DNA from: Sodaliphilus pleomorphus
Lineage (GTDB): Bacteria > Bacteroidota > Bacteroidia > Bacteroidales > Muribaculaceae
Direction of reading: 5' to 3'
Length of the DNA stretch: 64,000 nt
Assembly (NCBI RefSeq): GCF_009676955.1
Contig: NZ_CP045696.1
Coordinates: 1,300,501 to 1,364,500 of the forward strand
In this document: positions 1-64,000 of the stretch, in pieces
How positions within the stretch are numbered: the first letter of the stretch is position 1
Layout: every line of letters begins with the position of its first letter
Translations under genes and position numbers: made by a program
The notes under the pieces: model-generated
Seen by the model: only the letters and a program-made list of their open reading frames with translations
Told to the model about the DNA's origin: nothing
Databases searched by the model: none

Positions 1-2
1 GC

Positions 3-1124
3 ACCTCGGGCACACTGTGGGGCACCCGCGTGTGGAACTCTGATGCCGTCAATTCCAAACTCACCTGGGAGACCTCGGAGCAGTTTGACCTGGGCCTCGA
101 CATCAACATGCTGAGCGACCGCCTGGCCATGACGCTCGACTGGTTTGAGAAGAAAACCTACAACTTGATACAGACCCAGACCATGTACTGGCCCAGCACC
201 ATAGGCGTCGACGCCATGCTGGTGAACCAGGGCAGCGTGCGCAACCGCGGCATCGAGTTTGCAGCCTCGTGGCGCGACAAGGTGGGCAACGACATCTCCT
301 ACTGGGTGAACGGCAACTTTGCCTGGCTCAAGAACTGGGTGAAGAGCACCGGCGTGACCGACAGCGAGGGCAACCCCGGCGTGTGGACCGGCGACGGCAG
401 CTGGCGCATGATACCCTATGTGTACCAAACCGCCCAGGGCGAGCCCCTGAACTCGTTCTACCTCATCAAGAGCCTGGGCATCTTCCAGAGCGATGAGGAA
501 GCTGCCAACTACAAGGACGCCAATGGCAAACGCATCCAGCCCAACGCAGTGGCCGGCGACCTCAAGTTTGAGGACAAGAACGGCGACGGCAAGATAAGCG
601 ACGCCGACCGCCAGTACTGCGGCAACGCAACGCCCAAGTGGACCTATGCCTTCGGCGGCGGCATCACATGGAAAGACCTCACCGTGAGCGTGATGTTCCA
701 GGGCGTGGGCAAGGCTCAGGCTCTGAACGTGGCCAAGAGCATGACCGTGGGCGACGTGGAAGGCAACTTCAACCGTTCGGCCGAGATACTCAAGGCCTGG
801 AGCCCCACCAACACCGGCAGCGACATACCTCGCCTGTCGAAGAACGACCCCAACGGCAACTTCTCGACGGCCTCGACCTGGTTTCTCGAGGACGCCTCCT
901 ACTTCCGCTTGAAGAACTTCACCATCAACTACGACATCACCAAGCTCATACGCAAGTGGCAGCACCTGAACGACCGCAGCAGCCGCATGTCGGTATTCTT
1001 CTCGGGCGACAATGTGTTTACCGTGACCAACTACACAGGCATCGACCCTGAGTGCGGCGGCTATGACACGATGAAGTACCCGGTGTCGCGTGCCTTCTCA
1101 TTCGGCGTGAGACTGACCTATTAA
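3..1124 (+). CDS. SusC/RagA-family TonB-dependent outer membrane receptor, C-terminal part
   Basis: The reading frame is open from the window edge, so the start and the plug domain lie outside; about 373 residues are visible. They have the alternating aromatic/polar beta-strand pattern of a TonB-dependent barrel and end in a typical outer-membrane terminal strand (FSFGVRLTY). An Asp/Asn-rich loop (FEDKNGDGKISDADRQ) resembles the EF-hand-like loop common in SusC proteins. A SusD lipoprotein gene follows after 42 bp. SusCD pairs import oligosaccharides or peptides across the outer membrane; the substrate cannot be told from this fragment. No glycoside hydrolase follows on this strand. Confidence 0.93.
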   Translation, partial: TSGTLWGTRVWNSDAVNSKLTWETSEQFDLGLDINMLSDRLAMTLDWFEKKTYNLIQTQTMYWPSTIGVDAMLVNQGSVRNRGIEFAASWRDKVGNDISYWVNGNFAWLKNWVKSTGVTDSEGNPGVWTGDGSWRMIPYVYQTAQGEPLNSFYLIKSLGIFQSDEEAANYKDANGKRIQPNAVAGDLKFEDKNGDGKISDADRQYCGNATPKWTYAFGGGITWKDLTVSVMFQGVGKAQALNVAKSMTVGDVEGNFNRSAEILKAWSPTNTGSDIPRLSKNDPNGNFSTASTWFLEDASYFRLKNFTINYDITKLIRKWQHLNDRSSRMSVFFSGDNVFTVTNYTGIDPECGGYDTMKYPVSRAFSFGVRLTY

Positions 1125-1166
1125 CACAAAACGTGACACCACAACAAGCACAAATACAGAAACACA

Positions 1167-2798
1167 ATGAAAAAATTAATGATAATAGCACTTGCAGGCG
1201 CGGCAATGCTGTCGACCTCGTGCAGTGATTTCTTAGACCCACAGTCGGAGGGCAACCCCACGACAACCAACTATTTCAAAAACGACCAGCAGGCCATCGA
1301 CGCCGTCGACGAGCTCTACAAGCCACTGGTAGAGGAGGCTATGTTTGGCCGCGAAATCTACTGGGAGCAAGGCGGCACCTGCGATATCGTGTGGGGCCGC
1401 ACCCGCAGCTACCCCACGCTGGCCACGCTCAAGTACACTGGCGACGAGAGCCCGCTGCGCGGCACCTTCAACCAGTTCTACGGCGAGATGGCTCGAGCCA
1501 ACTTCATCATCAAGAAGCTCACCGACAAGGAGAAAGGCACCACGCTCAGCGCTATAGAGAAGCGCTCGCTGGGCGAGGCCTACTTCATACGCGGATTCTG
1601 CCACTTCTGGGTAGCTCACCGCTACGGCACCGACAGCCAGGGCGTGCCCTTCTGCCGCTGGGAAGACTGGAGCGACGACTACGACTACACCATGCCGCCG
1701 CAACAGAGCAGCGTGCAAGTGAACTACGACTACATCATCCAAGACATGGACAAGGCTATCTCCTACCTGCCCAATCTCGAGGACTACGGCAACGCCGACA
1801 AGGGCCGTGCCAGCAAGGCCGCCGCTGTGGCACTCAAGGCCAAGACCTATGCCTACTGGGCCACTTGGGACGCTACCAAGTGGAACGACGTGATCAAGCA
1901 GGTGGACCTGCTTGAAAACACCTATGGCCGCGACCTGGCGCCCACCTTCGACGAGGTGTTCACCAGCGACCAGTCTAAATTCTGGGGCAAGGAATACCTG
2001 TTTGGCATCGCCGGCGACGGCGGCGCCAACGGCGGCGGGTCGGAATTTCCCGGCGTGGTGCTCGAGAACAAGGCCTGGGGCGTGTACAACGGCTGGGGCC
2101 AGAACAAGCCCAGCGAAGACATCTATGAGGAGATGGCCAAAGACGGCGCAGGCAACGACCGCCTCAAGCGCAGCATTCTGTGCTATGGCGACACCTTCGA
2201 GCTCAACGGCGTCGAGCGCCGCTTCTTCTCGACCTCCGACATCCAGGCCGGCTTCATGATCAACAAGTATATGGATCCCTTCAAGCACGCCAACATGACC
2301 GACACGTATGTGAACGCCAACGGCGACTGGCCCACCTGCCGCATCATGTTCCCGCTCATGCGCTATGCCGAGATGCTGCTCTTCCGCGCCGAGGCCTACC
2401 TGATGACGGGCAACGCCGCTGCTGCCACTGCCGATATCAACAAGCTGCGCCAGCGCTCGCACCTGGCCCCGCTGAAAGGCACTGCCACCATGGCCGACCT
2501 CTACCACGAGCGCCGCTGCGAGCTGGCCTTTGAGATGACCGACCACCTGGGCGACCTCAAGCGCTGGGCAGCCTCGAGCAATGCCGAAATCAAGGCTCTG
2601 GCCCTGAAGGAGCTCAACGCTCACCCCCGTGTGCGTGCCTACAGCGACCGCTCCAACCCCGAGAGCGACTTCAAGGTGATCGACTATGAGGACTACCGCG
2701 ACAAGGCCGCCTACGACAGCCACCTGATGGTATTCCCCTACCCGTCGGACGTGATATCGAAATACGGCGGCAAGCTCAAGCAGAACCCCAACTATTGA
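1167..2798 (+). CDS. SusD/RagB-family nutrient-binding outer membrane lipoprotein
   Basis: 543 residues. A lipoprotein signal peptide ends in the lipobox LSTSC with Cys19 as the lipidation site, followed by SDFLDPQSEG, the usual start of mature SusD proteins (SDFLD). The family's TPR-like helices carry the motif KAYAYWAT-type repeats and a late R-rich segment (YHERRCELAFE) that is diagnostic of RagB/SusD. It is expected to sit on the SusC barrel as a lid and capture the ligand. It lies 42 bp after susC in the same operon and is followed by a strong terminator, so this pair ends the transcription unit. Substrate unknown. Confidence 0.95.
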   Translation: MKKLMIIALAGAAMLSTSCSDFLDPQSEGNPTTTNYFKNDQQAIDAVDELYKPLVEEAMFGREIYWEQGGTCDIVWGRTRSYPTLATLKYTGDESPLRGTFNQFYGEMARANFIIKKLTDKEKGTTLSAIEKRSLGEAYFIRGFCHFWVAHRYGTDSQGVPFCRWEDWSDDYDYTMPPQQSSVQVNYDYIIQDMDKAISYLPNLEDYGNADKGRASKAAAVALKAKTYAYWATWDATKWNDVIKQVDLLENTYGRDLAPTFDEVFTSDQSKFWGKEYLFGIAGDGGANGGGSEFPGVVLENKAWGVYNGWGQNKPSEDIYEEMAKDGAGNDRLKRSILCYGDTFELNGVERRFFSTSDIQAGFMINKYMDPFKHANMTDTYVNANGDWPTCRIMFPLMRYAEMLLFRAEAYLMTGNAAAATADINKLRQRSHLAPLKGTATMADLYHERRCELAFEMTDHLGDLKRWAASSNAEIKALALKELNAHPRVRAYSDRSNPESDFKVIDYEDYRDKAAYDSHLMVFPYPSDVISKYGGKLKQNPNY

Positions 2799-2846
2799 TA
2801 CTGCGCGCTTCCTCGAGGCGAGGACAGCGACTACATGAATAATGCG

Positions 2847-2886
2847 TATCCCTGCAGCCCGCGAGTGAGCTGCAGGGATATTTTTT
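2847..2886 (+). terminator. Rho-independent terminator after susD
   Basis: A perfect 12-bp stem (2847-2858 with 2869-2880), 10-nt loop, then six T. Nothing gene-like is seen in the rest of the 2799-3189 gap. Confidence 0.9.
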
Positions 2887-3189
2887 GCCCCCTGCCCGCC
2901 GCAAGCCGCGACAGGCAGGGGGCAAAAGAAAAACGAGACCAAGTTTTCACAAATTTGGTCCCGCAGTCATTTTTAGAGTATGAGAAATTTACTTATATTG
3001 TCGTTTCATGCTCACAAGAAAGTGCCTTTCTTGATTTCGCGCTGCAAACATAAGAAATATTTTTAGAATTACCACATAAAAATACCGCAATCGTGCCATC
3101 AAAGCCCGAAAACTGCTATTTTCGGTAATCGGCAAGAGCCCTTTGCATCGCCCAAGGCGGCACCACAATCACACAAGAGCGCACCCAGG

Positions 3190-3915
3190 CTACACGAAGA
3201 GCTGCTTCAGAATTTCGGGCGACTTGAGCGTGCCCACCGTGGAATTGTGCATGCGGTAGTAGGCGATGACGGCGTCGAGCACGGCATTGCGCTGCTCGCG
3301 GCTGAAGCGGAACAGGTGCAGGTTGGAAAACGTCATGCGCGAGAGCAGCACAATCACACGCGCCAAGTCGGGCTTCAGGCACGTGCCCGCCATCCTGGGG
3401 AAGGGCACAAAAGTGCCCCCCGCCATGTCAAACCAGTAGCCCTCGCGATACGACTCCACATCGGGCTCGATGCCCAGAAACGCTCCCAGGTGAAACAAGA
3501 AGCATATATGAAAATTGGCCACGCCGCGGTCGAGGCTGTCGAGCAGGCGCACCGCGGTCTCGATGTAGCGGTACAGGCCCTCGTCGCGCTCCCGCTCGGG
3601 GATGGCATGGCTCAGCAACTCGCTCATGAACATGGCCACGGCGTTTTTCACCGGGTCGGCATAGATGCTGGCAAGCAGGCACGTGCGCCGCACGTCGTGC
3701 AAGGTGCACAGCTCACGCCCAGGCACGATGCGCGACTCAAACTGGAGCAGGCTCAAAGGCAGAAACATGGAGTTGCGCACCCGTGCGGCGGCCGTGTTGC
3801 CCTGAGCCACCAGATAGGGCATCATGCCATGGCGGTCGGTGTAGATGTGGGCAATGTTGTGACGGTCGTTGTACTTGATGACATTGAGTACAACACCACT
3901 GGTGGTTTCATACAT
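3190..3915 (-). CDS. recO: DNA repair protein RecO
   Basis: 241 residues, normal for Bacteroidetes RecO. It begins with the OB-fold strand pattern typical of RecO (TSGVVLNVIKYNDRHNIAHIYT) and continues with the helical domain (ELLSHAIPERERDEGLYRYIETAVRLLDSLD) and a conserved C-terminal YYRMH segment. RecO loads RecA on SSB-coated DNA with RecR in the RecFOR gap-repair pathway, in the cytoplasm. It is transcribed away from tRNA-Glu/rpsT. Start ATG at 3915 is the first in frame. The zinc-finger cysteines of some RecO proteins are not evident. Confidence 0.9.
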   Translation of the reverse strand: MYETTSGVVLNVIKYNDRHNIAHIYTDRHGMMPYLVAQGNTAAARVRNSMFLPLSLLQFESRIVPGRELCTLHDVRRTCLLASIYADPVKNAVAMFMSELLSHAIPERERDEGLYRYIETAVRLLDSLDRGVANFHICFLFHLGAFLGIEPDVESYREGYWFDMAGGTFVPFPRMAGTCLKPDLARVIVLLSRMTFSNLHLFRFSREQRNAVLDAVIAYYRMHNSTVGTLKSPEILKQLFV

Positions 3916-3999
3916 GCCACGAAATTACGCAATAATCGGCACATAGGCGGCCTCAACAAGTAAAAAACACTGATTTAGCACGATTTAAAGAAGTTAAAT

Positions 4000-4031
4000 T
4001 TTGCCATTTGAAAAATCATTGCTATATTTGC
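4000..4031 (+). promoter_or_regulatory. Promoter of tRNA-Glu/rpsT
   Basis: -33 TTTG at 4000-4003 and -7 TATATTTGC at 4023-4031, 19-bp spacing: a full match to the Bacteroidetes sigma-ABfr consensus. Confidence 0.75.
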
Positions 4032-4072
4032 ACCGCTTTTTGCGCAGCTGGCTAAAGTTCGCAAAATCGAGG

Positions 4073-4144
4073 GGCCCATTCGTATATCGGTTAGTACGCA
4101 AGATTTTCATTCTTGAAAGAGCAGTTCGACTCTGCTATGGGCTA
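4073..4144 (+). tRNA. tRNA-Glu(UUC), copy 1
   Basis: Folds as a cloverleaf: acceptor 4073-4079 with 4137-4143 (closed by one G-U pair), D arm, anticodon stem CAAGA/TCTTG around loop TTTTCAT (anticodon TTC), and T arm with loop TTCGACT. The 3' CCA is not encoded. rpsT follows 41 nt downstream, so they are probably co-transcribed. Confidence 0.93.
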
Positions 4145-4185
4145 CTAACAATAACAACAATCAAAGAAAAAAGGTTTTTAAGAAA

Positions 4186-4449
4186 ATGGCAAACCATAAA
4201 TCAGCAATCAAGAGAATACGCCAGACAGAGGCAAGAAATCTTCGTAATCGTTACTATGCTAAGACAATGCGCAATGCTGTGCGCAATCTGCGCAAGGAGA
4301 CCGATCCTGCCAAGGCAGCCGAGAACTACAAGAAGGTATCGGCCATGCTCGACAAGCTCGGCCGCAAGCATGTCATAAGCAAGAACAAGGCTTCCAACCT
4401 GAAGTCGAAGCTGGCCAAGCACATCAACAAGCTGAACGTTGCCAAGTAA
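4186..4449 (+). CDS. rpsT: 30S ribosomal protein S20
   Basis: 87 residues, very basic, starting [15 protein letters not shown] as S20 does, with the conserved ending [16 protein letters not shown] segment. S20 is a primary 16S rRNA-binding protein of the small subunit body, needed for 30S assembly. It lies just after tRNA-Glu copy 1 and is bracketed by a second tRNA-Glu gene at 4585. In several Bacteroidales I recall recO, tRNA-Glu, rpsT and gyrB lying together; here gyrB is 16.8 kb away. Confidence 0.97.
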
Positions 4450-4494
4450 ACACGACACAAGGCAGCGCAAGGATTGCACACAATAGAAACAACG

Positions 4495-4576
4495 ATGGGG
4501 CGTTAAGCCGCCCGCAAGCGAGCGGCCTGCGCACAGGCCTAAGGCCAGCGACACAGTAGTGGCCCGAAGCCCCCAT
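4495..4576 (+). other. Structured intergenic element after rpsT
   Basis: A closing helix ATGGGG (4495-4500) with CCCCAT (4571-4576) encloses a strong hairpin (4507-4515 with 4518-4526, one C-A mismatch) and a GGCC-rich second arm. No T run follows, so it is not a classic terminator; it may be a processing site between rpsT and the second tRNA. Confidence 0.45.
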
Positions 4577-4584
4577 TAAGGTTT

Positions 4585-4657
4585 GGCCCATTCGTATATC
4601 GGTTTAGTACGCAAGATTTTCATTCTTGAAAGAGCAGTTCGACTCTGCTATGGGCTA
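4585..4657 (+). tRNA. tRNA-Glu(UUC), copy 2
   Basis: Identical to copy 1 except for one extra T in the D loop (73 versus 72 nt). Same anticodon TTC and the same 3' end without encoded CCA. No promoter element is visible directly upstream, so it probably depends on read-through from rpsT. Confidence 0.9.
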
Positions 4658-4683
4658 CCCAGGAGCGTTAAGTTGCATGAAAC

Positions 4684-5709
4684 TTAGCGCTTTTTGTCGT
4701 TGCTGGCGGTGAAGTTGCTCTCGATCACGGCCTGCAGGGCGGTTTTGCCCATGACCTTGATGCCGTTGCTGGCATCGACGCCGGCATAGTCCATCATCAC
4801 CAGGCCGGCATGAGCCACCACGCAGCGGGCCATGTAGGCATTGGTGCTGGCGGCATTCAGGCGGTAGCCGTTGCTGGTGGTGTTGCCGGGCAGCGGAGCC
4901 TCGGGGTCGCGCGTGAAAGCCGAGCAGTGGTTCACAACCCACAGGCTGCCGCGCAGGGGCGTGGTGGCGGCATGCACGAGAAACTGCCGCATGAGATCGA
5001 GTTTTGTCGTCATGGCGCCCTCCATGGTGGTGTTGTAGTAGTCTTGCACATAGAGGCGCTCGCCGCCCTGCACGCCCGCAACTCGTGCCCCCTGGGGCGC
5101 GTTCCAGCTGCCGCCGTCGTCCCAATTGTCGATATAGCCGCCACGGGGAACCTGGCCGTAGCGGTCGCGGCTCAGCACCAAGATGTGGCCGCGCATCTCG
5201 CCCACCGTGAGCCCGGGCCTATAGTCGATGAGCACCGGGCCCAGCTCGTGCAGGGTGCTGTCGACCAGCTGTGCCCACCGGCTCTGGTCGTAGCCGGCAC
5301 CCTTGGCATCGTCCTCGTGGCGTTGCACCACCACGACCAGCGAGGCAGGGTTGGCCTTGAGCGAGTCGGCCAGCAGGCGCAGGGCGTGGGCATAGCTTAG
5401 GCGGGTGGTCAGCGTGCCATGGAAAATGCGCAGCTCGTTGCCGCACTGGGCCGGGCGCAAGTCGAAGGCGCGCACGCCGGCGGCAAACTGCTGGCTCAGG
5501 TCGAGTTCTTGGGTGCGGGCATAGCGCTCGCCCACTACCGAGTCGAGGCCCTCAAAGCCATTGCCTGTGGCTGCATCGTGGGCACCGGGTATCGACAAGC
5601 TGCACACTCGAGTGTCGGGGCTGAGTCGCGTCATCCAGTCGGCGGCAAGGACATGACTTGCCGCAACGGCAACAAGAGCAAGTGTTGCCAGGTATCGTAG
5701 TTTCTTCAT
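4684..5709 (-). CDS. PI-PLC X-domain phosphodiesterase (secreted phospholipase C-like)
   Basis: 341 residues with a signal peptide (1-22, cleavage after VLA). The X domain is clear: SIPGAHDAAT puts the first catalytic histidine at His44, and RIFHGTLTTRLSY puts the second at His97, the two-histidine arrangement of bacterial phosphatidylinositol-specific phospholipase C. Such enzymes cleave PI or GPI anchors to a cyclic inositol phosphate; exported, so periplasmic or outside. Last gene of a five-gene operon (52 bp after the ROK kinase), with alkaline phosphatase and metallophosphoesterase upstream. Substrate is inferred: PI, GPI or a related phosphodiester. No lipobox. Confidence 0.88.
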   Translation of the reverse strand: MKKLRYLATLALVAVAASHVLAADWMTRLSPDTRVCSLSIPGAHDAATGNGFEGLDSVVGERYARTQELDLSQQFAAGVRAFDLRPAQCGNELRIFHGTLTTRLSYAHALRLLADSLKANPASLVVVVQRHEDDAKGAGYDQSRWAQLVDSTLHELGPVLIDYRPGLTVGEMRGHILVLSRDRYGQVPRGGYIDNWDDGGSWNAPQGARVAGVQGGERLYVQDYYNTTMEGAMTTKLDLMRQFLVHAATTPLRGSLWVVNHCSAFTRDPEAPLPGNTTSNGYRLNAASTNAYMARCVVAHAGLVMMDYAGVDASNGIKVMGKTALQAVIESNFTASNDKKR

Positions 5710-5761
5710 TTCACACAGTCATTGTTTTTTTTCGTTACACACCAGCCAACACGTGTGGCTG

Positions 5762-6589
5762 CTACAGCAGCGAGGCGCCCAGCATGTTGCAATCGGCAAG
5801 GCTGGAGAAGACGATGCTCACCTTGTCGACGATGTGCGGCTGCTGGAAGCCCTCACGTGCCGAGCTCAGCATGGCACGCTCAAAGAGGTCGCGGCTGGCG
5901 GCGATGCCGCCGCCTATGACGATGGCCTGTGGGTCGTAGGTGTAGAGGATGACCTGCAGCAGCTTGCCCAGGTGCAGGCCCAGCTCGTGCCAGCGAGCTG
6001 TGGCCACGGGGTCGCCCGCGCGGGCTTTATCGGCCTCGGCCAGAGCCGTGGTGTGCCACTTGTTGAAGAGTTGCTGGCTGGTGTAGTCTTCATAGTTGCT
6101 CTCAAGATAGGGCAGACTGCATATCTCACCCGCGCCCGTGTTGGCACCGCGATACACCTTGCCGTCGATGACAATGCCGGCGCCCACGCCGGTGCCCAGG
6201 GTGATGCCCACCAGGTTGTCGAAGGGGCGGCCGGCCCCATAGGCCTTCTCGGCAGCGACAAAGCAGTTCACGTCGTTGTCGGCATGCGTCTCGATGCCAA
6301 AGCGGCTTTCAAGATACTGCTTGAGGTGCACCTCTTTCCACGAGGGTATGTTCATCACGTTGTAGACAATGCCGGTATTGAAGTCGACCACCGAGGGCAC
6401 TGCCACGCCAATGCGGCTGGCGGTGCCGTTGTTTACTTTCTCGACGAGGGCACACATCTGGTCGAGCACCTCGCGTTCGGTGCCGCTGGCCTTGACAGGC
6501 TCGCTGAGCCGAGCCTCAATCTTGCCCTCGCGCACCCGGGCCACGCGCACATTGGTGCCGCCCAAGTCAATCGCTATAGTTGTGTTCAT
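5762..6589 (-). CDS. ROK-family sugar kinase
   Basis: 275 residues, a compact ROK protein without an N-terminal DNA-binding domain, so a kinase and not a NagC-type repressor. The ATP-binding motif DLGGTNVRVARV is at residues 8-19, the sugar-binding segment around NDVNCFVAAEKAYGAGR contains the catalytic Asp, and GTGVGAGIVIDG is the phosphate-2 loop. The usual zinc-binding CxCGxxGCxE motif is not seen; the equivalent region reads GAGEICSLPY. It has no signal peptide and would phosphorylate an imported hexose in the cytoplasm, presumably the sugar freed by the operon's glycosidase. It lies 33 bp after the metallophosphoesterase gene. Confidence 0.9.
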   Translation of the reverse strand: MNTTIAIDLGGTNVRVARVREGKIEARLSEPVKASGTEREVLDQMCALVEKVNNGTASRIGVAVPSVVDFNTGIVYNVMNIPSWKEVHLKQYLESRFGIETHADNDVNCFVAAEKAYGAGRPFDNLVGITLGTGVGAGIVIDGKVYRGANTGAGEICSLPYLESNYEDYTSQQLFNKWHTTALAEADKARAGDPVATARWHELGLHLGKLLQVILYTYDPQAIVIGGGIAASRDLFERAMLSSAREGFQQPHIVDKVSIVFSSLADCNMLGASLL

Positions 6590-6622
6590 TGAATATGATA
6601 GTTGGTTGCATGCTTGTTGTGT

Positions 6623-7561
6623 TCATTTCAGAAGAGTGGTCTCTACCGTGGGCTTGACCCACCTGTAGTGGCCGTCGCCGTCGAGCACCTGCACCGTCCT
6701 GATGCTCACCTTCTTGCCCTTGATCGAGAGCACGGCAAACGAGGCCGAGCCGTCGTCGTCGGGCCAGGCGTTGTTGACCTGGTAGATGCGGTGCCCCTTG
6801 TAGTGCTGCACCGATGCCTCGTGGGTGTGGCCCACCATGAAGGCGGCCAGGTTGTAGCGGTCGAGCAAGGCCATGAGCCGCGCGCGGTGGGCCTCGGGCC
6901 ACCAGCCGCGAGCCCACTTGTCGAAGCCATAATGCTGCAGGTAGACCACCGGCGTGCCGTCGCTGCAATACATCTTCAGGTCGGCCTCAAGCCAGTCGAA
7001 GTTGCTCTTGCAATAAGACGTGTCGCCGGCGGCGAGCATGCCCATGACAAAGTGCACGCCGCCCAGGTTGAACGAGTAGGAGCGGCTCGAGGGGTCGACA
7101 TGATAGATGTCGCCGCGAGCCTTGCCCACCTGCAGCAGCGAGTCGAGGTAGCGCATGTTGAGCTCATAGCCCCGCTTGTTGAGGTTGGGACGCCCGTTCT
7201 CGGGGCTGATGTCGTGGTTGCCGTAGAGCAGATACACAGGATAGTGTATGGTCTTGTCGCCGGGCCCTGGCTCGTAGCGTTGCTTGAACAGGGCCTGAAT
7301 ATCGGGCGAGGCCTTGTCGAAGATGTCGCCGCACAGCAACACGGCATCGATGGGAATGGTCTTGCCCAGGGCGTTGATGGCACGCACGTGATAGTACTGG
7401 TCGGTCTCGGGCGGGCGGTCGAAGTGCAGGTCGGAGGCCACGACTACGGTCACATCCTGCGCCCAGGCCGAGAGCCACAGCGAGAGCAGAAGCAAGAGTG
7501 CAAGCAGGCGGCCACGGCCGCCTTGCACTTGCACGTGATAGAGATAGTGAATGTGAGTCAT
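6623..7561 (-). CDS. Exported calcineurin-like metallophosphoesterase
   Basis: 312 residues. A hydrophobic signal segment spans about 19-35. Dimetal motifs occur in family order: SDLHFD (Asp44, His46), GDIFD (Asp79), GNHD (Asn115, His116) and VGHTHEA near the end. The family hydrolyses phosphomonoesters or phosphodiesters. Second-last but two in the alkaline phosphatase-PLC operon, 39 bp after the glycosidase gene, so it likely removes phosphate from a product or substrate of that pathway in the periplasm. The exact substrate is not recognisable. The start is the first ATG; a later start would shorten the n-region without removing the signal. Confidence 0.88.
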   Translation of the reverse strand: MTHIHYLYHVQVQGGRGRLLALLLLLSLWLSAWAQDVTVVVASDLHFDRPPETDQYYHVRAINALGKTIPIDAVLLCGDIFDKASPDIQALFKQRYEPGPGDKTIHYPVYLLYGNHDISPENGRPNLNKRGYELNMRYLDSLLQVGKARGDIYHVDPSSRSYSFNLGGVHFVMGMLAAGDTSYCKSNFDWLEADLKMYCSDGTPVVYLQHYGFDKWARGWWPEAHRARLMALLDRYNLAAFMVGHTHEASVQHYKGHRIYQVNNAWPDDDGSASFAVLSIKGKKVSIRTVQVLDGDGHYRWVKPTVETTLLK

Positions 7562-7600
7562 TGCGTTACGTTTGATTCAAGACGATAAAGCCCCGACGGG

Positions 7601-9217
7601 TCAAATCGTGTTGGTACCCGCCTTCACCTCGGTGTCGAGTTTCTTGTCGCCCCACATGAGGGTGACCTTGAAGGGCACGTTGGTCTTGATGGTCACCTTG
7701 GGTTTCTCGGCCGTGCTGGCACGCTTGGCCACCTTGAAGCTCACATCGCCCTTCTCGCCATAGGGGTAGCGGTCGATACCGTAGGCATCGGTGAGGTGCA
7801 CGTCGATGGTGATGTGGTTTTCGGGCAAGTTGGCGCGCACGCCGAAGATATACTCGATGAGCTCGGCAATGGGAGGCAGGCCAGTCCAGCCCACAAAGTC
7901 CTTGCGGGCCATGAAGCCGGGGTCGGAGCTCTCGGGGGCGTAGTACTCCCAGAAGGTGCCCGTCTTCTTGTAGACGTCGAGCACATTGTTGTAGTCGTTG
8001 AGGGTGATGTCCCAGGCCAGGTCGCGGTAGCCCTTGTCGACAAGGCCCGAGATGACCATGTAGTTGGTGCCGGGCCACACGCCACCCACCCAGTAGCGGC
8101 CGTTGGCCTTGTACTTGGGGTTGTTGGCCGCCAGCGAGGGCACGCGGTGGTGGCGGTTGAAGGTGGCTGTGTCGGCCAGGTGGGCCACAAGACGGTCGAG
8201 GCGGGACTTGGGCAGCACATCGGTGTGCAAGGCCCAGTAGGCGTAGATGCCCATGGTGGTCGAGAGGCTGCCGTCGGCATACTGGTCATAGAGGAAACCG
8301 TCCTTGTCGTTCCACATGTTGTCGTTGATATACTTGGTCAAGTGCTTGATATCGTCTTCAAAGGTTTCGATCTCTTGCCAGCGCTCGAGATAGAAGCCCA
8401 TCTTGAGCAGGATGTTGGCCACCATGATTTCCTGCAGGTTGGTATCGAGCCATATCATGTGGCCGTTGCTGTAGATGGTGTTGTAGCCCTCGGGCACACG
8501 AGGCATGTTGTCCATGCCGGTGCCCCAGCCGCTGCTCCAGTAGGTGCCGTTGCGCCAGGTGTGGTTGAGCTTGAGCCACTTGTAGTAGGCCGCCAGCACG
8601 GGAAACACCTTGTTGAGGCGGTTGTCGTCGCCAAACTGCGTGTAGTAGAGCCACTCCGACCAGGGCATGAGGTTGGGGCCTGTGCTGGTGGGGTCGTAGC
8701 GGCCGAAGCAGTCGCTGCCGTCGGCGCGTATCTCGCGGCAGATGAAGCCGTCGGGGTGCTGCTTGGCATAGAAGTTGTCGAGCGTGCGCTGGAAGGGGAA
8801 GAAGCGCTGGCCATAGCGGCAGAACATGGTGATAAACGAGTCGTCCCACATGAAGATGTTGCCGTTGTAGGCCGGGGCGATGTAGCTGGTGATGAAGCCC
8901 GAGTCGTCGAGAGGCTGATTGATGTTTTTGATGCCTATCTCCCAGGCTTTCCAGTACATTTCGATTTCCTTGTCGTGACCTTCCCAGTAGGGGCTGGGCA
9001 GCACCTTGCGAGCCTGGGCAAAAGTGCCGGGCACGGTTTTCTGCACCTTGGCGATGCGGAAGGAGTTTTCGGCCACGAGGGGCTCGCGCACGTAGGTGTC
9101 CTTGTAGGGCAGCTTGTAGAGCGGCGAGCCCGACGAGATGAGGTTTTGCGCCCCGGCCAGCACGGGAGCCAGCGCCGTGGCGATGAGCAATGCGTGTGTG
9201 ATATGCTTCATTTTCAA
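7601..9217 (-). CDS. Secreted (alpha/alpha)6-barrel glycosidase, MGH1/trehalase/GH63-like
   Basis: 538 residues with a signal peptide (cleavage about residue 23, LAGA). Motifs of the GH37/GH63 clan are visible: SEWLYYTQFGDD, then SSGWGTGMDNMPR (the DNxPR motif near the catalytic acid) and YWVGGVWPGTNYMV, the late barrel motif. Family members hydrolyse alpha-glucosides or alpha-mannosyl compounds such as trehalose, mannosylglycerate or the glucose caps of N-glycans. Encoded 26 bp after alkaline phosphatase in the same operon. Substrate cannot be chosen from sequence alone; the operon context suggests a glycan or glycolipid that also carries phosphate. Confidence 0.82.
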   Translation of the reverse strand: MKMKHITHALLIATALAPVLAGAQNLISSGSPLYKLPYKDTYVREPLVAENSFRIAKVQKTVPGTFAQARKVLPSPYWEGHDKEIEMYWKAWEIGIKNINQPLDDSGFITSYIAPAYNGNIFMWDDSFITMFCRYGQRFFPFQRTLDNFYAKQHPDGFICREIRADGSDCFGRYDPTSTGPNLMPWSEWLYYTQFGDDNRLNKVFPVLAAYYKWLKLNHTWRNGTYWSSGWGTGMDNMPRVPEGYNTIYSNGHMIWLDTNLQEIMVANILLKMGFYLERWQEIETFEDDIKHLTKYINDNMWNDKDGFLYDQYADGSLSTTMGIYAYWALHTDVLPKSRLDRLVAHLADTATFNRHHRVPSLAANNPKYKANGRYWVGGVWPGTNYMVISGLVDKGYRDLAWDITLNDYNNVLDVYKKTGTFWEYYAPESSDPGFMARKDFVGWTGLPPIAELIEYIFGVRANLPENHITIDVHLTDAYGIDRYPYGEKGDVSFKVAKRASTAEKPKVTIKTNVPFKVTLMWGDKKLDTEVKAGTNTI

Positions 9218-9243
9218 GTCTATGTCTTATCGTGATTAATAGT

Positions 9244-10374
9244 CTACAAGCCCAGCAGGCGCTTGATTTTCCAGAAGATTTCGGTATTGTCCATGAAGCC
9301 GGTGAAGTTTTCTGATCCCGGGCCGAAGGCATACACTGGCACCATTGTGCCCGAGTGGTCGCGGGTAGAGAAGTTGACCTGCACGGTGCCGGTGTGGTAG
9401 TCGCCGCCCAGCACGGTGGGGCCGCCCGTCTGGTGGTCGGCCGTGACGACGACGAGGGTCTGGCCGTCGGCAGCGGCCCATTTCATCACAGCGCCTATGG
9501 TCTGGTCAAAGTCGAGCGTCTCCTGCATGAGCATGTCGAGCTGGTTGAAGTGGCCGTAGTCGTCGAGCTGGCTGCCCTCGATCATCATGAAGAAGCCGTT
9601 CTTGTTATGGTTGAGCAGGTCGATGCCCTTGAGCGAAGCCTTGGCCAGGAGGTCGCCACGCTCGGCAGGCACGGGAGTGTCGACAGGATAGGGCACGGCA
9701 TAGATCTTGCCGCTCTTGCAGCGCCACAGCTCGTCGAGGGTGCGGGCCACGCGGTAGCCCTTCTTCTCAAGCTCGGAGAAGATGTTGCGGCCGTCGTCGC
9801 GGTGCTCAAAGTACTTGGCGCCGCCGCCAAACACATAGTCGAGCGGGGCGTTGAGATAGTCGAGTATCAAGTCCTGCTCCTTGTTGCGGTCGAGGTTGTG
9901 GGCCACAAAGTCGCAGGGGGTGGCGTCCCACAAGCGGCAGGTCACAGCAATGCCGTTGGCCTTGCCAGCCTTGTGAGCCAGCACGTTGAGCGACTCGAGC
10001 GGGCGCCCCGTGGAGTCGACGCCCACGGCGTGGTAGCGGGTCTTGTAGCCAGTGGCCAGCGAGGTGCCGCCCGAGCCCGAGTCGGTGATGAGGCGGTTGC
10101 TGGCCGGGGTCTTGGAGATGCCGGTGTACTGCGCGTTTTCGAGCCACAAGTGGCCGTGGTTGCAGGTCCAGGCAGCCTCGATGTGCATCAAGCTCATGCC
10201 GTCGCCTATCATGAGTATCACATTTTTCACTTTGCCGTCCCCCTTGGGCGGTGCGATTTTCTCCACTTGGTAGGGCGTGGGGAAGGTGTAGGTCTGTACA
10301 TTGGCGGGTTCAGCCATGGCTGTCATTGACATGATGGCAAAAGCTGCAAGCGATAAAAACAATTTCGGTTTCAT
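9244..10374 (-). CDS. Alkaline phosphatase
   Basis: 376 residues with signal peptide (about 1-21, MTAMA). Metal and nucleophile motifs are in order: MIGDGMS (Asp58), TDSGSGGTSLATG (Ser99 nucleophile), a central EGSQLDDYGHFN segment with metal ligands, TADHQTGG, and a C-terminal DHSGTMVPVYAFGPG. It hydrolyses phosphomonoesters non-specifically in the periplasm. It is first in a five-gene operon ending in the PI-PLC gene. A TAACTTTGC promoter element lies 37 bp before the start. No PHO-box-like repeat was recognised. Confidence 0.93.
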   Translation of the reverse strand: MKPKLFLSLAAFAIMSMTAMAEPANVQTYTFPTPYQVEKIAPPKGDGKVKNVILMIGDGMSLMHIEAAWTCNHGHLWLENAQYTGISKTPASNRLITDSGSGGTSLATGYKTRYHAVGVDSTGRPLESLNVLAHKAGKANGIAVTCRLWDATPCDFVAHNLDRNKEQDLILDYLNAPLDYVFGGGAKYFEHRDDGRNIFSELEKKGYRVARTLDELWRCKSGKIYAVPYPVDTPVPAERGDLLAKASLKGIDLLNHNKNGFFMMIEGSQLDDYGHFNQLDMLMQETLDFDQTIGAVMKWAAADGQTLVVVTADHQTGGPTVLGGDYHTGTVQVNFSTRDHSGTMVPVYAFGPGSENFTGFMDNTEIFWKIKRLLGL

Positions 10375-10410
10375 AATCTGTTGAAAAGTAGGTTCAATAT
10401 AAAAGCAAGG

Positions 10411-10419
10411 GCAAAGTTA
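10411..10419 (-). promoter_or_regulatory. -7 element for the alkaline phosphatase operon
   Basis: TAACTTTGC on the minus strand, a full match to TAnnTTTG(C/T). The -33 region is weak, which may indicate activator dependence. Confidence 0.6.
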
Positions 10420-10563
10420 AGTAAAAAATTCCACAACAGTTCACCATCAGGCTTTCCAATTCATCCTCGAGTGCCCGCGAGTGTGAGGCAGGCATCGCAA
10501 TCGTTTGCAGAAATTAGCATCAATTAATGGGCATGTATCGACCTGGCATAGACAATAAAACCG

Positions 10564-10572
10564 TATATTTGC
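10564..10572 (+). promoter_or_regulatory. -7 element for glgB
   Basis: TATATTTGC, 42 bp before the glgB start; -33 region poor. Confidence 0.6.
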
Positions 10573-10614
10573 AATAGAAAAGAAGACAATCCACAACAAA
10601 ACCTATATGCACTC

Positions 10615-12696
10615 ATGACAAAGACTCTCCCTATCATCAACGACGACCCGTGGCTCGAGCCCTATGCAGCAGCCATCGAGGGCCGTCACGAGGACGCTGC
10701 CCGCAAGATTCAAGAGCTCACGGGCGGCAGCGGCAATCTCGACGACTTTGCCAACGCCTACAACTACTACGGCCTGCACCGCGACCAGCAGGGCTGGACC
10801 TTGCGCGAGTGGGCGCCCCATGCCACAAGCATCTACCTGGTGGGCACCTTCAGCGACTGGAAAGAGTGCGAGCCCTACCGCATGCAGCCAGTGGCCGACG
10901 GCAACTGGGAAATAAAGCTGCCGGCACGGGCAATGAAGCACGGCGACCTGTTTAAGCTCCATGTGCACTGGGACGGAGGCTGGGGCGAACGCATACCGGC
11001 CTATGCCACCCGCGTGGTGCAGGACGAGACGACCAAGATATTTTCGGCACAAGTGTGGTGCCCCGAGAAGCCCTACCAGTTCAAGGTGAAGCATTTTGTG
11101 CCCAACACGGCCCCGCTGCTCATCTACGAGTGCCACATAGGCATGGCCGAGGACAAGGAGGGCGTGGGCACCTACGAGGAGTTTCGCGTCAACGTGCTGC
11201 CGCGTGTGATCAAGGACGGCTACAACGCCATCCAGATCATGGCCATCCAGGAGCACCCCTACTACGGCTCCTTCGGCTACCACGTGTCGAGCTTCTATGC
11301 CGCCTCGAGCCGTTTTGGCACGCCCGACGAGCTCAAGCACCTCATCGACGATGCCCACGCTGCCGGCATTGCCGTGATCATGGACATTGTGCACTCGCAC
11401 GCCGTGAAAAACGAGGTAGAGGGGCTGGGGCGCTTCGACGGCAGCTACGACCTCTACTTCTACGGCGACAGCCGCCGCGAGCACCCGGCTTGGGACTCGC
11501 TGTGCTTTGACTACGGCAAAGACGCTGTGCTCAACTTCCTGCTCAGCAACTGCAAGTACTGGATAAAGGAGTACCAGTTTGACGGCTTCCGCTTCGACGG
11601 CGTGACCTCGATGCTCTACTACAACCACGGGCTGGGACAGGCCTTCGGCAGCTATGCCGACTACTACAACGGCGGCGAGGACACCAATGCCATCACCTAT
11701 CTCACCCTGGCCAACGTGCTCATACACGAGATCAACCCGCACGCCATCACCATTGCCGAGGAGATGAGCGGCATGCCGGGCCTGGCACGCCCCTACAGCG
11801 ACGGCGGCCTGGGCTTTGACTACCGCATGGCCATGGGCATACCCGACTACTGGATCAAGACCATCAAGGAGAAGCGCGACGAGGACTGGAAGCCCACCTC
11901 GATATTCTGGGAGCTCACCAACCGCCGCGCCGACGAGAAGACCGTGAGCTATGCCGAGAGCCACGACCAGGCGCTGGTGGGCGACAAGACCATCATCTTC
12001 CGCCTCATCGACAAGGAGATGTACTGGCACATGATGGTGGGCGACAACAACAGCGTGGTCGACCGCGGCATGGCCCTGCACAAGATGATACGCATGGCCA
12101 CAGCCTCGCTCATCAACGGGGCCTACCTCAACTTCATGGGCAACGAGTGGGGTCACCCCGAGTGGATCGACTTCCCGCGCGAGGGCAACGGCTGGAGCTA
12201 CAAGTATGCCCGCCGCCAGTGGTCGCTGGTCGACCGCAAGGACCTGAAATACCAGTACCTGAACAACTGGGACAACGACATGATACACCTGCTCTCGAGC
12301 GTGCACAACTTCCAGGCCACGCCCATACGCAAGCTGTGGGACAAGGACGATGACCAAGTGCTGGCCTACATGCGCGGCAACCTGGTGTTTGTGTTCAACT
12401 TCAGCCCCACGCGCTCCTACACGGGCTATGGCATCCTGGCCCCGGCGGGCGAGTACGACGGGGTGCTCGACAGCGACAGCCCGCGCTACGGCGGCTACGG
12501 CAACATCGACGAGAGCGTGAGTCATCTCACGCAGCCCGACCCGCTCTATGCCGACGCTCACCTGGGCTGGCTCAAGCTCTACCTGCCGGCCCGCAGCATG
12601 CAAGTGCTGCGCCTGGCCGCAGCCAAGCCCGTGAAAGCCGCGGCCCGCAAGCCTGCGGCCAGGAAGGCTCACACGGGCAGGAAAAAGAAGAAATAA
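10615..12696 (+). CDS. glgB: 1,4-alpha-glucan branching enzyme (GH13)
   Basis: 693 residues. An N-terminal CBM48-type domain (DQQGWTLREWAPHATSIYLVG) precedes the GH13 barrel. Barrel motifs are seen in order: DIVHSH (region I), GFRFDGVTSM (nucleophile Asp), ITIAEEMSG (acid/base Glu) and YAESHDQALVG (stabilising Asp in region IV). The enzyme makes alpha-1,6 branches in glycogen. Gene layout resembles the eukaryote-like branching enzymes usual in Bacteroidetes. The last 25 or so residues are Ala/Lys/Arg-rich and end in RKKKK, a disordered tail outside the enzyme fold. Monocistronic: own promoter, strong terminator after it. Confidence 0.95.
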   Translation: MTKTLPIINDDPWLEPYAAAIEGRHEDAARKIQELTGGSGNLDDFANAYNYYGLHRDQQGWTLREWAPHATSIYLVGTFSDWKECEPYRMQPVADGNWEIKLPARAMKHGDLFKLHVHWDGGWGERIPAYATRVVQDETTKIFSAQVWCPEKPYQFKVKHFVPNTAPLLIYECHIGMAEDKEGVGTYEEFRVNVLPRVIKDGYNAIQIMAIQEHPYYGSFGYHVSSFYAASSRFGTPDELKHLIDDAHAAGIAVIMDIVHSHAVKNEVEGLGRFDGSYDLYFYGDSRREHPAWDSLCFDYGKDAVLNFLLSNCKYWIKEYQFDGFRFDGVTSMLYYNHGLGQAFGSYADYYNGGEDTNAITYLTLANVLIHEINPHAITIAEEMSGMPGLARPYSDGGLGFDYRMAMGIPDYWIKTIKEKRDEDWKPTSIFWELTNRRADEKTVSYAESHDQALVGDKTIIFRLIDKEMYWHMMVGDNNSVVDRGMALHKMIRMATASLINGAYLNFMGNEWGHPEWIDFPREGNGWSYKYARRQWSLVDRKDLKYQYLNNWDNDMIHLLSSVHNFQATPIRKLWDKDDDQVLAYMRGNLVFVFNFSPTRSYTGYGILAPAGEYDGVLDSDSPRYGGYGNIDESVSHLTQPDPLYADAHLGWLKLYLPARSMQVLRLAAAKPVKAAARKPAARKAHTGRKKKK

Positions 12697-12755
12697 TGCC
12701 AACTGCTCCCCTCCCCCGCCAGCGTGGCGAGGCGGCGGGGAGCGGCCAATGTGCA

Positions 12756-12801
12756 ACGGGGGCACGTTTCTACTTGTGCAAAAAGAGAAACGTGCCCCCG
12801 T
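12756..12801. terminator. Bidirectional hairpin between convergent glgB and Fe-ADH genes
   Basis: A 16-bp perfect stem (12756-12771 with 12786-12801), 14-nt loop. Sequence beyond the stem is A/T-rich on the plus side but without a clean T run. Confidence 0.7.
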
Positions 12802-12827
12802 CGTGATTATATATATAAGCCTGCTGG

Positions 12828-13997
12828 CTACTTGTAGCTCTGCTGGTAGATGTCGATGATCTCCTCGCGGGTGAGGAAGCGCGGATCGAAGTCGAAGAGG
12901 CCGCCCATGGTCTCGGTGGCATTGGTGGCAAAGCGGTCGAAGTCGGCCGGCGTGATGCCCCAGTCGCTCAGCTTCACATTGTCGACGCCGCACTCACGCT
13001 GCATGATATCGAGCGCGTCGAGGAAGTCGCTGGGCCGTGCACTCTTCTGCATGGTCATCTTCTCGGCCATCTTCATGTAGCGCTTCATGGCATCGTTTTT
13101 AAATGCCTTGTAGTAGGCCTTGCTTATCGCAATCAGGCCGGCACCGTGAGGCAGCTTGGGATAGAAGGCGCTCATGGCGTGCTCCAGGCTGTGCTCGCCC
13201 GTGCAGCTGCTCGTGGCCTCGACCATGCCGGCCAGCGTGCTGGCCCAAGCCACCTTGCTGCGGGCGCGCAGGTCGCGGCCGTCGGCCACAGCCACAGGCA
13301 GGTACTTGTAGAGCAGGCGCACGGCCTCGAGTGCATAGAGGTCGCTTATGGGCGTGTGCTGCGTGCGGTTGATATAGCCCTCGGCAGCATGGAAGAAGGC
13401 GTCGAAGCCCTGATAGGCCGTGAGCTTGGGAGGCAAGGTGAGCATGAGCTCGGGGTCGACAATCGAGAGCGTGGGGAAGGTGTGCTCAAAGCCGAACCCG
13501 ATCTTCTCGTTGACCTCGGTGTTGGTGATCACGCCCCAGGGGTCGACCTCGGTGCCCGTGCCGGCCGTGGTGGGAATGGCCACGATGGGCAGAGCCCGGG
13601 TCACCGGCTTGCCCTTGCCATGGCCGCCCTGCACATAGTCCCACAGGTCGCCGCCCATGGCCACGACCACGGCTATGGCCTTGGCCGTGTCGATCGAGCT
13701 GCCGCCGCCCAGCCCTACAACAAAGTCGCATTTCGAGTCGCGGCACAACTGGGCACCTTCCTCGACATGCGACTTGATGGGATTGGGCAATATCTTGTCG
13801 AACACTTCACTCTCTACTCCTGCCTGGGCGAGCTGCTTCTGCACAAGGTCGAGGTAGCCGTATTTTTTCATCGACGTCCCCGACGAGATTACAATGAGTG
13901 CTTTCTTGCCTGGAAGCGGCTGCTGCGACAGGTTTTTCAGTTCCCCAGCACCGAACACCAGCCGGGTGGGGATGTAAAGTCCGAATTTCTGCATCAT
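12828..13997 (-). CDS. Iron-containing alcohol dehydrogenase (group III)
   Basis: 389 residues. NAD(P)-binding motif GLGGGSSIDTAKAIA and PTTAGTGTEVDPWGV are typical of the family; the metal site is intact, with FDAFFHAAEGYI (Asp/His ligands) and GEHSLEHAMSA, then PHGAG with the further histidine. Members reduce aldehydes or ketones to alcohols (butanol, lactaldehyde, 1,3-propanediol types); subfamily not assignable. Cytoplasmic. It faces glgB and shares its terminator hairpin. Single gene with its own upstream region. Confidence 0.92.
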   Translation of the reverse strand: MMQKFGLYIPTRLVFGAGELKNLSQQPLPGKKALIVISSGTSMKKYGYLDLVQKQLAQAGVESEVFDKILPNPIKSHVEEGAQLCRDSKCDFVVGLGGGSSIDTAKAIAVVVAMGGDLWDYVQGGHGKGKPVTRALPIVAIPTTAGTGTEVDPWGVITNTEVNEKIGFGFEHTFPTLSIVDPELMLTLPPKLTAYQGFDAFFHAAEGYINRTQHTPISDLYALEAVRLLYKYLPVAVADGRDLRARSKVAWASTLAGMVEATSSCTGEHSLEHAMSAFYPKLPHGAGLIAISKAYYKAFKNDAMKRYMKMAEKMTMQKSARPSDFLDALDIMQRECGVDNVKLSDWGITPADFDRFATNATETMGGLFDFDPRFLTREEIIDIYQQSYK

Positions 13998-14168
13998 AGT
14001 GTTTCTTGTATTTTTTTAGGACAGCCTCATGGCGCATGAGGCTGCCGGTTCCTGTTAAATAAATTATCTACTTGGGGTAAAGTTACTGAATTGAAACGAC
14101 AAAAGCAAGTAAAAGCCCAAAATTAAATTTTATTGACGTTTTTATGAGCACATTGAAATATTTATCAC

Positions 14169-14177
14169 TACCTTTGC
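14169..14177 (+). promoter_or_regulatory. -7 element for slyD
   Basis: TACCTTTGC about 97 bp before the slyD start, implying a roughly 90-nt leader. Confidence 0.6.
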
Positions 14178-14273
14178 CACGCGCTGTGCTCCCCGTTGCC
14201 TTGGGGCGATGCCGCAACGCTACATCACACACACAATACACAACAAAAAGAAACAACAATATAAATCATATAT

Positions 14274-14834
14274 ATGGAAACAATCAAGTTTGGGAAATAT
14301 GTGTCGCTGGCCTATGAGATTTTTGTAGTCGACGGCGGCAAGGAAACCTCGGTGTTCAAGTTCAGCCAGTCGAAGCCCGACAGCTTTGTCTATGGCATGG
14401 ATCAGACGATGATCGACGCCTTCATGAAGCACATCGAGGGCAAGGCACAGGGCGACACGTTCGACTTCACGCTCACGCCCGAGGAAGCCTTCGGCGACAG
14501 GAAGCAGGAGCTGGTGATGACATTTGACAAGAAGATGTTTGAGCACGACGGCGAGTTTGACAGCGACAACGTGTATGAGGGTGCGGCAGTGCCCATGCGC
14601 ACCGAGCAGGGCATGATTGTGACCGGCCGTGTGACGGCCATCACCGCCACCGAGGTGACCCTCGACTTCAACCACCCACTGGCGGGCGAAACAATACACT
14701 ATGTGGGCCAGGTGCTGCTCGTGCGCGACGCCACGCCCAGCGAGCTCAACCCCAAGCACGGCGGCTGCGAGGGCTGCAGCGGCAGTTGCGGCCACGAGGG
14801 CGGATGCGATGGTTGCAGCGGCAGCTGCGACTGA
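14274..14834 (+). CDS. slyD: SlyD-type FKBP peptidyl-prolyl cis-trans isomerase
   Basis: 186 residues. The split FKBP domain with the inserted IF chaperone flap is evident: LAYEIFVVDGG, then VYGMDQTMIDAFMKHIEGKAQGD, LTPEEAFGDR, and the closing NHPLAGETIHYVGQVLLVRDAT. The C-terminal 27 or so residues are rich in Cys, Gly and His (HGGCEGCSGSCGHEGGCDG...), like the metal-binding tail of SlyD that hands nickel to hydrogenase maturation. SlyD is a cytoplasmic folding helper. No hydrogenase genes are nearby, so a nickel role is only an inference from the tail. Confidence 0.93.
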   Translation: METIKFGKYVSLAYEIFVVDGGKETSVFKFSQSKPDSFVYGMDQTMIDAFMKHIEGKAQGDTFDFTLTPEEAFGDRKQELVMTFDKKMFEHDGEFDSDNVYEGAAVPMRTEQGMIVTGRVTAITATEVTLDFNHPLAGETIHYVGQVLLVRDATPSELNPKHGGCEGCSGSCGHEGGCDGCSGSCD

Positions 14835-14851
14835 TCACTCCCCTTGCAGCC

Positions 14852-15160
14852 TCACTGCTTGAAGATCACGGCCACGGCGATCACGGCCACCAGCAAGACG
14901 GCCGCCACCAGCCACAGCACAAAGGTGCGGTGATCGACCGGCTCGTCCTCGGTGTTGCGATGCAGCCCGGGCCAGTCGTGCTCGTCGTGGAGCTCGGGCA
15001 GCGACGTGCGTTGCATCGTGCTCTGCTGCTCGGCAGCCTGCTCCTGGTTGTGGCGAGCCTCCTCGGCACCGGGATTGAGCACACGCTCAAAGTCGGTCTG
15101 GCCCGGGCCCAGCACTTGCAGGAAATCGTCGTTGCGACGGCGGCGCTTGTATTCTTTCAT
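14852..15160 (-). CDS. Small tail-anchored membrane protein, unknown function
   Basis: 102 residues. The first 75 are charged and hydrophilic, starting with a basic run (KEYKRRRRNDD); one transmembrane helix lies at about 80-100 (TFVLWLVAAVLLVAVIAVAVI) and ends in FKQ. This arrangement implies a C-terminal anchor with the basic N-terminus in the cytoplasm. No family recognised. It faces slyD, 17 bp apart. Confidence 0.6.
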   Translation of the reverse strand: MKEYKRRRRNDDFLQVLGPGQTDFERVLNPGAEEARHNQEQAAEQQSTMQRTSLPELHDEHDWPGLHRNTEDEPVDHRTFVLWLVAAVLLVAVIAVAVIFKQ

Positions 15161-15212
15161 CGTTTTGCAGTGTTTTTACGGTTTACTATCTACATGAAAA
15201 ACGGGCAAAAAC

Positions 15213-15352
15213 TGCTAATTCCAATTAGAAGTGCAAAACTCTGCGGTGCATTAAAACATGAAAAACACCGCGGAGGTTTGCCTTGCGGCTGGGGGCGCGA
15301 AGCCCCCAAAGAGCATTGGCGGATAACTTAAGCAATACAAAAAAAGAGGAGA
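15213..15352 (+). repeat. Tandem repeat, unit 1 (140 bp)
   Basis: Starts TGCTAATTCCAATTAGAAG and ends GAGGAGA; repeated 144 bp downstream with a few differences. Contains a 10-bp stem (CTCTGCGGTG with CACCGCGGAG) and a GGGGGC/GCCCCC hairpin. Confidence 0.85.
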
Positions 15353-15356
15353 TCTT

Positions 15357-15496
15357 TGCTAATTCCAATTAGAAGTGCAAAACTCTGTGGTGCATTAACC
15401 CATGAAAAACACCGCGGAGATTTGCCTTGCGGCTGGGGGCGCGAAGCCCCCAAAGAGCATTGGCGGATGACGTAAGCAATACAAAAAAAGAGGAGA
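15357..15496 (+). repeat. Tandem repeat, unit 2 (140 bp)
   Basis: Second copy. One stem base differs from unit 1 (C to T), turning a C-G pair into a G-U pair so the hairpin is kept. Followed by a GAGGAGAAC/GTTCCCCTC imperfect hairpin. Confidence 0.85.
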
Positions 15497-15538
15497 ACCT
15501 TCGTTCCCCTCCCTAAGATTAATTAATTTTGTATTGTG

Positions 15539-15765
15539 ATGTATAAACAATTAACCTCAGAGCAAAGATACACAATAAGTGTGCTACTCCAAAAGAAATT
15601 CTCACTTAGTTTCATAGCCGAGACTATTGGTGTGTCAGTGTAAGCACGGTTTCTCGTGAGCGAAGGCGTAATGCTAATGCTAAAGGCGTTTATGCCGCAC
15701 CTACGGCCGTATTGAAAGTCAAACGGCGTAAGGCAAGAGGAGAGATCGAACGACAGATAGCTTAG
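15539..15765 (+). pseudogene. IS30-family transposase, N-terminal remnant
   Basis: Read from ATG 15539 the frame gives MYKQLTSEQRYTISVLLQKK and then FSLSFIAETIGVSV before a stop; switching frame at about 15640 continues STVSRERRRNANAKGVYAAP and a basic stretch to a stop at 15763-15765. This is the N-terminal helix-turn-helix of IS30 transposases (LTxEQRxxI...IAexxGvSxSTVSREirRN). The DDE catalytic part is absent, and there is a frameshift, so it is a dead fragment. Its end overlaps the higA stop codon on the other strand. The matching ORF on the minus strand is a shadow. Confidence 0.75.
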
Positions 15766-16067
15766 CACACTGGTTTCACTATTTCTACTCTCATGCCAAG
15801 AGCACTGATGATCCTATAAAAGGCACCGACGCTGGGTGTGATGATACCATTTTCTATTTTTGAGATATACGACTTGGTCGTGTGAGTGCGTTTCGCAAGT
15901 TCAGCCTGAGTCATATTGGCTTCTTTCCGAGCGTCGTGAAGTATCTGACCCGAGTAGAAAGAGTATGCCTTCTCCTCTGCCAATGCTCGCTCGGGAGTGC
16001 CCGCCTTCCCAAATTTCTTATCAAGAACCAAATCGTAATCAGCGATTTTGTGATTGTTTGTCTGCAT
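15762..16067 (-). CDS. higA: HigA-type antitoxin, XRE-family HTH
   Basis: 101 residues. A linker region (1-45) is followed by an XRE helix-turn-helix, ARKEANMTQAELAKRTHTTK and SYISKIENG, at about 48-80. In HigBA modules the antitoxin binds the toxin and represses the shared promoter. The gene follows the toxin gene and overlaps it by 29 nt, the toxin-first order typical of HigBA. Its stop codon sits inside the IS30 remnant end. Confidence 0.88.
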   Translation of the reverse strand: MQTNNHKIADYDLVLDKKFGKAGTPERALAEEKAYSFYSGQILHDARKEANMTQAELAKRTHTTKSYISKIENGIITPSVGAFYRIISALGMRVEIVKPVC

Positions 16068-16380
16068 AGTATGCCTCCTTAATTTTAATTGCCTTTTCTA
16101 TTTCTGCGTTTGGCGTTTTCTGAGTCTTCTTTTGGAAACCATTGAAAAGAACCACAATCCTACCTTCGTCGAAGATGAAGAATACACGGAATATATTGCT
16201 GTTGAAATCCGTCCTCAACTCATAGATGCCTTCTCTAATCAGTTTCACGAACTTCTTGGACAACCGATCTTGGGTCTTCAAGAGAAGTAATCCATACTGA
16301 ATTTTCTCCTGCTCTTTGTCCGTCAACGTTTCCATGAAAGCTTCAAAATAGCCACCATAAGTAACTATCTTCCTTTCCAT
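16039..16380 (-). CDS. higB: HigB/RelE-superfamily toxin (Gp49-like)
   Basis: 113 residues. The core reads LIREGIYELRTDFNSNIFRVFFIFDEGRIVVLFNGFQKKTQKTP, the hallmark of HigB/Gp49-type mRNA interferases (ELR...FRV.Y..D....+LL.gF.KKtqkTP), with Lys/Arg residues after the last strand. Such toxins cleave mRNA on the ribosome. First gene of the toxin-antitoxin pair; the upstream -7 element TACCTTTGT is only about 4 bp from the start codon. Confidence 0.88.
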   Translation of the reverse strand: MERKIVTYGGYFEAFMETLTDKEQEKIQYGLLLLKTQDRLSKKFVKLIREGIYELRTDFNSNIFRVFFIFDEGRIVVLFNGFQKKTQKTPNAEIEKAIKIKEAYYADKQSQNR

Positions 16381-16383
16381 ATC

Positions 16384-16392
16384 ACAAAGGTA
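16384..16392 (-). promoter_or_regulatory. Promoter of higBA
   Basis: -7 element TACCTTTGT on the minus strand with TTGT 19 bp upstream. Its position predicts transcription starting at or next to the higB ATG. Confidence 0.55.
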
Positions 16393-16698
16393 GGAAAAGT
16401 TTCAATATTAGACAACTTTTTCCTTATACTATTTCATGCTAAAAAAAAATTAAATCGTATCACGGAATTGACAAACATCTTTAATTTGCAATTTGTAATC
16501 AACATATTTTTTATTGAAATAGTACTGAAGTTATAACTGTACATTTTGTACCATTTACCACGTAACAATCTGATAATCAAGTAACATTATATTTTCAATA
16601 TGGAATGAAAAAAGGGGCAAAAACGGCTCTTATTTGCTAAAGAAAGTTAAAGGCAGAAAAAATGTGCCGAAAAATTATGTTGTAAAACATATTTGTCT

Positions 16699-16707
16699 TA
16701 CTTTTGC
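16699..16707 (+). promoter_or_regulatory. -7 element of an orphan transcript
   Basis: TACTTTTGC, full consensus, with no ORF downstream on this strand before a terminator at 16828-16857. Confidence 0.65.
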
Positions 16708-16712
16708 ATCGG

Positions 16713-16857
16713 TTTTTCATGGTATTAGTTTTTAAGGTTACGAGATACCAGGCGTCGTGAGACGGTTCTTATTTCGTTTTTGTTTAAGGTTTATGTTAAT
16801 GGTATTAGAAGGTTAATTAGTTAAGCAATCCGCGATAGCGATATCACGGATTTTTTT
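16713..16857 (+). ncRNA. Candidate structured small RNA (about 145 nt)
   Basis: Bounded by the -7 element at 16699 and an intrinsic terminator (16828-16837 with 16842-16851, one C-A mismatch, seven T). Contains GGTAT/ATACC pairing, a CGTC-GTGA-GACG hairpin with a GNRA tetraloop at 16753-16764, and ATGGTATTAG twice (16719 and 16799), each near an AAGGTTA motif. No ORF with a plausible start. It converges on ssb. I recall similar ATGGTATTAG...AAGGTTA transcripts in Bacteroidales but cannot name the Rfam family. Confidence 0.6.
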
Positions 16858-16924
16858 GTACCATAACTTCGTTCCTACTCTTATAGGCATTTCTATCAAG
16901 ATGAATTGCCACAGAAGAAATCAG

Positions 16925-17365
16925 TCAGAAGGGGATGTCGGGGGCAGCAGCGCCGGCATTTCCACCACCCTGTGGCTGCCGGGGTTGCGGCTGGGGCGCG
17001 GCAGCGGGCGACGACGGCGCTGTGGCCTGCGGGCGGCTGCCCAGGAGCTCAAAGGTGTCGGCATACACCTCGGTCACCGTGTGCTTGATGGTGTTGCGGT
17101 CTTCCCAGGTGCGCGTGCGCAGCTTGCCCTCGATATAGAGCTTGGTGCCGCGGCGAATGTAGCGCTCGGCAATCTCGGCGTTCTTGCCCCACATCACGAT
17201 GCGGTGCCACTCGGTGCGCTCGGGCACTTGCTGCCCGCCGGCAGCGGTATAGGCCCGCTCGGTGGTGGCCAGTGAGAACGTGGCCACAATCTGGCCCTGG
17301 GCTGGATAGCGCACGTCGGGGTCCTTGCCCACGTTGCCCAGCAGAATGACTTTGTTGACTGACAT
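16925..17365 (-). CDS. ssb: Single-stranded DNA-binding protein
   Basis: 146 residues. The OB fold is complete: MSVNKVILLGNVGKDPDVRY, FSLATTERA, TEWHRIVMWGKNAEIAERYIRRG, LYIEGKLRTRTWED. A Pro/Gln/Gly-rich linker follows and the protein ends in APDIPF, the acidic-hydrophobic tip that recruits partner proteins including RecO. Essential for replication and repair. Single gene; its leader upstream contains GGCACT/AGTGCC and GCGCA/TGCGC hairpins between promoter and start. Confidence 0.96.
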   Translation of the reverse strand: MSVNKVILLGNVGKDPDVRYPAQGQIVATFSLATTERAYTAAGGQQVPERTEWHRIVMWGKNAEIAERYIRRGTKLYIEGKLRTRTWEDRNTIKHTVTEVYADTFELLGSRPQATAPSSPAAAPQPQPRQPQGGGNAGAAAPDIPF

Positions 17366-17488
17366 AGTGTGTAACCGTTTTATTCTTTTTCGTTTTCAAA
17401 ATGCACACCCGCTACGCCGGCAGATGGGGGCACTCAGGGGCAGTGCCGCCTGCGGTCCCGGCAGCGCACAGTGCGCAACATCTCTATC

Positions 17489-17497
17489 ACAAAAATA
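17489..17497 (-). promoter_or_regulatory. Promoter of ssb
   Basis: -7 element TATTTTTGT on the minus strand, TTGT 19 bp upstream; predicts a leader of about 115 nt. Confidence 0.5.
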
Positions 17498-17635
17498 GCA
17501 AAATCGGGCAAAACTCACAAAAAAGTTTTTTTCACACCCCACACGACAATGATAATGATAGAAAAAACGTGTGGGCACACCTGCCTCACACGCTTTCTGT
17601 ATCAAAGTGCCGCCGGCAGGTGCTGTTGTACAGCA

Positions 17636-18054
17636 CCTGCTGCAGGAGGTGGTGGTGACTGCCAACAAGCCACAGGTGCCCGAAGACATCTTCGAGACCT
17701 GGTCGCAAAAGACAATAGACTATGAGGAAATCGAGCGCAAGGGCATCTCCTCGCTCGAGGATGTGCTGCGGCGCATGCCCGGCATCATCGTGAAAAACGG
17801 GCAGGCCTACTTGATGCGCGGCGGCCTGCAAGCCGTGGGGTTCTTCATCGACGGCACCTACTTCCAGCCCATGGGGCGTAGACCTGAGAGAGACCCTCTA
17901 CTGGGCGCCATGCCTCACGACCGACCGCGCAGGGCACTCGAGCTTCAGCTTCTACACCAGCGACAACAGCGCCACCGCCTACACGCTCACCATCGAGGGC
18001 ATCACCCAGGACGGCGAGCTCATCAACAAGCGCATCACCATCGACAAGCGCTGA
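17636..18054 (+). pseudogene. Truncated, frameshifted copy of the 3' end of the MG2/plug-domain gene
   Basis: 17636-17863 is nearly identical to 20174-20401 and 17875-18054 to 20799-20978, ending at the same stop codon. Relative to the full gene, about 397 bp are missing (20402-20798); 397 is not divisible by three, so the last 180 bp are out of frame with the first part. The full gene lies 144 bp downstream in the same direction. The left edge coincides with a perfect hairpin (AGGTGCTG/CAGCACCT, 17618-17638). There is no start codon or signal peptide of its own. Confidence 0.9.
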
Positions 18055-18143
18055 CAACGACATTTCACCCCTAATGCAACAAAAAGACAATGTGGCTTTG
18101 AACTATTAACATATAATTTTTTGTTTAGATATTACAAAAGTCT

Positions 18144-18152
18144 TATCTTTAC
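18144..18152 (+). promoter_or_regulatory. Possible -7 element for the MG2/plug gene
   Basis: TATCTTTAC, one mismatch to TAnnTTTG(C/T), 46 bp before the start codon. Confidence 0.4.
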
Positions 18153-18197
18153 ACAAAACAGGCCTTCAATTACATAACTTTTAAACGTTTTTTTATC

Positions 18198-20978
18198 ATG
18201 GTTAGAATCGGGAAAGGCAATATCACACTTGGCACAGGGCTGGCCGCGAGGGTGCTGGCCGTGCTGGCGCTGCTCCTGGTGGCATGGACAGGCATGGCGC
18301 GGGCCACGTCGGTGTCGGCCGACAGCATCGCAGCCCGGCTCAAGATGCAGCAGTACTACTTCCCGCAGGAGAAAATACACGTGACCACCGACAAGGCCCG
18401 CTACATGAGCGGCGACACCGTGTGGCTGCGCGCCTTTGTCGTCAACGCCGCCACAGGCGAGCCGGTGAGGGAGAGCAAATACGTGTACGTGGAGCTTCGC
18501 AACCCCTTCGACAGCATCGCCCGACGCGTGAAGATCATCGAGCGCAAGGGTGTGTACTCGGGCTACATCCCCCTCGACCGCAAGCTGCCCGAGGGGCACT
18601 ACACGCTCGTGGCCTACACCATGTTTATGGAGAGCCTGGGCCAGGACTTCTTCTTCAAGAAGGGCATCGAGGTGGCCAGCATCTTCTCGCTGCGCTACCG
18701 CATCGACACCAGGCTCGCCTGGAAGGACGGCGACGGAAGCCCACAGCTCGACGTCGACATCGCCTGCTCCGACCGCAACACCGGCGCGCAGGTCGCCATC
18801 GAGAACATGAGCTACACGCTCGACGACCAGAAGGTGCACACCCGCATCGTGGGCGGCAGCGCCGTGCACTTCGCGCTCAAGGGCGAGCGCGACACCCAGT
18901 CGCGCCACATGCTCGTGTGGTGCGACGACTACGGCAAGTATGTCGACATCCCCAGGCCCGAGAGCGAGTATATGGTCTACTTCATGCCCGAGGGCGGATA
19001 CCTCGTGCCCGGCGTGAAATGCAACGTGGCCGTCAAGGCCCTGGGCAGCAACGGGCTGGGCAGGCGCCTGGAGGGCACCGTCAAGGACCGCGCAGGCGCC
19101 ACCGTGGCGCACTTCGCGACCGGCCATGCGGGCATGGCCGTGTTCGCGCTCACTCCCGAGCGCGGCCAGGTGTACACAGCCACGTGCACCACGCCCGACG
19201 GTGAAGCCAAGACGGTGACCCTGCCCGTGCCGCGACCCGGAGCCGCCGTGCTGCACGTGACCCGCAGCGGCGACGCCACCGTCGTCGTCCAGCCTGTGGG
19301 AGACGTGCCCGCCGGGGCCACCGTCGTCGTCCAGCAGCGCGGCGCGCTGGTCAAGGCCGGCAGCGGCAGGCTCTCGCTGCCGCTCGACAGCATCGAGGCG
19401 GGCGTGGTGCAGTGCCTGCTGCTCGACAGCCGCATGAGAAAGCTCAGCGAGCGCCTCTTCTTCGCCCCGGGACGCGCCACCCGACGGGTGGATGTGAATT
19501 GCGACAAGCCGGCCTACGGCCGTCGCGAGAAGGTGGACGTGATCGTCGACCTGCACCACTACGACGTGGCCGCCGGCGACTATGCCGTGAGCGTGACCGA
19601 CAACGCCTATGTGCCCGTCGACAGCGCCACGAGCATCGCCACACAGCTGCTGCTGCAGTCGGAGCTGCGCGGGCACATCGAGGACCCGGGCTACTACTTC
19701 AGGCAGCCCGGACGTGAGGCCGAGCTCGACGCTCTCATGCTCACCCAGGGCTGGACCCGCTACGACGTGCCCAGGGCCCTGCGCGGGGCCCTGGCCGAGC
19801 CCGAGGCGCCGCTCGAGAAGGGCTATGTGGCCACCGGAAGGGTCGTGAGCGAGTTCCGCAAGAAGCCCATGAGCGGCGTCACCGTGCAGGTGATCGCCCC
19901 AAAGGTGAACTACGCCTCCTCGTTCACCACCGACGCCAACGGCGAGTTTGCGCTCAGCGGCATGGACTTCCCCGACAGCGTGAAGCTCGTGATGCAGGTC
20001 GAGGACAAGGGCAAGCGAAAATATGCCAACGTGAGCCTCGTGCAGTCGACCCCTGCCGCAACAGCCTCGCTGCCGGCCGCCGCCTCGCTGCCCGCCCACG
20101 TGGCCAAGGCCGACGAGGCCTACCGCGACATGGAGTCGAAGCGCATCACGGCCCTGGGCGGCATGACGAGCATCCTGCTGCAGGAGGTGGTGGTGACTGC
20201 CAACAAGCCACAGGTGCCCGAAGACATCTTCGAGACCTGGTCGCAAAAGACAATAGACTATGAAGAAATCGAGCGCAAGGGCATCTCCTCGCTCGAGGAC
20301 GTGCTGCGGCACCTGCCCGGCATCATCGTGAAAAACGGGCAGGCCTACTTGATGCGCGGCGGCCTGCAAGCCGTGGGTTTCTTCATCGACGGCACTTACT
20401 TTGAGACCATGAAGGCAATGTTTGACGAAAACCCCGACCCCGTCTACACCGTTGAGCAGCAAGCACAATACCACACCATGACCCAAGGTATGTCGATGAC
20501 AATAGAGGAATACACCAAGATGAGCGCTGAAAATGAAAACGTGATAAAGGAAATAGAAGACAGATATCCGCTGAGCACCATAAAGATGGTGTACTACATT
20601 CCACCTGGCATGGCTACCGTGTTTGGCCGTCGCGGCACGGCTGGCGGCATCGTGATGATAAAGACCAAGGACGGCACCGAGAAAATGAAGGGGGTGCAAG
20701 ACGACTTGGGCCTGCACATGTTCATCGCCCAAGGCTACCAGCGACCCGCCGAGTTCTACTCTCCTGCCTACTCGCCCGCCCAGGCCGCCAACGGTGAGGG
20801 CGTAGACCTGAGAGAGACCCTCTACTGGGCGCCGTGCCTCACGACCGACCGCGCAGGGCACTCGAGCTTCAGCTTCTACACCAGCGACAACAGCGCCACC
20901 GCCTACACGCTCACCATCGAGGGCATCACCCAGGACGGCGAGCTCATCAACAAGCGCATCACCATCGACAAGCGCTGA
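18198..20978 (+). CDS. Envelope protein with MG2-like, carboxypeptidase-regulatory and TonB-plug domains
   Basis: 926 residues. A signal peptide (about 1-36, ends GMARA) is followed by an alpha-2-macroglobulin MG2-like region (QEKIHVTTDKARYMSGDTVWLRAFVVN), further beta domains, a carboxypeptidase-regulatory-like domain (TGRVVSEFRKKPMSGVTVQV...), and a TonB-receptor plug (LQEVVVTANK, SLEDVLRHLPGIIVKNGQAYLMRGG). There is no barrel after the plug; the chain ends in a short beta domain. Proteins of this build are common in Bacteroidales, function unproven; likely periplasmic or outer-membrane-associated. A broken copy of its 3' end lies immediately upstream. Confidence 0.8.
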   Translation: MVRIGKGNITLGTGLAARVLAVLALLLVAWTGMARATSVSADSIAARLKMQQYYFPQEKIHVTTDKARYMSGDTVWLRAFVVNAATGEPVRESKYVYVELRNPFDSIARRVKIIERKGVYSGYIPLDRKLPEGHYTLVAYTMFMESLGQDFFFKKGIEVASIFSLRYRIDTRLAWKDGDGSPQLDVDIACSDRNTGAQVAIENMSYTLDDQKVHTRIVGGSAVHFALKGERDTQSRHMLVWCDDYGKYVDIPRPESEYMVYFMPEGGYLVPGVKCNVAVKALGSNGLGRRLEGTVKDRAGATVAHFATGHAGMAVFALTPERGQVYTATCTTPDGEAKTVTLPVPRPGAAVLHVTRSGDATVVVQPVGDVPAGATVVVQQRGALVKAGSGRLSLPLDSIEAGVVQCLLLDSRMRKLSERLFFAPGRATRRVDVNCDKPAYGRREKVDVIVDLHHYDVAAGDYAVSVTDNAYVPVDSATSIATQLLLQSELRGHIEDPGYYFRQPGREAELDALMLTQGWTRYDVPRALRGALAEPEAPLEKGYVATGRVVSEFRKKPMSGVTVQVIAPKVNYASSFTTDANGEFALSGMDFPDSVKLVMQVEDKGKRKYANVSLVQSTPAATASLPAAASLPAHVAKADEAYRDMESKRITALGGMTSILLQEVVVTANKPQVPEDIFETWSQKTIDYEEIERKGISSLEDVLRHLPGIIVKNGQAYLMRGGLQAVGFFIDGTYFETMKAMFDENPDPVYTVEQQAQYHTMTQGMSMTIEEYTKMSAENENVIKEIEDRYPLSTIKMVYYIPPGMATVFGRRGTAGGIVMIKTKDGTEKMKGVQDDLGLHMFIAQGYQRPAEFYSPAYSPAQAANGEGVDLRETLYWAPCLTTDRAGHSSFSFYTSDNSATAYTLTIEGITQDGELINKRITIDKR

Positions 20979-21147
20979 AACAACTCAAATGATTCACCCT
21001 AATAAAAAAAACATTATGATACGCATCAAGAAAGAAGACCCAGATTTGTCCAAAGGAAACCTTGCTTGAGTGTTGAAACACATGTAGGGTTCACACAATT
21101 TAAGAAAAAATGAGGAGCCAAAATTTTAGCTTTCGCGTGATTTTGTG

Positions 21148-23235
<2,088 letters not shown>

Positions 23236-23397
23236 TGGCAGCGGGCCGCGACACGGCCAGAACCTAAGGAAAAGAAGACCTTGCCAATTCCTTAAGATAC
23301 GCAACACCACACCACAGTGACGATCTATCGAAACAGCAATTCGGCCGCCTGACCCCCTGTCAAGCGGCCGAATCTTGTAAAATGACAATTGTAAAGT

Positions 23398-24804
23398 ATG
23401 GAGATTTCACAACAATTTATAGCGCAGCTGCAAGCGCTGCTGCCCCATGAGTGGGAGGCACTGGCAGCGGCCATCACCACCACGCCGCCAGCAGTGTCGA
23501 TACGCCTCAACACGGCCAAGGGGGCGCATGAAGCCCGCACGACAGGACTGGAGCCTGTGCCCTGGTGCCCGGCGGGGCGCTATCTCGCGGGGCGGGAGCC
23601 CTTCACCTTCGACACCGCTTTCCAGACGGGCCTGTACTATGTGCAAGACGCCTCGTCGATGTTTATAGCGCACGTCATCGGCTCGCTCGTCGACGGGCCG
23701 GTGCGCTACCTCGACCTGTGTGCCGCGCCCGGGGGCAAGACCACCGCGGCAATCCAGGCTCTGCCGCCAGGCTCGACCGTGGTGGCCAACGAGGTGATGC
23801 CTCAACGGGCTCGCGTGCTGTGCGAGAACGTGACCAAGTGGGGCAGCCCGCGCTGCTTTGTGACCAGCAACCCTGCCAGCGACTTCAAGCAACTCAGGCA
23901 CTACTTCGACGTGGTGGCCGTCGACGCCCCGTGCAGCGGCGAGGGCATGATGCGCAAGGAGGCCGAGGCTGTGGCCCAGTGGAGCCCGGCGCTGGTGCGC
24001 CAGTGCGCCGCCTTGCAGCGCAGCATTGTCGACGATGCCTGGCACGCCCTCAAGCCAGGCGGACTGCTGATATACAGCACGTGCACCTACAACAGCGAGG
24101 AAAACGAGCAAGTGGTGCAGCACCTCATCGACACCTGCCAGGCCACCACGGTCGAGGTGCCGGTCGAGGCTGGCTGGAAGGTGCACCCCGGCATAGGCAC
24201 CAGCGCCCATTGCTACCGCTTCATGCCTCACCTCACCCGCGGCGAGGGTCTCTTCATGGCCGTGCTGCGCAAGCCCGAGGGCAAGGCAAAACCGCCCAAG
24301 ATGAAAGCCGTCAAGGCCCGTGGCAACACCGCCTGGCCACGCGGCACCGAGCACTGGCTCGAGTGCGCCAGCGACTACAGCCTGGCCATGCGCGGCGACA
24401 CCATCGTAGCCATCCCGCACGACCTTGAGCCCTGCGCGGCCCTGCTGCACGGGGTCCTGCACGTGTTGCACGAGGGCATCACGCTGGGCACGGTCAAGGG
24501 CAAGAACTGCGTGCCCAGCCACGCGCTGGCCCTGTCGACAGCGCTCAATCCCGAGGCCTTTGCCCGCTGCGAGGTCGACTATGCCACTGCCATGGCCTAC
24601 ATGCGCGGCGAGACCGTCGTGGTCGATGCTCCTCGGGGCTATGTGCTGCTCACCCACCACGGCAGCCCCATAGGCTTTGCCAACAACCTGGGCAGCCGTG
24701 CCAACAACCTATATCCCAAGCCGTGGCGCATCTTGAGCACCCACATTCCGGCACAGGAGCCAGCGGTGGTGACCGCAGGCTCCTGTGTGCATGGTGAGGG
24801 GTGA
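23398..24804 (+). CDS. rsmF: RsmF-like 16S rRNA (cytosine-C5)-methyltransferase (NOL1/NOP2/sun)
   Basis: 468 residues. Motif I DLCAAPGGKTTAAIQ binds S-adenosylmethionine; motif IV VDAPCSGEGMMRKE and motif VI YSTCTYNSEENEQVV carry the two catalytic cysteines of m5C RNA methyltransferases. The C-terminal 160 residues form the extra RsmF/YebU-type domain (ending in a PUA-like fold with GFANNLGSRANNLYP). Expected to methylate 16S rRNA; the exact base is not deducible. The gene follows gyrB by 160 bp and is closed by a strong hairpin terminator. Confidence 0.9.
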   Translation: MEISQQFIAQLQALLPHEWEALAAAITTTPPAVSIRLNTAKGAHEARTTGLEPVPWCPAGRYLAGREPFTFDTAFQTGLYYVQDASSMFIAHVIGSLVDGPVRYLDLCAAPGGKTTAAIQALPPGSTVVANEVMPQRARVLCENVTKWGSPRCFVTSNPASDFKQLRHYFDVVAVDAPCSGEGMMRKEAEAVAQWSPALVRQCAALQRSIVDDAWHALKPGGLLIYSTCTYNSEENEQVVQHLIDTCQATTVEVPVEAGWKVHPGIGTSAHCYRFMPHLTRGEGLFMAVLRKPEGKAKPPKMKAVKARGNTAWPRGTEHWLECASDYSLAMRGDTIVAIPHDLEPCAALLHGVLHVLHEGITLGTVKGKNCVPSHALALSTALNPEAFARCEVDYATAMAYMRGETVVVDAPRGYVLLTHHGSPIGFANNLGSRANNLYPKPWRILSTHIPAQEPAVVTAGSCVHGEG

Positions 24805-24833
24805 GATGCCCCCGCCCACACGAGAAGAAAAAG

Positions 24834-24887
24834 CAAGTCTCCAGGCCTCGACCACAACAAGCGTGGCGTGCCTGGAGACTTGTTTTT
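24834..24887. terminator. Bidirectional terminator between rsmF and the M6 protease gene
   Basis: 13-bp stem (24834-24846 with 24870-24882) with T-rich tracts on both outer sides. Confidence 0.85.
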
Positions 24888-24906
24888 GTCGATATAGCGC
24901 TGTGCG

Positions 24907-27102
24907 TCAGTTGCCGAGCACCATGTTGATGAGCGTGGTCACGTCGCTCACGTCGACACTGCCGTTGGCGTTCAGGTCGCTCAGCGGCGCATAGAGCGGA
25001 GTGGCGCCCAGCACCACGTTGGTAAGTGCCGAGACATCGCTCACATTGGTCACGCCGTCGAGATTCACATCGCCGTCGACGGGGAAATAGGAGAAAGTGA
25101 TGTCGTCGATGTAGCAAGGCAGCGACTTGCTGCCGCCCGACTGCAGGATGCGGTACTGCACAGGGCCGGTGAGGGTCACGTTCCACTGCGCTTTGAGGCT
25201 CGACTTGGCAGGCACCGCGACGTCGGAGCCGGCATACTCCTTCCAGTCGGCAGCCGAGTCGCCGGGCACGAGATAGTAGAGCTTGAATGTGGCAGCCGAG
25301 TTGGACGTGTTGTAGACGGTGGCCTCGATCTGGAAGGGGTCGAAGGCGAGAGGCTCGGCCATCGACACCGCGCCGGGCATCTTCATGGCCACGGCGTGCT
25401 CGCCGTTGCGCACGGCCTCGCTGGCCGGGGCGGCCACACCAGCGCGCGTGAAGCTCCAGGTGGTGAAGTTGCCCTGCACGCCACTGGCCGTTGTAGCACT
25501 GGTCGCAGGCATGGCCTCAAAATCCTCGACAATCTTCTTGATCGAGCCATCGGCCTTGACGTCGAAGGAGATGATGCCCTCCTGCTCGGCGATGTTGTCG
25601 AGCAGCATCTGGCTCATCGAGTTGCCCCAAGTGCGCAGATTGGGCTGTGTGGTGTTGGTGAGCTTGGTCACGCCAGCCGTGCCCGGGAAGGGGTCGCTGG
25701 CACTGCCGCCCTTGGCATTGCCGGCCCGCAGCACCACATAGTAGTTGTGGCTGGGGTTGCAGTTCACCTGGTTGCTCGCCCACACGCCAAGGTCGCTCAT
25801 GTCGACGCGCGACACAAGCATGCCGTGGCCAGGCAGATAGCTGTCCCACTTGGTGCGCTGGCGGTTTTCGAGATAGAAGGTGGTGGTGGGCTCCTGCGTG
25901 GTCAAGACGTAGCCATGGTTGGTAGCATTGAGCGCGCCCATGGTGTAGTGCTTGCCGGCCTGCAACGTGTCGGGGGTGGCAAAGCCCAGCACAGTGCGCT
26001 CAAAGAGCGAGTAGCCCACCGGGTTGCGGCCATAGTTGTTGTAGCTGCCGCCAGCCATCACCTCCCAGGCGCCCGGGTGGTCGCTCTGGCCTCCGCTCTC
26101 GCCATAGTCGGTGTCGTAGAGGTCTTCAAGACCCAGCACGTGGCTGAACTCGTGGCATATCGTGCCTATGCCGTCGTGCTTGTTGCGACCCTGACTTTCC
26201 CAGCCGTAGTACTCACCCGAGCTGGCGTAGCGGCCCAGGTAGACGCCGTCGTAGGCTTGCGAGCTGTAGTAGGACAGCGACGACATGTGGGGCCACAGGT
26301 AGCTGCTGTTGTTGCCGCTGTAGTTGGAGGTGTACCCTGCCACAATGAAGTAGATCATGTCGACCGTGCCGTCGTCGTCGGTGTCGTACTTGCTGAAGTC
26401 GACCGCGCCGTCGAGCTTATTGATGGCCGAAAGGAAAATACTGGCGTAATTCTCGTTACCATCGGTCGAAGCATAGTCGACGTCGACAGGGCCATAGACG
26501 TCGAAATGGGGGTCGAAGACGCCATTGGAGTTGTCGTAGAAGTAGTCGCGCACGCTGCCCGTGTAGGACTCATAGCGGCCGTTGACCGTGATACCGGTGA
26601 AATCCTTGTCGTTGAGTGTTGCCTCGTAGAAAGTGCTGTCGACAGCAAACTTGCGGTCGCTATAGTTGATCAAGATAACCAAGCCGCGAAACTTGCTGTA
26701 GTCGAGCAAGTCGTCGCGCAACAGCTTGCGGCGGGCGTTGCGGCTGCGTGCTTTCGACTTTTGGCCTTGGCTCCAGGCGTCGGCATCGACCAGGAAGCGT
26801 GCTGTGGCTTGCAACGAGGCCGTCTCGGCAGCAGTGCGTGCTGCGGCATCGTGGGCCACGACGCTGGTAGCCACCAGACGCCGGCCGCTCTGGGCGGCAT
26901 ACACATAGGCACCCTGGGCATTCTTGACGACGGTGTAGCCGTCGAGCGTGGTGTTGAAGTGGTAGTATTCATCGCCCTGCAGCATGAGCGTGAGCGTGCT
27001 GCCGTCGGGCTGGGTCACAGTAGCGGGTGTGGGACATGCAGGTATTGCCATGGCACTCACTGCCGAGAGCAAGCCCATGAGCAACAAGAAAAATTTCTTC
27101 AT
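24907..27102 (-). CDS. Secreted M6-family metalloprotease with dockerin-type repeat
   Basis: 731 residues. Signal peptide about 1-19 (ending AVSAMA). The catalytic zinc site is HEFSHVLGLEDLYDT at about residue 315, the M6 (immune inhibitor A-like) signature HExxHxxGxxD. A jelly-roll-like region follows, and the C-terminal 60 residues hold a dockerin type I repeat pair (GDVNLDGVTNVSDVSALTNV and LNANGSVDVSDVTTLINMV) with calcium-binding Asp/Asn. In gut Bacteroidales such dockerins occur without classic cellulosomes. A frameshifted paralogue lies just upstream in the same orientation. Likely digests host or dietary protein outside the cell. Confidence 0.92.
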   Translation of the reverse strand: MKKFFLLLMGLLSAVSAMAIPACPTPATVTQPDGSTLTLMLQGDEYYHFNTTLDGYTVVKNAQGAYVYAAQSGRRLVATSVVAHDAAARTAAETASLQATARFLVDADAWSQGQKSKARSRNARRKLLRDDLLDYSKFRGLVILINYSDRKFAVDSTFYEATLNDKDFTGITVNGRYESYTGSVRDYFYDNSNGVFDPHFDVYGPVDVDYASTDGNENYASIFLSAINKLDGAVDFSKYDTDDDGTVDMIYFIVAGYTSNYSGNNSSYLWPHMSSLSYYSSQAYDGVYLGRYASSGEYYGWESQGRNKHDGIGTICHEFSHVLGLEDLYDTDYGESGGQSDHPGAWEVMAGGSYNNYGRNPVGYSLFERTVLGFATPDTLQAGKHYTMGALNATNHGYVLTTQEPTTTFYLENRQRTKWDSYLPGHGMLVSRVDMSDLGVWASNQVNCNPSHNYYVVLRAGNAKGGSASDPFPGTAGVTKLTNTTQPNLRTWGNSMSQMLLDNIAEQEGIISFDVKADGSIKKIVEDFEAMPATSATTASGVQGNFTTWSFTRAGVAAPASEAVRNGEHAVAMKMPGAVSMAEPLAFDPFQIEATVYNTSNSAATFKLYYLVPGDSAADWKEYAGSDVAVPAKSSLKAQWNVTLTGPVQYRILQSGGSKSLPCYIDDITFSYFPVDGDVNLDGVTNVSDVSALTNVVLGATPLYAPLSDLNANGSVDVSDVTTLINMVLGN

Positions 27103-27217
27103 GAACAGTGATAATAATAGGTGTAAATAGATGTGTAAATGTGGGGGGAAAAACAGCTACACCTCGAGCAGCCGTGTGAGCAGGCACAGCCCGAAGTGTA
27201 GCTTGTGCAGGGTTGTA

Positions 27218-29409
27218 TCACTCGGCAGCGAGGATGAGGTTGAGCAGGGCGGTGACGTCGGTCACGTTGATCGTGCCGTCGCCATTGATGTCGCACAGCG
27301 AGGCATCGTAGGAGGCCGAACCCAGGATAACGTTGATGAGGGCAGTGACGTCGGTCACGTTGACCACACCGTCGCCGTTGATGTCGCCCGTGGCCGATCT
27401 GTAGTAGAGCGTGAAGTCGTCGAGATAAACGGCCGACGTCTTGCTGCCCGTGGACAGGATCACACGATAGCGTGTGGGGGTGTCTTGCTTGGTGTTGACC
27501 ACCCAATAGAGCACGTGAGTGCCATTGCCCGACACTGCCTGCGTGGTTTCGCCCGTGGCCGAGGCCGCATTGGTCCAGGTAGCACCGCCGTCGGTCGAGG
27601 TCGACAAGGTGTATTTCACAGTCATCGAGAGCGGGTTAAACACCTTGAAGCTCACTTGATAGGCGTCATAGTAGGTGTCGCCGCTGGTGATGGCGCTGGG
27701 CAACTTCATGGCTACCGAGTGCTCGCCGCTGGCCTTGCCGCTGCCGGGAGCTGTGACATTGCACTTGGTGAACGACCAGGTGGCATACTTGCCTTGCACG
27801 TCGGCCAGGCTGGTAGCGGTGGTGGCTGCCATGTCCTCAAAGTCCTCGACATCGCCAATCACGGTATCGTTGGCAATCTTGAGCGTAATGTTGCCATCCT
27901 TCTCGGCAATGTTGGTGATGATATAGGGGCAATGCTCCTGGGCCCACGAGAGCAGGTTGGGCTCGGTGGCGTTGGTAATCATCGTCACGGCGCCAGTGCC
28001 CGGGAAGGGGTCGCTGGCCGACGACTGCGAAGCGCCGCCGGCAGGCATAAACTTGTAGTAGTTGTGCTCGGGGTTGCAGTTCACCTGGTTGCTGGTCCAC
28101 ACGCTGACGTTGGTCGAGTCGACGTGGTTGATGAGCATGCCGTGGCCCGGGCAATAGGCGTCCCAGCCCTCGAGCTGGCGGTTCTCCATGATGAAGAACT
28201 CATTGGCCGTGGGTGTCTTGAGGATGAGGGCCTCGTTGCCCGAGTTGAATGCCGGCAGCGTATAGGTGCCCGGGGCGTTGACAACCTTGGGTGTGCAGAA
28301 GCCCAGCGAATAGCGGTCGTAGGCCGAGTAGCCGGCCGGGGTGCGGGCATAGTTGTTGTAGCCCCCCCCGACATGATCTCCCAGGTGCCTTGTGTCACAC
28401 TCTCGCCGCCGTTGGCCGAGTAGTCGGTGTCGTAGAGGTCCTCGAGACCCAGCACGTGGCTGAACTCGTGGCATATCGTGCCTATGCCGTCGAGAATACC
28501 CTGGCGGGCACTGTAGAACTCGCACGAGCAGGCATAGCGGCCTATCGTCTTGCCGCCTATGGGATAGGAGTAGTAGCTGGCATGGGGCCACACGTGATTG
28601 GGGGCCTCGCCGGTGTTGCTGCCCACACCTGCAAAGATGAAATACACCATGTCGACATAGCCGTCGTTGTCGGTATCATAGTCGGCAAAGTTTACCTTGC
28701 CCTTCAATTGCTTCAACGACTGGGCCAGCAGGGGCGACATTTTCTCTGAGCCCCTGGGCGAATCGACCGAGAGGTTGACGGTGACAGGCCCCACCACGTC
28801 GAAGCGGGGGTTGAACTTGCCCATCGAGTTGTCGCGGAAGTAGTCGCGCACGCTACCCGTAAAGGCGCCGTAGGTGCTCCTGCTGCCGTCCTCGTTGGTG
28901 TAGCCCGTGTAGTTCTCCTGGTTGATCATCTTCTCATAGAAGTCGGCGGCATCGCTGCGCGAGAACTTGCAGTCGTTGAACTGCACCAGGACGACGAGGC
29001 CCCTGAACTTGCTGTAGTCGAAGGCGCTGGCCTTCATGGCCCGGTCGCGCTGCGCACGTGCCTTGCGCGAGGCGCTCGAGCGCGTGTCGTCGATCAGGTT
29101 CTTGCCCAGCGTGGAGAGCAGGGCCAGGTCGGCAGCCGAGCGCTCGGCCTGCGGGCGGGCAACGACTGCCGTGGGAGCGAGCACGCCGCCATTCTTCTGG
29201 GCATACACATAGTAGCCTGCGTCGTTTTTCACAACGGTGTAGCCGTCGAGCGTGGTATAGTAGTTGTAGTACTCATCGCCGTGCAGGCGCACAGTGAGCT
29301 GCGACCCGTCGGGCTGAGTGACCGCAAACGGGGTGGGAAGTGCAGGTATTGCAAGCCCTTGGACCGATGCGACCAGGGCCACAGCAATTGAAAGCAAAAA
29401 TTTTCTCAT
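27218..29409 (-). pseudogene. Second M6 metalloprotease-dockerin gene, frameshifted in a G tract
   Basis: From ATG 29409 the N-terminal half reads MRKFLLSIAVALVASVQGLA (signal peptide) through HEFSHVLGLEDLYDTDYS, then loses frame at a run of eight C on the plus strand (28362-28369; G on the coding strand). Restoring one G joins IMSGGG to YNNYARTPAGYSAYDR, matching the intact neighbour (VMAGGSYNNYGRNPVGYSLFER). The second half ends in a dockerin pair (GDINGDGVVNVTDVTALINV; CDINGDGTINVTDVTALLNL). All functional motifs are intact apart from the slip, so it is a recent mutation, an on/off tract or a sequencing error. The start is set by the signal peptide; an ATG 105 bp earlier gives a poor leader. 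Confidence 0.88.
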
Positions 29410-29654
29410 TTCTTGTAAGATATAAAAAGTTGTTGTTAACAATAGTAATATTTGTTCTTCAAGCAGATTTAAGAAGGGTAAAATCCTATCTAAAACATGC
29501 AATGCAGGGTTCAACAGAGATATTTGTCAAGTTGCAAATTTCAAAAATATTTTTAAGACTTGCAAGCAATGCAACCCTTTTTAGGACAAAAATGTAAAAA
29601 AACGGGCAAAATGTGATAAACCCTTAAAAATACGGGGTAAAAACAAGAAAAAAC

Positions 29655-29687
29655 CTTGGCACATACCGAAAATATGTTTACCTTTGT
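29655..29687 (+). promoter_or_regulatory. Promoter of an orphan transcript
   Basis: -33 TTGG (29655-29658) and -7 TACCTTTGT (29679-29687), 20-bp spacing. Confidence 0.6.
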
Positions 29688-29693
29688 AGAAAT

Positions 29694-30006
29694 AGGGCAC
29701 CTATGCCCGCTGTGCAACATCGACCACAACAAGCTGCGATACCAGGACCGTGCACATTGTGCGTTTTCCCACTGTGCCACGCCAAGAAACTACTCAACAC
29801 AGGCCAAGAGAGTGTGCCGATGAGCAACAAGCGACATGTAGCGCCCCCCTGCTGCAGGGCAGGCCCGTCACAGGCCGCCGGCAAGTCATGACGGGGCGAC
29901 AACATAAAGATACGGCCGTATATAGAATAGGTAACGGCCGGTAAAAGATGTTTTAAGGTTTACAACGAGATGACTTGTGCGTGATGCATGGGTCATCTTC
30001 ATTTTT
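29694..30006 (+). ncRNA. Candidate long non-coding RNA (about 310 nt)
   Basis: Starts just after a good promoter with a GGGCA-CCTA-TGCCC hairpin and ends at a terminator (AGATGAC 29968-29974 with GTCATCT 29992-29998, then TTTTT). Contains a TACGGCCGTA palindrome repeated loosely as ACGGCCGGT. Short ORFs inside have no recognisable product. It does not show the signatures I know for tmRNA, RNase P RNA or SRP RNA. Confidence 0.4.
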
Positions 30007-30108
30007 CCCTACACCTGCAGCAACCACCAAAGCGGCTCATAGCCAAGCCATAGGACGGCGGCAAGCACCCAGACAACACAAAAAATATATCAATTTGCTC
30101 AATTTTAT

Positions 30109-30140
30109 TTTGTTTATATGGTAATTTGCACTATATTTGT
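30109..30140 (+). promoter_or_regulatory. Promoter of a second orphan transcript
   Basis: -33 TTTG (30109-30112) and -7 TATATTTGT (30132-30140), exactly 19 bp apart: one of the best promoters in the window. Confidence 0.65.
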
Positions 30141-30146
30141 AATGTT

Positions 30147-30490
30147 TTTAAGAAAAATGTTTCTCGCCAGCCATTTTCCCGAGCAAGAAACATGACCTAA
30201 AACGATGTAGAATTACACTAATTATATATATATATTTCAAAGCAAATCACATGATGCGATGCAAGTTTACAAGTGATAAAGTACAAAACACTATGAGTAA
30301 TAGAAAACCGTAATCACGGTTCGGGTATATAATTATTGTTTAATTCATCTTAAATTAAAACTTATATTCAGGTTAGTCAAACTATCGCGCGTGAAAGACC
30401 TCAAGACGGAATAAGAGACCCTATTGAACGTTAGGTATTCCTCTCGCCTTCTCCTGCTGGAACGCACGGAGGGGGCGTTGCTTTTTTTTT
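30147..30490 (+). ncRNA. Candidate non-coding RNA or leader upstream of argR (about 345 nt)
   Basis: Follows the promoter above. Hairpins: ATGTTTCT (30157-30164) with AGAAACAT (30186-30193), and AACCGT-AATC-ACGGTT (30306-30321). Ends in AACGC/GCGTT (30461-30465 with 30475-30479) plus nine T. No credible ORF. Because it terminates 300 bp before argR, which has its own promoter, it is probably independent of argR. Confidence 0.4.
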
Positions 30491-30699
30491 CACCCTCGCG
30501 CGCGATATCACATGCACACTCCCCCACACGCGCGCGCATGCCAGTCGTCACTGCGTCAAGTATCACCAAGAGCGACAAGCGAGCAGAAAAAAATTTTTTT
30601 GTCGGCAAAAAAAGGCGTTTGGTAGGGGAAAAAAGGGTGTTTTTAAAAAAGTTTTCACTTTCGAAACGAAATTGTGTTCAATATTAATAATTTTATTTT

Positions 30700-30731
30700 T
30701 ATCTTTGTGATTGGAAATTTATGATTAATCA
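30700..30731 (+). promoter_or_regulatory. argR promoter and possible ArgR operator
   Basis: -7 element TATCTTTGT at 30700-30708; a perfect 10-bp palindrome TGATTAATCA at 30722-30731 lies just after the predicted start of transcription, where an autorepressing ARG box would be expected. The operator is inference. Confidence 0.45.
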
Positions 30732-30798
30732 GCCTCACGGGTTGCAATTTGTTATAAATAAGCCGGAATGTGTAACTTGATTACAATTTTAGAGAATC

Positions 30799-31287
30799 GT
30801 GAAAAATAAGAGAAACAGACTTCAGATGATCATTGAATTGATCAGGAAGAATACGATTGGGAGTCAAAACGAGCTGGCCGAGATGCTCAAGACACGTGGA
30901 ATTGATGTAACTCAGGCCACCCTCTCGCGCGACTTGAAAGCGTTGAAGATCACCAAGGTAGCTAACGACCTTGGCAACTACATGTACATCATCCCCGACA
31001 GCAACGGCCTGCAAGACTCGTTGCTCTTGAAGGGACAACGTAGCATGACCGTAAACTCACAAATTGGCTTTGTTTCGCTCGAGTTTTCGGGCAACTTTGC
31101 TGTCATCAAGACCCGCAACGGCTATGCAGCCGGACTGGCCTATGACATCGACATGAGCCACTCTCGCGACATTCTGGGCACGATTGCAGGTGCCGACACC
31201 GTGTTTGCCATCCTGCGAGAGGGAGTGACCCACGAGGAGGCCATCAAGTTTTTCTCGCGCTTTGTGCCCATAGAGCAGAATCAATAG
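30799..31287 (+). CDS. argR: Arginine repressor ArgR
   Basis: 162 residues from GTG 30799. The N-terminal winged helix reads QMIIELIRKNTIGSQNELAEMLKTRGIDVTQATLSRDLKALK, the ArgR signature (TQATxSRDLK). The C-terminal hexamerisation and arginine-binding domain ends with GTIAGADTVFAILREG, matching GTIAGDDTIf in the family, with the Asp pair that binds arginine. It senses arginine and represses biosynthesis. It heads the arginine cluster, 203 bp before the GNAT-ArgG fusion. GTG was chosen since the next ATG cuts into the first helix. Confidence 0.95.
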   Translation: MKNKRNRLQMIIELIRKNTIGSQNELAEMLKTRGIDVTQATLSRDLKALKITKVANDLGNYMYIIPDSNGLQDSLLLKGQRSMTVNSQIGFVSLEFSGNFAVIKTRNGYAAGLAYDIDMSHSRDILGTIAGADTVFAILREGVTHEEAIKFFSRFVPIEQNQ

Positions 31288-31489
31288 TTCTCTCCCCTCA
31301 CAGCGAACGCCTCCACACGCTTTCACACACACACGCCCTAACAATAGACCCTGATGCGCTTCGGCATCTCCCCCTGTCACACACATAGAGAGCAGGACGA
31401 TGACGATGTGCAAGGGGTATATTGTATATATGCACACACACGCAGATTGACACTTACACGTTTTTTGATTCGTATAAAAAAGAAAGGAA

Positions 31490-33298
31490 ATGATTGACAT
31501 CAACGACATTGAAATCGTGGTAGCAGGAAAGGAACATCTCAAGTACATCGATGAGATTATCGAGACGATGTCTGACGCTGCCAAGGTGCGCGGCACCGGT
31601 ATTGCCAAGCGCACCCACGCCTATGTAGAAAAAGTGATGCTTGAAAACAAGGCCGTGCTGGCCTTGTATCACGGCCGCTTTGCCGGCTTCAGCTACATCG
31701 AGAGCTGGAGTCACAAGCTGTTTGTAACCAACTCAGGACTCATTGTCCATCCCGACTTCAGAGGCATAGGCGTGGCCTCACGAATCAAGCGACGAGTATT
31801 TGCCCTGGCGCGCGAGCGCTACCCGATGGCCAAGGTGTTCAGCCTCACGACCGGAGCTGCAGTGCTCAACATGAACACCAAGCTGGGCTTCAAGCCAGTG
31901 ACCTTCGAGGTGCTCACCCGCGACAAGGAGTTCTGGAAAGGCTGCGAGAGCTGTGTGAACTACGACATACTGCAACGCAACGGCGGGGCCAAGTGCCTGT
32001 GCACTGCCCTGCTCTATGACCCGGCCGAGCACATAGGCGAGCCGCCGGTCGACTACAATGCTGCCAGCAGCAGCACGCAGCCCAAGCGCCGCGAGAAGGT
32101 GGTGCTGGCCTACAGCGGCGGGCTCGACACCTCGTTTGCAGTGAAATACCTGAGCGAGGACTGCGGCTACGACGTGTACACCGCCACAGCCAACACGGGT
32201 GGCTTCAGTGCCCAGGAGCTGGCCACCATCGAGAAGCACGCCCTCGAGCTGGGCGCCGTGAAGCACGTGAACCTCGACATCACCCAGGAGTACTACAACA
32301 AGAGCATCAAGTACATGGTGTATGGCAACGTGCTGCGCAACGGCACCTACCCCATCTCGGTGAGCTCGGAGCGCATGTTCCAGGCCATCGCCATCATCAA
32401 ATATGCCAAAAAGATAGGAGCCGACTGCGTGGCCCACGGCAGCACCGGCGCCGGCAACGACCAGATACGCTTCGACCTCACCTTCCAGGTGCTGGCACCC
32501 GAGATCAAGGTCATCACCCCCACACGCGACCTGTCGCTCACCCGCGACTACGAGATCAACTACTTGAAGGACCACGGCTTTGTGGGCGACTTCAAGAAGC
32601 TGGAATACAGCTACAACGAGGGCTTGTGGGGCACCTCGATATGCGGCAAGGAGACCTTGCACAGCGACGAGAACCTGCCCGAGAGCGCATTCTTGCGCCC
32701 CATGACGGCCCACGACGACAAGCACCTCACGCTCGACTTTGTGAAAGGCGAGCTCGACGCCATCGACGGCCGCCACTACGACGACAAGGTGAAGGCCATA
32801 CAAGATCTCGAAGACCTGGTGGCCCCCTACGGCATAGGGCGCGACATCAACCTGGGCGACACCATCATCGGCATCAAGGGCCGCGTGGGCTTTGAGGCTG
32901 CCGCTCCGCTGCTCATCATCGCCGCCCACAAGCTGCTCGAGAAATACACCCTCACCAAGTGGCAGCAATACTGGAAAGAGCAACTGGGCAACTGGTATGG
33001 CATGTTCTTCCACGAGAGCTACTACCTGGAGCCCGTGATGCGCGACATCGAGGCCTACCTCACCAAGAGCCAGCGCAACGTGACCGGCAAGGTCATCATC
33101 GACCTCAAGCCCTACCGCTATGACCTGGTGGGCGTGCAGTCGCCATTCGACCTGAGCAAGACAGGCTTTGGCGAGTATGGCGAGATGAACAAGGCCTGGA
33201 CGGCCGACGACGTGAAGGGCTACACCAAGATCTACGCCAATCCGCTCAAGATCTATCACTACAACCAACTCAAAAACGGCATTGCCGACGACTTATAG
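31490..33298 (+). CDS. argG: Fusion: GNAT acyltransferase plus argininosuccinate synthase
   Basis: 602 residues in one uninterrupted frame. Residues 1 to about 180 form a GNAT acyltransferase (VHPDFRGIGVASRIKRRVF is motif A, binding acyl-CoA). After a linker rich in Ser and Pro (about 180-202) comes complete ArgG: P-loop AYSGGLDTS at 207-215, then STGAGNDQIRFDLTF and the C-terminal YYLEPVMRDIE. ArgG joins citrulline and aspartate; the GNAT part may be the N-acyl-glutamate synthase of the same pathway. In Bacteroides I recall these as two adjacent genes. ATG 31490 begins MIDINDIEIVVAGKEH. The argC start follows 4 bp after the stop. Confidence 0.93.
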   Translation: MIDINDIEIVVAGKEHLKYIDEIIETMSDAAKVRGTGIAKRTHAYVEKVMLENKAVLALYHGRFAGFSYIESWSHKLFVTNSGLIVHPDFRGIGVASRIKRRVFALARERYPMAKVFSLTTGAAVLNMNTKLGFKPVTFEVLTRDKEFWKGCESCVNYDILQRNGGAKCLCTALLYDPAEHIGEPPVDYNAASSSTQPKRREKVVLAYSGGLDTSFAVKYLSEDCGYDVYTATANTGGFSAQELATIEKHALELGAVKHVNLDITQEYYNKSIKYMVYGNVLRNGTYPISVSSERMFQAIAIIKYAKKIGADCVAHGSTGAGNDQIRFDLTFQVLAPEIKVITPTRDLSLTRDYEINYLKDHGFVGDFKKLEYSYNEGLWGTSICGKETLHSDENLPESAFLRPMTAHDDKHLTLDFVKGELDAIDGRHYDDKVKAIQDLEDLVAPYGIGRDINLGDTIIGIKGRVGFEAAAPLLIIAAHKLLEKYTLTKWQQYWKEQLGNWYGMFFHESYYLEPVMRDIEAYLTKSQRNVTGKVIIDLKPYRYDLVGVQSPFDLSKTGFGEYGEMNKAWTADDVKGYTKIYANPLKIYHYNQLKNGIADDL

Positions 33299-33302
33299 GC
33301 CC

Positions 33303-34283
33303 ATGATAAAAGCAGGAATAATAGGCGGCACAGGATACACCGCCGGCGAACTGGTGCGCTTGCTGGTCAACCACCCCGAGGCCGAGCTGCGCTGGATATC
33401 GAGCACAAGCCAGGCCGGCAAGCGCGTCGACAGCGTGCATCAGGGCCTCACGGGCGACACCGACCTGGTGTTTTCCAGCTCGACGCCGCTCGACGACATC
33501 GACGTGCTCTTCATGTGCACGCCCCACGGCTTCTCCAAGCCATTCTTGGAGCAACACAAGGCCCAGGTGCCCGATAACTTGCGCATCATCGACCTCTCTC
33601 AGGACTTCAGGATTGACGACGGCACACACGACTTCATCTACGGCCTGCCCGAGCTCAACCGCCACTGGCTCAGCCAGCCAGGCTGCCGCCATGTGGCCAA
33701 TCCTGGCTGCTTCGCCACTGCCCTGCAGCTGGCGCTCTTGCCGCTGGCCCAGGCCAGGATACTCAAGGGCGATGTGCACATCACTGCCGTGACGGGCAGC
33801 ACCGGAGCCGGCGCGAAACCCGGCCCCACCAAGCACTACTCGTGGCGCAACGACAACCTATCGGTCTACAAACCCTTCCGCCACCAGCACCTGGCCGAGG
33901 TGGGGCAATCGCTCAGGCAGTTGCAGGGCGACTTGCCGGGCGAGATTGACTTCATCCCCATGCGCGGGCCCTTCTCGCGCGGCATCCTGGCAGCAGTCTA
34001 CACCCGTTGCGAGGCCAGCCTCGACGAGCTCAAGGAGCTCTACCAGCGCTACTACGAGGGCCACAGCTTCACCACAGTCACCGACAAGGAAGTCGACCTC
34101 AAGGATGTGGTCAACACCAACAAGTGCCTGCTGCACCTCGACAAAATCGACGGCAAGCTGCTCGTGACCTCGGTCATCGACAACCTGCTCAAGGGCGCCA
34201 GCGGCACAGCGGTGCACAACATGAACCTGCTCTTCGGCCTGCCCGAGCGCACCGGCCTCAGGCTCAAGGCGTCGGCATTCTAA
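33303..34283 (+). CDS. argC: N-acetyl(succinyl)-gamma-glutamyl-phosphate reductase
   Basis: 326 residues from ATG 33303 (MIKAGIIGGTGYTAGELVRL). An ORF start 21 bp earlier overlaps the argG stop codon and precedes the nucleotide-binding strand with an unrelated heptapeptide. Motifs: GGTGYTAGEL binds NADP; HVANPGCFATALQL holds the catalytic Cys; HRHQ-type ending with TSVIDNLLKGASGTAVHNMN is typical. It reduces the acyl-glutamyl phosphate to the semialdehyde, step three of arginine synthesis. Tightly coupled to argG (4-bp gap) and argD (43 bp). Confidence 0.96.
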   Translation: MIKAGIIGGTGYTAGELVRLLVNHPEAELRWISSTSQAGKRVDSVHQGLTGDTDLVFSSSTPLDDIDVLFMCTPHGFSKPFLEQHKAQVPDNLRIIDLSQDFRIDDGTHDFIYGLPELNRHWLSQPGCRHVANPGCFATALQLALLPLAQARILKGDVHITAVTGSTGAGAKPGPTKHYSWRNDNLSVYKPFRHQHLAEVGQSLRQLQGDLPGEIDFIPMRGPFSRGILAAVYTRCEASLDELKELYQRYYEGHSFTTVTDKEVDLKDVVNTNKCLLHLDKIDGKLLVTSVIDNLLKGASGTAVHNMNLLFGLPERTGLRLKASAF

Positions 34284-34326
34284 CGCTCACAACAAGAACA
34301 ATTGCAAAAAACACAGAAGAAAAAAA

Positions 34327-35460
34327 ATGAAACTATATGACGTATATCCACTCTTTGATGTAGAGATTGTGAAAGGGCGCGGCTGCTACGTGTACGACAG
34401 CCAGGGCACCGAGTATCTCGACCTCTACGGCGGCCATGCCGTGATATCGGTGGGTCACAGCCACCCCCACTATGTCGAGGCGCTCACCCGGCAGGCACAG
34501 CAACTGGTGTTCTACTCCAACTCGGTGGTCAACCCGCTGCAACGCGAGCTCGCCGCAAGGCTGGGCGCTGCATGCGGCTACGACGACTACCAGCTGTTTC
34601 TCGTCAACTCGGGCGCCGAGGCCAACGAGAATGCTATGAAGTTGGCGTCTTTCCACACAGGCAAGAAGCGCGTGGTGGCCTTTGACAAGGCTTTTCACGG
34701 CCGCACCTCGCTGGCCGTTGAGGCCACCGACAATCCCAAGATAAAGGCACCGGTCAACATCAACGGCGACGTCACCTTTGTGCCGCTGAACGACATCGAG
34801 GCCGTGGCAGCCGAAATCGACAAGGGCGACGTGGCAGCCGTCATCATCGAGGGCATACAAGGCGTGGGGGGCATCAACATTCCCAGCGACCAGTTTATGC
34901 GCCAGTTGCGCGAGCTCACCGCCCGCGCCGGCGTGGTGCTCATTGCCGACGAGATACAGTCGGGCTACGGCCGCACAGGCAAGTTCTTTGCCCACCAGTG
35001 GTCGGGTATCAAGCCCGACCTCATCACGGTGGCCAAGGGAATATGCAATGGCTACCCCATGGCCGGCCTCATCATTGGGCCTCAGTTCAAGCCCTTCTAC
35101 GGCGAGCTGGGCACCACCTTCGGCGGCAACCACCTGGGCTGTGCCGGAGCCATTGCAGTGCTCGAGATTTTTGAAAAAGAGCACCTGGTCGACAATGCAC
35201 GCATCGTGGGAGAGCACCTGCTCGAGCGGCTCAAGACCGTGCCTGGCATCAAGAGCGTGCGCGGCCGCGGCCTGATGATAGGGCTCGAGTTTGACTACCC
35301 CGTCAAGGAGCTGCGCAGCAGGCTCATAAGCGAGCAGCACGTGTTTACCGGCGCATCGGGTCAGAACATGATAAGGCTGCTGCCGCCGCTGGTGCTCACC
35401 ATAGCGCAGGCCGACGAGTTTGTGGCCCGCCTGCAAGCAGCCCTGGGCGTCGTCGCATAG
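34327..35460 (+). CDS. argD: Acetylornithine/succinylornithine aminotransferase
   Basis: 377 residues. Class-III aminotransferase features: NSGAEANENAMKLA, FHGRTSLAVEATD, EGIQGVGGINIP, LIADEIQSGYGRTGKFFA, then TVAKGICNGYPMAG in which the Lys carries PLP, and TTFGGNHLGCAGA. It converts acyl-glutamate semialdehyde to acyl-ornithine, step four of arginine synthesis. Bacteroides species are known to use succinylated intermediates, so either acyl group is possible. Last gene of the operon. Confidence 0.95.
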   Translation: MKLYDVYPLFDVEIVKGRGCYVYDSQGTEYLDLYGGHAVISVGHSHPHYVEALTRQAQQLVFYSNSVVNPLQRELAARLGAACGYDDYQLFLVNSGAEANENAMKLASFHTGKKRVVAFDKAFHGRTSLAVEATDNPKIKAPVNINGDVTFVPLNDIEAVAAEIDKGDVAAVIIEGIQGVGGINIPSDQFMRQLRELTARAGVVLIADEIQSGYGRTGKFFAHQWSGIKPDLITVAKGICNGYPMAGLIIGPQFKPFYGELGTTFGGNHLGCAGAIAVLEIFEKEHLVDNARIVGEHLLERLKTVPGIKSVRGRGLMIGLEFDYPVKELRSRLISEQHVFTGASGQNMIRLLPPLVLTIAQADEFVARLQAALGVVA

Positions 35461-35488
35461 AGCCACCGAGGCAAGCAACAAGAAACAC

Positions 35489-35524
35489 AACAAGCCCCTG
35501 AAGCAGTTGCCTCGGGGGCTTGTT
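35489..35524 (+). terminator. Hairpin after argD
   Basis: AACAAGCCCC (35489-35498) with GGGGCTTGTT (35515-35524), extendable by two pairs; followed by only a weak T-rich tract. Confidence 0.65.
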
Positions 35525-35744
35525 GTCGTTGAGTGATACCAAGAGGCATCACCCTCCTGGGCACTCCTGCAACGAGGAGCCCCAGGGCAGTGCCCAATGC
35601 ATGCTAATTTTTCACTTGCCACTTGACTCTACAGGTAACGCCTTTTTGCAGTATTATTTGCAGGGGTCGGAATAATGCATTAAGTTTGCGCTGGAATCTC
35701 ACAAAAACTTTAGATATTTGTGAATTTCCAATTTGAAAGCAACA

Positions 35745-36356
35745 ATGGAAACAACTGAACAAAAGATTCTTGCGAGATTAAAAAGGGCAGGAAGGGGAAA
35801 AGTTTTCTTTCCCGACTATTTTGCCGACTTGGCATCTTCCGACAGTATACGAAAAGCCCTTGAGATCCTGACCTCAAAAGGAGAAATAATCAGGGTCGCA
35901 AGGGGTATATATTGCTACCCAAAGATAGATAACGAACTGGGCTTGGGTGTGCTAAATCCGTCGGTTGATGATATTGTGGCCGCTATAGCCAAGCGCGACC
36001 ACATGAAGGTGGTGCCCACCGGCGTACACGCTCAAAATCTGTTGGGCTTGTCAACACAAGTTCCCATGAACTTCGTTTATCTCACCAATGGATGGTCACG
36101 ACAAATCACTGTACTCAACGATATAAAAGTAAAGTTCAAGCAGACTGCTCTCAAGAACCTGGAGTTCAGCAGCTCACTTGCGATGCTCATCACCTTTGCA
36201 CTAAAAGATATTGGCAAAGATAATGTAACCGATGACCAGTTAACAAAAATTAAACAACTACTGCTCAATGAGCCCCAAAGTTTTGTTGATAAAGATTTAG
36301 TTTTGATGCCCGTGTGGATTAGAAAAATTGTAACTTCAGCTTATGGACAGGAATAA
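35745..36356 (+). CDS. AbiEi-type antitoxin / transcriptional regulator
   Basis: 203 residues from ATG 35745. The N-terminus is a winged helix (TTEQKILARLKRAGRGKVFFPDYF, then SIRKALEILTSKGEIIRVARGIYCYP) as in AbiEi antitoxins of type IV toxin-antitoxin systems; the remainder is the antitoxin C-domain with PTGVHAQNLLGLSTQVP. AbiEi represses its operon and counteracts the AbiEii nucleotidyltransferase. It overlaps the toxin gene by 14 nt. A TTG codon 12 bp upstream is an alternative start. Region is AT-richer than flanking genes. Confidence 0.85.
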   Translation: METTEQKILARLKRAGRGKVFFPDYFADLASSDSIRKALEILTSKGEIIRVARGIYCYPKIDNELGLGVLNPSVDDIVAAIAKRDHMKVVPTGVHAQNLLGLSTQVPMNFVYLTNGWSRQITVLNDIKVKFKQTALKNLEFSSSLAMLITFALKDIGKDNVTDDQLTKIKQLLLNEPQSFVDKDLVLMPVWIRKIVTSAYGQE

Positions 36357-37353
36357 TTACTTCGCCCTTGATGTTTCGCACCAGCGTTACTTGCTTGAGC
36401 AAGCAACTGGCAAAGCAGGACTCCCCCCTCAGGCAATAGAGAAAGATATATGGGTCTCTACCACTTTGCAACTAGTATTCACATTGCCATTTGCCGACAA
36501 ACTGATTTTTAAAGGTGGAACATCGCTTTCAAAAGTGTGGGGAATCATTAATCGTTTTTCCGAAGACATTGATTTGGCAGTTGACCGTTCACTGTTTGGC
36601 TTAGAAGGCGATTTAACAAAGAAACAACTCAAGAAGTTGCGCAAAGCATCATCACTATTTGTGCGCGAAGATTTCAAAAACGCTCTCCAACAAGCTATTG
36701 AGGATAGCGGATTAAGTCACTTTTGTTCATTGGAAGCAGAACCCGACGGAGAAGACGACAGCACATATCCCGAGCCCCGCAAACTGTTTCTTCATTATTC
36801 GAGCGCACTGAGTGACCGATTGGGCTACATTAAACCTATGGTTATGTTGGAGATTGGTGCGCGGTCGTTGTTTGAACCGAACAAGAAGTCCAGAATCCAA
36901 AGTATTATAGAGGATGTGTTCCCCACTATTAAGACCTCACTGGTTGACGCGGAATTAGCGACAGCCACCCCGGGAAAGACATTCCTTGAAAAAGTGTTCT
37001 TGCTGCACGAGTTGTTCTCAATTCCGGGGCACGGCATGAATGCCAACCGCAAGTCGCGCCATCTCTATGACCTGTATCGGATGATGGACAAAGACTTTGC
37101 ATGGGCCGCGGTGAAGGATGACCGGTTGTGGGAAACGATACGCCACCATCGCGAGATCTTCACGTCGGTTCGCGACATGGACTACACTCCCGATATCAGG
37201 CAGCGTCTTGTCTTGGTTCCTCGTGAAGACATCATCGACAACTGGCGGCGCGACTACGAGGTGATGTGCCAAGCCATGATTTATGGCGACAAACCCACCT
37301 TTAGCGAGTTGCTTGAAGCCATGCACGAGCTTGAGAACCGTTTCAAGCACTGA
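36343..37353 (+). CDS. AbiEii/AbiGii-type nucleotidyltransferase toxin
   Basis: 336 residues. DNA polymerase beta-like nucleotidyltransferase motif FKGGTSLSKVWGIINRFSEDIDLAVD gives Gly58-Gly59 and the metal-binding pair Asp75/Asp77. A conserved HELFSIPGHGMNANRKSRHLYDLYRM segment follows, typical of this family. AbiEii toxins modify tRNA or other acceptors and halt growth, giving phage abortive infection. Pairs with the preceding antitoxin gene. Sequence after about 37 kb is more GC-rich, as if parts have different histories. Confidence 0.88.
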   Translation: MDRNNYFALDVSHQRYLLEQATGKAGLPPQAIEKDIWVSTTLQLVFTLPFADKLIFKGGTSLSKVWGIINRFSEDIDLAVDRSLFGLEGDLTKKQLKKLRKASSLFVREDFKNALQQAIEDSGLSHFCSLEAEPDGEDDSTYPEPRKLFLHYSSALSDRLGYIKPMVMLEIGARSLFEPNKKSRIQSIIEDVFPTIKTSLVDAELATATPGKTFLEKVFLLHELFSIPGHGMNANRKSRHLYDLYRMMDKDFAWAAVKDDRLWETIRHHREIFTSVRDMDYTPDIRQRLVLVPREDIIDNWRRDYEVMCQAMIYGDKPTFSELLEAMHELENRFKH

Positions 37354-37450
37354 ACGCCGACACAATAGCAGCTACACGTTGCGTTCCGCCATAAACGAGA
37401 AAACCGCCTTTGTCGGGCGGCTCTCTCGGTGTGCTGGGCAGTGCTACTGC

Positions 37451-37681
37451 TTAATTGGCACTGAAAACATAGCCATCTTGAAAGTTATAGTCATAGGCGA
37501 AAAGTGTGCGAATAAAGGCGGGCACAATTGAAATATGACTTTAAAAACACTCTGGGGTGCCCTCCAACATGCAGCAATTTTCTACAAGCTGCTCGGCATA
37601 CTCCTCCTCGCTATTCCATTCGCCCTCATAGCACTTGTGGAAATCATCAACGCCCATGTCAGTGTCACACTTCAGCTCCAT
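37451..37681 (-). pseudogene. ArdA-like antirestriction protein, C-terminal remnant
   Basis: From ATG 37681 on the minus strand the frame reads VDDFHKCYEGEWNSEEEYAE and on to a TAA at 37541-37543, then in the same frame VPAFIRTLFAYDYNFQDGYV and stops at 37451. Both pieces match the end of ArdA proteins (YxGeW.SEEeFAe..; F.rdLF..DY.F.dGyVF). The N-terminal half is missing and an in-frame stop interrupts it, so it is dead. ArdA mimics DNA and blocks type I restriction; it is usually carried by mobile elements. The 72-residue plus-strand ORF here is its shadow. Confidence 0.55.
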
Positions 37682-37700
37682 GAAAGCCTTTCATGGAGCT
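37674..37700. repeat. Perfect 12-bp inverted repeat at the ardA remnant edge
   Basis: AGCTCCATGAAA (37674-37685), loop GCC, TTTCATGGAGCT (37689-37700). It marks where the ardA-like frame is truncated, as a fold-back rearrangement would leave. Confidence 0.7.
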
Positions 37701-37803
37701 CTCTGAAAGTTCGGCATATTAACGGATTTTGTCAAAGACTTTCGATTTTTTGAAAAAACAGGCAAAAAAAATTGTATGTCATAAAAATTTATTATTTTTA
37801 CAG

Positions 37804-38024
37804 TGCGGAATGGCAACATTCCGCAACAGACATATTGAAATAGAAAGCTTTATGCTTATTCTTGTCATGTGAAAACCTAGGAAATTTTCAAGATTAGAAC
37901 ACAAGAGAATGGCACAGCGGTTTCCACGTTATAGCGTGGGTTGCACTCATAATCCATCCTTTTTGTACTACTGGTTTTCCTAGGACCAACACATGACAAA
38001 GCGTGGCATAGCAGTCCGCGCTTT
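37804..38024. other. Multi-hairpin intergenic element with 23-25 bp terminal inverted repeats
   Basis: Three parts. (1) TGCGGAATG-GCAA-CATTCCGCA, 9-bp stem with a GNRA loop (37804-37825). (2) An imperfect inverted repeat, 37862-37884 with 37975-37999, sharing TTGTCATGTG and CCTAGGAAA blocks, that brackets a CCACG-TTATAG-CGTGG hairpin (37924-37939). (3) AAAGCGTGG (37998-38006) with CCGCGCTTT (38016-38024). Either a MITE-like element or a structured RNA. No target duplication is evident. Confidence 0.6.
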
Positions 38025-38082
38025 CTTAGTATCTATTTTTATGAGCATAGGGCTGGTGCTCTAATCTAATTGTGATGAGAAT

Positions 38083-38724
38083 ATGACGTTTCTTGAACAC
38101 ACCTATTGCCGACGACAACGGCTTTCCACATTGTGGACTGCCGATGAACTTGTTTGGGAAGAGATTGGGCCTAAGCTGACTACCGGTGGCCATAATTATT
38201 ACCAGCACTTCACTCAGCTTTATGCATCTTACCCCAATGCTCTCCCCGAAGCAACAAGAATTATTGAGAAACATCTTGTTTGCATTTTGAATCGCCCTTA
38301 TCGCGACTTCGAGGAATTGTATGATTTCATTGAGCAATTGCTTGCCAACCCCTCCATCCCCTCGTTTAATGTACAAGGAATCGGGTGGGTCGCGCTTTAT
38401 GACATTGCGCTGCGCATCGGTTGCAACCTGCGACCCCGTGTCATCCCCAAAGACTATGTATATCTCGGCGCAAACAAGGTGCGCGACGCGGCTAATACGT
38501 TAGTGCCGGGCATAGTGTCGGGCAATGTGTTCAGAGTGCCTATTATCAAGCTTGCCGCATTCTTCCCACACTTTACCTCAATGGAGATTGAGGATATCTT
38601 GTGCATCTATAGTGATAAGATTAAAGAGGCAGGAAAGTTCAAACTCAAGTGGCTAAACAACTGCCCTGTGTTCAGTGCAAATAAAGAAAAAAACGGAGGA
38701 AGCCGAAAATCCATTAAAGAGTAG
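38083..38724 (+). CDS. Hypothetical protein, possible helix-hairpin-helix, unknown family
   Basis: 213 residues, no signal peptide or membrane segment. Mostly helical; residues about 90-115 (SIPSFNVQGIGWVALYDIALRIG) have a helix-hairpin-helix-like G-h-G pattern, and PKDYVYLGANKVRDAANTL follows. The C-terminus is Lys/Asn-rich and basic. I do not recognise the family. It is the first of two genes in an AT-rich accessory stretch next to AbiE, preceded by the structured element at 37804-38024. DNA binding is only a guess from the HhH-like segment. Confidence 0.65.
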   Translation: MTFLEHTYCRRQRLSTLWTADELVWEEIGPKLTTGGHNYYQHFTQLYASYPNALPEATRIIEKHLVCILNRPYRDFEELYDFIEQLLANPSIPSFNVQGIGWVALYDIALRIGCNLRPRVIPKDYVYLGANKVRDAANTLVPGIVSGNVFRVPIIKLAAFFPHFTSMEIEDILCIYSDKIKEAGKFKLKWLNNCPVFSANKEKNGGSRKSIKE

Positions 38725-38749
38725 GCATAACAATAATACCAGTAAAATT

Positions 38750-38974
38750 ATGGCAAGAGAATGTAAAGCAGGGAATTGGTTGTTCCGTATTAATCCCAGC
38801 AATGACAAAGAACTTCAAAGGGCAACCATAGGTTCGAGCTGTTACAGTCTGTTGTGGACTGCGCCTAACGGAGAACGCATTTTGGACATCAATCCAAATG
38901 GCGAAGATGTTGATATCCAGACAGACCGTCACAACTATGTGCGTTTAAAGAGTGGTGGGGTCAAATTGAAGTGA
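38750..38974 (+). CDS. Small hypothetical protein, partner of the preceding gene
   Basis: 74 residues from ATG 38750, 25 bp after the previous stop. Compact and probably beta-rich (GNWLFRINPSNDKELQRATI, then YSLLWTAPNGERILDINPNG). No signal peptide, no transmembrane helix. The frame extends upstream to 38675 but that part overlaps the previous gene and is low-complexity. Two short co-directional genes in a defence-type neighbourhood suggest a module, but no function can be assigned. Confidence 0.55.
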   Translation: MARECKAGNWLFRINPSNDKELQRATIGSSCYSLLWTAPNGERILDINPNGEDVDIQTDRHNYVRLKSGGVKLK

Positions 38975-39015
38975 CCAAAAGTAAATTTAGCCTGAATAAT
39001 TCATATTAACAAAAA

Positions 39016-39094
39016 AGAAGCTGCATTTCTTGTGTAAGAAAGAAAAACCATTAACTTTAAAGTATTAAAAATCAATTTAATACACACAGCTTCT
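39016..39094. repeat. Nested inverted repeat after the unknown cassette
   Basis: Outer arms AGAAGCTG (39016-39023) and CAGCTTCT (39087-39094); inner arms GTATTAAA (39062-39069) and TTTAATAC (39076-39083). No T run follows. Confidence 0.6.
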
Positions 39095-39211
39095 AGGTGC
39101 AGTGATACAACAAAAAAATTCAATTGAGCAACATAAAACATTATTTTCTTTGGCAGAACCCGTTTTTGGCAAGAAAATCAAGGTAGACTTCACTGCTCCA
39201 GATATATCCTC

Positions 39212-39352
39212 CAACGGTGGCAGTGCTGCTTGTACGCCCCTCGCAAATTTGTAATTGTTTTACAGCCATTTGTAACACATTACCACGGCATTTGAGAGTG
39301 GCCAGTGCAATGCAGTGCCACCGTTGCAGGCTTGCAATCGCGTAATTGCAAG
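39212..39352. repeat. Inverted repeats in the 38975-39411 gap
   Basis: CAACGGTGGCA (39212-39222) with TGCCACCGTTG (39316-39326), and a separate hairpin CTTGCAAT/ATTGCAAG (39331-39338 with 39345-39352). The minus-strand ORF at 39141-39362 spans these and has no recognisable product. Nothing else seen in the gap. Confidence 0.5.
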
Positions 39353-39411
39353 TCACTTGCACCGCAAGGCACTGCCGGGAGAAATAATTTTCAAGGCAAG
39401 AAAAAGTTTTG

Positions 39412-39420
39412 TACTTTTGT
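39412..39420 (+). promoter_or_regulatory. -7 element for the transmembrane AraC gene
   Basis: TACTTTTGT, full consensus, 36 bp before the ATG at 39457. Confidence 0.6.
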
Positions 39421-39456
39421 CGTGAAAAAATGTGTGATTAACAAAGGTCCTAACTG

Positions 39457-40590
39457 ATGCAAGCACTGTTCTACACCTGCAACGCGGCTCTCTTGGCGGT
39501 CCTGGCCATAGCCATATGGGGCATGTTCAGGCAGGCGCGTCACTTGCGCGACGATAGCTTCCAGCTGCGCCGCAAGTCGTTTGCCGCCGTCTTCATCACC
39601 ATGTTGCTCTACGTGGCGAGTACCTTCACCATCTACAGCCACGGCAGGGTTGAAGTACTGAGCACCCTGGCCGTATGCCTGCACTATACCGCCATGGCCA
39701 CCTTCATCATGGTATCGTGCGCCTTTTTTGGGCGCAATTATTACCGCAGCGTGCTCACGTGGGCCTTCTTCTTGCAATATCCAGTGGTGATGCTCGTGCT
39801 TCACATCATCATGCGCGCTACAGGGCGCTATGTGAAGCTCTACAGCGCCAGCGAGCTACTGCGGTATGGAGGCAACGACCTGGGCCTCTTCTGGGGGCGG
39901 GTCATATGGCTGGCCATGCTCACGTTCTGCCTCTTGTTTTTGCTGTGCATGCTGGTCGGAGCCTACGTGCACTACCGCAAGCGCCCCACGCCGGCTGGCC
40001 TGCCAGCCAGCCGACTCAACTGGCAGAAAAAGGACGTGCGTTACGTGCCTTGCTACCTCGTCTTGAATGTGGGCATGATGGGGTCGCTCTTCACGAGCTC
40101 GCTGTGGCCCTATGTGGTGGTGCACCTGCTCACAACCGTGATGTTCGTGCGCACCTTCATGGTCTACAACCGCTACATGCACTATATCGAGCATCTGGCC
40201 AGCCGGCGCGAGGCTTTTCTCCACATCCCCGTCAGGCTCATGGAGCTCGCCGAGCAGGAGCGCAACAACCCGCTCTACAAGAGCAACGCCACGCTCGACG
40301 AGATAGCTGCCGCACTCGACGTGAGCCGCAAGGACCTGAGCGACTACCTCTATGAGGAGCTCAACACCACCTTCCCGTCGTGGACCAGCGAGCAGAAGCT
40401 GAGCCACTTCACCAAGCAGCTGTTGCGCACCGACCGCAAAATAAGCGAGCTGGCCATGGCCTGCGGCTATGCCAGCATCACTGCCCTCAACCGTGCCTTC
40501 AAGGCACGCTATGGCATGTCGCCCTCCGATTACCGCGACAAGACCACTCCCAGAACCGATCAACTCAACGTGCTGAGTGTCAGGAGATGA
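39457..40590 (+). CDS. AraC-family regulator with N-terminal transmembrane domain
   Basis: 377 residues. Roughly six hydrophobic helices occupy residues 1-230 (for example LLAVLAIAIWGMF, AAVFITMLLYVAS, VLTWAFFLQYPVVMLVLHI, VIWLAMLTFCLLFLLCMLVG). The last 110 residues are an AraC double helix-turn-helix, with ATLDEIAAALDVSRKDLSDYL and KISELAMACGYASITALNRA followed by FKARYGMSPSDYR. It presumably senses a membrane or periplasmic signal and acts on DNA from the membrane. Target unknown; no operon partner. Bacteroidetes carry many such membrane-bound AraC proteins. Confidence 0.88.
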   Translation: MQALFYTCNAALLAVLAIAIWGMFRQARHLRDDSFQLRRKSFAAVFITMLLYVASTFTIYSHGRVEVLSTLAVCLHYTAMATFIMVSCAFFGRNYYRSVLTWAFFLQYPVVMLVLHIIMRATGRYVKLYSASELLRYGGNDLGLFWGRVIWLAMLTFCLLFLLCMLVGAYVHYRKRPTPAGLPASRLNWQKKDVRYVPCYLVLNVGMMGSLFTSSLWPYVVVHLLTTVMFVRTFMVYNRYMHYIEHLASRREAFLHIPVRLMELAEQERNNPLYKSNATLDEIAAALDVSRKDLSDYLYEELNTTFPSWTSEQKLSHFTKQLLRTDRKISELAMACGYASITALNRAFKARYGMSPSDYRDKTTPRTDQLNVLSVRR

Positions 40591-40693
40591 TAAGTGACGA
40601 GGTGAGATGACAACCGATTTTTCAGAGAGATGAGAATCGATTTTTTCAACATGAGAACACGGTAATTGTCTATCTTTTTTAGTTTTGCAATGT

Positions 40694-40841
40694 GTTTTTA
40701 GAGAATTTCACTCTTGCAAACCCAAAAAGACACACATTACTGTTGTTCTAATTATTTTGCACAAGGCGACACAAGCCTGGTATTTCTTTAATTTAATACC
40801 TTAGAAGAGGCAAAGCATGACGTGCTCCGCCTCTTTTTTTT
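40694..40841 (+). ncRNA. Candidate small RNA (about 150 nt)
   Basis: Begins after -7 element TAGTTTTGC (40680-40688) and ends in an intrinsic terminator: AGAGGC (40806-40811) with GCCTCT (40829-40834), inner AGCA/TGCT pairs, and eight T. A second hairpin GGTATT/AATACC precedes it. No ORF of note. It could alternatively be a 3' tail of the AraC transcript. Confidence 0.45.
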
Positions 40842-40879
40842 GCATTCTGCCACCAGCCGTGCAACGCGCCCAAGCGCAA

Positions 40880-41128
40880 CTAAAAAGCATTGAAATCGTG
40901 GCTCACGCCGTTGCCGTGAGGGTCGGGATTGCCGTTGGGGTTGCCGTCGCTGGGCTTGCCCATGCCGCCAGGGGTGCCGCCCTCGCCCGGCAAGGGGGTT
41001 GTGGTGCTGGTCGTCGTCGTAACCTTTTTATAGAGGTAGGCGTCGTCGCCTGCATTGTCGCATGAAGTCAAAAGGCAAGAGAGCCCCAAGAGCAGCAAGG
41101 CTGCTCCACCCATAAAGAATCTTTTCAT
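40880..41128 (-). CDS. Small lipoprotein, unknown function
   Basis: 82 residues. Lipoprotein signal peptide ends at LLTSC with Cys23. The mature part is low-complexity: a Thr run (VTTTTSTTTPLPGEGG) then Gly/Pro/Asn-rich sequence ending SHDFNAF. No fold recognised. The region upstream, 41129-41450, holds nothing that I can call a gene. Confidence 0.65.
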   Translation of the reverse strand: MKRFFMGGAALLLLGLSCLLTSCDNAGDDAYLYKKVTTTTSTTTPLPGEGGTPGGMGKPSDGNPNGNPDPHGNGVSHDFNAF

Positions 41129-41450
41129 CTTGTGTTGTGGTTAAATTGTGAAACTAAACTTGTAGTTGAAAACCATCCAATCGTTGTGAGCGCTCTCGTT
41201 GAGTGATTTCATAGTATAGACGCAAGACACGGCCCAAAAGTTTCAGAAAAGAAATAAAATTTTTCACCAAGCCTGAAAAAAACAGAAGCAGGAAGCCTGG
41301 CACAAGTGCCGGAAGCATCAAGCGCTAAAACGGATGTGAAAATTTGTTTCTTTTTACACTCATAACGCCAAATAGTTACAAATGTTAACAAACAGAGAAA
41401 AATTTACCATTTTATTAGTCATTTAGGACAATATATTGAAAAATATATAT

Positions 41451-41459
41451 TACTTTTGC
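41451..41459 (+). promoter_or_regulatory. -7 element for the OmpP1-like gene
   Basis: TACTTTTGC, 26 bp before the start codon. Confidence 0.65.
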
Positions 41460-41485
41460 GGCCAACAAAAAAAAACACCGACTAA

Positions 41486-42799
41486 ATGATAATGAGAGAA
41501 GCAATCCTGACCGCAACACTCGCGGCAACCACAGCCCTGGCCAGCCTGGCAGGCGGAGTACTCACCAACACCAACCAGCACATCGACTTCCTGCGCATGG
41601 TGGCACGCGGAGCCAGCACCGACATCGACGCCGTCTATACCAACCCGGCCGGCACAGCATTTATGGCCGACGGCTGGAAACTCTCGCTCAACGTGCAGAG
41701 CGCCTATCAGACCCGCACGATAGCCTCCACCTTTGCCCTCTACCCCGAGGGCACGCGCAACTACAAGGGCGACGCCTCGGCCCCCATTCTGCCCAGCGCC
41801 TATGCCACCTACAACCACGGCCACTGGGGCGTGTCGGGCTTCATAGGCGTGGTGGGCGGCGGCGGCAAGTGCTCGTTTGGCTCGGGCCTGCCCGTGTTTG
41901 ACTCCCAGGTCATGGCCGCCATCCTTGCCCAGAGCAAGGGCACCGTGACCCCGGCCATGTACAGCATCAACACCGCCATGCGCGGCAGCCAGTTTATCTA
42001 CGGCGGCCAGTTTGGCGGCGTGTATCGCTTCACACCAGGCTTGAGCGGCTACCTGGGCCTGCGGGTGAACTACTTCTTTGGCAACTACTCGGGCCACGTG
42101 ATTGCCAAGCTCAACAACGTGGACAAGACACTGGCCGACCTCGAGCTCGACTGTGACCAGACCGGCTGGGGAGCAACGCCCATCATAGGCATCGACTACC
42201 GCTACAAGGGTCTCACCCTGGCTGCAAAATACGAGTTCATCACCAAGCTCAACATCGAGAACGACACCAAGGTGAACAGCGACCCCGATGGCGCTCTGGC
42301 CGAGTTTAAAGACGGCGTGAACACGCCTGGCGACGTGCCGGCCTATTTTGCCGCCGCTGTGGGCTATGCCTTCACACCGCGGCTGCGAGCCACCGTGGAG
42401 TACCACTTCTACGACGACAAAAACGCCAAGATGGCCGGCGACAAGCAGAAGGCGCTCAAGCGCGGCACCAACGAGGTGCTGGCCGGCGTGGAATGTGACA
42501 TCAACAAGACGTTCACCGTGAGTGCCGGCGGGCAGAAGACCATATACGGCCTGGCCGACGACTTCCAGCAGAACACAGCCTTCTCTTGCAACAGCTACTC
42601 GGTGGGCCTGGGCGGGGCCGTGCACTTCAGCAAGAAACTCACGATGAACATAGGCTACTTCTGGACCATGTACAAGAAGTATACCAAGGATGTGCCTGCC
42701 AGCGCCACCGGCGGCTACAACGGCACCACTCTGGCTGGCAAGGAGGTGATGGACCGCACCAACAAGGTCTTTGGCATGGGCATCGACTACAAGTTCTGA
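41486..42799 (+). CDS. OmpP1/FadL/TodX-like outer membrane protein
   Basis: 437 residues. Signal peptide ends around ALASLAGG; the mature N-terminus GGVLTNTNQHIDFLRMVARGASTDIDAVYTNPAGTAFM matches the FadL-family hatch (xxxNPAGxa). The rest is an alternating beta-barrel ending FGMGIDYKF, a terminal aromatic as for outer-membrane insertion. The family moves hydrophobic compounds such as fatty acids across the outer membrane. ATG at 41492 is an equally good start. Its last 52 bp lie in the 192-bp duplication made by the downstream insertion sequence, yet the gene is intact. Confidence 0.88.
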   Translation: MIMREAILTATLAATTALASLAGGVLTNTNQHIDFLRMVARGASTDIDAVYTNPAGTAFMADGWKLSLNVQSAYQTRTIASTFALYPEGTRNYKGDASAPILPSAYATYNHGHWGVSGFIGVVGGGGKCSFGSGLPVFDSQVMAAILAQSKGTVTPAMYSINTAMRGSQFIYGGQFGGVYRFTPGLSGYLGLRVNYFFGNYSGHVIAKLNNVDKTLADLELDCDQTGWGATPIIGIDYRYKGLTLAAKYEFITKLNIENDTKVNSDPDGALAEFKDGVNTPGDVPAYFAAAVGYAFTPRLRATVEYHFYDDKNAKMAGDKQKALKRGTNEVLAGVECDINKTFTVSAGGQKTIYGLADDFQQNTAFSCNSYSVGLGGAVHFSKKLTMNIGYFWTMYKKYTKDVPASATGGYNGTTLAGKEVMDRTNKVFGMGIDYKF

Positions 42800-42939
42800 A
42801 TGCCCGCAATCACAGCCTCTACAGGGGCAAAACAGGCATGAACCGCTGCCCCAATACAGCCCAGCCACGACGAGCGAAGAAAAAAAATCGAACTTTTTGG
42901 GCAAAGATAGTTGGTAATTCAAAAAATTTCACTAATTTT
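42748..42939 (+). repeat. 192-bp direct repeat flanking the IS, left copy
   Basis: Identical by eye to 45084-45275. Contains the last 52 bp of the OmpP1-like gene and the upstream part of the tRNA-Leu promoter; it ends within the -7 box (TAATTTT), so that promoter is broken here. Confidence 0.95.
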
Positions 42940-45083
42940 CCTAATTTGACAGTTTGTTGTATTAACGTGTTACTACACAATACTTTACATAGTAAAGTAA
43001 TGTAGCTAATTTTTCGGTGCTGCAAGGATTAACCTTTGTTAACCTTTCGGTAGAACGCGTTCATCGCTGCTTTTGTGATTATCTGTTTGTTAACTTCCAC
43101 ACCGGCAAGCTCTTGCAGTTGGTCGGTGAGGCTGGTGCGCTGGAACATGGGCACGTATCCCAGTCCCTGGATTTGTCCGAAGCGCAGGTTCTGGAGAGTG
43201 TCGATCAGCTGGTCGACGGTCAGGGGGTGCTCCTTGTAGGCCTCGGGGAACGAGTCGGCCAGCTGCTTTTGCAGGAGCTTGAGCAGCAGCAGTGCGAGGA
43301 AGCAGACGAGGAAGTGGGAGCGGATGCGGTCCTGCCTGGAGAGGTAGACGGGTCTGGCCTCGAGGTGGGTCTTGGTGGTGCGGAACAGGTGCTCTATCTC
43401 GTGATGGAAGGAGCGTGCCTTGAGCACGAACGCGGCCTCGTCGTCGAGCGAGGTGGCGTAGGCGTAGAAGCCGTCGAGCTTCTCCTCCTGCCCTAGGATG
43501 TCGTCATTGATGACCATCTCGGTCTTGACGGCCGTCTGTCCGTCGTCGGTCTTGTGTATGGTCTCTATGTAGTTGAGCGGTGACTGCTGCGAGCGGCGCG
43601 GGTTGGCCTGCCCCCTGGCCACTATCTTCCTGGCCGCCGCGAGGCGCTCGGCGCGCTTGTGCCTGAGGAAGAGGGCGAAGTCGTGGCTGTAGGTGATGAT
43701 GACCCTCTCGGCCCTGGAGGAGCTTTGCCATTGCCTGATGCGTCGCCCCCGGGCGTCGACGGGCGTTGCGCCGGGGTTCTCCCTGCGGGCCTCGAGCCAC
43801 TGCGGGTTGAGGCATTTCACGGTTTTGTCGACAAGTATCTCCTTGTAGAATGTGGTCTGGCGCAGCAGGGAGCTGTCAGCCTGGCCGCCCTCGCGCAGCA
43901 CGTCCAGGTTGTAGAGGCCGCCGTCGGAGTACTTCTCGTGCAGCAGCCTGGCCTTTTCCCCGTCGGCGCAGTAGCCCAGCCTCCAGCCCCTGGGGTCGAC
44001 GGCGGCCCGGCGGTCGGCGGCGGGCAGCGAGGGGATCGACTGGACGCAGATGTAGTCGCGGCCCTGGTCCATGTTGTAGCGCCGGTTGCCCTCCGAGGCC
44101 AGGCCGGCGTCGGTGGAGACGACGAACTCGGTCAGGCCGAACTTGCGCCTCAGCACATCCTCGAGCGGCTGGAGCGTGGCCTGCTCCGACTCGTTGCCCG
44201 GGAAGACCACAAAGGCCAGCGGGATGCCGTCCATGTCCATGAACATGCCCATCTGCACGATGGGGCTGGGCCGGTTCTCTTTCGACTTGCCGCGCTTGCG
44301 CAGCCCGGCCACGAGCTCGCCGGTCTCTATGTTCACCGTGTCCCTGTCGTTGTCCTCGATCTCGAAGTAGTAGTTGGTGCAGTCGTAGTAGATCACCCTG
44401 TCCCTGCGTTCCATGAACCTGGCCGAGCAGGCGTAGACGCCGGCCTGGATGTCGTCGATGTGGCCCGAGAGCAGGCTCAGGGCCCGGTACATGTCGGCCT
44501 CGCCGAACTTCGGGGGCCGCACCAGCCCCTGCGCCTTTCGCAGCGTCCTCTGCTTGGAGCAGGGGAAGAGCAGACGGCCCGTGACCAGCGTCCTCAATAT
44601 CCCGTCGAGGTCGAACTTCGCCTTGCTCGCCTTCTTGATCTCGGCGCACATGCGGGGCAGGCCGAGCCTGTTGTAGAGCGGCAGCAGCATCAGGTCGCCG
44701 CCCGCCCGCAGAGGCAGGTCGCCCATCCCCACGGTCTGGCCCGGGTAGAAGTCAACCGAAATGCGCTCCCTGCCGGCCTTCTCCTCCTCGGTCATGCGGG
44801 CCGCCAGGTCCCTGACCCACTGGCGCGGGTCCTGGCAGCCGTACTTGCGCCTGATGTCCTCAAGCAGCCCCAGCCGCCTGACAGTCTTTGTGGTAGACTT
44901 GCCGTCGATGCGCACCGACTTCTGGATGTAAGCCCACGTGCCCTTCTTTGTAGTGCCGAATGTCGCCTTCATATCGATAATCCTTTAATGTAATAACTAC
45001 TATTAGCTACAAATATACAAATAAAAAATGAACTGTGCAACAATTCATTAGAAAAAATTTTACACTCTAACTGTCAAAGTCCC
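42940..45083 (-). mobile_element. IS1634-family insertion sequence (2,144 bp)
   Basis: Ends deduced from the flanking duplication. Terminal inverted repeats share TTTGACAGTT: the left end reads CCTAATTTGACAGTT, and the right end on the complementary strand GGGACTTTGACAGTT (11 of 15 match). One complete transposase gene fills it. Long, variable target duplications are a known property of the IS1634 type element. Confidence 0.9.
43029..44972 (-). CDS. IS1634-family transposase (IS4-superfamily DDE)
   Basis: 647 residues, full length. DDE features: YYDCTNYYFEIEDND (first Asp) at about 195, the VVSTDAGLASEGNR region (second Asp) about 290, and the C-terminal YxxK-type HHEIEHLFRTTKTHLEARPVYL with the catalytic Glu, followed by the IS1634 hydrophobic helix ShFLVCFLALLLLKLL. 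No frameshift or stop, so probably active. Strongly GC-rich (codons like host's). Oriented opposite to the OmpP1-like gene. Confidence 0.93.
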   Translation of the reverse strand: MKATFGTTKKGTWAYIQKSVRIDGKSTTKTVRRLGLLEDIRRKYGCQDPRQWVRDLAARMTEEEKAGRERISVDFYPGQTVGMGDLPLRAGGDLMLLPLYNRLGLPRMCAEIKKASKAKFDLDGILRTLVTGRLLFPCSKQRTLRKAQGLVRPPKFGEADMYRALSLLSGHIDDIQAGVYACSARFMERRDRVIYYDCTNYYFEIEDNDRDTVNIETGELVAGLRKRGKSKENRPSPIVQMGMFMDMDGIPLAFVVFPGNESEQATLQPLEDVLRRKFGLTEFVVSTDAGLASEGNRRYNMDQGRDYICVQSIPSLPAADRRAAVDPRGWRLGYCADGEKARLLHEKYSDGGLYNLDVLREGGQADSSLLRQTTFYKEILVDKTVKCLNPQWLEARRENPGATPVDARGRRIRQWQSSSRAERVIITYSHDFALFLRHKRAERLAAARKIVARGQANPRRSQQSPLNYIETIHKTDDGQTAVKTEMVINDDILGQEEKLDGFYAYATSLDDEAAFVLKARSFHHEIEHLFRTTKTHLEARPVYLSRQDRIRSHFLVCFLALLLLKLLQKQLADSFPEAYKEHPLTVDQLIDTLQNLRFGQIQGLGYVPMFQRTSLTDQLQELAGVEVNKQIITKAAMNAFYRKVNKG

Positions 45084-45275
45084 GATGGACCGCACCAACA
45101 AGGTCTTTGGCATGGGCATCGACTACAAGTTCTGAATGCCCGCAATCACAGCCTCTACAGGGGCAAAACAGGCATGAACCGCTGCCCCAATACAGCCCAG
45201 CCACGACGAGCGAAGAAAAAAAATCGAACTTTTTGGGCAAAGATAGTTGGTAATTCAAAAAATTTCACTAATTTT
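45084..45275 (+). repeat. 192-bp direct repeat flanking the IS, right copy
   Basis: Second copy of the target duplication. Here it continues into TAATTTTGC, completing the -7 element of tRNA-Leu. The truncated OmpP1-like tail in it is not a gene. Confidence 0.95.
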
Positions 45276-45277
45276 GC
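45247..45277 (+). promoter_or_regulatory. Promoter of tRNA-Leu
   Basis: -33 TTGG (45247-45250) and -7 TAATTTTGC (45269-45277), 18-bp spacing. The junction of the target duplication lies inside the -7 box, between TAATTTT and GC. Confidence 0.7.
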
Positions 45278-45296
45278 ACTCGCAAATAAGCCAAAT

Positions 45297-45381
45297 GCCC
45301 AAGTGGCGGAATTGGTAGACGCGCACGTTTCAGGTGCGTGTGCCGCAAGGCGTGAAGGTTCGAGTCCTTTCTTGGGCACCA
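45297..45381 (+). tRNA. tRNA-Leu(CAG)
   Basis: Acceptor GCCCAAG/CTTGGGC, anticodon stem CACGT/GCGTG with loop TTCAGGT (anticodon CAG), a long class II variable arm (TGCCGCAAGGCG) and an encoded CCA at 45379-45381. Confidence 0.95.
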
Positions 45382-45388
45382 ATTCAAG

Positions 45389-45424
45389 ACCCAGCAGCTT
45401 AGCAATCAAGCTGTTGGGTTTTCT
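45389..45424 (+). terminator. Terminator after tRNA-Leu
   Basis: CCCAGCAGCTT pairs with AAGCTGTTGGG (one G-U pair), followed by TTTTCTTTTTT. Confidence 0.85.
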
Positions 45425-45508
45425 TTTTTGTTTCAAAAAAACTCCTGCTTACGAGCACAATGCAACATTTTCTTGCCCTACAGCTATTGCACATCACAGG
45501 GTTTTGTC

Positions 45509-45723
45509 TATCTTTGTAATAGCGTGCGATGGCCATCGGTCCAAAGTCACGCATGGGATAAAGAAACGACGAAACTCCAGCCCATATTTATTGAAAAGCA
45601 TGAGACTGCGTGGTGGTCACCTCTTGTTTGGCATTGGCCTGCTCTACAATCAAAATTGTGATTTTGAAACGCCAAACGCCAAACCTCAAAATGAAAGCCT
45701 GATTTTCATTTGATTTGCTTTTT
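45509..45723 (+). promoter_or_regulatory. Orphan promoter and hairpin in the gap before the lipoprotein gene
   Basis: -33 TTGC (45487-45490) and -7 TATCTTTGT (45509-45517). About 190 nt later AAATGAAA/TTTCATTT forms a hairpin followed by a short T run. A 37-codon ORF from about 45600 is the only one between. Could be a small RNA or small-protein gene. Confidence 0.3.
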
Positions 45724-45806
45724 CAAAGTGGGCTGTATTTTCCAGATTTGCAACTCCACAGGACAGTTGCACCCGTCTCTAAAGAAGAAAAAAAAATAAA
45801 AAAAAG

Positions 45807-46337
45807 ATGAGAAAGATCACATCCACTCCCCTGCTTGTGCTGGCCGTGCTGTTGCTGGCCACGGGCTGCGTGGGCAACGACGCCAGCGAGCCTGCAAGCT
45901 ACGGCAAGGCAAGCTACAGCATCACCCTGGGAAACGACATGCTTGACGCCGCCTCGCAAGTAACGATAAAATACAGCGACGGCGAGAAGACCCAGAGTCT
46001 CACCATCGATGCATCCAGCCTCGACGGCAACACGTGGACCCGCACGGTGACTGCCGACCTGCCTGCCGACTTCGGCTTCAGCATCACCTTCACGCCCAAG
46101 CCCGGCAGCGAGCTCACGCGCGAGAGCTACACGCTGCGCACCACGGCCCGCATCAACATCGTCACCAATGTCGGTTCGGGCTCGAGCTTCCACGGCAACC
46201 CCGTGCCCGTGGTGGAGGCAGCCACGACAGCCCGCGCCGACGTGCCCGCTACCCTCGCCCAGGCCAGTGGCACCACTGTGGCCTACCATGTCGACGACGC
46301 CGGCACCATCACTGCCTCGCAGTCGAAACGACAATAA
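45807..46337 (+). CDS. Lipoprotein, unknown function
   Basis: 176 residues. Signal peptide with lipobox LLATGC, Cys21. The mature part is beta-rich and looks like one immunoglobulin-type domain (SQVTIKYSDGEKTQSLTIDA ... TWTRTVTADLP), followed by an Ala/Thr/Val-rich tail ending in TASQSKRQ. No family recognised. It precedes oxyR by 79 bp on the same strand and may share transcription, but no functional tie is evident. Confidence 0.75.
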   Translation: MRKITSTPLLVLAVLLLATGCVGNDASEPASYGKASYSITLGNDMLDAASQVTIKYSDGEKTQSLTIDASSLDGNTWTRTVTADLPADFGFSITFTPKPGSELTRESYTLRTTARINIVTNVGSGSSFHGNPVPVVEAATTARADVPATLAQASGTTVAYHVDDAGTITASQSKRQ

Positions 46338-46416
46338 CAGAGCACAGCCGGCAACGGTGGCAGGCAAAAAAAAAACGAAACAACCCAACACCTACTATAG
46401 ATTAACAACTTCACAC

Positions 46417-47322
46417 ATGACTCTGCAGCAACTTGAATATATCGTGGCCTTGGACCGCTATGGCAACTTTGCCAAGGCCGCCTTTGCGTGCGACGTGACC
46501 CAGCCCACGCTGAGTGCAATGATACAGAAGCTCGAGGCCGAGCTGGGCCTGAAAATCTTCGACCGCCGCCGGCAGCCCGTGGTGGTGACCCGCGACGGCC
46601 GGGCCGTGATAGCGCAAGCCCGCGAGGTGCTGCACCAGGCACAGCGCTTGCGCCAAATTGTAGACGAGGAAACCGAGTCGCTGCACAGCACCTTTGTCAT
46701 AGGCGTGCTGCCCACCATAGCGCCCTATCTCATCCCGCACTTCTTCCCCCAGCTCATGAATGCGCACCCCGAGATGGACGTGCGCATCGTGGAGATGAAG
46801 ACGGCTACCATGAAGAAAGCCCTGGTCGAGGGCGAGATCGACGCCGGCATTGCCTCGCGCGTCGACGGCCTCGACAACTACGACTGCCACGAGCTCTACA
46901 GCGAGCGATTCATGGCCTATGTGGCCCAAGGCGACCCACTGGAGGCCAAAGAGCGCATCAAGACCTCCGACCTCACGGGAGCCTACCTGTGGCTGCTCGA
47001 CGAGGGCCACTGCTTCCGCGACCAGCTCGTGAAGCTGTGCAGCCTCAAGGCCGCAACCCAGAGTAAGAAAGCCTACTCGCTGGGCAGCATCGAGACCTTT
47101 ATGCGCATTGTCGAAAACGGGAAAGGTGTGACCTTCATCCCCGAGTTGGCCCTGGCCCAGCTCAACGACTACCAGCGCTCGCTGGTGCACCGTTTTGCCA
47201 TGCCCGAGCCACGGCGCGAAATCGTGATGATAACGATGCCCCACTTCCTGCGCCACAAGCTGCTCAAGATCATCGTCGACCGCATACGCAGCTGCGTGGC
47301 GCCCTTGCTGCTTGCCAAGTAG
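46417..47322 (+). CDS. oxyR: OxyR, hydrogen peroxide-sensing LysR-type activator
   Basis: 301 residues from ATG 46417 (MTLQQLEYIVALDRYGNFAKAA). An apparent longer frame runs from 46168 through the preceding lipoprotein gene and is a shadow. LysR winged helix at 1-60; co-inducer domain after. The redox cysteines fall at Cys199 and Cys208 in GHCFRDQLVKLC, the same numbers as in E. coli OxyR. Oxidation by peroxide to a disulphide turns it on. Convergent to the three dps genes whose upstream regions carry candidate OxyR sites. Its final codons are duplicated as remnants at 48066 and 48886. Confidence 0.95.
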   Translation: MTLQQLEYIVALDRYGNFAKAAFACDVTQPTLSAMIQKLEAELGLKIFDRRRQPVVVTRDGRAVIAQAREVLHQAQRLRQIVDEETESLHSTFVIGVLPTIAPYLIPHFFPQLMNAHPEMDVRIVEMKTATMKKALVEGEIDAGIASRVDGLDNYDCHELYSERFMAYVAQGDPLEAKERIKTSDLTGAYLWLLDEGHCFRDQLVKLCSLKAATQSKKAYSLGSIETFMRIVENGKGVTFIPELALAQLNDYQRSLVHRFAMPEPRREIVMITMPHFLRHKLLKIIVDRIRSCVAPLLLAK

Positions 47323-47333
47323 AAAACAAAGAG

Positions 47334-47363
47334 AATGCACAGCGCCGGGGCGGCCTGTGCATT
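47334..47363. terminator. Hairpin between oxyR and dps copy 1
   Basis: AATGCACAG (47334-47342) with CTGTGCATT (47355-47363), GC-rich inner pairs; serves both convergent genes. Confidence 0.75.
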
Positions 47364-47400
47364 GCTCACTATATACATTTTATATCAGGGTTTCAATAGC

Positions 47401-47883
47401 CTACTCGTGTTGCGTGCTCCAAGCTGCCAGCATCCAGGCCAGCTTCTCCTGCTCCTTGAGGTAGTCGCTCATCATCGACACCGTGACCTCGTCGCCAGCC
47501 TGAGAGGCGCTCGACAGGATTTCGCGCTCCTGAGCGATGAGCACCTTGAGCACGTCGATCACATAGCTCAAGCCCTGCTTGCCGCACGACACGACGTCGA
47601 TCTCGGCCACTTGTGCCTGCTTGAGGTAGACCGAGAAGCGGTGCTCGGGAGTGGCGTCGAGTTGCAGCATGCGCTCGGCCACCTCGTCGATCTTGCCTGC
47701 CACGTCGTTGTAGAGCTCCTCATATTTCTCGTGCAGCACAAAGAAGCCCTTGCCTTTTACATTCCAGTGCAGGTTGCGCAGGTTGGTATAGTGCACTTGC
47801 AGGTTGGCCAGAAGCATCGACAGGCCGCTCACTACCTTACTCACATTGTTTGCATTCATTCCAGTTACTTCTATAGTTTTCAT
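47401..47883 (-). CDS. dps: Dps-family ferritin-like DNA-protection protein, copy 1
   Basis: 160 residues, a four-helix ferritin-like protein. The inter-subunit ferroxidase ligands are placed as in Dps: His39, His51, Asp66 and Glu70, with spacing identical to E. coli His51/His63/Asp78/Glu82. Dps dodecamers oxidise iron with peroxide and store it, protecting DNA. The N-terminus lacks the lysine-rich DNA-binding tail of E. coli Dps. Differs from copies 2 and 3 at only a handful of residues, mostly near the ends. Own promoter at 47936-47944 and OxyR-like box at 47978-48002. Confidence 0.95.
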   Translation of the reverse strand: MKTIEVTGMNANNVSKVVSGLSMLLANLQVHYTNLRNLHWNVKGKGFFVLHEKYEELYNDVAGKIDEVAERMLQLDATPEHRFSVYLKQAQVAEIDVVSCGKQGLSYVIDVLKVLIAQEREILSSASQAGDEVTVSMMSDYLKEQEKLAWMLAAWSTQHE

Positions 47884-47935
47884 AATTTAAATCCTTATTT
47901 TTTGTTAGTTAATATTCTGTTTTGATTTCTCTGTT

Positions 47936-47944
47936 GCAAAAGTA
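47936..47944 (-). promoter_or_regulatory. -7 element of dps copy 1
   Basis: TACTTTTGC on the minus strand, 53 bp before the start codon. Confidence 0.7.
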
Positions 47945-47977
47945 GCATGCCCCGCTCCCCCTCACAACAGCCACAGT

Positions 47978-48002
47978 CTATCGCCTGGTAGACAAAATCT
48001 AT
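47978..48002 (-). promoter_or_regulatory. Candidate OxyR operator, dps copy 1
   Basis: CTAT, six bases, GTAG, seven bases, CTAT: half-sites at 10-11 bp spacing; upstream of the -7 element by about 34 bp. Confidence 0.5.
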
Positions 48003-48065
48003 AACCACACACAACCAGTTATCACACAATACATTATAAGCAAAGTCACAATCCACGATCATTTC

Positions 48066-48125
48066 AAAAAAAACGGCAAGGCTGTAACCTTCATCCCCGT
48101 GGCGCTCCTGCTGCTTGCCAAATAG
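48066..48125 (+). pseudogene. oxyR 3'-end remnant 1
   Basis: Reads KNGKAVTFIPVALLLLAK and stop, matching OxyR ENGKGVTFIP joined directly to its last eight residues VAPLLLAK; about 50 codons are deleted in frame. It shows that the duplicated unit once carried the oxyR end. Confidence 0.75.
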
Positions 48126-48145
48126 CTCCCTCCTCCAAAAGAGAC

Positions 48146-48175
48146 AATGCACAGCGCCGAAGCGGCCTGTGCATT
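48146..48175. terminator. Hairpin after dps copy 2
   Basis: Same AATGCACAG/CTGTGCATT hairpin as at 47334, arms 48146-48154 and 48167-48175. Confidence 0.75.
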
Positions 48176-48224
48176 GCTCACTATATACACTTGATATCAG
48201 GTTTACAATAGCTCAATGGTGGTG

Positions 48225-48704
48225 CTACTGTTGCGTGCTCCAAGCTGTCAGCATCCAGGCCAGCTTCTCCTGCTCCTTGAGGTAGTCGCTCATCATCGAC
48301 ACCGTGACCTCGTCGCCAACCTGAGAGGCGCTCGACAGGATTTCGCGCTCCTGAGCGATGAGCACCTTGAGCACGTCGATCACATAGCTCAAGCCCTGCT
48401 TGCCGCACGACACGACGTCGATCTCGGCCACTTGTGCCTGCTTGAGGTAGACCGAGAAGCGGTGCTCGGGAGTGGCGTCGAGTTGCAGCATGCGCTCGGC
48501 CACCTCGTCGATCTTGCCTGCCACGTCGTTGTAAAGCTCCTCATATTTCTCGTGCAGCACAAAGAAGCCCTTGCCTTTTACATTCCAGTGCAGGTTGCGC
48601 AGGTTGGTATAGTGCACTTGCAGGTTGGCCAGAAGCATCGACAGGCCGCTCACTACCTTACTCACATTGTTTGCATTCATTCCAGTTATCTCTAAAGTCT
48701 TCAT
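48225..48704 (-). CDS. dps: Dps-family ferritin-like protein, copy 2
   Basis: 159 residues. Same iron ligands (His39, His51, Asp66, Glu70). Differences from copy 1 include Leu4 and Ile6 for Ile and Val, Val for Ala in SQVGDEV, Thr for Ala in WMLTAW, and the C-terminus STQQ. The upstream 180 bp, including promoter and OxyR-like box, is nearly identical to copy 1, so this pair is the youngest duplication. It starts 821 bp from copy 1. Confidence 0.95.
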   Translation of the reverse strand: MKTLEITGMNANNVSKVVSGLSMLLANLQVHYTNLRNLHWNVKGKGFFVLHEKYEELYNDVAGKIDEVAERMLQLDATPEHRFSVYLKQAQVAEIDVVSCGKQGLSYVIDVLKVLIAQEREILSSASQVGDEVTVSMMSDYLKEQEKLAWMLTAWSTQQ

Positions 48705-48755
48705 AATTTCTATTTATTTTTTTGTTAGTTAATATTCTGTTTTGATTTCTCTGTT

Positions 48756-48764
48756 GCAAAAGTA
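48756..48764 (-). promoter_or_regulatory. -7 element of dps copy 2
   Basis: TACTTTTGC on the minus strand. Confidence 0.7.
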
Positions 48765-48797
48765 GCATGCCCCGCTCCCCCTCACAACAGCCACAGT

Positions 48798-48822
48798 CTA
48801 TCGCCTGGTAGACAAAATCTAT
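48798..48822 (-). promoter_or_regulatory. Candidate OxyR operator, dps copy 2
   Basis: Same CTAT-N6-GTAG-N7-CTAT arrangement as copy 1. Confidence 0.5.
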
Positions 48823-48885
48823 AACCACACACAACCAGTTATCACACAATACATTATAAGTAAAATCACAATCCACGATCATTTC

Positions 48886-48945
48886 AAAAAAAACGGCAAG
48901 GCTGTAACCTTCATCCCCGTGGCGCTCCTGCTGCTTGCCAAATAG
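48886..48945 (+). pseudogene. oxyR 3'-end remnant 2
   Basis: Same internally deleted oxyR tail as at 48066, identical by eye. Confidence 0.75.
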
Positions 48946-48965
48946 CTCCCTCCCCCAAAAGAGAC

Positions 48966-48995
48966 AATGCACAGCGCCGAAGCGGGCTGTGCATT
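48966..48995. terminator. Hairpin after dps copy 3
   Basis: AATGCACAG (48966-48974) with CTGTGCATT (48987-48995). Confidence 0.75.
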
Positions 48996-49035
48996 GCTCA
49001 TTCTATACACTTCTTGTGTAAGGGTTTCTAATAGA

Positions 49036-49518
49036 TTACTTCTGCTCTGCGCTCAAGGCGGCCAGCATCCAGGCCAGCTTCTCCTGCTCCTTGAGGTAGT
49101 CGCTCATCATCGACACCGTGACCTCGTCGCCAGCCTGAGAGGCGCTCGACAGGATTTCGCGCTCCTGAGCGATGAGCACCTTGAGCACGTCGATCACATA
49201 GCCCAAGCCCTGCTTGCCGCACGACACGACGTCGATCTCGGCCACTTGTGCCTGCTTGAGGTAGACCGAGAAGCGGTGCTCGGGAGTGGCGTCGAGTTGC
49301 AGCATGCGCTCGGCCACCTCGTCGATCTTGCCTGCCACGTCGTTGTAAAGCTCCTCATATTTCTCGTGCAGCACAAAGAAGCCCTTGCCTTTTACATTCC
49401 AGTGCAGGTTGCGCAGGTTGGTATAGTGCACTTGCAGGTTGGCCAGAAGCATCGACAGGCCGCTCACTACCTTACTCACATTGTTTGCATTCATTCCAGT
49501 TACTTCTATAGTTTTCAT
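49036..49518 (-). CDS. dps: Dps-family ferritin-like protein, copy 3
   Basis: 160 residues with the same ferroxidase ligands. It shares MKTIEVTGMN with copy 1, but has Gly for Ser in KQGLGYVIDV and ends AALSAEQK. The coding DNA and the first 65 bp upstream match the other copies; beyond that the upstream DNA diverges, so this is the outermost and probably ancestral unit. Its candidate OxyR box (49614-49638) differs in sequence but keeps the same spacing, which argues for function. Confidence 0.95.
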   Translation of the reverse strand: MKTIEVTGMNANNVSKVVSGLSMLLANLQVHYTNLRNLHWNVKGKGFFVLHEKYEELYNDVAGKIDEVAERMLQLDATPEHRFSVYLKQAQVAEIDVVSCGKQGLGYVIDVLKVLIAQEREILSSASQAGDEVTVSMMSDYLKEQEKLAWMLAALSAEQK

Positions 49519-49571
49519 AATTTAAATCCTTATTTTTTTGTTAGTTAATATTCTGTTTTGATTTCTCTGTT

Positions 49572-49580
49572 GCAAAAGTA
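49572..49580 (-). promoter_or_regulatory. -7 element of dps copy 3
   Basis: TACTTTTGC on the minus strand. Confidence 0.7.
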
Positions 49581-49613
49581 GCATGCCCGTCGCCCTCCCG
49601 CAACAGACGTGCC

Positions 49614-49638
49614 CTATGGCACAATAGAAGAAACCTAT
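49614..49638 (-). promoter_or_regulatory. Candidate OxyR operator, dps copy 3
   Basis: CTAT-N6-ATAG-N7-CTAT. The ATAG-N7-CTAT part equals one E. coli OxyR dyad. From here to 49939 I see no gene. Confidence 0.55.
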
Positions 49639-49939
49639 CATTGCAAGCAAATTACTGTTTATCAATATTTTATATCCATAAATCAGGGTTCAAAATCATT
49701 TCAAAAAAAAATTTTTTTTGCCACATCGGCTCTACAATCATATTAAATGTAAAAGAAAATTGCAGTCACCTGAATATTTTTATGCGATAACACACGCAAA
49801 AAAGTAACCGTTTCCTACTTGTCGCAGCACAACGGCCTGTTGCGCGTGACGTTGCTGGCAACAGTGCCCTCAGGCCAGTCATGGCACAGCCCATTCTACC
49901 TGGCCACAAAAAAAATTGAGGGATAATTGCACCGAAGTA

Positions 49940-49971
49940 TTGGCAGGAAAAGATTTATTTGCTATCTTTGC
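49940..49971 (+). promoter_or_regulatory. Promoter of tRNA-Asp
   Basis: -33 TTGG (49940-49943), -7 TATCTTTGC (49963-49971). Confidence 0.7.
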
Positions 49972-50011
49972 ACTCGCAATTGAGGCGACATCGATTGCAA
50001 AGCTACTTGAT

Positions 50012-50085
50012 GGTGCGTTAGTTCAGCTGGTTAGAATGCCTGCCTGTCACGCAGGAGGTCACCGGTTCGAGTCCGGTACGCACCG
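50012..50085 (+). tRNA. tRNA-Asp(GUC)
   Basis: Acceptor GGTGCGT/ACGCACC, anticodon stem CCTGC/GCAGG with loop CTGTCAC (anticodon GTC), T loop TTCGAGT, discriminator G. CCA is not encoded. Confidence 0.95.
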
Positions 50086-50103
50086 CAAAAGTGGAGAGAG
50101 GAG

Positions 50104-50149
50104 ATGAGCGACCAAGTTCTTTAAAGAGCTGGTTGCTCATTCTTTTTTT
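50104..50149 (+). terminator. Terminator after tRNA-Asp
   Basis: ATGAGC...GCTCAT imperfect stem around TCTTTAAAGA, then seven T. Nothing gene-like follows until 50431. Confidence 0.8.
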
Positions 50150-50430
50150 GCTTGCATGCCGCTGCCGGTTTACCAAAAGCGCAGCGGCTGAAAACCGGCA
50201 ATTGCACTAACGCAAGTGCAAACGTTTCGTTTCGAAAGCCACAACAAGGCACAATGGCAACAAAAGCACACAAGCAGTATTTCAAAAAGAAAATCAACAA
50301 AATTTCACATTTTAAAGCCCATCGTTTGCATTTTTAAGGTAAAAGCACTACCTTTAGGCACTTTTTACAGAAAGAGCAAGAATAAACCAACACATCTTTA
50401 ACTATATAACCTTTTTATAATTAATTCAAA

Positions 50431-52872
50431 ATGAGAAAAATTATCTCTATTTTACTCTCACTCGCGCTTCCCGCCTCCCTATGGGCGAGCGAAGCCGACC
50501 TGAAAATGCCCGAGAACTTCGGCAGCGATCCCCACACCCAAATTCTGTACTGGGGATTCCTCGTTGTCGTGCTGGGCATGCTATTTGGTTGCTACCAGTT
50601 CATGAAAGTACGCAAGCTCGGCGCCCACAAGTCGATGCTTGAGATAGGCAACGTTATCTTCAAGACATGCTCCACCTATCTCAAGCAGCAGGGCAAGTTT
50701 CTGGCTGTGCTGTTCTTGTTCATCGGGCTGGCAGTGCTGCTCTACTTCAAGGTACTCGACAACATGCCCCTGGGCAACGTGCTCGTGATACTGGGCTGGA
50801 CCGTTGTGGGCGTGCTGGGCAGCTATGCCGTGGCGTGGTATGGTGTGCGCATGAACACCTATGCCAACGCCCGCATGGCATTTGCCTCGCTGCGCCGCAA
50901 GCCGCTGGCCCTGCTCAACATCCCGCTCACGGCCGGCATGAGCATAGGCGTGGTGCTCATCTGCGTTGAGCTGGTGCTCATGCTCGCCATCCTGCTCTTT
51001 GTGCCGGGCGACCTGGCAGGCAGCTGCTTCATAGGCTTTGCCATAGGCGAGTCGCTGGGTGCAAGCGCCCTGCGCATCGCCGGCGGCATCTTCACCAAGA
51101 TTGCCGACATAGGCAGCGACCTGATGAAGGTGGTGTTCAAGATAGGCGAGGACGACCCGCGCAACCCTGGCGTGATAGCCGACTGCACGGGCGACAACGC
51201 CGGCGACAGCATAGGCCCCACCGCCGACGGCTTTGAGACCTACGGCGTGACCGGCGTGGCCCTGGTGTCGTTTATCCTGTTGGCCATCAAGGACCCTGCC
51301 GTGCAGGTGCAGATGCTGGTGTGGATATTTGTGATGCGCATCCTGGGCGTGCTCACCTCGGTGATCGCCTACTATGTGAACAACGCCATCTCCAAGGCAA
51401 AATACAACCATGCCGACGACATGGACTTTGAGAAGCCCCTCACCTGCCTGGTGTGGATCACCTCGATACTCTCGATTGTGGCCACCTTCGTTGCCAGCTA
51501 CTTCTGCATCAAGGGCATGGGCGGCTACTACTGGCTGGGGCTGTCGTGTGTGATAAGCTGCGGCACGCTGGGTGCAGCGCTCATCCCCGAGGTCACCAAG
51601 CTCTACACCTCGCCCACGGCATCGCACGTGAAAGAAGTGGTCAACACCTCGCGCCAGGGCGGAGCCTCGCTCAACATCCTGTCGGGGCTCGTGTCGGGCA
51701 ACTTCGGCAGCTTCTGGACGGGTTTCATGTTCTTCCTGCTCATGCTCGTGGCCTACCTCTTTGCACTGCAATTCGACCTCAAGGAGCTCTTTGGCGACTA
51801 TGGCAGCTACAGTGCCATCTTTGCATTCGGCCTGGTAGCCTTCGGCATGCTGGGCATGGGCCCGGTGACCATCGCCGTCGACAGCTACGGCCCGGTGACC
51901 GACAATGCACAGTCGGTCTACGAGCTCTCGCTCATCGAGGACGACAAGACCAAGGCCGAGGCCGAGATTGAGCAAGAGTTCGGCTTCAAGCCCGACTGGG
52001 AGAAGGCCAAGCACTATCTCGAGGCCAACGACGGGGCCGGCAACACCTTCAAGGCCACGGCCAAGCCTGTGCTCATAGGCACCGCTGTGGCAGGCGCCAC
52101 CACCATGATATTCTCGCTCATCCTCATGATACAGCAGACGCTGCAGGCCAGCTACAACATCGACTCGGCCAAGGAGGTGCTCAACCTCCTCAACCCCTAT
52201 GCCATACTGGGCTTCATCCTGGGCGGCTGCGTGGTGTACTGGTTCACCGGCAGCTCGATGCAGGCAGTGACCACCGGCGCCAACCGCGCCGTGGCCTTCA
52301 TCAAAGACAACATCAAGCTCGATGCCAATGCGCCCAAGAAGGCCGACATCAGCAAGTCGCAAGAGGTGGTGAAGATATGCACCGAGTATGCCCAAAAGGG
52401 AATGATCAACATCTTCATCTCTATATTCTGCTTCGCCCTGGGCTTTGCATGCCTGTCGTCGCCCGAGAGCATCATAGGCGGCCCCAACGCCACGTGCCTC
52501 TTCATCAGCTACCTGGTGTCGATAGCCGTGTTCGGCTTGTTCCAAGCCGTGTTTATGGCCGATGCAGGCGGTGCCTGGGACAATGCCAAGAAGATCGTCG
52601 AGGTCGACCTCGAGGCCAAGGGCACCCCGCTGCACGACGCCACCGTGGTGGGCGACACCGTGGGCGACCCCTACAAGGACACGAGCTCGGTGGCCCTGAA
52701 CCCCATCATCAAGTTCACCACGCTCTTTGGCGTGCTGGCCATGGAGATCGCCATCAGCGACAGCTTCCGCGACGTGGCGCCCTACTTTGGCATCGCCTTT
52801 GTGCTCATAGGCCTCTACTTTGTGTACCGGTCGTTCTACAAGATGATGTCCAAAGACCACAACAAGGATTAA
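50431..52872 (+). CDS. hppA: Membrane-bound ion-translocating pyrophosphatase
   Basis: 813 residues, about 16 transmembrane helices, with a leading signal-like segment (MRKIISILLSLALPASLWAS). The pyrophosphate site is recognisable: EDDPRNPGVIADCTGDNAGD, then DNAQSVYE and a late GDTVGDPYKDTSS-type loop. It couples PPi hydrolysis to H+ or Na+ export. GDNAGDSIGPTADGFE differs from the usual GDNVGDxAGMxADLFE, and GNTFKATAKP has Lys where potassium-dependent enzymes have Ala, suggesting a potassium-independent, divergent subtype. Ion choice cannot be settled by eye. Single gene. Confidence 0.92.
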   Translation: MRKIISILLSLALPASLWASEADLKMPENFGSDPHTQILYWGFLVVVLGMLFGCYQFMKVRKLGAHKSMLEIGNVIFKTCSTYLKQQGKFLAVLFLFIGLAVLLYFKVLDNMPLGNVLVILGWTVVGVLGSYAVAWYGVRMNTYANARMAFASLRRKPLALLNIPLTAGMSIGVVLICVELVLMLAILLFVPGDLAGSCFIGFAIGESLGASALRIAGGIFTKIADIGSDLMKVVFKIGEDDPRNPGVIADCTGDNAGDSIGPTADGFETYGVTGVALVSFILLAIKDPAVQVQMLVWIFVMRILGVLTSVIAYYVNNAISKAKYNHADDMDFEKPLTCLVWITSILSIVATFVASYFCIKGMGGYYWLGLSCVISCGTLGAALIPEVTKLYTSPTASHVKEVVNTSRQGGASLNILSGLVSGNFGSFWTGFMFFLLMLVAYLFALQFDLKELFGDYGSYSAIFAFGLVAFGMLGMGPVTIAVDSYGPVTDNAQSVYELSLIEDDKTKAEAEIEQEFGFKPDWEKAKHYLEANDGAGNTFKATAKPVLIGTAVAGATTMIFSLILMIQQTLQASYNIDSAKEVLNLLNPYAILGFILGGCVVYWFTGSSMQAVTTGANRAVAFIKDNIKLDANAPKKADISKSQEVVKICTEYAQKGMINIFISIFCFALGFACLSSPESIIGGPNATCLFISYLVSIAVFGLFQAVFMADAGGAWDNAKKIVEVDLEAKGTPLHDATVVGDTVGDPYKDTSSVALNPIIKFTTLFGVLAMEIAISDSFRDVAPYFGIAFVLIGLYFVYRSFYKMMSKDHNKD

Positions 52873-53043
52873 TCGCGTGCATTGGCCCAAGCAGGGGTTG
52901 ATGCAACCATAGTTACAACTGCCGGGCGAGTCGCACTGTGCCGACCGGCCCGGCAGTTCTAATTGTGAGCTGCATTGCTGCAAGTTCCCATTTCCGGCAC
53001 ACGACAGTCACACTTTTTACCTGTGCATTAAGAAGAAAATGGC

Positions 53044-53052
53044 TACATTTGC
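53044..53052 (+). promoter_or_regulatory. -7 element of the GT2 gene
   Basis: TACATTTGC, 28 bp before ATG 53081; rules out the upstream in-frame ATG at 53039. Confidence 0.65.
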
Positions 53053-53080
53053 ACCGCAACTTTTCAATCAAGTAAAAAAA

Positions 53081-54046
53081 ATGAACACTGCACCACTCGT
53101 CACTGTCATCGTCCCGGTTTACAACGTTGCGGGCTACCTGCCGCAATGCCTCAAGAGCATTGTGGAGCAAACCTACACCCGCCTTGAGATACTGGTGGTG
53201 GACGACGGCAGCACCGACAAGAGCGGCAGCATTGCCGATGAGTGGGCGCTCATGGACGAGCGCATCAAAGTGGTGCACAAGCCCAACGGCGGCTTGAGCG
53301 ACGCCCGCAACGCGGCACTCGACGTGGCCCGGGGCGACTACATCACCTGCATCGACAGCGACGACTATGTGCACACCAGCTATGTCGAGCACCTCTACAA
53401 GGCCCTCACGGCCACCCAGGCCGACATCGCCGTGTGCCAGTGGGTCGACTTCGCACAGGGCAACGCCCCCAAGACCGCGCCGCTGCCCGAGCCGCCCGTC
53501 TACAAGCCGTATAGCCAGGACGAGGCCATCAAGGCCGTGTTCTACCAGCAAGGGCTCACCCACTCGGCCTGGGGGCGCCTCTACAAGCGTAGCCTCTTTG
53601 AGGGCACACGCTACCCCAAGGGCATGCTCTACGAGGACCTGGCCATAGCCTTCGACCTGCTGCTCAAGACCGGCAAGGTAGTGAGAGTCAGCGACACGCT
53701 CTACTACTACCGCCGCCGCAGCGACAGCATCACAGGCACCTTCTCGCCCAAACGGGGCCAGGTGCTCGACATTCTGGAGGGCTTGGAGAAGCGCGTGAGC
53801 CTCGAGGCCCCGCGCTACCTGCCGGCAGTGAGAAGCCGCCTGCTCAGCGCCAGCTTCAACATGCTGCGCCTCATGCCGCCTTGCGACCCAAGGTATCTCG
53901 ACCTGTCCTACCGCAGCTGGAGCAACATCGTGCGCCTGCGCGACAGCTGCCTGCGCGACGTGCACGTGCGGGCCCGCAACAAAGCCGCCATTCTCATCTC
54001 CTACATGGGGCAGGCAGCACTCATCAGGGCCATCAACGGCAAGTAG
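53081..54046 (+). CDS. Family 2 glycosyltransferase
   Basis: 321 residues from ATG 53081 (MNTAPLVTVIVPVYNVAGYL). An in-frame ATG 42 bp earlier lies upstream of the -7 element and cannot be used. GT-A motifs: VVDDGSTDKSG, NGGLSDARNAAL, CIDSDDYVH (metal-binding DxD-like), and late LYEDLAIAFDLL. Such enzymes add sugars to capsule, LPS or glycoprotein chains in the cytoplasm. No capsule locus around it, so acceptor unknown. Confidence 0.92.
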   Translation: MNTAPLVTVIVPVYNVAGYLPQCLKSIVEQTYTRLEILVVDDGSTDKSGSIADEWALMDERIKVVHKPNGGLSDARNAALDVARGDYITCIDSDDYVHTSYVEHLYKALTATQADIAVCQWVDFAQGNAPKTAPLPEPPVYKPYSQDEAIKAVFYQQGLTHSAWGRLYKRSLFEGTRYPKGMLYEDLAIAFDLLLKTGKVVRVSDTLYYYRRRSDSITGTFSPKRGQVLDILEGLEKRVSLEAPRYLPAVRSRLLSASFNMLRLMPPCDPRYLDLSYRSWSNIVRLRDSCLRDVHVRARNKAAILISYMGQAALIRAINGK

Positions 54047-54273
54047 CAACACTGAGCGAAATGCACAGCCCTGAAAGGACATTTGTCGACAAAATTAGTC
54101 AATTAGTAGAATAGATTTTGAATTGTCGCAATTATTTCATTATTTTGTGTGCAGCAAAGAAGACAAACGAAGTTTTTCATTTAAGATTGTTTTAGGCTTG
54201 TTTATTTCTATACATATTATTCCAAATTGTTAAGTATTGTCCAGAATCCTCATTTAAGACCGAAAAACACATC

Positions 54274-54305
54274 AAAAGGGGCCGAAGTGATTTGGCCCCT
54301 TTTTT
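54274..54305 (+). terminator. Terminator in the 54047-54448 gap
   Basis: AAAAGGGGCC (54274-54283) with GGCCCCTTTT (54294-54303), T run. It lies 230 bp after the GT2 stop; no gene in between. Confidence 0.85.
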
Positions 54306-54370
54306 ATAGCCGATTGCGCTTGCAACACAGTTGCAGCAAAAAAGGATGAAAAACTCTCGCTTTTTTTTAT

Positions 54371-54379
54371 TATCTTTGC
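54371..54379 (+). promoter_or_regulatory. -7 element of the tsaE operon
   Basis: TATCTTTGC, 69 bp before the tsaE start. Confidence 0.65.
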
Positions 54380-54448
54380 CGCCGTGAAGCAGCGCAGGCC
54401 ACAGCAACACGGCAACGACGTTTTTATACTATAAACTATATAAGTTTT

Positions 54449-54907
54449 ATGAATACAATAGAAATTTCGATACCCAATCTTGAGACACTTCCCGAAGCCG
54501 CCCGGCAGTTTATGAGCCACATGGGCGACTACACGGTGTATGCCTTCTACGGAGCGATGGGCGCCGGCAAGACCACCTTCATCAACGCCTTGTGCAAGGA
54601 GCTGGGCGTGGAGAGCGACGCCACGGGCAGCCCCTCGTTTGCCATCATCAACGAGTATCGCAGCGACACCACGGCCGAGCTCATCTACCACTTCGACTGC
54701 TACCGCCTCGAGAAAGAGGAAGAGGCCGAGGACATAGGGGCCGAGGACTACTTCGACAGCGGCGCCCTATGCCTCATCGAGTGGCCCGAGCGCATCGAGG
54801 GGCTGCTCCCCGACGACACCGTGCGTGTCGACATCGTCGTGAACGAGGCCGACGACAGCCGCACGCTCAAGATGACCCTGCCCGAGGAGGAGGGCACGCA
54901 TGCCTAA
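54449..54907 (+). CDS. tsaE: tRNA threonylcarbamoyladenosine biosynthesis ATPase TsaE
   Basis: 152 residues. Walker [20 protein letters not shown] at about residues 34-52, [10 protein letters not shown], and [18 protein letters not shown] (Walker B-like) are TsaE hallmarks; [12 protein letters not shown] follows. TsaE is the ATPase that acts with TsaB/TsaD to make t6A37 on tRNAs reading ANN codons; essential in most bacteria. First gene of a four-gene run; overlaps birA by 8 nt. Confidence 0.95.
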
Positions 54908-55658
54908 ATACATCAAGCTTGCCGAGACCAAGTCGACCAACACCTACCTCAAGCGCATGGCGGCGCTGCTGCCCTCGGGCACAGTCATCTACACCTACCG
55001 GCAGACGGCCGGGCGCGGCCAGAAAGGCAACAGCTGGGAGAGTGAAGACGGCAAGAACCTCACCTTCTCGATGCTGCTCAAGCACCCCGGCATTGAAGCC
55101 AAGCGCCAGTTCTACATGAGCGAGGCCGTGTCGCTGGCCGTGGCCGAGATGCTGAGCCATTACACCGAGGGCATCAGCATCAAGTGGCCCAACGACGTGT
55201 ACTGGGCCGACCGCAAGATGTGCGGCATGCTCATCGAGAACTCGCTGGACGCCGACGGCGGTATCGAGTACTCGATACCTGGTGTGGGCATCAACATCAA
55301 CCAAGAGCGCTTTTTGAGCGACGCCCCCAATCCCGTGTCGCTCAAGAACGTGACGGGCCGCGACTACGACCTCGAGGCACTGCTGCACAAGGTGTGCGAG
55401 CGCATCGAGGCCGAGTGCAGCATGCTTGCACATGCCACCCAGGCCCAGCTCGACGCCTTGCACCGGCGTTACCTCGACAGGCTGTACCGCAACGACGGCC
55501 AGCTCCACACCTGGGAGCTGCCCGACGGCTCTCGGTTCCAGGCCAGCATTGCCGGCGTTGCCCCCGACGGCATGTTCACCCTGCAGCGCCCCGACGGCAC
55601 CCAAGCCAGCTACGCCTTCAAGCAGGTGAAACACGTGGTGGGCCAAGCCACGCTTTGA
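54900..55658 (+). CDS. birA: Biotin-[acetyl-CoA-carboxylase] ligase, class I
   Basis: 252 residues, catalytic plus C-terminal cap domain, without the HTH domain of E. coli BirA, hence not a repressor. [19 protein letters not shown] contains the biotinyl-AMP loop; [19 protein letters not shown] and [12 protein letters not shown] are family signatures. It attaches biotin to carboxylase carrier proteins. Translationally coupled to tsaE. Confidence 0.93.
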
Positions 55659-55728
55659 TCCTGGCCGCGGTCCTGGGCATGAGTGAAAAGACAAAAAAAT
55701 CAAAAAGTATATAATAAAACAGCACACA

Positions 55729-56283
55729 ATGATGAGAATTGCAGTATACTGCTCGTCGCGCGATCATCTTGCGCCCCAATATGAAAACGCTGCCACAGCC
55801 CTGGGCCAGTGGATAGGCAGCCATGGCTACACGATGGTGTACGGCGGTGTGAAAAGCGGCCTGATGCACACCGTGGCCCAAGCCGCCCACGAGAGCGGAG
55901 GCAAGCTGCTGGGCGTGGTGCCGGCGCGCTTCGTCGAGCGCACCGACCCCCTTGTAGACCGCGTGATCAATTGCCACGACCTGGGCGACCGCAAGACCAT
56001 CATGATGGACAATGCCGACCTCTTTGTGGTGCTGCCCGGCGGCCTGGGCACCATCGACGAGTGGATAAGCACGCTCTCGCAGCTCATCGTCAACGACGGC
56101 GACCGCCGTAGCATTGTCGTGGTCAACATCGACGGCATCTACGACCACCAGCTGGCACAACTCGAGGCAACGGCACACTCGGTATTTGCCCGCGGTAAGC
56201 ACATCGACATGTCGATTGCCGTCGACAATATTGAAGAAATGAATGTTCAACTCGAAAAAGTAAGTAATGACTATGAAAAGTAA
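55729..56283 (+). CDS. LOG-family Rossmann-fold phosphoribohydrolase
   Basis: 184 residues. The LOG signatures are present: PGGLGTIDEW at the active site, with GVVPARFVERT and MDNADLFVVL before it. Named for cytokinin activation in plants; bacterial members split nucleotide monophosphates at the N-glycosidic bond, physiological role often unclear. ATG at 55732 is an alternative start. Follows birA by 70 bp and overlaps the next gene by 17 nt. Confidence 0.9.
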   Translation: MMRIAVYCSSRDHLAPQYENAATALGQWIGSHGYTMVYGGVKSGLMHTVAQAAHESGGKLLGVVPARFVERTDPLVDRVINCHDLGDRKTIMMDNADLFVVLPGGLGTIDEWISTLSQLIVNDGDRRSIVVVNIDGIYDHQLAQLEATAHSVFARGKHIDMSIAVDNIEEMNVQLEKVSNDYEK

Positions 56284-56827
56284 AATCTACACCCTCACCG
56301 GCGACAACGGCACGACCAGCCTCATAGGCGGCCAGCGTGTCGACAAGGACGACGTGCGCGTCGAAGCCTACGGAACCATCGATGAGCTCAATGCCAACAT
56401 AGGCCGGCTGGCCCATGTGAGCAAGCTGCAGCAATGGCAAGTCGACATCATCCACAAGATTCAGAACAAGCTCTTCAACATAGGTGCCTACCTGGCCACC
56501 CCGAGCGATGGCAAGGCGCCTGTGCCTGGCCTTGCCGACGACGACGTGAAAGAACTCGAGGCCCGCATCGACGAGATCGACGTCCAGCTGCCTCCCCTGC
56601 ACGGCTTTGTGCTGCCGGGCGGCAGTCTCACCGCAACCCGCTGCGACATATGCCGCACCGTGACCCGCCGGGCCGAGCGCCGCGTGGTCACGCTCGCCAA
56701 GCAAGTCTACGTCGACCCGCTGGTGTTGCGCTACCTCAACCGCCTGAGCGACTTCTTCTTTGTGTTTGCCCGCTTCAACAACATCAACGAGCAAATCGAG
56801 GAACTCTACTGGGACAAGAACGCATAG
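56267..56827 (+). CDS. Cob(I)yrinic acid a,c-diamide adenosyltransferase, PduO type
   Basis: 186 residues (or 184 from the second ATG, 56273). N-terminal YTLTGDNGTTSLIGGQRVDKD binds ATP; VEAYGTIDELNANIG and the late TRRAERRVVTLAKQ and YLNRLSDFFFVFAR are PduO-family motifs. It adenosylates cobalamin for coenzyme-B12 enzymes. Last gene of the tsaE run, overlapping the LOG gene. Confidence 0.94.
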   Translation: MTMKSKIYTLTGDNGTTSLIGGQRVDKDDVRVEAYGTIDELNANIGRLAHVSKLQQWQVDIIHKIQNKLFNIGAYLATPSDGKAPVPGLADDDVKELEARIDEIDVQLPPLHGFVLPGGSLTATRCDICRTVTRRAERRVVTLAKQVYVDPLVLRYLNRLSDFFFVFARFNNINEQIEELYWDKNA

Positions 56828-56859
56828 CATCTCGACAAGCGAGACTGCGCAACCTGAAG

Positions 56860-56894
56860 GGGGCGGGCCTGAATCTCACATTCAGGCCCGCCCC
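56860..56894 (+). terminator. Strong hairpin after the PduO gene
   Basis: Perfect 15-bp GC-rich stem (56860-56874 with 56880-56894), 5-nt loop, but no T run. Confidence 0.7.
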
Positions 56895-57000
56895 TGCTGC
56901 TTGAGACCGAAAGCAGCCGTTTTGCAAGATTTAACAGTGAGAAGTGGCCAAACGACGCAATTTGTGGGCGCAAACATGCCCTGGTTTTAAAATATAGTAT

Positions 57001-57009
57001 TATTTTTGC
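57001..57009 (+). promoter_or_regulatory. -7 element of the DUF2795 gene
   Basis: TATTTTTGC, 50 bp before the start. A GGAGG at about 57045 before ATG 57059 is a rare good Shine-Dalgarno in this window. Confidence 0.6.
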
Positions 57010-57058
57010 CGAAAATTTCAGAAAACGTATTTTTTATTTTACGACGGAGGAAAACACT

Positions 57059-57283
57059 ATGTATTGGACACTTGAATTAGCAACCAAGCTTGAAGACGCG
57101 CCCTGGCCTGCTACCAAGGACGAACTCATAGACTATGCTATGCGCAGCGGAGCGCCCATGGAGGTGATCGAGAACCTTCAGGAAATTGAAGACGAGGGTG
57201 AGACCTACGAGTCGATCGAAGACATATGGCCCGACTATCCTACCAACGACGATGATTTCTTCTTCAACGAGGACGAGTATTGA
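57059..57283 (+). CDS. DUF2795 domain-containing small protein
   Basis: 74 residues, strongly acidic. TKDELIDYAMRSGAPMEVIENLQEI is the DUF2795 helical signature; the tail (DIWPDYPTNDDDFFFNEDEY) is acidic and aromatic. Widespread and well conserved in Bacteroidetes, function unknown; the acidic build suggests a protein- or nucleic acid-mimicking partner role, but this is speculation. Confidence 0.88.
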   Translation: MYWTLELATKLEDAPWPATKDELIDYAMRSGAPMEVIENLQEIEDEGETYESIEDIWPDYPTNDDDFFFNEDEY

Positions 57284-57454
57284 GCCCGCCACGCGCGGCA
57301 ACACTTGCACGCCTACATAAGAGACTTTCAAGCAAGGCACACATAAGATGGGGATTGCTGCCGCCGCACAGGCACAGCTTCCCCATTTCTTTTTTCCACT
57401 CCACAAGCGGCCGGGCGCCACATTTTCTCCTACACCGAGGCCGCATCCCGTAGC

Positions 57455-57463
57455 TACCTTTGC
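57455..57463 (+). promoter_or_regulatory. -7 element of the M15/portal pair
   Basis: TACCTTTGC, 27 bp before the M15 start. Confidence 0.6.
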
Positions 57464-57490
57464 AGCAAGAAAAACACACTACCCTCACAC

Positions 57491-57913
57491 ATGAACAAAA
57501 GCCAAAAAGCCATGAAGTATTTCACACTCGACGAGCTCACCCGCTCGCGCACTGCCACCCGCCTGGGCATCGACAACACCCCCACTACCGAAGCGACAGC
57601 CTGCCTCAAGCTCCTGGTCGAGCACGTGCTCGACCCCCTGCGCCAGGCCTGGGGGCGACCCATCGCAGTCACAAGCGGCTACCGCTGCCCGCAGCTCAAC
57701 AAGGCCGTGGGCGGTGTGCCCGGCAGCCAGCACCTGCTGGGGCAGGCTGCCGACATCGTTGCCGGCAGCCCGCGCGACAACGCCCGCCTCTACAAGCTAC
57801 TGCAACAGCTGCGCCTGCCCGTTGACCAGGCCATCGACGAGTACGGCCACCAGTGGCTGCACGTGTCCTACGGGCCACGCAACCGCCGCAGCTATTTCTC
57901 GATCGACAACTAA
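57491..57913 (+). CDS. M15-family peptidase (phage endolysin-like)
   Basis: 140 residues, a bare catalytic domain with no signal peptide. SGYRCPQLNKAVGG, HLLGQAADIV (His81, Asp88) and WLHVSYG (His124) supply the zinc ligands of the M15_3 (D-Ala-D-Ala carboxypeptidase-like) family. Without export signal it looks like a phage lysin. The phage-portal-like gene follows 26 bp later on the same strand. Confidence 0.9.
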   Translation: MNKSQKAMKYFTLDELTRSRTATRLGIDNTPTTEATACLKLLVEHVLDPLRQAWGRPIAVTSGYRCPQLNKAVGGVPGSQHLLGQAADIVAGSPRDNARLYKLLQQLRLPVDQAIDEYGHQWLHVSYGPRNRRSYFSIDN

Positions 57914-57939
57914 AAACACACATCTTCATCACCACCATC

Positions 57940-59325
57940 ATGAACAACAACACTGCAATACTGCATGCAGCCTTTGCGGCCTGGAACGCCGCAAGCCACC
58001 TGCGCACGCGCCGCGAGCGCAACAAGCGATTCACCTATGGCGACCAGTGGGGCGACACGTCGCTCGACTCCAGCGGCCGCCGCATCAGCGACTGGGACCG
58101 CTACAACAAGGAGGGGCACCCACCCATCACCAACAACGTGCTGCGGCAACTGGTAAAGAGCATCGTGGGGCGCTTTCGCTCGCAGTATCTCGACAAGTCC
58201 ACGCAACAAGGGGGCGGCAAGCCAGCCGGCACCGCCGAGCTCGACGAGCTCGACGCCCGCCTGCTCGAGGAGTTTCTCATCTCGGGCGTGTGCCTGCAAC
58301 GCGTCGACCTGGTGCACGACCTGCTCGAGAAGCACACGCAGGTGAGCAACGTGAACGTGAACCGCTTCTTTATCAACACCATTGCCGACCCGCTGGCCCG
58401 TGATTGCGAGATTGTGGGCCAAGTGCACGACCTGAGCGTGGCTGCACTCATCAAGCAGGTGGCCGCCGGCTCACGCCGCAAGGCGGCCTGGGTGAGACGC
58501 CTCTACAGCGAGGATGTGGAGGCGCGCACCGCCAGCCTGGTCACCGCCCTGGGGGCCGACTCGCAGAGCGGCACCCACTTCTGGTACTGCCCCACCGGCA
58601 AGTGCCGCGCCATCGAGGTGTGGACACTCGAGAGCCACGAGGTGCTCACGTGCCACAACCGCGCCACCTCGCAGGTATTTGTGGCCCCGCTCGGCCAGCT
58701 CAAGAAGTTGAAGAGCAACCCCGACATGAGCGTGAACTGGGACATCGCCACCACCTGGCACTGCCGCTGGTTCTCGCCCATGGGCGACCTGCTGGCCGAG
58801 TACGACTCGCCCTACCGCCACGGCAGCCACCCCTATGTGATGCGTTTCTACCCGCTCACCGATGGCGAGATACACAGCTTCATCGAGGACATGATCGACC
58901 AGCAGAAGCTCGTGAACCGCTTGGTGACAATGGTCGACCACGTGATGAACTCCAGCGCCAAGGGTGTGCTGCTCTATCCCGAGAACGCCATGCCCGACGG
59001 CTTCACCTGGAGCCAGGTGCGGCAGGTGTGGCGCAGCTGCGACGGCGTGTTGCCCTATAACCCGCAGCTGGGCGAGGCCAAACCCGAGCAAATCTCGGCC
59101 AACAATACCAACTTCGGGGCCTACCCCATGATCGAGCTGCAACTCAAGATGCTCGAGCACATATCGGGCGTATCGGGGGCACTGCGCGGCCAGAACGTGG
59201 ACACACGAGGCAGCTCCACCCTCTACCAGACACAGGCCGATAATGCCGCCATAGCCCTGGCCGACATCTTCGACACATTCAACGCCTTCCGCCAGAGCCG
59301 CCAGGCCAAGCTCGCCCGGTTGTGA
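57940..59325 (+). CDS. Phage portal-like protein (P22-portal type)
   Basis: 461 residues from ATG 57940; the frame runs back into the M15 gene but those residues are its shadow. Early RERNKRFTYGDQWGD and ITNNVLRQLVKSIVGRFRSQYL, central IEDMIDQQKLVNRLVTMVDHVMNSS, and late YPMIELQLKMLEHISGVSGAL resemble the stem and wing helices of P22-like portals. Portals form the DNA-packaging ring of tailed phages. No terminase, capsid or tail gene is nearby, and both genes use host-like codons, so a long-domesticated remnant is likely. It ends shortly before an unrelated AraC gene. Confidence 0.72.
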   Translation: MNNNTAILHAAFAAWNAASHLRTRRERNKRFTYGDQWGDTSLDSSGRRISDWDRYNKEGHPPITNNVLRQLVKSIVGRFRSQYLDKSTQQGGGKPAGTAELDELDARLLEEFLISGVCLQRVDLVHDLLEKHTQVSNVNVNRFFINTIADPLARDCEIVGQVHDLSVAALIKQVAAGSRRKAAWVRRLYSEDVEARTASLVTALGADSQSGTHFWYCPTGKCRAIEVWTLESHEVLTCHNRATSQVFVAPLGQLKKLKSNPDMSVNWDIATTWHCRWFSPMGDLLAEYDSPYRHGSHPYVMRFYPLTDGEIHSFIEDMIDQQKLVNRLVTMVDHVMNSSAKGVLLYPENAMPDGFTWSQVRQVWRSCDGVLPYNPQLGEAKPEQISANNTNFGAYPMIELQLKMLEHISGVSGALRGQNVDTRGSSTLYQTQADNAAIALADIFDTFNAFRQSRQAKLARL

Positions 59326-59356
59326 CAGGCAAGAGAGAAATGCAGCCGCCGGGACA

Positions 59357-60253
59357 CTACTTGCCGTAGGAGTTTTTCTTGCGGTAGTTGTTGGGCGAGT
59401 CGCCCAAGTGCTTTTTCACGTATTTTCCAAAAAACGAAAGATTGTCGAAGTTCATCTCCGTGGCAATCTCCTTGATGCTCATGTCGCTGTACTGCAACAG
59501 CTGCTTGATGCGCCCGGTGATCGAGGCCGTGATGAGCTCGCTTGCCGTCTGGCCGCACTTCTGCGTGCAAATGCTGGTGAGATACTTGGGCGACACACAC
59601 AGCAGGTTGGCAAAGTGCTGCACGCTGCGACTGTTGGTCTCATTGGCCGCCAGCAGCAGCACAAAGCGGCGAAAGAGCCTGTCGCCCTGCCGCAAGATGG
59701 TAGCCTCGCTGTCGCTCACATGCCTGGAAATGCTTGAAAGCAAGTCGAGCGAGAAACTGCGCAAGAGGTCGAGCATCGTCTCGCGGCCGTAGTTGATCGA
59801 CGGATGCTCGATTTTGAACATGGCCAGATCATAATATTTCACCATGAGTTCCAACTCCTCGTCGTCAAACTTGACGATGGGGTTGCCCGAAATCTTCATG
59901 AGGCCTTCAAAGATGGTCTTGTTGATAATGTTGATGTCAAAACTGGTCGACAGCGCGATAATCTTGCACATGAAGTCCTCGTCGGGCTTCAAGTCGCTCA
60001 ACACACTGTTGACACTCACAAAGAGGGCGTCGCGAGCCTCGACAACATAGGCCACATTGTTGAGCTTGAGCTGCAGCGTGCCCGACTGGCAAAACACAAA
60101 GGCCACAAAGTTGACCTTGAAGGTGACTTGCAGGGCAGCGATCGACTTCACATTGTCGGCAAAAGCTATCTCGCCGTCAAAGTACTTGACACTGTCGGGC
60201 ATCTTCACCACATCGCTCAACGAGAATTCTTCAATTTCATTCAGTTTTATCAT
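59357..60253 (-). CDS. AraC-family transcriptional regulator
   Basis: 298 residues. N-terminal cupin-like sensor (KYFDGEIAFADNVKSIAALQ...) and C-terminal AraC domain with SVQHFANLLCVSPKYLTSIC and MSIKEIATEMNFDNLSFFGKYVKKHLGDSPNNYRKK. Soluble, no membrane helices. Single gene between the portal-like gene and the sigma-factor locus; targets unknown. Confidence 0.92.
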   Translation of the reverse strand: MIKLNEIEEFSLSDVVKMPDSVKYFDGEIAFADNVKSIAALQVTFKVNFVAFVFCQSGTLQLKLNNVAYVVEARDALFVSVNSVLSDLKPDEDFMCKIIALSTSFDINIINKTIFEGLMKISGNPIVKFDDEELELMVKYYDLAMFKIEHPSINYGRETMLDLLRSFSLDLLSSISRHVSDSEATILRQGDRLFRRFVLLLAANETNSRSVQHFANLLCVSPKYLTSICTQKCGQTASELITASITGRIKQLLQYSDMSIKEIATEMNFDNLSFFGKYVKKHLGDSPNNYRKKNSYGK

Positions 60254-60351
60254 GAGTGGTCAATTTCTTGCTATATGCAGGACAAAAATAGTCAAAATCT
60301 CGCAATTTCACACTTTGGTCACTCAAAATTTCCTTGCCATTTCATGGCCCG

Positions 60352-61566
60352 CTAAAAGTCGAAACCCAAGCCCACGCGCACGTTCATGTTGATATCGTGC
60401 TCGCTGCGCAGCGTCTTGAGCGGGAGGCGGTTGAAATAGTGGGTAAACTTGGGCTCGACAAAGATGGCCACATGGTCGGCAAGCGAGTATTGTACCCCAA
60501 GCATGCCGCTGCCCGACCACTGGGCTCGGCCCACATGCACGTGCTCGCTGCCAAACTTGGCCTTGGTCACCCACTCGACCATGCCCTCGGCGCCCACATA
60601 GGCCGAGAAATGCCTGTAGCTGGCAAAGTGCCACCTCAGTCCCACGGGCAGCCCCACCAGCTGCACCACCTGCCCGCAGGTTTCGCCGTTGAGCCGGTTG
60701 GTCACATCGCTCGAGTAGCTGCTGAAGCTGCCGCCCACCGTGGCCTCAAGGCCGTAGTCGAGCATCTTGCCCACCGTGAAGCCCACCACAATCGGTATCT
60801 TGTGCTTGTAGTCGTAGCTTGGTGCCGCGCTGGCTGCCAGCAGCATCGTGTTGTAGGTCATGGCATCGGGGGGCATACTGCGACCCATGCCGCCGCTGCC
60901 GGCCATCATCACGCCCATGCCGTAGACCTGGGCCGTGAGGCCGGTGTCGTCGCCACTGGTACCAGTGGTGAAACCGCCATAACCGGCCCACTTCGAGTTC
61001 GAGGCCGCGCCCGTTGCAACAGCAGCATTGTGCCGGGCATCTTGCCCAGTCTCGTTGCTGGCCAGGAGCGGCTCGCGGCCGGCGGCATCCCTGGCCGTGT
61101 CGACTGGGGCAACACTGTCGCGAGCTGGTGCCTGAGTCCACTGTTGCAGTGCTTGCGGTGCTTGAGGCTGCAACGGCACCTCAATCGCACGGTGCCGGGA
61201 AAGGTGAGCGCGGGTGGCAGTAGGCCGAGAGGTCTCCACAGGGACAGGCGACGGCTGGGGCACAGGGGCAGGCTGGGCGGCCGCAATGGCAGGTGCCGTT
61301 GCAGCAGGAGCCAGGCGGCGGGGCTGCGGCGCCACCAGTGCAGTCACCACGACAATGGCAGCCACCACAGCTGCGGCAGCTGCCGCAACCCACGGCCACA
61401 GGCGCCTCGCCAGTGCACGCCGCTGCGGTGCAGCCGCAGGCGAGGCCTTGCCGTCGACACGGCTTGCTATGCGATCCCATGCCTGCTGGTCGACAGGAAG
61501 CTCAGCCTGCTGCAACCGGCGGCGCACGGCCTGGATCCAGTCGGTATTGTCAATTTCCTGGTTCAT
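60352..61566 (-). CDS. Anti-sigma-like membrane protein fused to outer-membrane-type beta domain
   Basis: 404 residues. Residues 1-50 form a short cytoplasmic helical segment (DNTDWIQAVRRRLQQAELPVDQQAWDRI), then one transmembrane helix at about 55-80 (LWPWVAAAAAAVVAAIVVVTALV), a Pro/Ala-rich linker of about 100 residues, and a C-terminal porin-like beta domain ending in VRVGLGFDF. It follows the ECF sigma gene with a 17-nt overlap, the usual place for its anti-sigma partner. How one chain could span inner membrane and outer barrel is unclear; it may instead be periplasmic. Confidence 0.8.
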   Translation of the reverse strand: MNQEIDNTDWIQAVRRRLQQAELPVDQQAWDRIASRVDGKASPAAAPQRRALARRLWPWVAAAAAAVVAAIVVVTALVAPQPRRLAPAATAPAIAAAQPAPVPQPSPVPVETSRPTATRAHLSRHRAIEVPLQPQAPQALQQWTQAPARDSVAPVDTARDAAGREPLLASNETGQDARHNAAVATGAASNSKWAGYGGFTTGTSGDDTGLTAQVYGMGVMMAGSGGMGRSMPPDAMTYNTMLLAASAAPSYDYKHKIPIVVGFTVGKMLDYGLEATVGGSFSSYSSDVTNRLNGETCGQVVQLVGLPVGLRWHFASYRHFSAYVGAEGMVEWVTKAKFGSEHVHVGRAQWSGSGMLGVQYSLADHVAIFVEPKFTHYFNRLPLKTLRSEHDINMNVRVGLGFDF

Positions 61567-62128
61567 AGTGCATTTCCTTTCTTGCTACATAGTCATTTAT
61601 CTTGCGGGCCAGCATAGCCTTGGCCCTGGCCAGCTGCGACGACGAGGTGTTGACGCTTATGCCCAGCTCGCTGGCAATCTCGCGGTGAGAATACCCCTCG
61701 ATGCAATACAGGTTAAACACCGTGCGGTATCCCGTGGGCAGCTCCTCGACAAGCCGCATGAGCTCGGCCAGGTCGAGGCCCTCCACTTCGGCAGGTGTGG
61801 GCTCGTCGGCGACGAGGCCTGCCTCGGGCCGCTCGTCGAGGCTCACCGCCTGCAGCATGTGGCGGTTGTCGCGCAAGTAGTTGAGCGACATGTTCACGGC
61901 CATGCGGTTGAGCCACCCTCCCAGCGAGCCCTTGCCTCGCCACTTGAACTGGGAGAAGCCGCGCAGGGCGCGCACAAGGGTGTCTTGCAACACGTCTTGC
62001 GCCACGTCGCCGCGTCCCACATAGCGCACGATGGTGGCCATGAGACGAGGTGCATAGCTGTCGTACAAGGCACGCTGTGCCTTGGCCTCGCCACGCCTAC
62101 AACCTGTAGCAATCTCTGCTTCTTCCAT
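61550..62128 (-). CDS. ECF-type RNA polymerase sigma factor
   Basis: 192 residues. Region 2 (AQRALYDSYAPRLMATIVRYVG then DVLQDTLVRALRGFSQF) binds core and -10 DNA; region 4 (LPTGYRTVFNLYCIEGYSHREIASELGIS, VNTSSSQLARAKAML) is the -35 helix-turn-helix. Bacteroidetes ECF factors usually pair with an anti-sigma gene, here the overlapping downstream gene. Promoter TATATTTGC at 62196-62204 is of the housekeeping type. The regulon is not shown by this window. Confidence 0.94.
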   Translation of the reverse strand: MEEAEIATGCRRGEAKAQRALYDSYAPRLMATIVRYVGRGDVAQDVLQDTLVRALRGFSQFKWRGKGSLGGWLNRMAVNMSLNYLRDNRHMLQAVSLDERPEAGLVADEPTPAEVEGLDLAELMRLVEELPTGYRTVFNLYCIEGYSHREIASELGISVNTSSSQLARAKAMLARKINDYVARKEMHYEPGN

Positions 62129-62195
62129 TATATTCCGTAATCACTTGCTCACTCGCCTTATAGGAATGTGGCTGTAAAATAATAACACCAGAAGT

Positions 62196-62204
62196 GCAAA
62201 TATA
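62196..62204 (-). promoter_or_regulatory. -7 element of the ECF sigma gene
   Basis: TATATTTGC on the minus strand, 68 bp before the start codon. Confidence 0.65.
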
Positions 62205-62303
62205 CTGCATCGAGACCACAAAAAAAAACTGCCAGCCGGGCCTGGCAGCATGCCCACTGGCAAATTTTAAAGTCCTACACCCACAACCCACAACATTTTT
62301 TGC

Positions 62304-62312
62304 TAACTTTGC
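62304..62312 (+). promoter_or_regulatory. -7 element of the AGCS symporter gene
   Basis: TAACTTTGC, 73 bp before the start codon. Confidence 0.65.
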
Positions 62313-62384
62313 ACCCAAAATCAAAAAGGCTCCAGGCGAGTATATAATTTTTTCAACATTCATCGTAAATAAACAGTAATTGCA

Positions 62385-63761
62385 ATGGAAGAATTTTTCA
62401 ACAACATAAGCCAGAGCATCATCAAGCTGAGCGACTTCTTGTGCGGCTATCCCGAGTTTTTCCTGCTCATAGGCGGGGGATTGTTTCTCTTCATCTACTC
62501 AGGCGGCGTGAGCATCAGGCGACTGCCCTGGAGCGTGCGCGCCCTGCGCCAGAAGCAAGCCAAGAGTGCTGGCAAAGACACAGGCCAGATAAGCTCGTTT
62601 CAAGCCCTGATGAGCGCCATAGCGGCCACCGTGGGCATGGGCAACATCGCCGGCGTGGCCATTGCCCTGTCGATAGGCGGGCCGGGCGTGATATTCTGGA
62701 TGTGGGTGAGTGCCATTGTGGGCATGGGCACCAAGTTCTTTGAGGGCACGCTGGCCATTATGTACAAGGGCCGCGACAGCGAGGGCGTGGTGCAAGGCGG
62801 CCCCATGTACATGATCACCCAGGGGCTGGGCAAGAAGTGGAAGCCACTGGCCGTGGCCTTCTCCATATTCGGCCTCGTGGGCACCCTGTGCTTCATGCAG
62901 GCCAACCAGCTGGTAGAGTCGATCACCACCGTGTTCACCTCGCCCATGGGCATTGAAAACACGGTGGGGCTGCGCTTCACGCTGGGCGTGGTCATCGTGC
63001 TCATTGTGGGCACAGTCATCATAGGCGGCATCAACCGCATTGCCAAGACGGCGGCCAGGGTTGTTCCCCTCATGGTCACCCTCTACCTCATTCTCGTGGT
63101 GGTGATCATGGTGCTCAACTACGACCAGGTGCCCGGCGTGTTCAAGCAAATCATCGACGGGGCCTTCCATCCATCGGGCATCGCCGGCGGTGTCGTGGGC
63201 ATTGCCTTGACTGGCGCCCGCCGTGCAGCCATGGTCAACGAGGCCGGCGTGGGCACCGCCTCGATGATGCACGGCGCCTCGATGAACACCGAGCCCGTGC
63301 GCGAGGGGCTTGTAGCCATGATCGCCCCGCTCATCGACTCGGGCATCGTGTGCACGCTCACCTCGATACCCATCATCCTGGCCGGGCAGAACATAGGCAC
63401 CGGCGAGGTGAGTGGCGGCCTCTACATCGCCCTGGGAGCCTTCGGCCAGCTCCTGCCTCATGTGGGGCAGTACCTGCTCATGATTATCGTGTTTTTCTTC
63501 GCCTTCTCCACCATGTTCTCCTACAGCTACTACGGGCAGAAGTGTACCAACTACCTGTTTGGCGCCAAAAACGCCAAGTACTACAACTACTACTACCTGG
63601 CCATGATCATTGTGGCCGCAGTCATCAAGCTCGACCTGCTGGTGAGCTGCATGGACCTGGCCTTCTTCCTGATGGCCGTGTGCACCATGTTCACCCTGCT
63701 GGCCCTGAGCCCGCGCGTGAAGCGCGAGATGAAAGCCTACTTTGCCCGCCACGAGCAGTAG
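62385..63761 (+). CDS. Alanine/glycine:cation symporter (AGCS family)
   Basis: 458 residues, about 11 transmembrane helices. Family signatures: SSFQALMSAIAATVGMGNIAGVAIAL near the N-terminus and GGVVGIALTGARRAAMVNEAGVGTASMMH in the middle, followed by FFFAFSTMFSYSYYGQKCTNYLFG. It imports alanine, glycine or a related small amino acid with Na+ (or H+) through the inner membrane. Single gene with own promoter and terminator. Confidence 0.95.
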   Translation: MEEFFNNISQSIIKLSDFLCGYPEFFLLIGGGLFLFIYSGGVSIRRLPWSVRALRQKQAKSAGKDTGQISSFQALMSAIAATVGMGNIAGVAIALSIGGPGVIFWMWVSAIVGMGTKFFEGTLAIMYKGRDSEGVVQGGPMYMITQGLGKKWKPLAVAFSIFGLVGTLCFMQANQLVESITTVFTSPMGIENTVGLRFTLGVVIVLIVGTVIIGGINRIAKTAARVVPLMVTLYLILVVVIMVLNYDQVPGVFKQIIDGAFHPSGIAGGVVGIALTGARRAAMVNEAGVGTASMMHGASMNTEPVREGLVAMIAPLIDSGIVCTLTSIPIILAGQNIGTGEVSGGLYIALGAFGQLLPHVGQYLLMIIVFFFAFSTMFSYSYYGQKCTNYLFGAKNAKYYNYYYLAMIIVAAVIKLDLLVSCMDLAFFLMAVCTMFTLLALSPRVKREMKAYFARHEQ

Positions 63762-63782
63762 CGGCACACGCACAAAAAAAGC

Positions 63783-63816
63783 AACGCCTGCCAAAAATCG
63801 TCTCTTGGCGGGCGTT
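63783..63816 (+). terminator. Terminator after the AGCS gene
   Basis: AACGCCTGCCAA (63783-63794) with TTGGCGGGCGTT (63805-63816), one G-U pair. The rest to the window end shows no gene. Confidence 0.8.
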
Positions 63817-64000
63817 GTTGCATTTAAAGACTGTGTTTCTTTTTCAACAATTTCTTTTCAGGCCTTACGGCCTTTTCTTGCATTTTTGGCCTAACTAAAT
63901 CTAGTAAATAAAATCAAGTAATGTTTTTCTCTTTGGTCAACCACTGGAAAAATTTATACAAATAATTCTATTCTTCAACCTTGAGTATATTCATGCGGTA

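Follow-up and report, generated by a model that had tools for sequence, protein, structure and literature searches.

The locus analysed here raises the question of why three almost indistinguishable dps genes should stand in tandem, tail-to-tail with oxyR, how such an array arose, and what it might do for its host. The window, by which we mean the whole stretch of 64,000 nucleotides that was analysed, belongs to a Sodaliphilus pleomorphus genome assembled as one contig of 3.34 Mb. The reading that we favour, with a probability of about 0.7, is that an oxyR–dps module was acquired, tripled in tandem, and homogenised, which would raise the peroxide-induced dose of Dps. The genes dps1 (47401–47883, 160 aa), dps2 (48225–48704, 159 aa), and dps3 (49036–49518, 160 aa) lie on the minus strand and converge with oxyR (46417–47322, plus strand, 301 aa), and inspection of the sequence places two oxyR relics among them. 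The initial annotation had described three near-identical genes of 159–160 residues, 814–821 bp apart and facing oxyR; the open reading frames agree with this description, as do direct repeats at spacings of 821 and 814 bp that correspond to the dps1, dps2, and dps3 units.

All three proteins match the Pfam Ferritin family (PF00210) with 73.3–73.8 bits against a cut-off of 24.5, and dps1 matches 58 PDB sequences, the best being 3iq1, "DPS family protein", over residues 6–155. Residues H39, H51, E55, D66, and E70 of dps1, which we take to have ferroxidase roles, align with H, H, E, D, and E of 3iq1, and the stretch that contains them is invariant across Dps1–Dps3. We base membership at the family level on the PF00210 and PDB matches because the NCBIfam Dps models seem to be of other types and dps1 stays below their equivalog cut-offs (59.5 against 170, 51.6 against 300, and 45.5 against 114 bits). 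Judging from their names and descriptions, these three models appear to be of halophile, cyanobacterial, and E. coli type.

The oxyR product has the domain layout of a LysR-type peroxide sensor (Pfam HTH_1 and LysR_substrate). Two cysteines with the spacing C-x8-C (GHCFRDQLVKLC) are kept, both align with OxyR 3ho7 in the PDB sequence comparison, and we presume that the pair has a redox role. In the PDB comparison, the four highest-scoring hits all bear the name OxyR. The top NCBIfam family is OxyR PRK11151 with 202.7 bits, under its cut-off of 329, and a second OxyR model gave 172 bits against a cut-off of 500, so that the equivalog threshold was not reached. A 384-aa open reading frame starting at 46168 was rejected as an over-extension of oxyR.

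The history of the array can be read in part from what lies between the genes. The two relics of the oxyR 3' end (48066–48125 and 48886–48945, plus strand) are identical at 60 of 60 nt, and comparison of the repeats shows an internal loss of 153 nt, after which they read KKNGKAVTFIPVALLLLAK to a stop codon in frame, without a Met. This bears out the earlier description of leftover, internally deleted oxyR tails, and the position of the relics between dps units supports the proposal that the ancestral duplicated unit comprised the oxyR end plus dps. One end of the first duplication was likely the A run that precedes a T run 5' of dps3 (49703–49719), and the other an AAAA inside oxyR (47114–47117); we place them so because of the repeat boundaries and the A run that opens the relics.

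Each copy also has its own signals, as had been claimed. Hairpins lie between the convergent ends of oxyR and dps1 (47334–47363, likely a common terminator), after dps2 (48146–48175), and after dps3 (48966–48995). Folding of the stretches 47330–47372, 48142–48184, and 48962–49004 gave −23.5 (z −4.9), −24.0, and −24.0 kcal/mol, and shuffled sequences folded as stably in 0, 0, and 1 of 200 cases, respectively. The motif TACTTTTG, which we take to be the "−7 element" of Bacteroides promoters, occurs on the minus strand at 47937–47944, 48757–48764, and 49573–49580, beginning 61, 60, and 62 nt upstream of the ATG of dps1, dps2, and dps3.

Upstream of all three genes we found an OxyR-type operator, ATAG-n7-CTAY-n6-ATAG-n7-CTGT, which is an addition to the initial annotation. 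The three sites (47967–48002, 48787–48822, and 49603–49638, minus strand) match the pattern, with its four ATAG/CTAT-type half-sites and two T-n11-A boxes, at 0 mismatches, and each is 22 nt from its −7 element. The dps2 operator has the same sequence as that of dps1, and the dps3 operator keeps the half-sites and spacing with different spacers. The pattern follows what we assume to be the OxyR consensus, the central spacer being 6 nt here versus 7 in E. coli. Apart from these three sites, nothing in the 3.34-Mb genome matches the pattern perfectly. When up to 2 mismatches are allowed on both strands, the window contains 6 matches, compared with a mean of 0.05 and a maximum of 2 in shuffled sequences; at the same stringency the genome scan gave 6 matches outside the array versus 4 for a backward control. 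As further OxyR targets, four of these 6 were rejected as lying inside open frames and one as lying at the start of an open frame on the opposite strand. The sixth precedes ahpC, where the candidate operator has 2 mismatches, the same spacing as at dps, and 22 nt to a −7 element.

A comparable box (≤3 mismatches, 80–150 nt 5' of dps) was found in 24 of the 27 Prevotellaceae promoters scored, two more having been left out as too short, versus 2 of 2700 shuffled sequences, and in 11 of 15 promoters from the same family as the window genome versus 3 of 1500. The Prevotellaceae boxes and the weaker one before ahpC would make a usable OxyR motif for this group. The suggestion already made for this locus, that the array raises the dose of Dps, gains support from a candidate operator on each copy; the higher dose and the co-induction of the copies are themselves predictions from sequence.

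The coding sequences differ at 3 synonymous and 6 other codons between dps1 and dps2, at 4 synonymous (including the stop codon) and 6 others between dps1 and dps3, and at 3 synonymous and 9 others between dps2 and dps3. These differences fall mainly in codons 2–6 and 153–161; the C-terminus of dps3, for instance, reads LSAEQK, compared with WSTQHE or WSTQQ in the other copies. It is conceivable that such residues direct the formation of mixed 12-mers or alter DNA binding, and the clustering of the differences at the termini would fit a specialisation of the copies. However, the changes are few and conversion also stops at the ends, and we consider specialisation unlikely. It is far less probable still that a single dps was expanded during assembly: short reads cope poorly with tandem repeats of this length (about 820 bp), but differences separate the copies at either end as well as at individual codons, and some of these variants recur in close database proteins. 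Because of these differences and the single 3.34-Mb contig, a simple assembly duplication can be set aside as very improbable.

The initial annotation had left the choice between recent amplification and gene conversion. The divergence between copies 1 and 3, which it did not describe, is strongly uneven. Identity is 75/122 (61.5%) upstream, 60/60 in the core promoter, 18/18 nt in codons 1–6, 436/438 (99.5%) in codons 7–152 with silent and third positions included, 17/27 (63%) from codon 153 to the stop, and 58/78 in the 3' UTR. The longest identical run is 238 nt, a length reached in 0 of 10,000 permutations, and the diverged upstream regions are still homologous (score 16, compared with a maximum of −7 in 1000 shuffles). 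The region table, the permutations, and the codon table thus agree on a sharp switch of identity at both ends of the tract that extends to silent sites. Copy 3 has a young middle part flanked by old ends, and this requires conversion or equivalent recombination. Recent copying did take place, as the two inter-gene spacers, which match at 98% over 295 nt, appear to record a recent event. If the three units were simply young, conversion would be unnecessary, and the spacers and the identical relics would be accounted for; yet the ends of copy 3 are too diverged for amplification by itself to suffice, which makes that explanation quite unlikely. The pattern of copies 1 and 3 is probably one of gene conversion, beyond mere recent amplification.

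Homogenisation is partial, as the leader and codons 1–6 of dps2 are unlike those of both neighbours (14/18 nt). In the operators of copies 1 and 3, half-sites are conserved at 15 of 16 positions and spacers at 7 of 20 (p = 0.0003 by Fisher's exact test). Because the half-sites are conserved where the spacers are not, selection on the operator is separable from homogenisation of the gene. The coding identity could also have been restored from dps alleles of other strains, by allelic exchange and unequal crossover, instead of by conversion within the array. Close Dps proteins in the database mix the variants of the window copies: P0001 begins like dps2, has the G106 seen in dps3, and finishes like dps1, with private changes besides, and P0002 likewise joins G106 with the dps1 end, although both may be array members in other strains. 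We regard this route as possible and give it limited but real weight.

With respect to origin, a close Dps was found in 1 of 101 genomes of the genus and in none of the 100 others searched, in a set of which 48 of the 101 reach 90% completeness with little contamination and many are incomplete. PF00210 was matched in all 41 genomes searched, 24 of them other members of the genus, and given these matches a distantly related Dps-like protein may occur elsewhere in the genus. The relatives of OxyR found in 24 other genus genomes and among the genus members of a further set have 33–37% identity. In the Dps tree, the window proteins group with uncultured Prevotella RUG isolates in a clade of 18 rows (100/99), and the 15 Dps of the same family stand apart. 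The window OxyR has Prevotella RUG430 (L011) and other proteins as companions in a set of 14 rows (95/88), nested in a larger set that contains the remaining Prevotellaceae. The family OxyRs are not cleanly separate, because 3 of 24 (L148, L154, and L155) adjoin the Prevotellaceae-plus-window set (union 99/96).

This affinity to Prevotella, also absent from the initial annotation, makes it likely that oxyR–dps was acquired laterally from a Prevotella-like relative, since both trees group the window proteins with Prevotella and 1 of 101 genus genomes has such a Dps. An ancestral oxyR–dps inherited vertically and lost from the other members of the genus would fit the three adjoining OxyRs and the presence of dps in 15 of 396 other family genomes, 14 of them with an adjacent divergent oxyR 117–151 bp away. 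However, the module would have to have disappeared from all 100 further genus genomes that were searched, and the idea conflicts with the grouping of both proteins, and we hold it to be unlikely. In GC and GC3, oxyR and dps1 resemble the genes around them; composition gives no transfer signal, and any transfer is therefore not recent. In RUG430 oxyR and dps are divergent with about 1 kb between them, and no donor locus with the convergent order was found among the loci compared (RUG430 and the 15 family dps). In an empty-site comparison at hppA with 11 regions from genus relatives, one merely 8 kb long, 0 of 21 window proteins had a counterpart in the matching place upstream; two weak matches (28–31%) were situated elsewhere, the downstream gene 54900 was matched in 2 of the 11 regions, and ARAGORN detected no tRNA in them. 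Carriage by phage was considered and rejected: 7 viral_contigs stretches fitted a search pattern, and none was related to the window Dps.

These results lead us to propose the following history for the acquired module. An oxyR–dps module of Prevotella affinity would have come into a lineage in whose genus no other Dps of this kind was seen. The initial tandem duplication would have joined the A-tract 5' of dps to the AAAA within oxyR, giving a unit made of the oxyR 3' end, terminator, dps, and promoter; 51 codons would then have been lost from the orphan oxyR tail, and a later unequal crossover would have duplicated the relic-containing spacer to yield three copies. Since then, conversion or a comparable form of recombination has probably held the copies almost identical in the core promoter and over most of the coding sequence, with drift in the outer portions of copy 3. 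Every copy would be a self-contained unit of OxyR operator, −7 element, dps, and hairpin, and OxyR oxidised by peroxide and bound at these operators would fire the three genes jointly, with a bigger burst of Dps that would oxidise and store Fe(II) and shield DNA, possibly to the benefit of the cell. We further speculate, quite tentatively, that the array maintains its own dosage: conversion through unit homology would keep cores and core promoters alike, selection would hold the copy 3 operator outside the tract, and copy number would vary between strains with oxygen exposure, in an OxyR–dps module taken from Prevotella and then amplified.

Concerted evolution in tandem bacterial gene families produces a homogenised coding core with diverged flanks. 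The window array differs in that a stress unit of one gene is present three times, with an operator that is conserved beyond the homogenised tract. A homogenised tandem dps was not found in the literature at the level of titles and abstracts and in open-licence text. Multiple dps copies are already known from Streptomyces, and the window array is a good example of multi-copy dps. The Streptomyces study (PMC3613396) reports dps pairs of high similarity (97% on average) as well as lateral acquisition, as proposed for the window array; it also reports that osmotic stress induces just one dps per pair, whereas the same predicted operator stands before all three copies here. More than one dps, some in tandem, also occurs in the Prevotella genomes RUG759 (4 matches) and P. 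jejuni (2). In contrast to the window, their copies are diverged, at 424–430 of 483–486 nt (87–89%, three compared) in RUG759, which is a separate case, and 413 of 489 nt in P. jejuni. RUG759, a metagenome-assembled genome, resembles the situation that the initial annotation named as refuting its reading, relatives with three old, diverged copies; the 100 other genus genomes gave no match. Two RUG759 copies have sufficient sequence before the gene, and their boxes carry 1 and 2 mismatches; the second P. jejuni dps is without a recognisable box (6 mismatches).

The closest comparison is with the OxyR–dps regulon of Bacteroidales. According to PMC7999485, OxyR controls dps in Bacteroides fragilis, Porphyromonas gingivalis, and Prevotella intermedia, and in P. 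intermedia lacking OxyR the induction of dps by air and H2O2 is abolished. We count this result in favour of the acquired module, together with the lack of a match to heme catalase PF00199, the sole catalase family searched. The likeness extends to the box shared by 24 of 27 Prevotellaceae dps promoters; the difference is that 25 of 28 dps-bearing genomes have a single match, whereas the window has three tandem copies convergent with oxyR. The array therein offers a clean, testable case in which an anaerobe may gain peroxide defence by acquiring a regulator with its target and then multiplying the target.

The locus is real and well preserved, and it tells more than was first described. The positions assigned by the initial annotation to the three dps genes (copies 1 to 3 at 47401-47883, 48225-48704 and 49036-49518, all on the - strand), to oxyR (46417-47322, + strand), to the two 60-nt relics of the oxyR 3' end (48066-48125 and 48886-48945) and to the hairpins that likely terminate the dps genes were all borne out by ORF, repeat and folding checks, and the window sits within a one-contig genome of 3.34 Mb. 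Pfam and PDB matches identify the three proteins as Dps, and PDB alignment shows that they retain the residues which we take to have the ferroxidase role; the oxyR product aligns as a LysR protein resembling OxyR and keeps both cysteines. The window Dps proteins reach none of the NCBIfam Dps cut-offs, and the OxyR scores below the NCBIfam OxyR cut-off. A close database Dps, P0006 (141 aa), is without 19 residues after NLRNLH, a gap that removes one ferroxidase His and is perhaps a product of recombination. Two more weak ferritin-family matches in this genome (G000:C1:1534806-1535648; one at 29 bits and, under the cut-off, one at 20.5 bits) are probably ordinary ferritin-like genes. An IS1634-family transposase gene (43029-44972; 285.3 bits) ends about 1.4 kb before oxyR, and two genes at 36343-38724, possibly a mobile insert, differ from the other tested genes of the window in their lower GC (0.46-0.48) and GC3 (0.52-0.55).

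Each dps copy is a complete unit. A pattern scan of the window found the OxyR-type operator ATAG-n7-CTAY-n6-ATAG-n7-CTGT on the coding strand (-) upstream of every copy (47967-48002, 48787-48822 and 49603-49638), in each case ending 22 nt ahead of the -7 element TACTTTTG. These are the only perfect matches in the 3.34-Mb genome. A box with two mismatches ends 74 nt upstream of the start codon (ATG) of a likely ahpC (L095 860-1540, a locus of the same genome; G000:C1 near 3231750), which was identified from a 188-aa ORF with a PF10417 match of 29.2 bits, and its distance to the -7-like element TTCCTTTG, counted by eye on the sequence, is also 22 nt. The remaining five genome hits beyond the array all fall within an open frame or at the start of one; a backward-pattern control gave 4 hits, compared with 6 outside the array. 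A profile search for PF00199, the only catalase type included, found no such catalase. Among promoters of relatives, a box with at most three mismatches stands before dps in 24 of the 27 from Prevotellaceae, in 11 of the 15 from the window's own family (Muribaculaceae) and in 3 of 22 belonging to other groups, compared with 2 of 2700, 3 of 1500 and 4 of 2200 mononucleotide shuffles, respectively. Because boxes precede dps in relatives, the operator is a shared feature, kept by all three copies.

The dps1-dps2 spacer, compared from the dps1 promoter through the relic to the dps2 terminator, matches the dps2-dps3 spacer at 98% over 295 nt. Copy 3 appears from its sequence to have an older history than this match. 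Relative to copy 1 it is identical at 75 of 122 upstream positions, 60 of 60 in the core promoter and leader, 18 of 18 in codons 1-6, 436 of 438 in codons 7-152 (one synonymous and one amino-acid change), and 17 of 27 and then 58 of 78 at the end. Old ends around a young middle imply conversion or equivalent recombination. The diverged upstream regions of copies 1 and 3 are still homologous (score 16, against a maximum of -7 in 1000 shuffles), and in this drifted part the half-sites are alike at 15 of 16 positions compared with 7 of 20 in the spacers (p = 0.0003, for a motif spotted after viewing the sequence, though taken from the known OxyR operator consensus). Homogenisation of the array is incomplete; the leader and codons 2-6 of dps2 are its own, unlike those of its neighbours. 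The A run that opens the relics recurs upstream of dps3, and oxyR carries AAAA at 47114-47117, so that the first duplication was probably a join between A tracts.

This Dps occurs in 1 of 101 genomes of the genus, the window's own (completeness is at least 90% and contamination low for 48 of these 101), and in 16 of 397 family genomes including the window's, the other 15 having one copy each. The genus does contain other ferritin-family proteins, and its better OxyR matches are 33-37% identical. A Dps tree of 77 rows groups the window copies with uncultured Prevotella RUG isolates, presumably from rumen, judging by their names, in a clade of 18 rows (100/99), and the 15 family Dps fall away from it. 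An OxyR tree of 58 rows places the window protein within the Prevotellaceae set, with Prevotella RUG430 as its closest named row (95/88). Of the 24 family OxyR rows, 20 occupy other places in the OxyR-proper part, 3 stand next to the Prevotellaceae set and 1 is remote. The composition of the oxyR/dps locus is native, and therefore any transfer was not recent. The locus is a tripled, homogenised OxyR-dps module that was probably laterally acquired; other carriers of it may be among the close database proteins P0122-P0141.

Among 28 dps-bearing genomes, the Prevotella MAG RUG759 had four matches, Prevotella jejuni two, one genome a single gene split into two pieces, and the remaining 25 one match; each of the 15 other carriers in the family had just one. 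By these counts multi-copy dps is uncommon in this sample yet recurrent, and dps duplicates in Streptomyces have been published (PMC3613396). In RUG759 (G438; L009, L008), three of the four matches share one contig, the three dps genes compared are 87-89% identical, and the two with enough upstream sequence carry the box. In Hoylesella shahii (L049), dps is split into two pieces that overlap but read in different frames, reflecting either a frameshift or a sequencing error. P. jejuni has a tandem pair 782 bp apart and 84% identical (L017 6001-7256); unlike the three window copies, its second dps has no recognisable box (6 mismatches), which suggests regulatory divergence.

From known biology, peroxide would oxidise OxyR, which would activate peroxide-defence genes including dps, and three equal units should raise the ceiling of Dps. 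Published work describes Fe(II) uptake by Dps, apparently with H2O2 (PMC8115020), and OxyR-dependent induction of ahpC, ahpF and dps in P. intermedia (PMC7999485). The parts of the OxyR-dps module are known ones. Its gene order in the window is convergent, whereas oxyR and dps are divergent and about 1 kb apart at the Prevotella RUG430 locus, and in the family (L072-L086 with L149-L170) 14 of 15 dps genes stand head to head with an oxyR 117-151 bp away, the gap in the remaining genome (G131) being about 2.5 kb.
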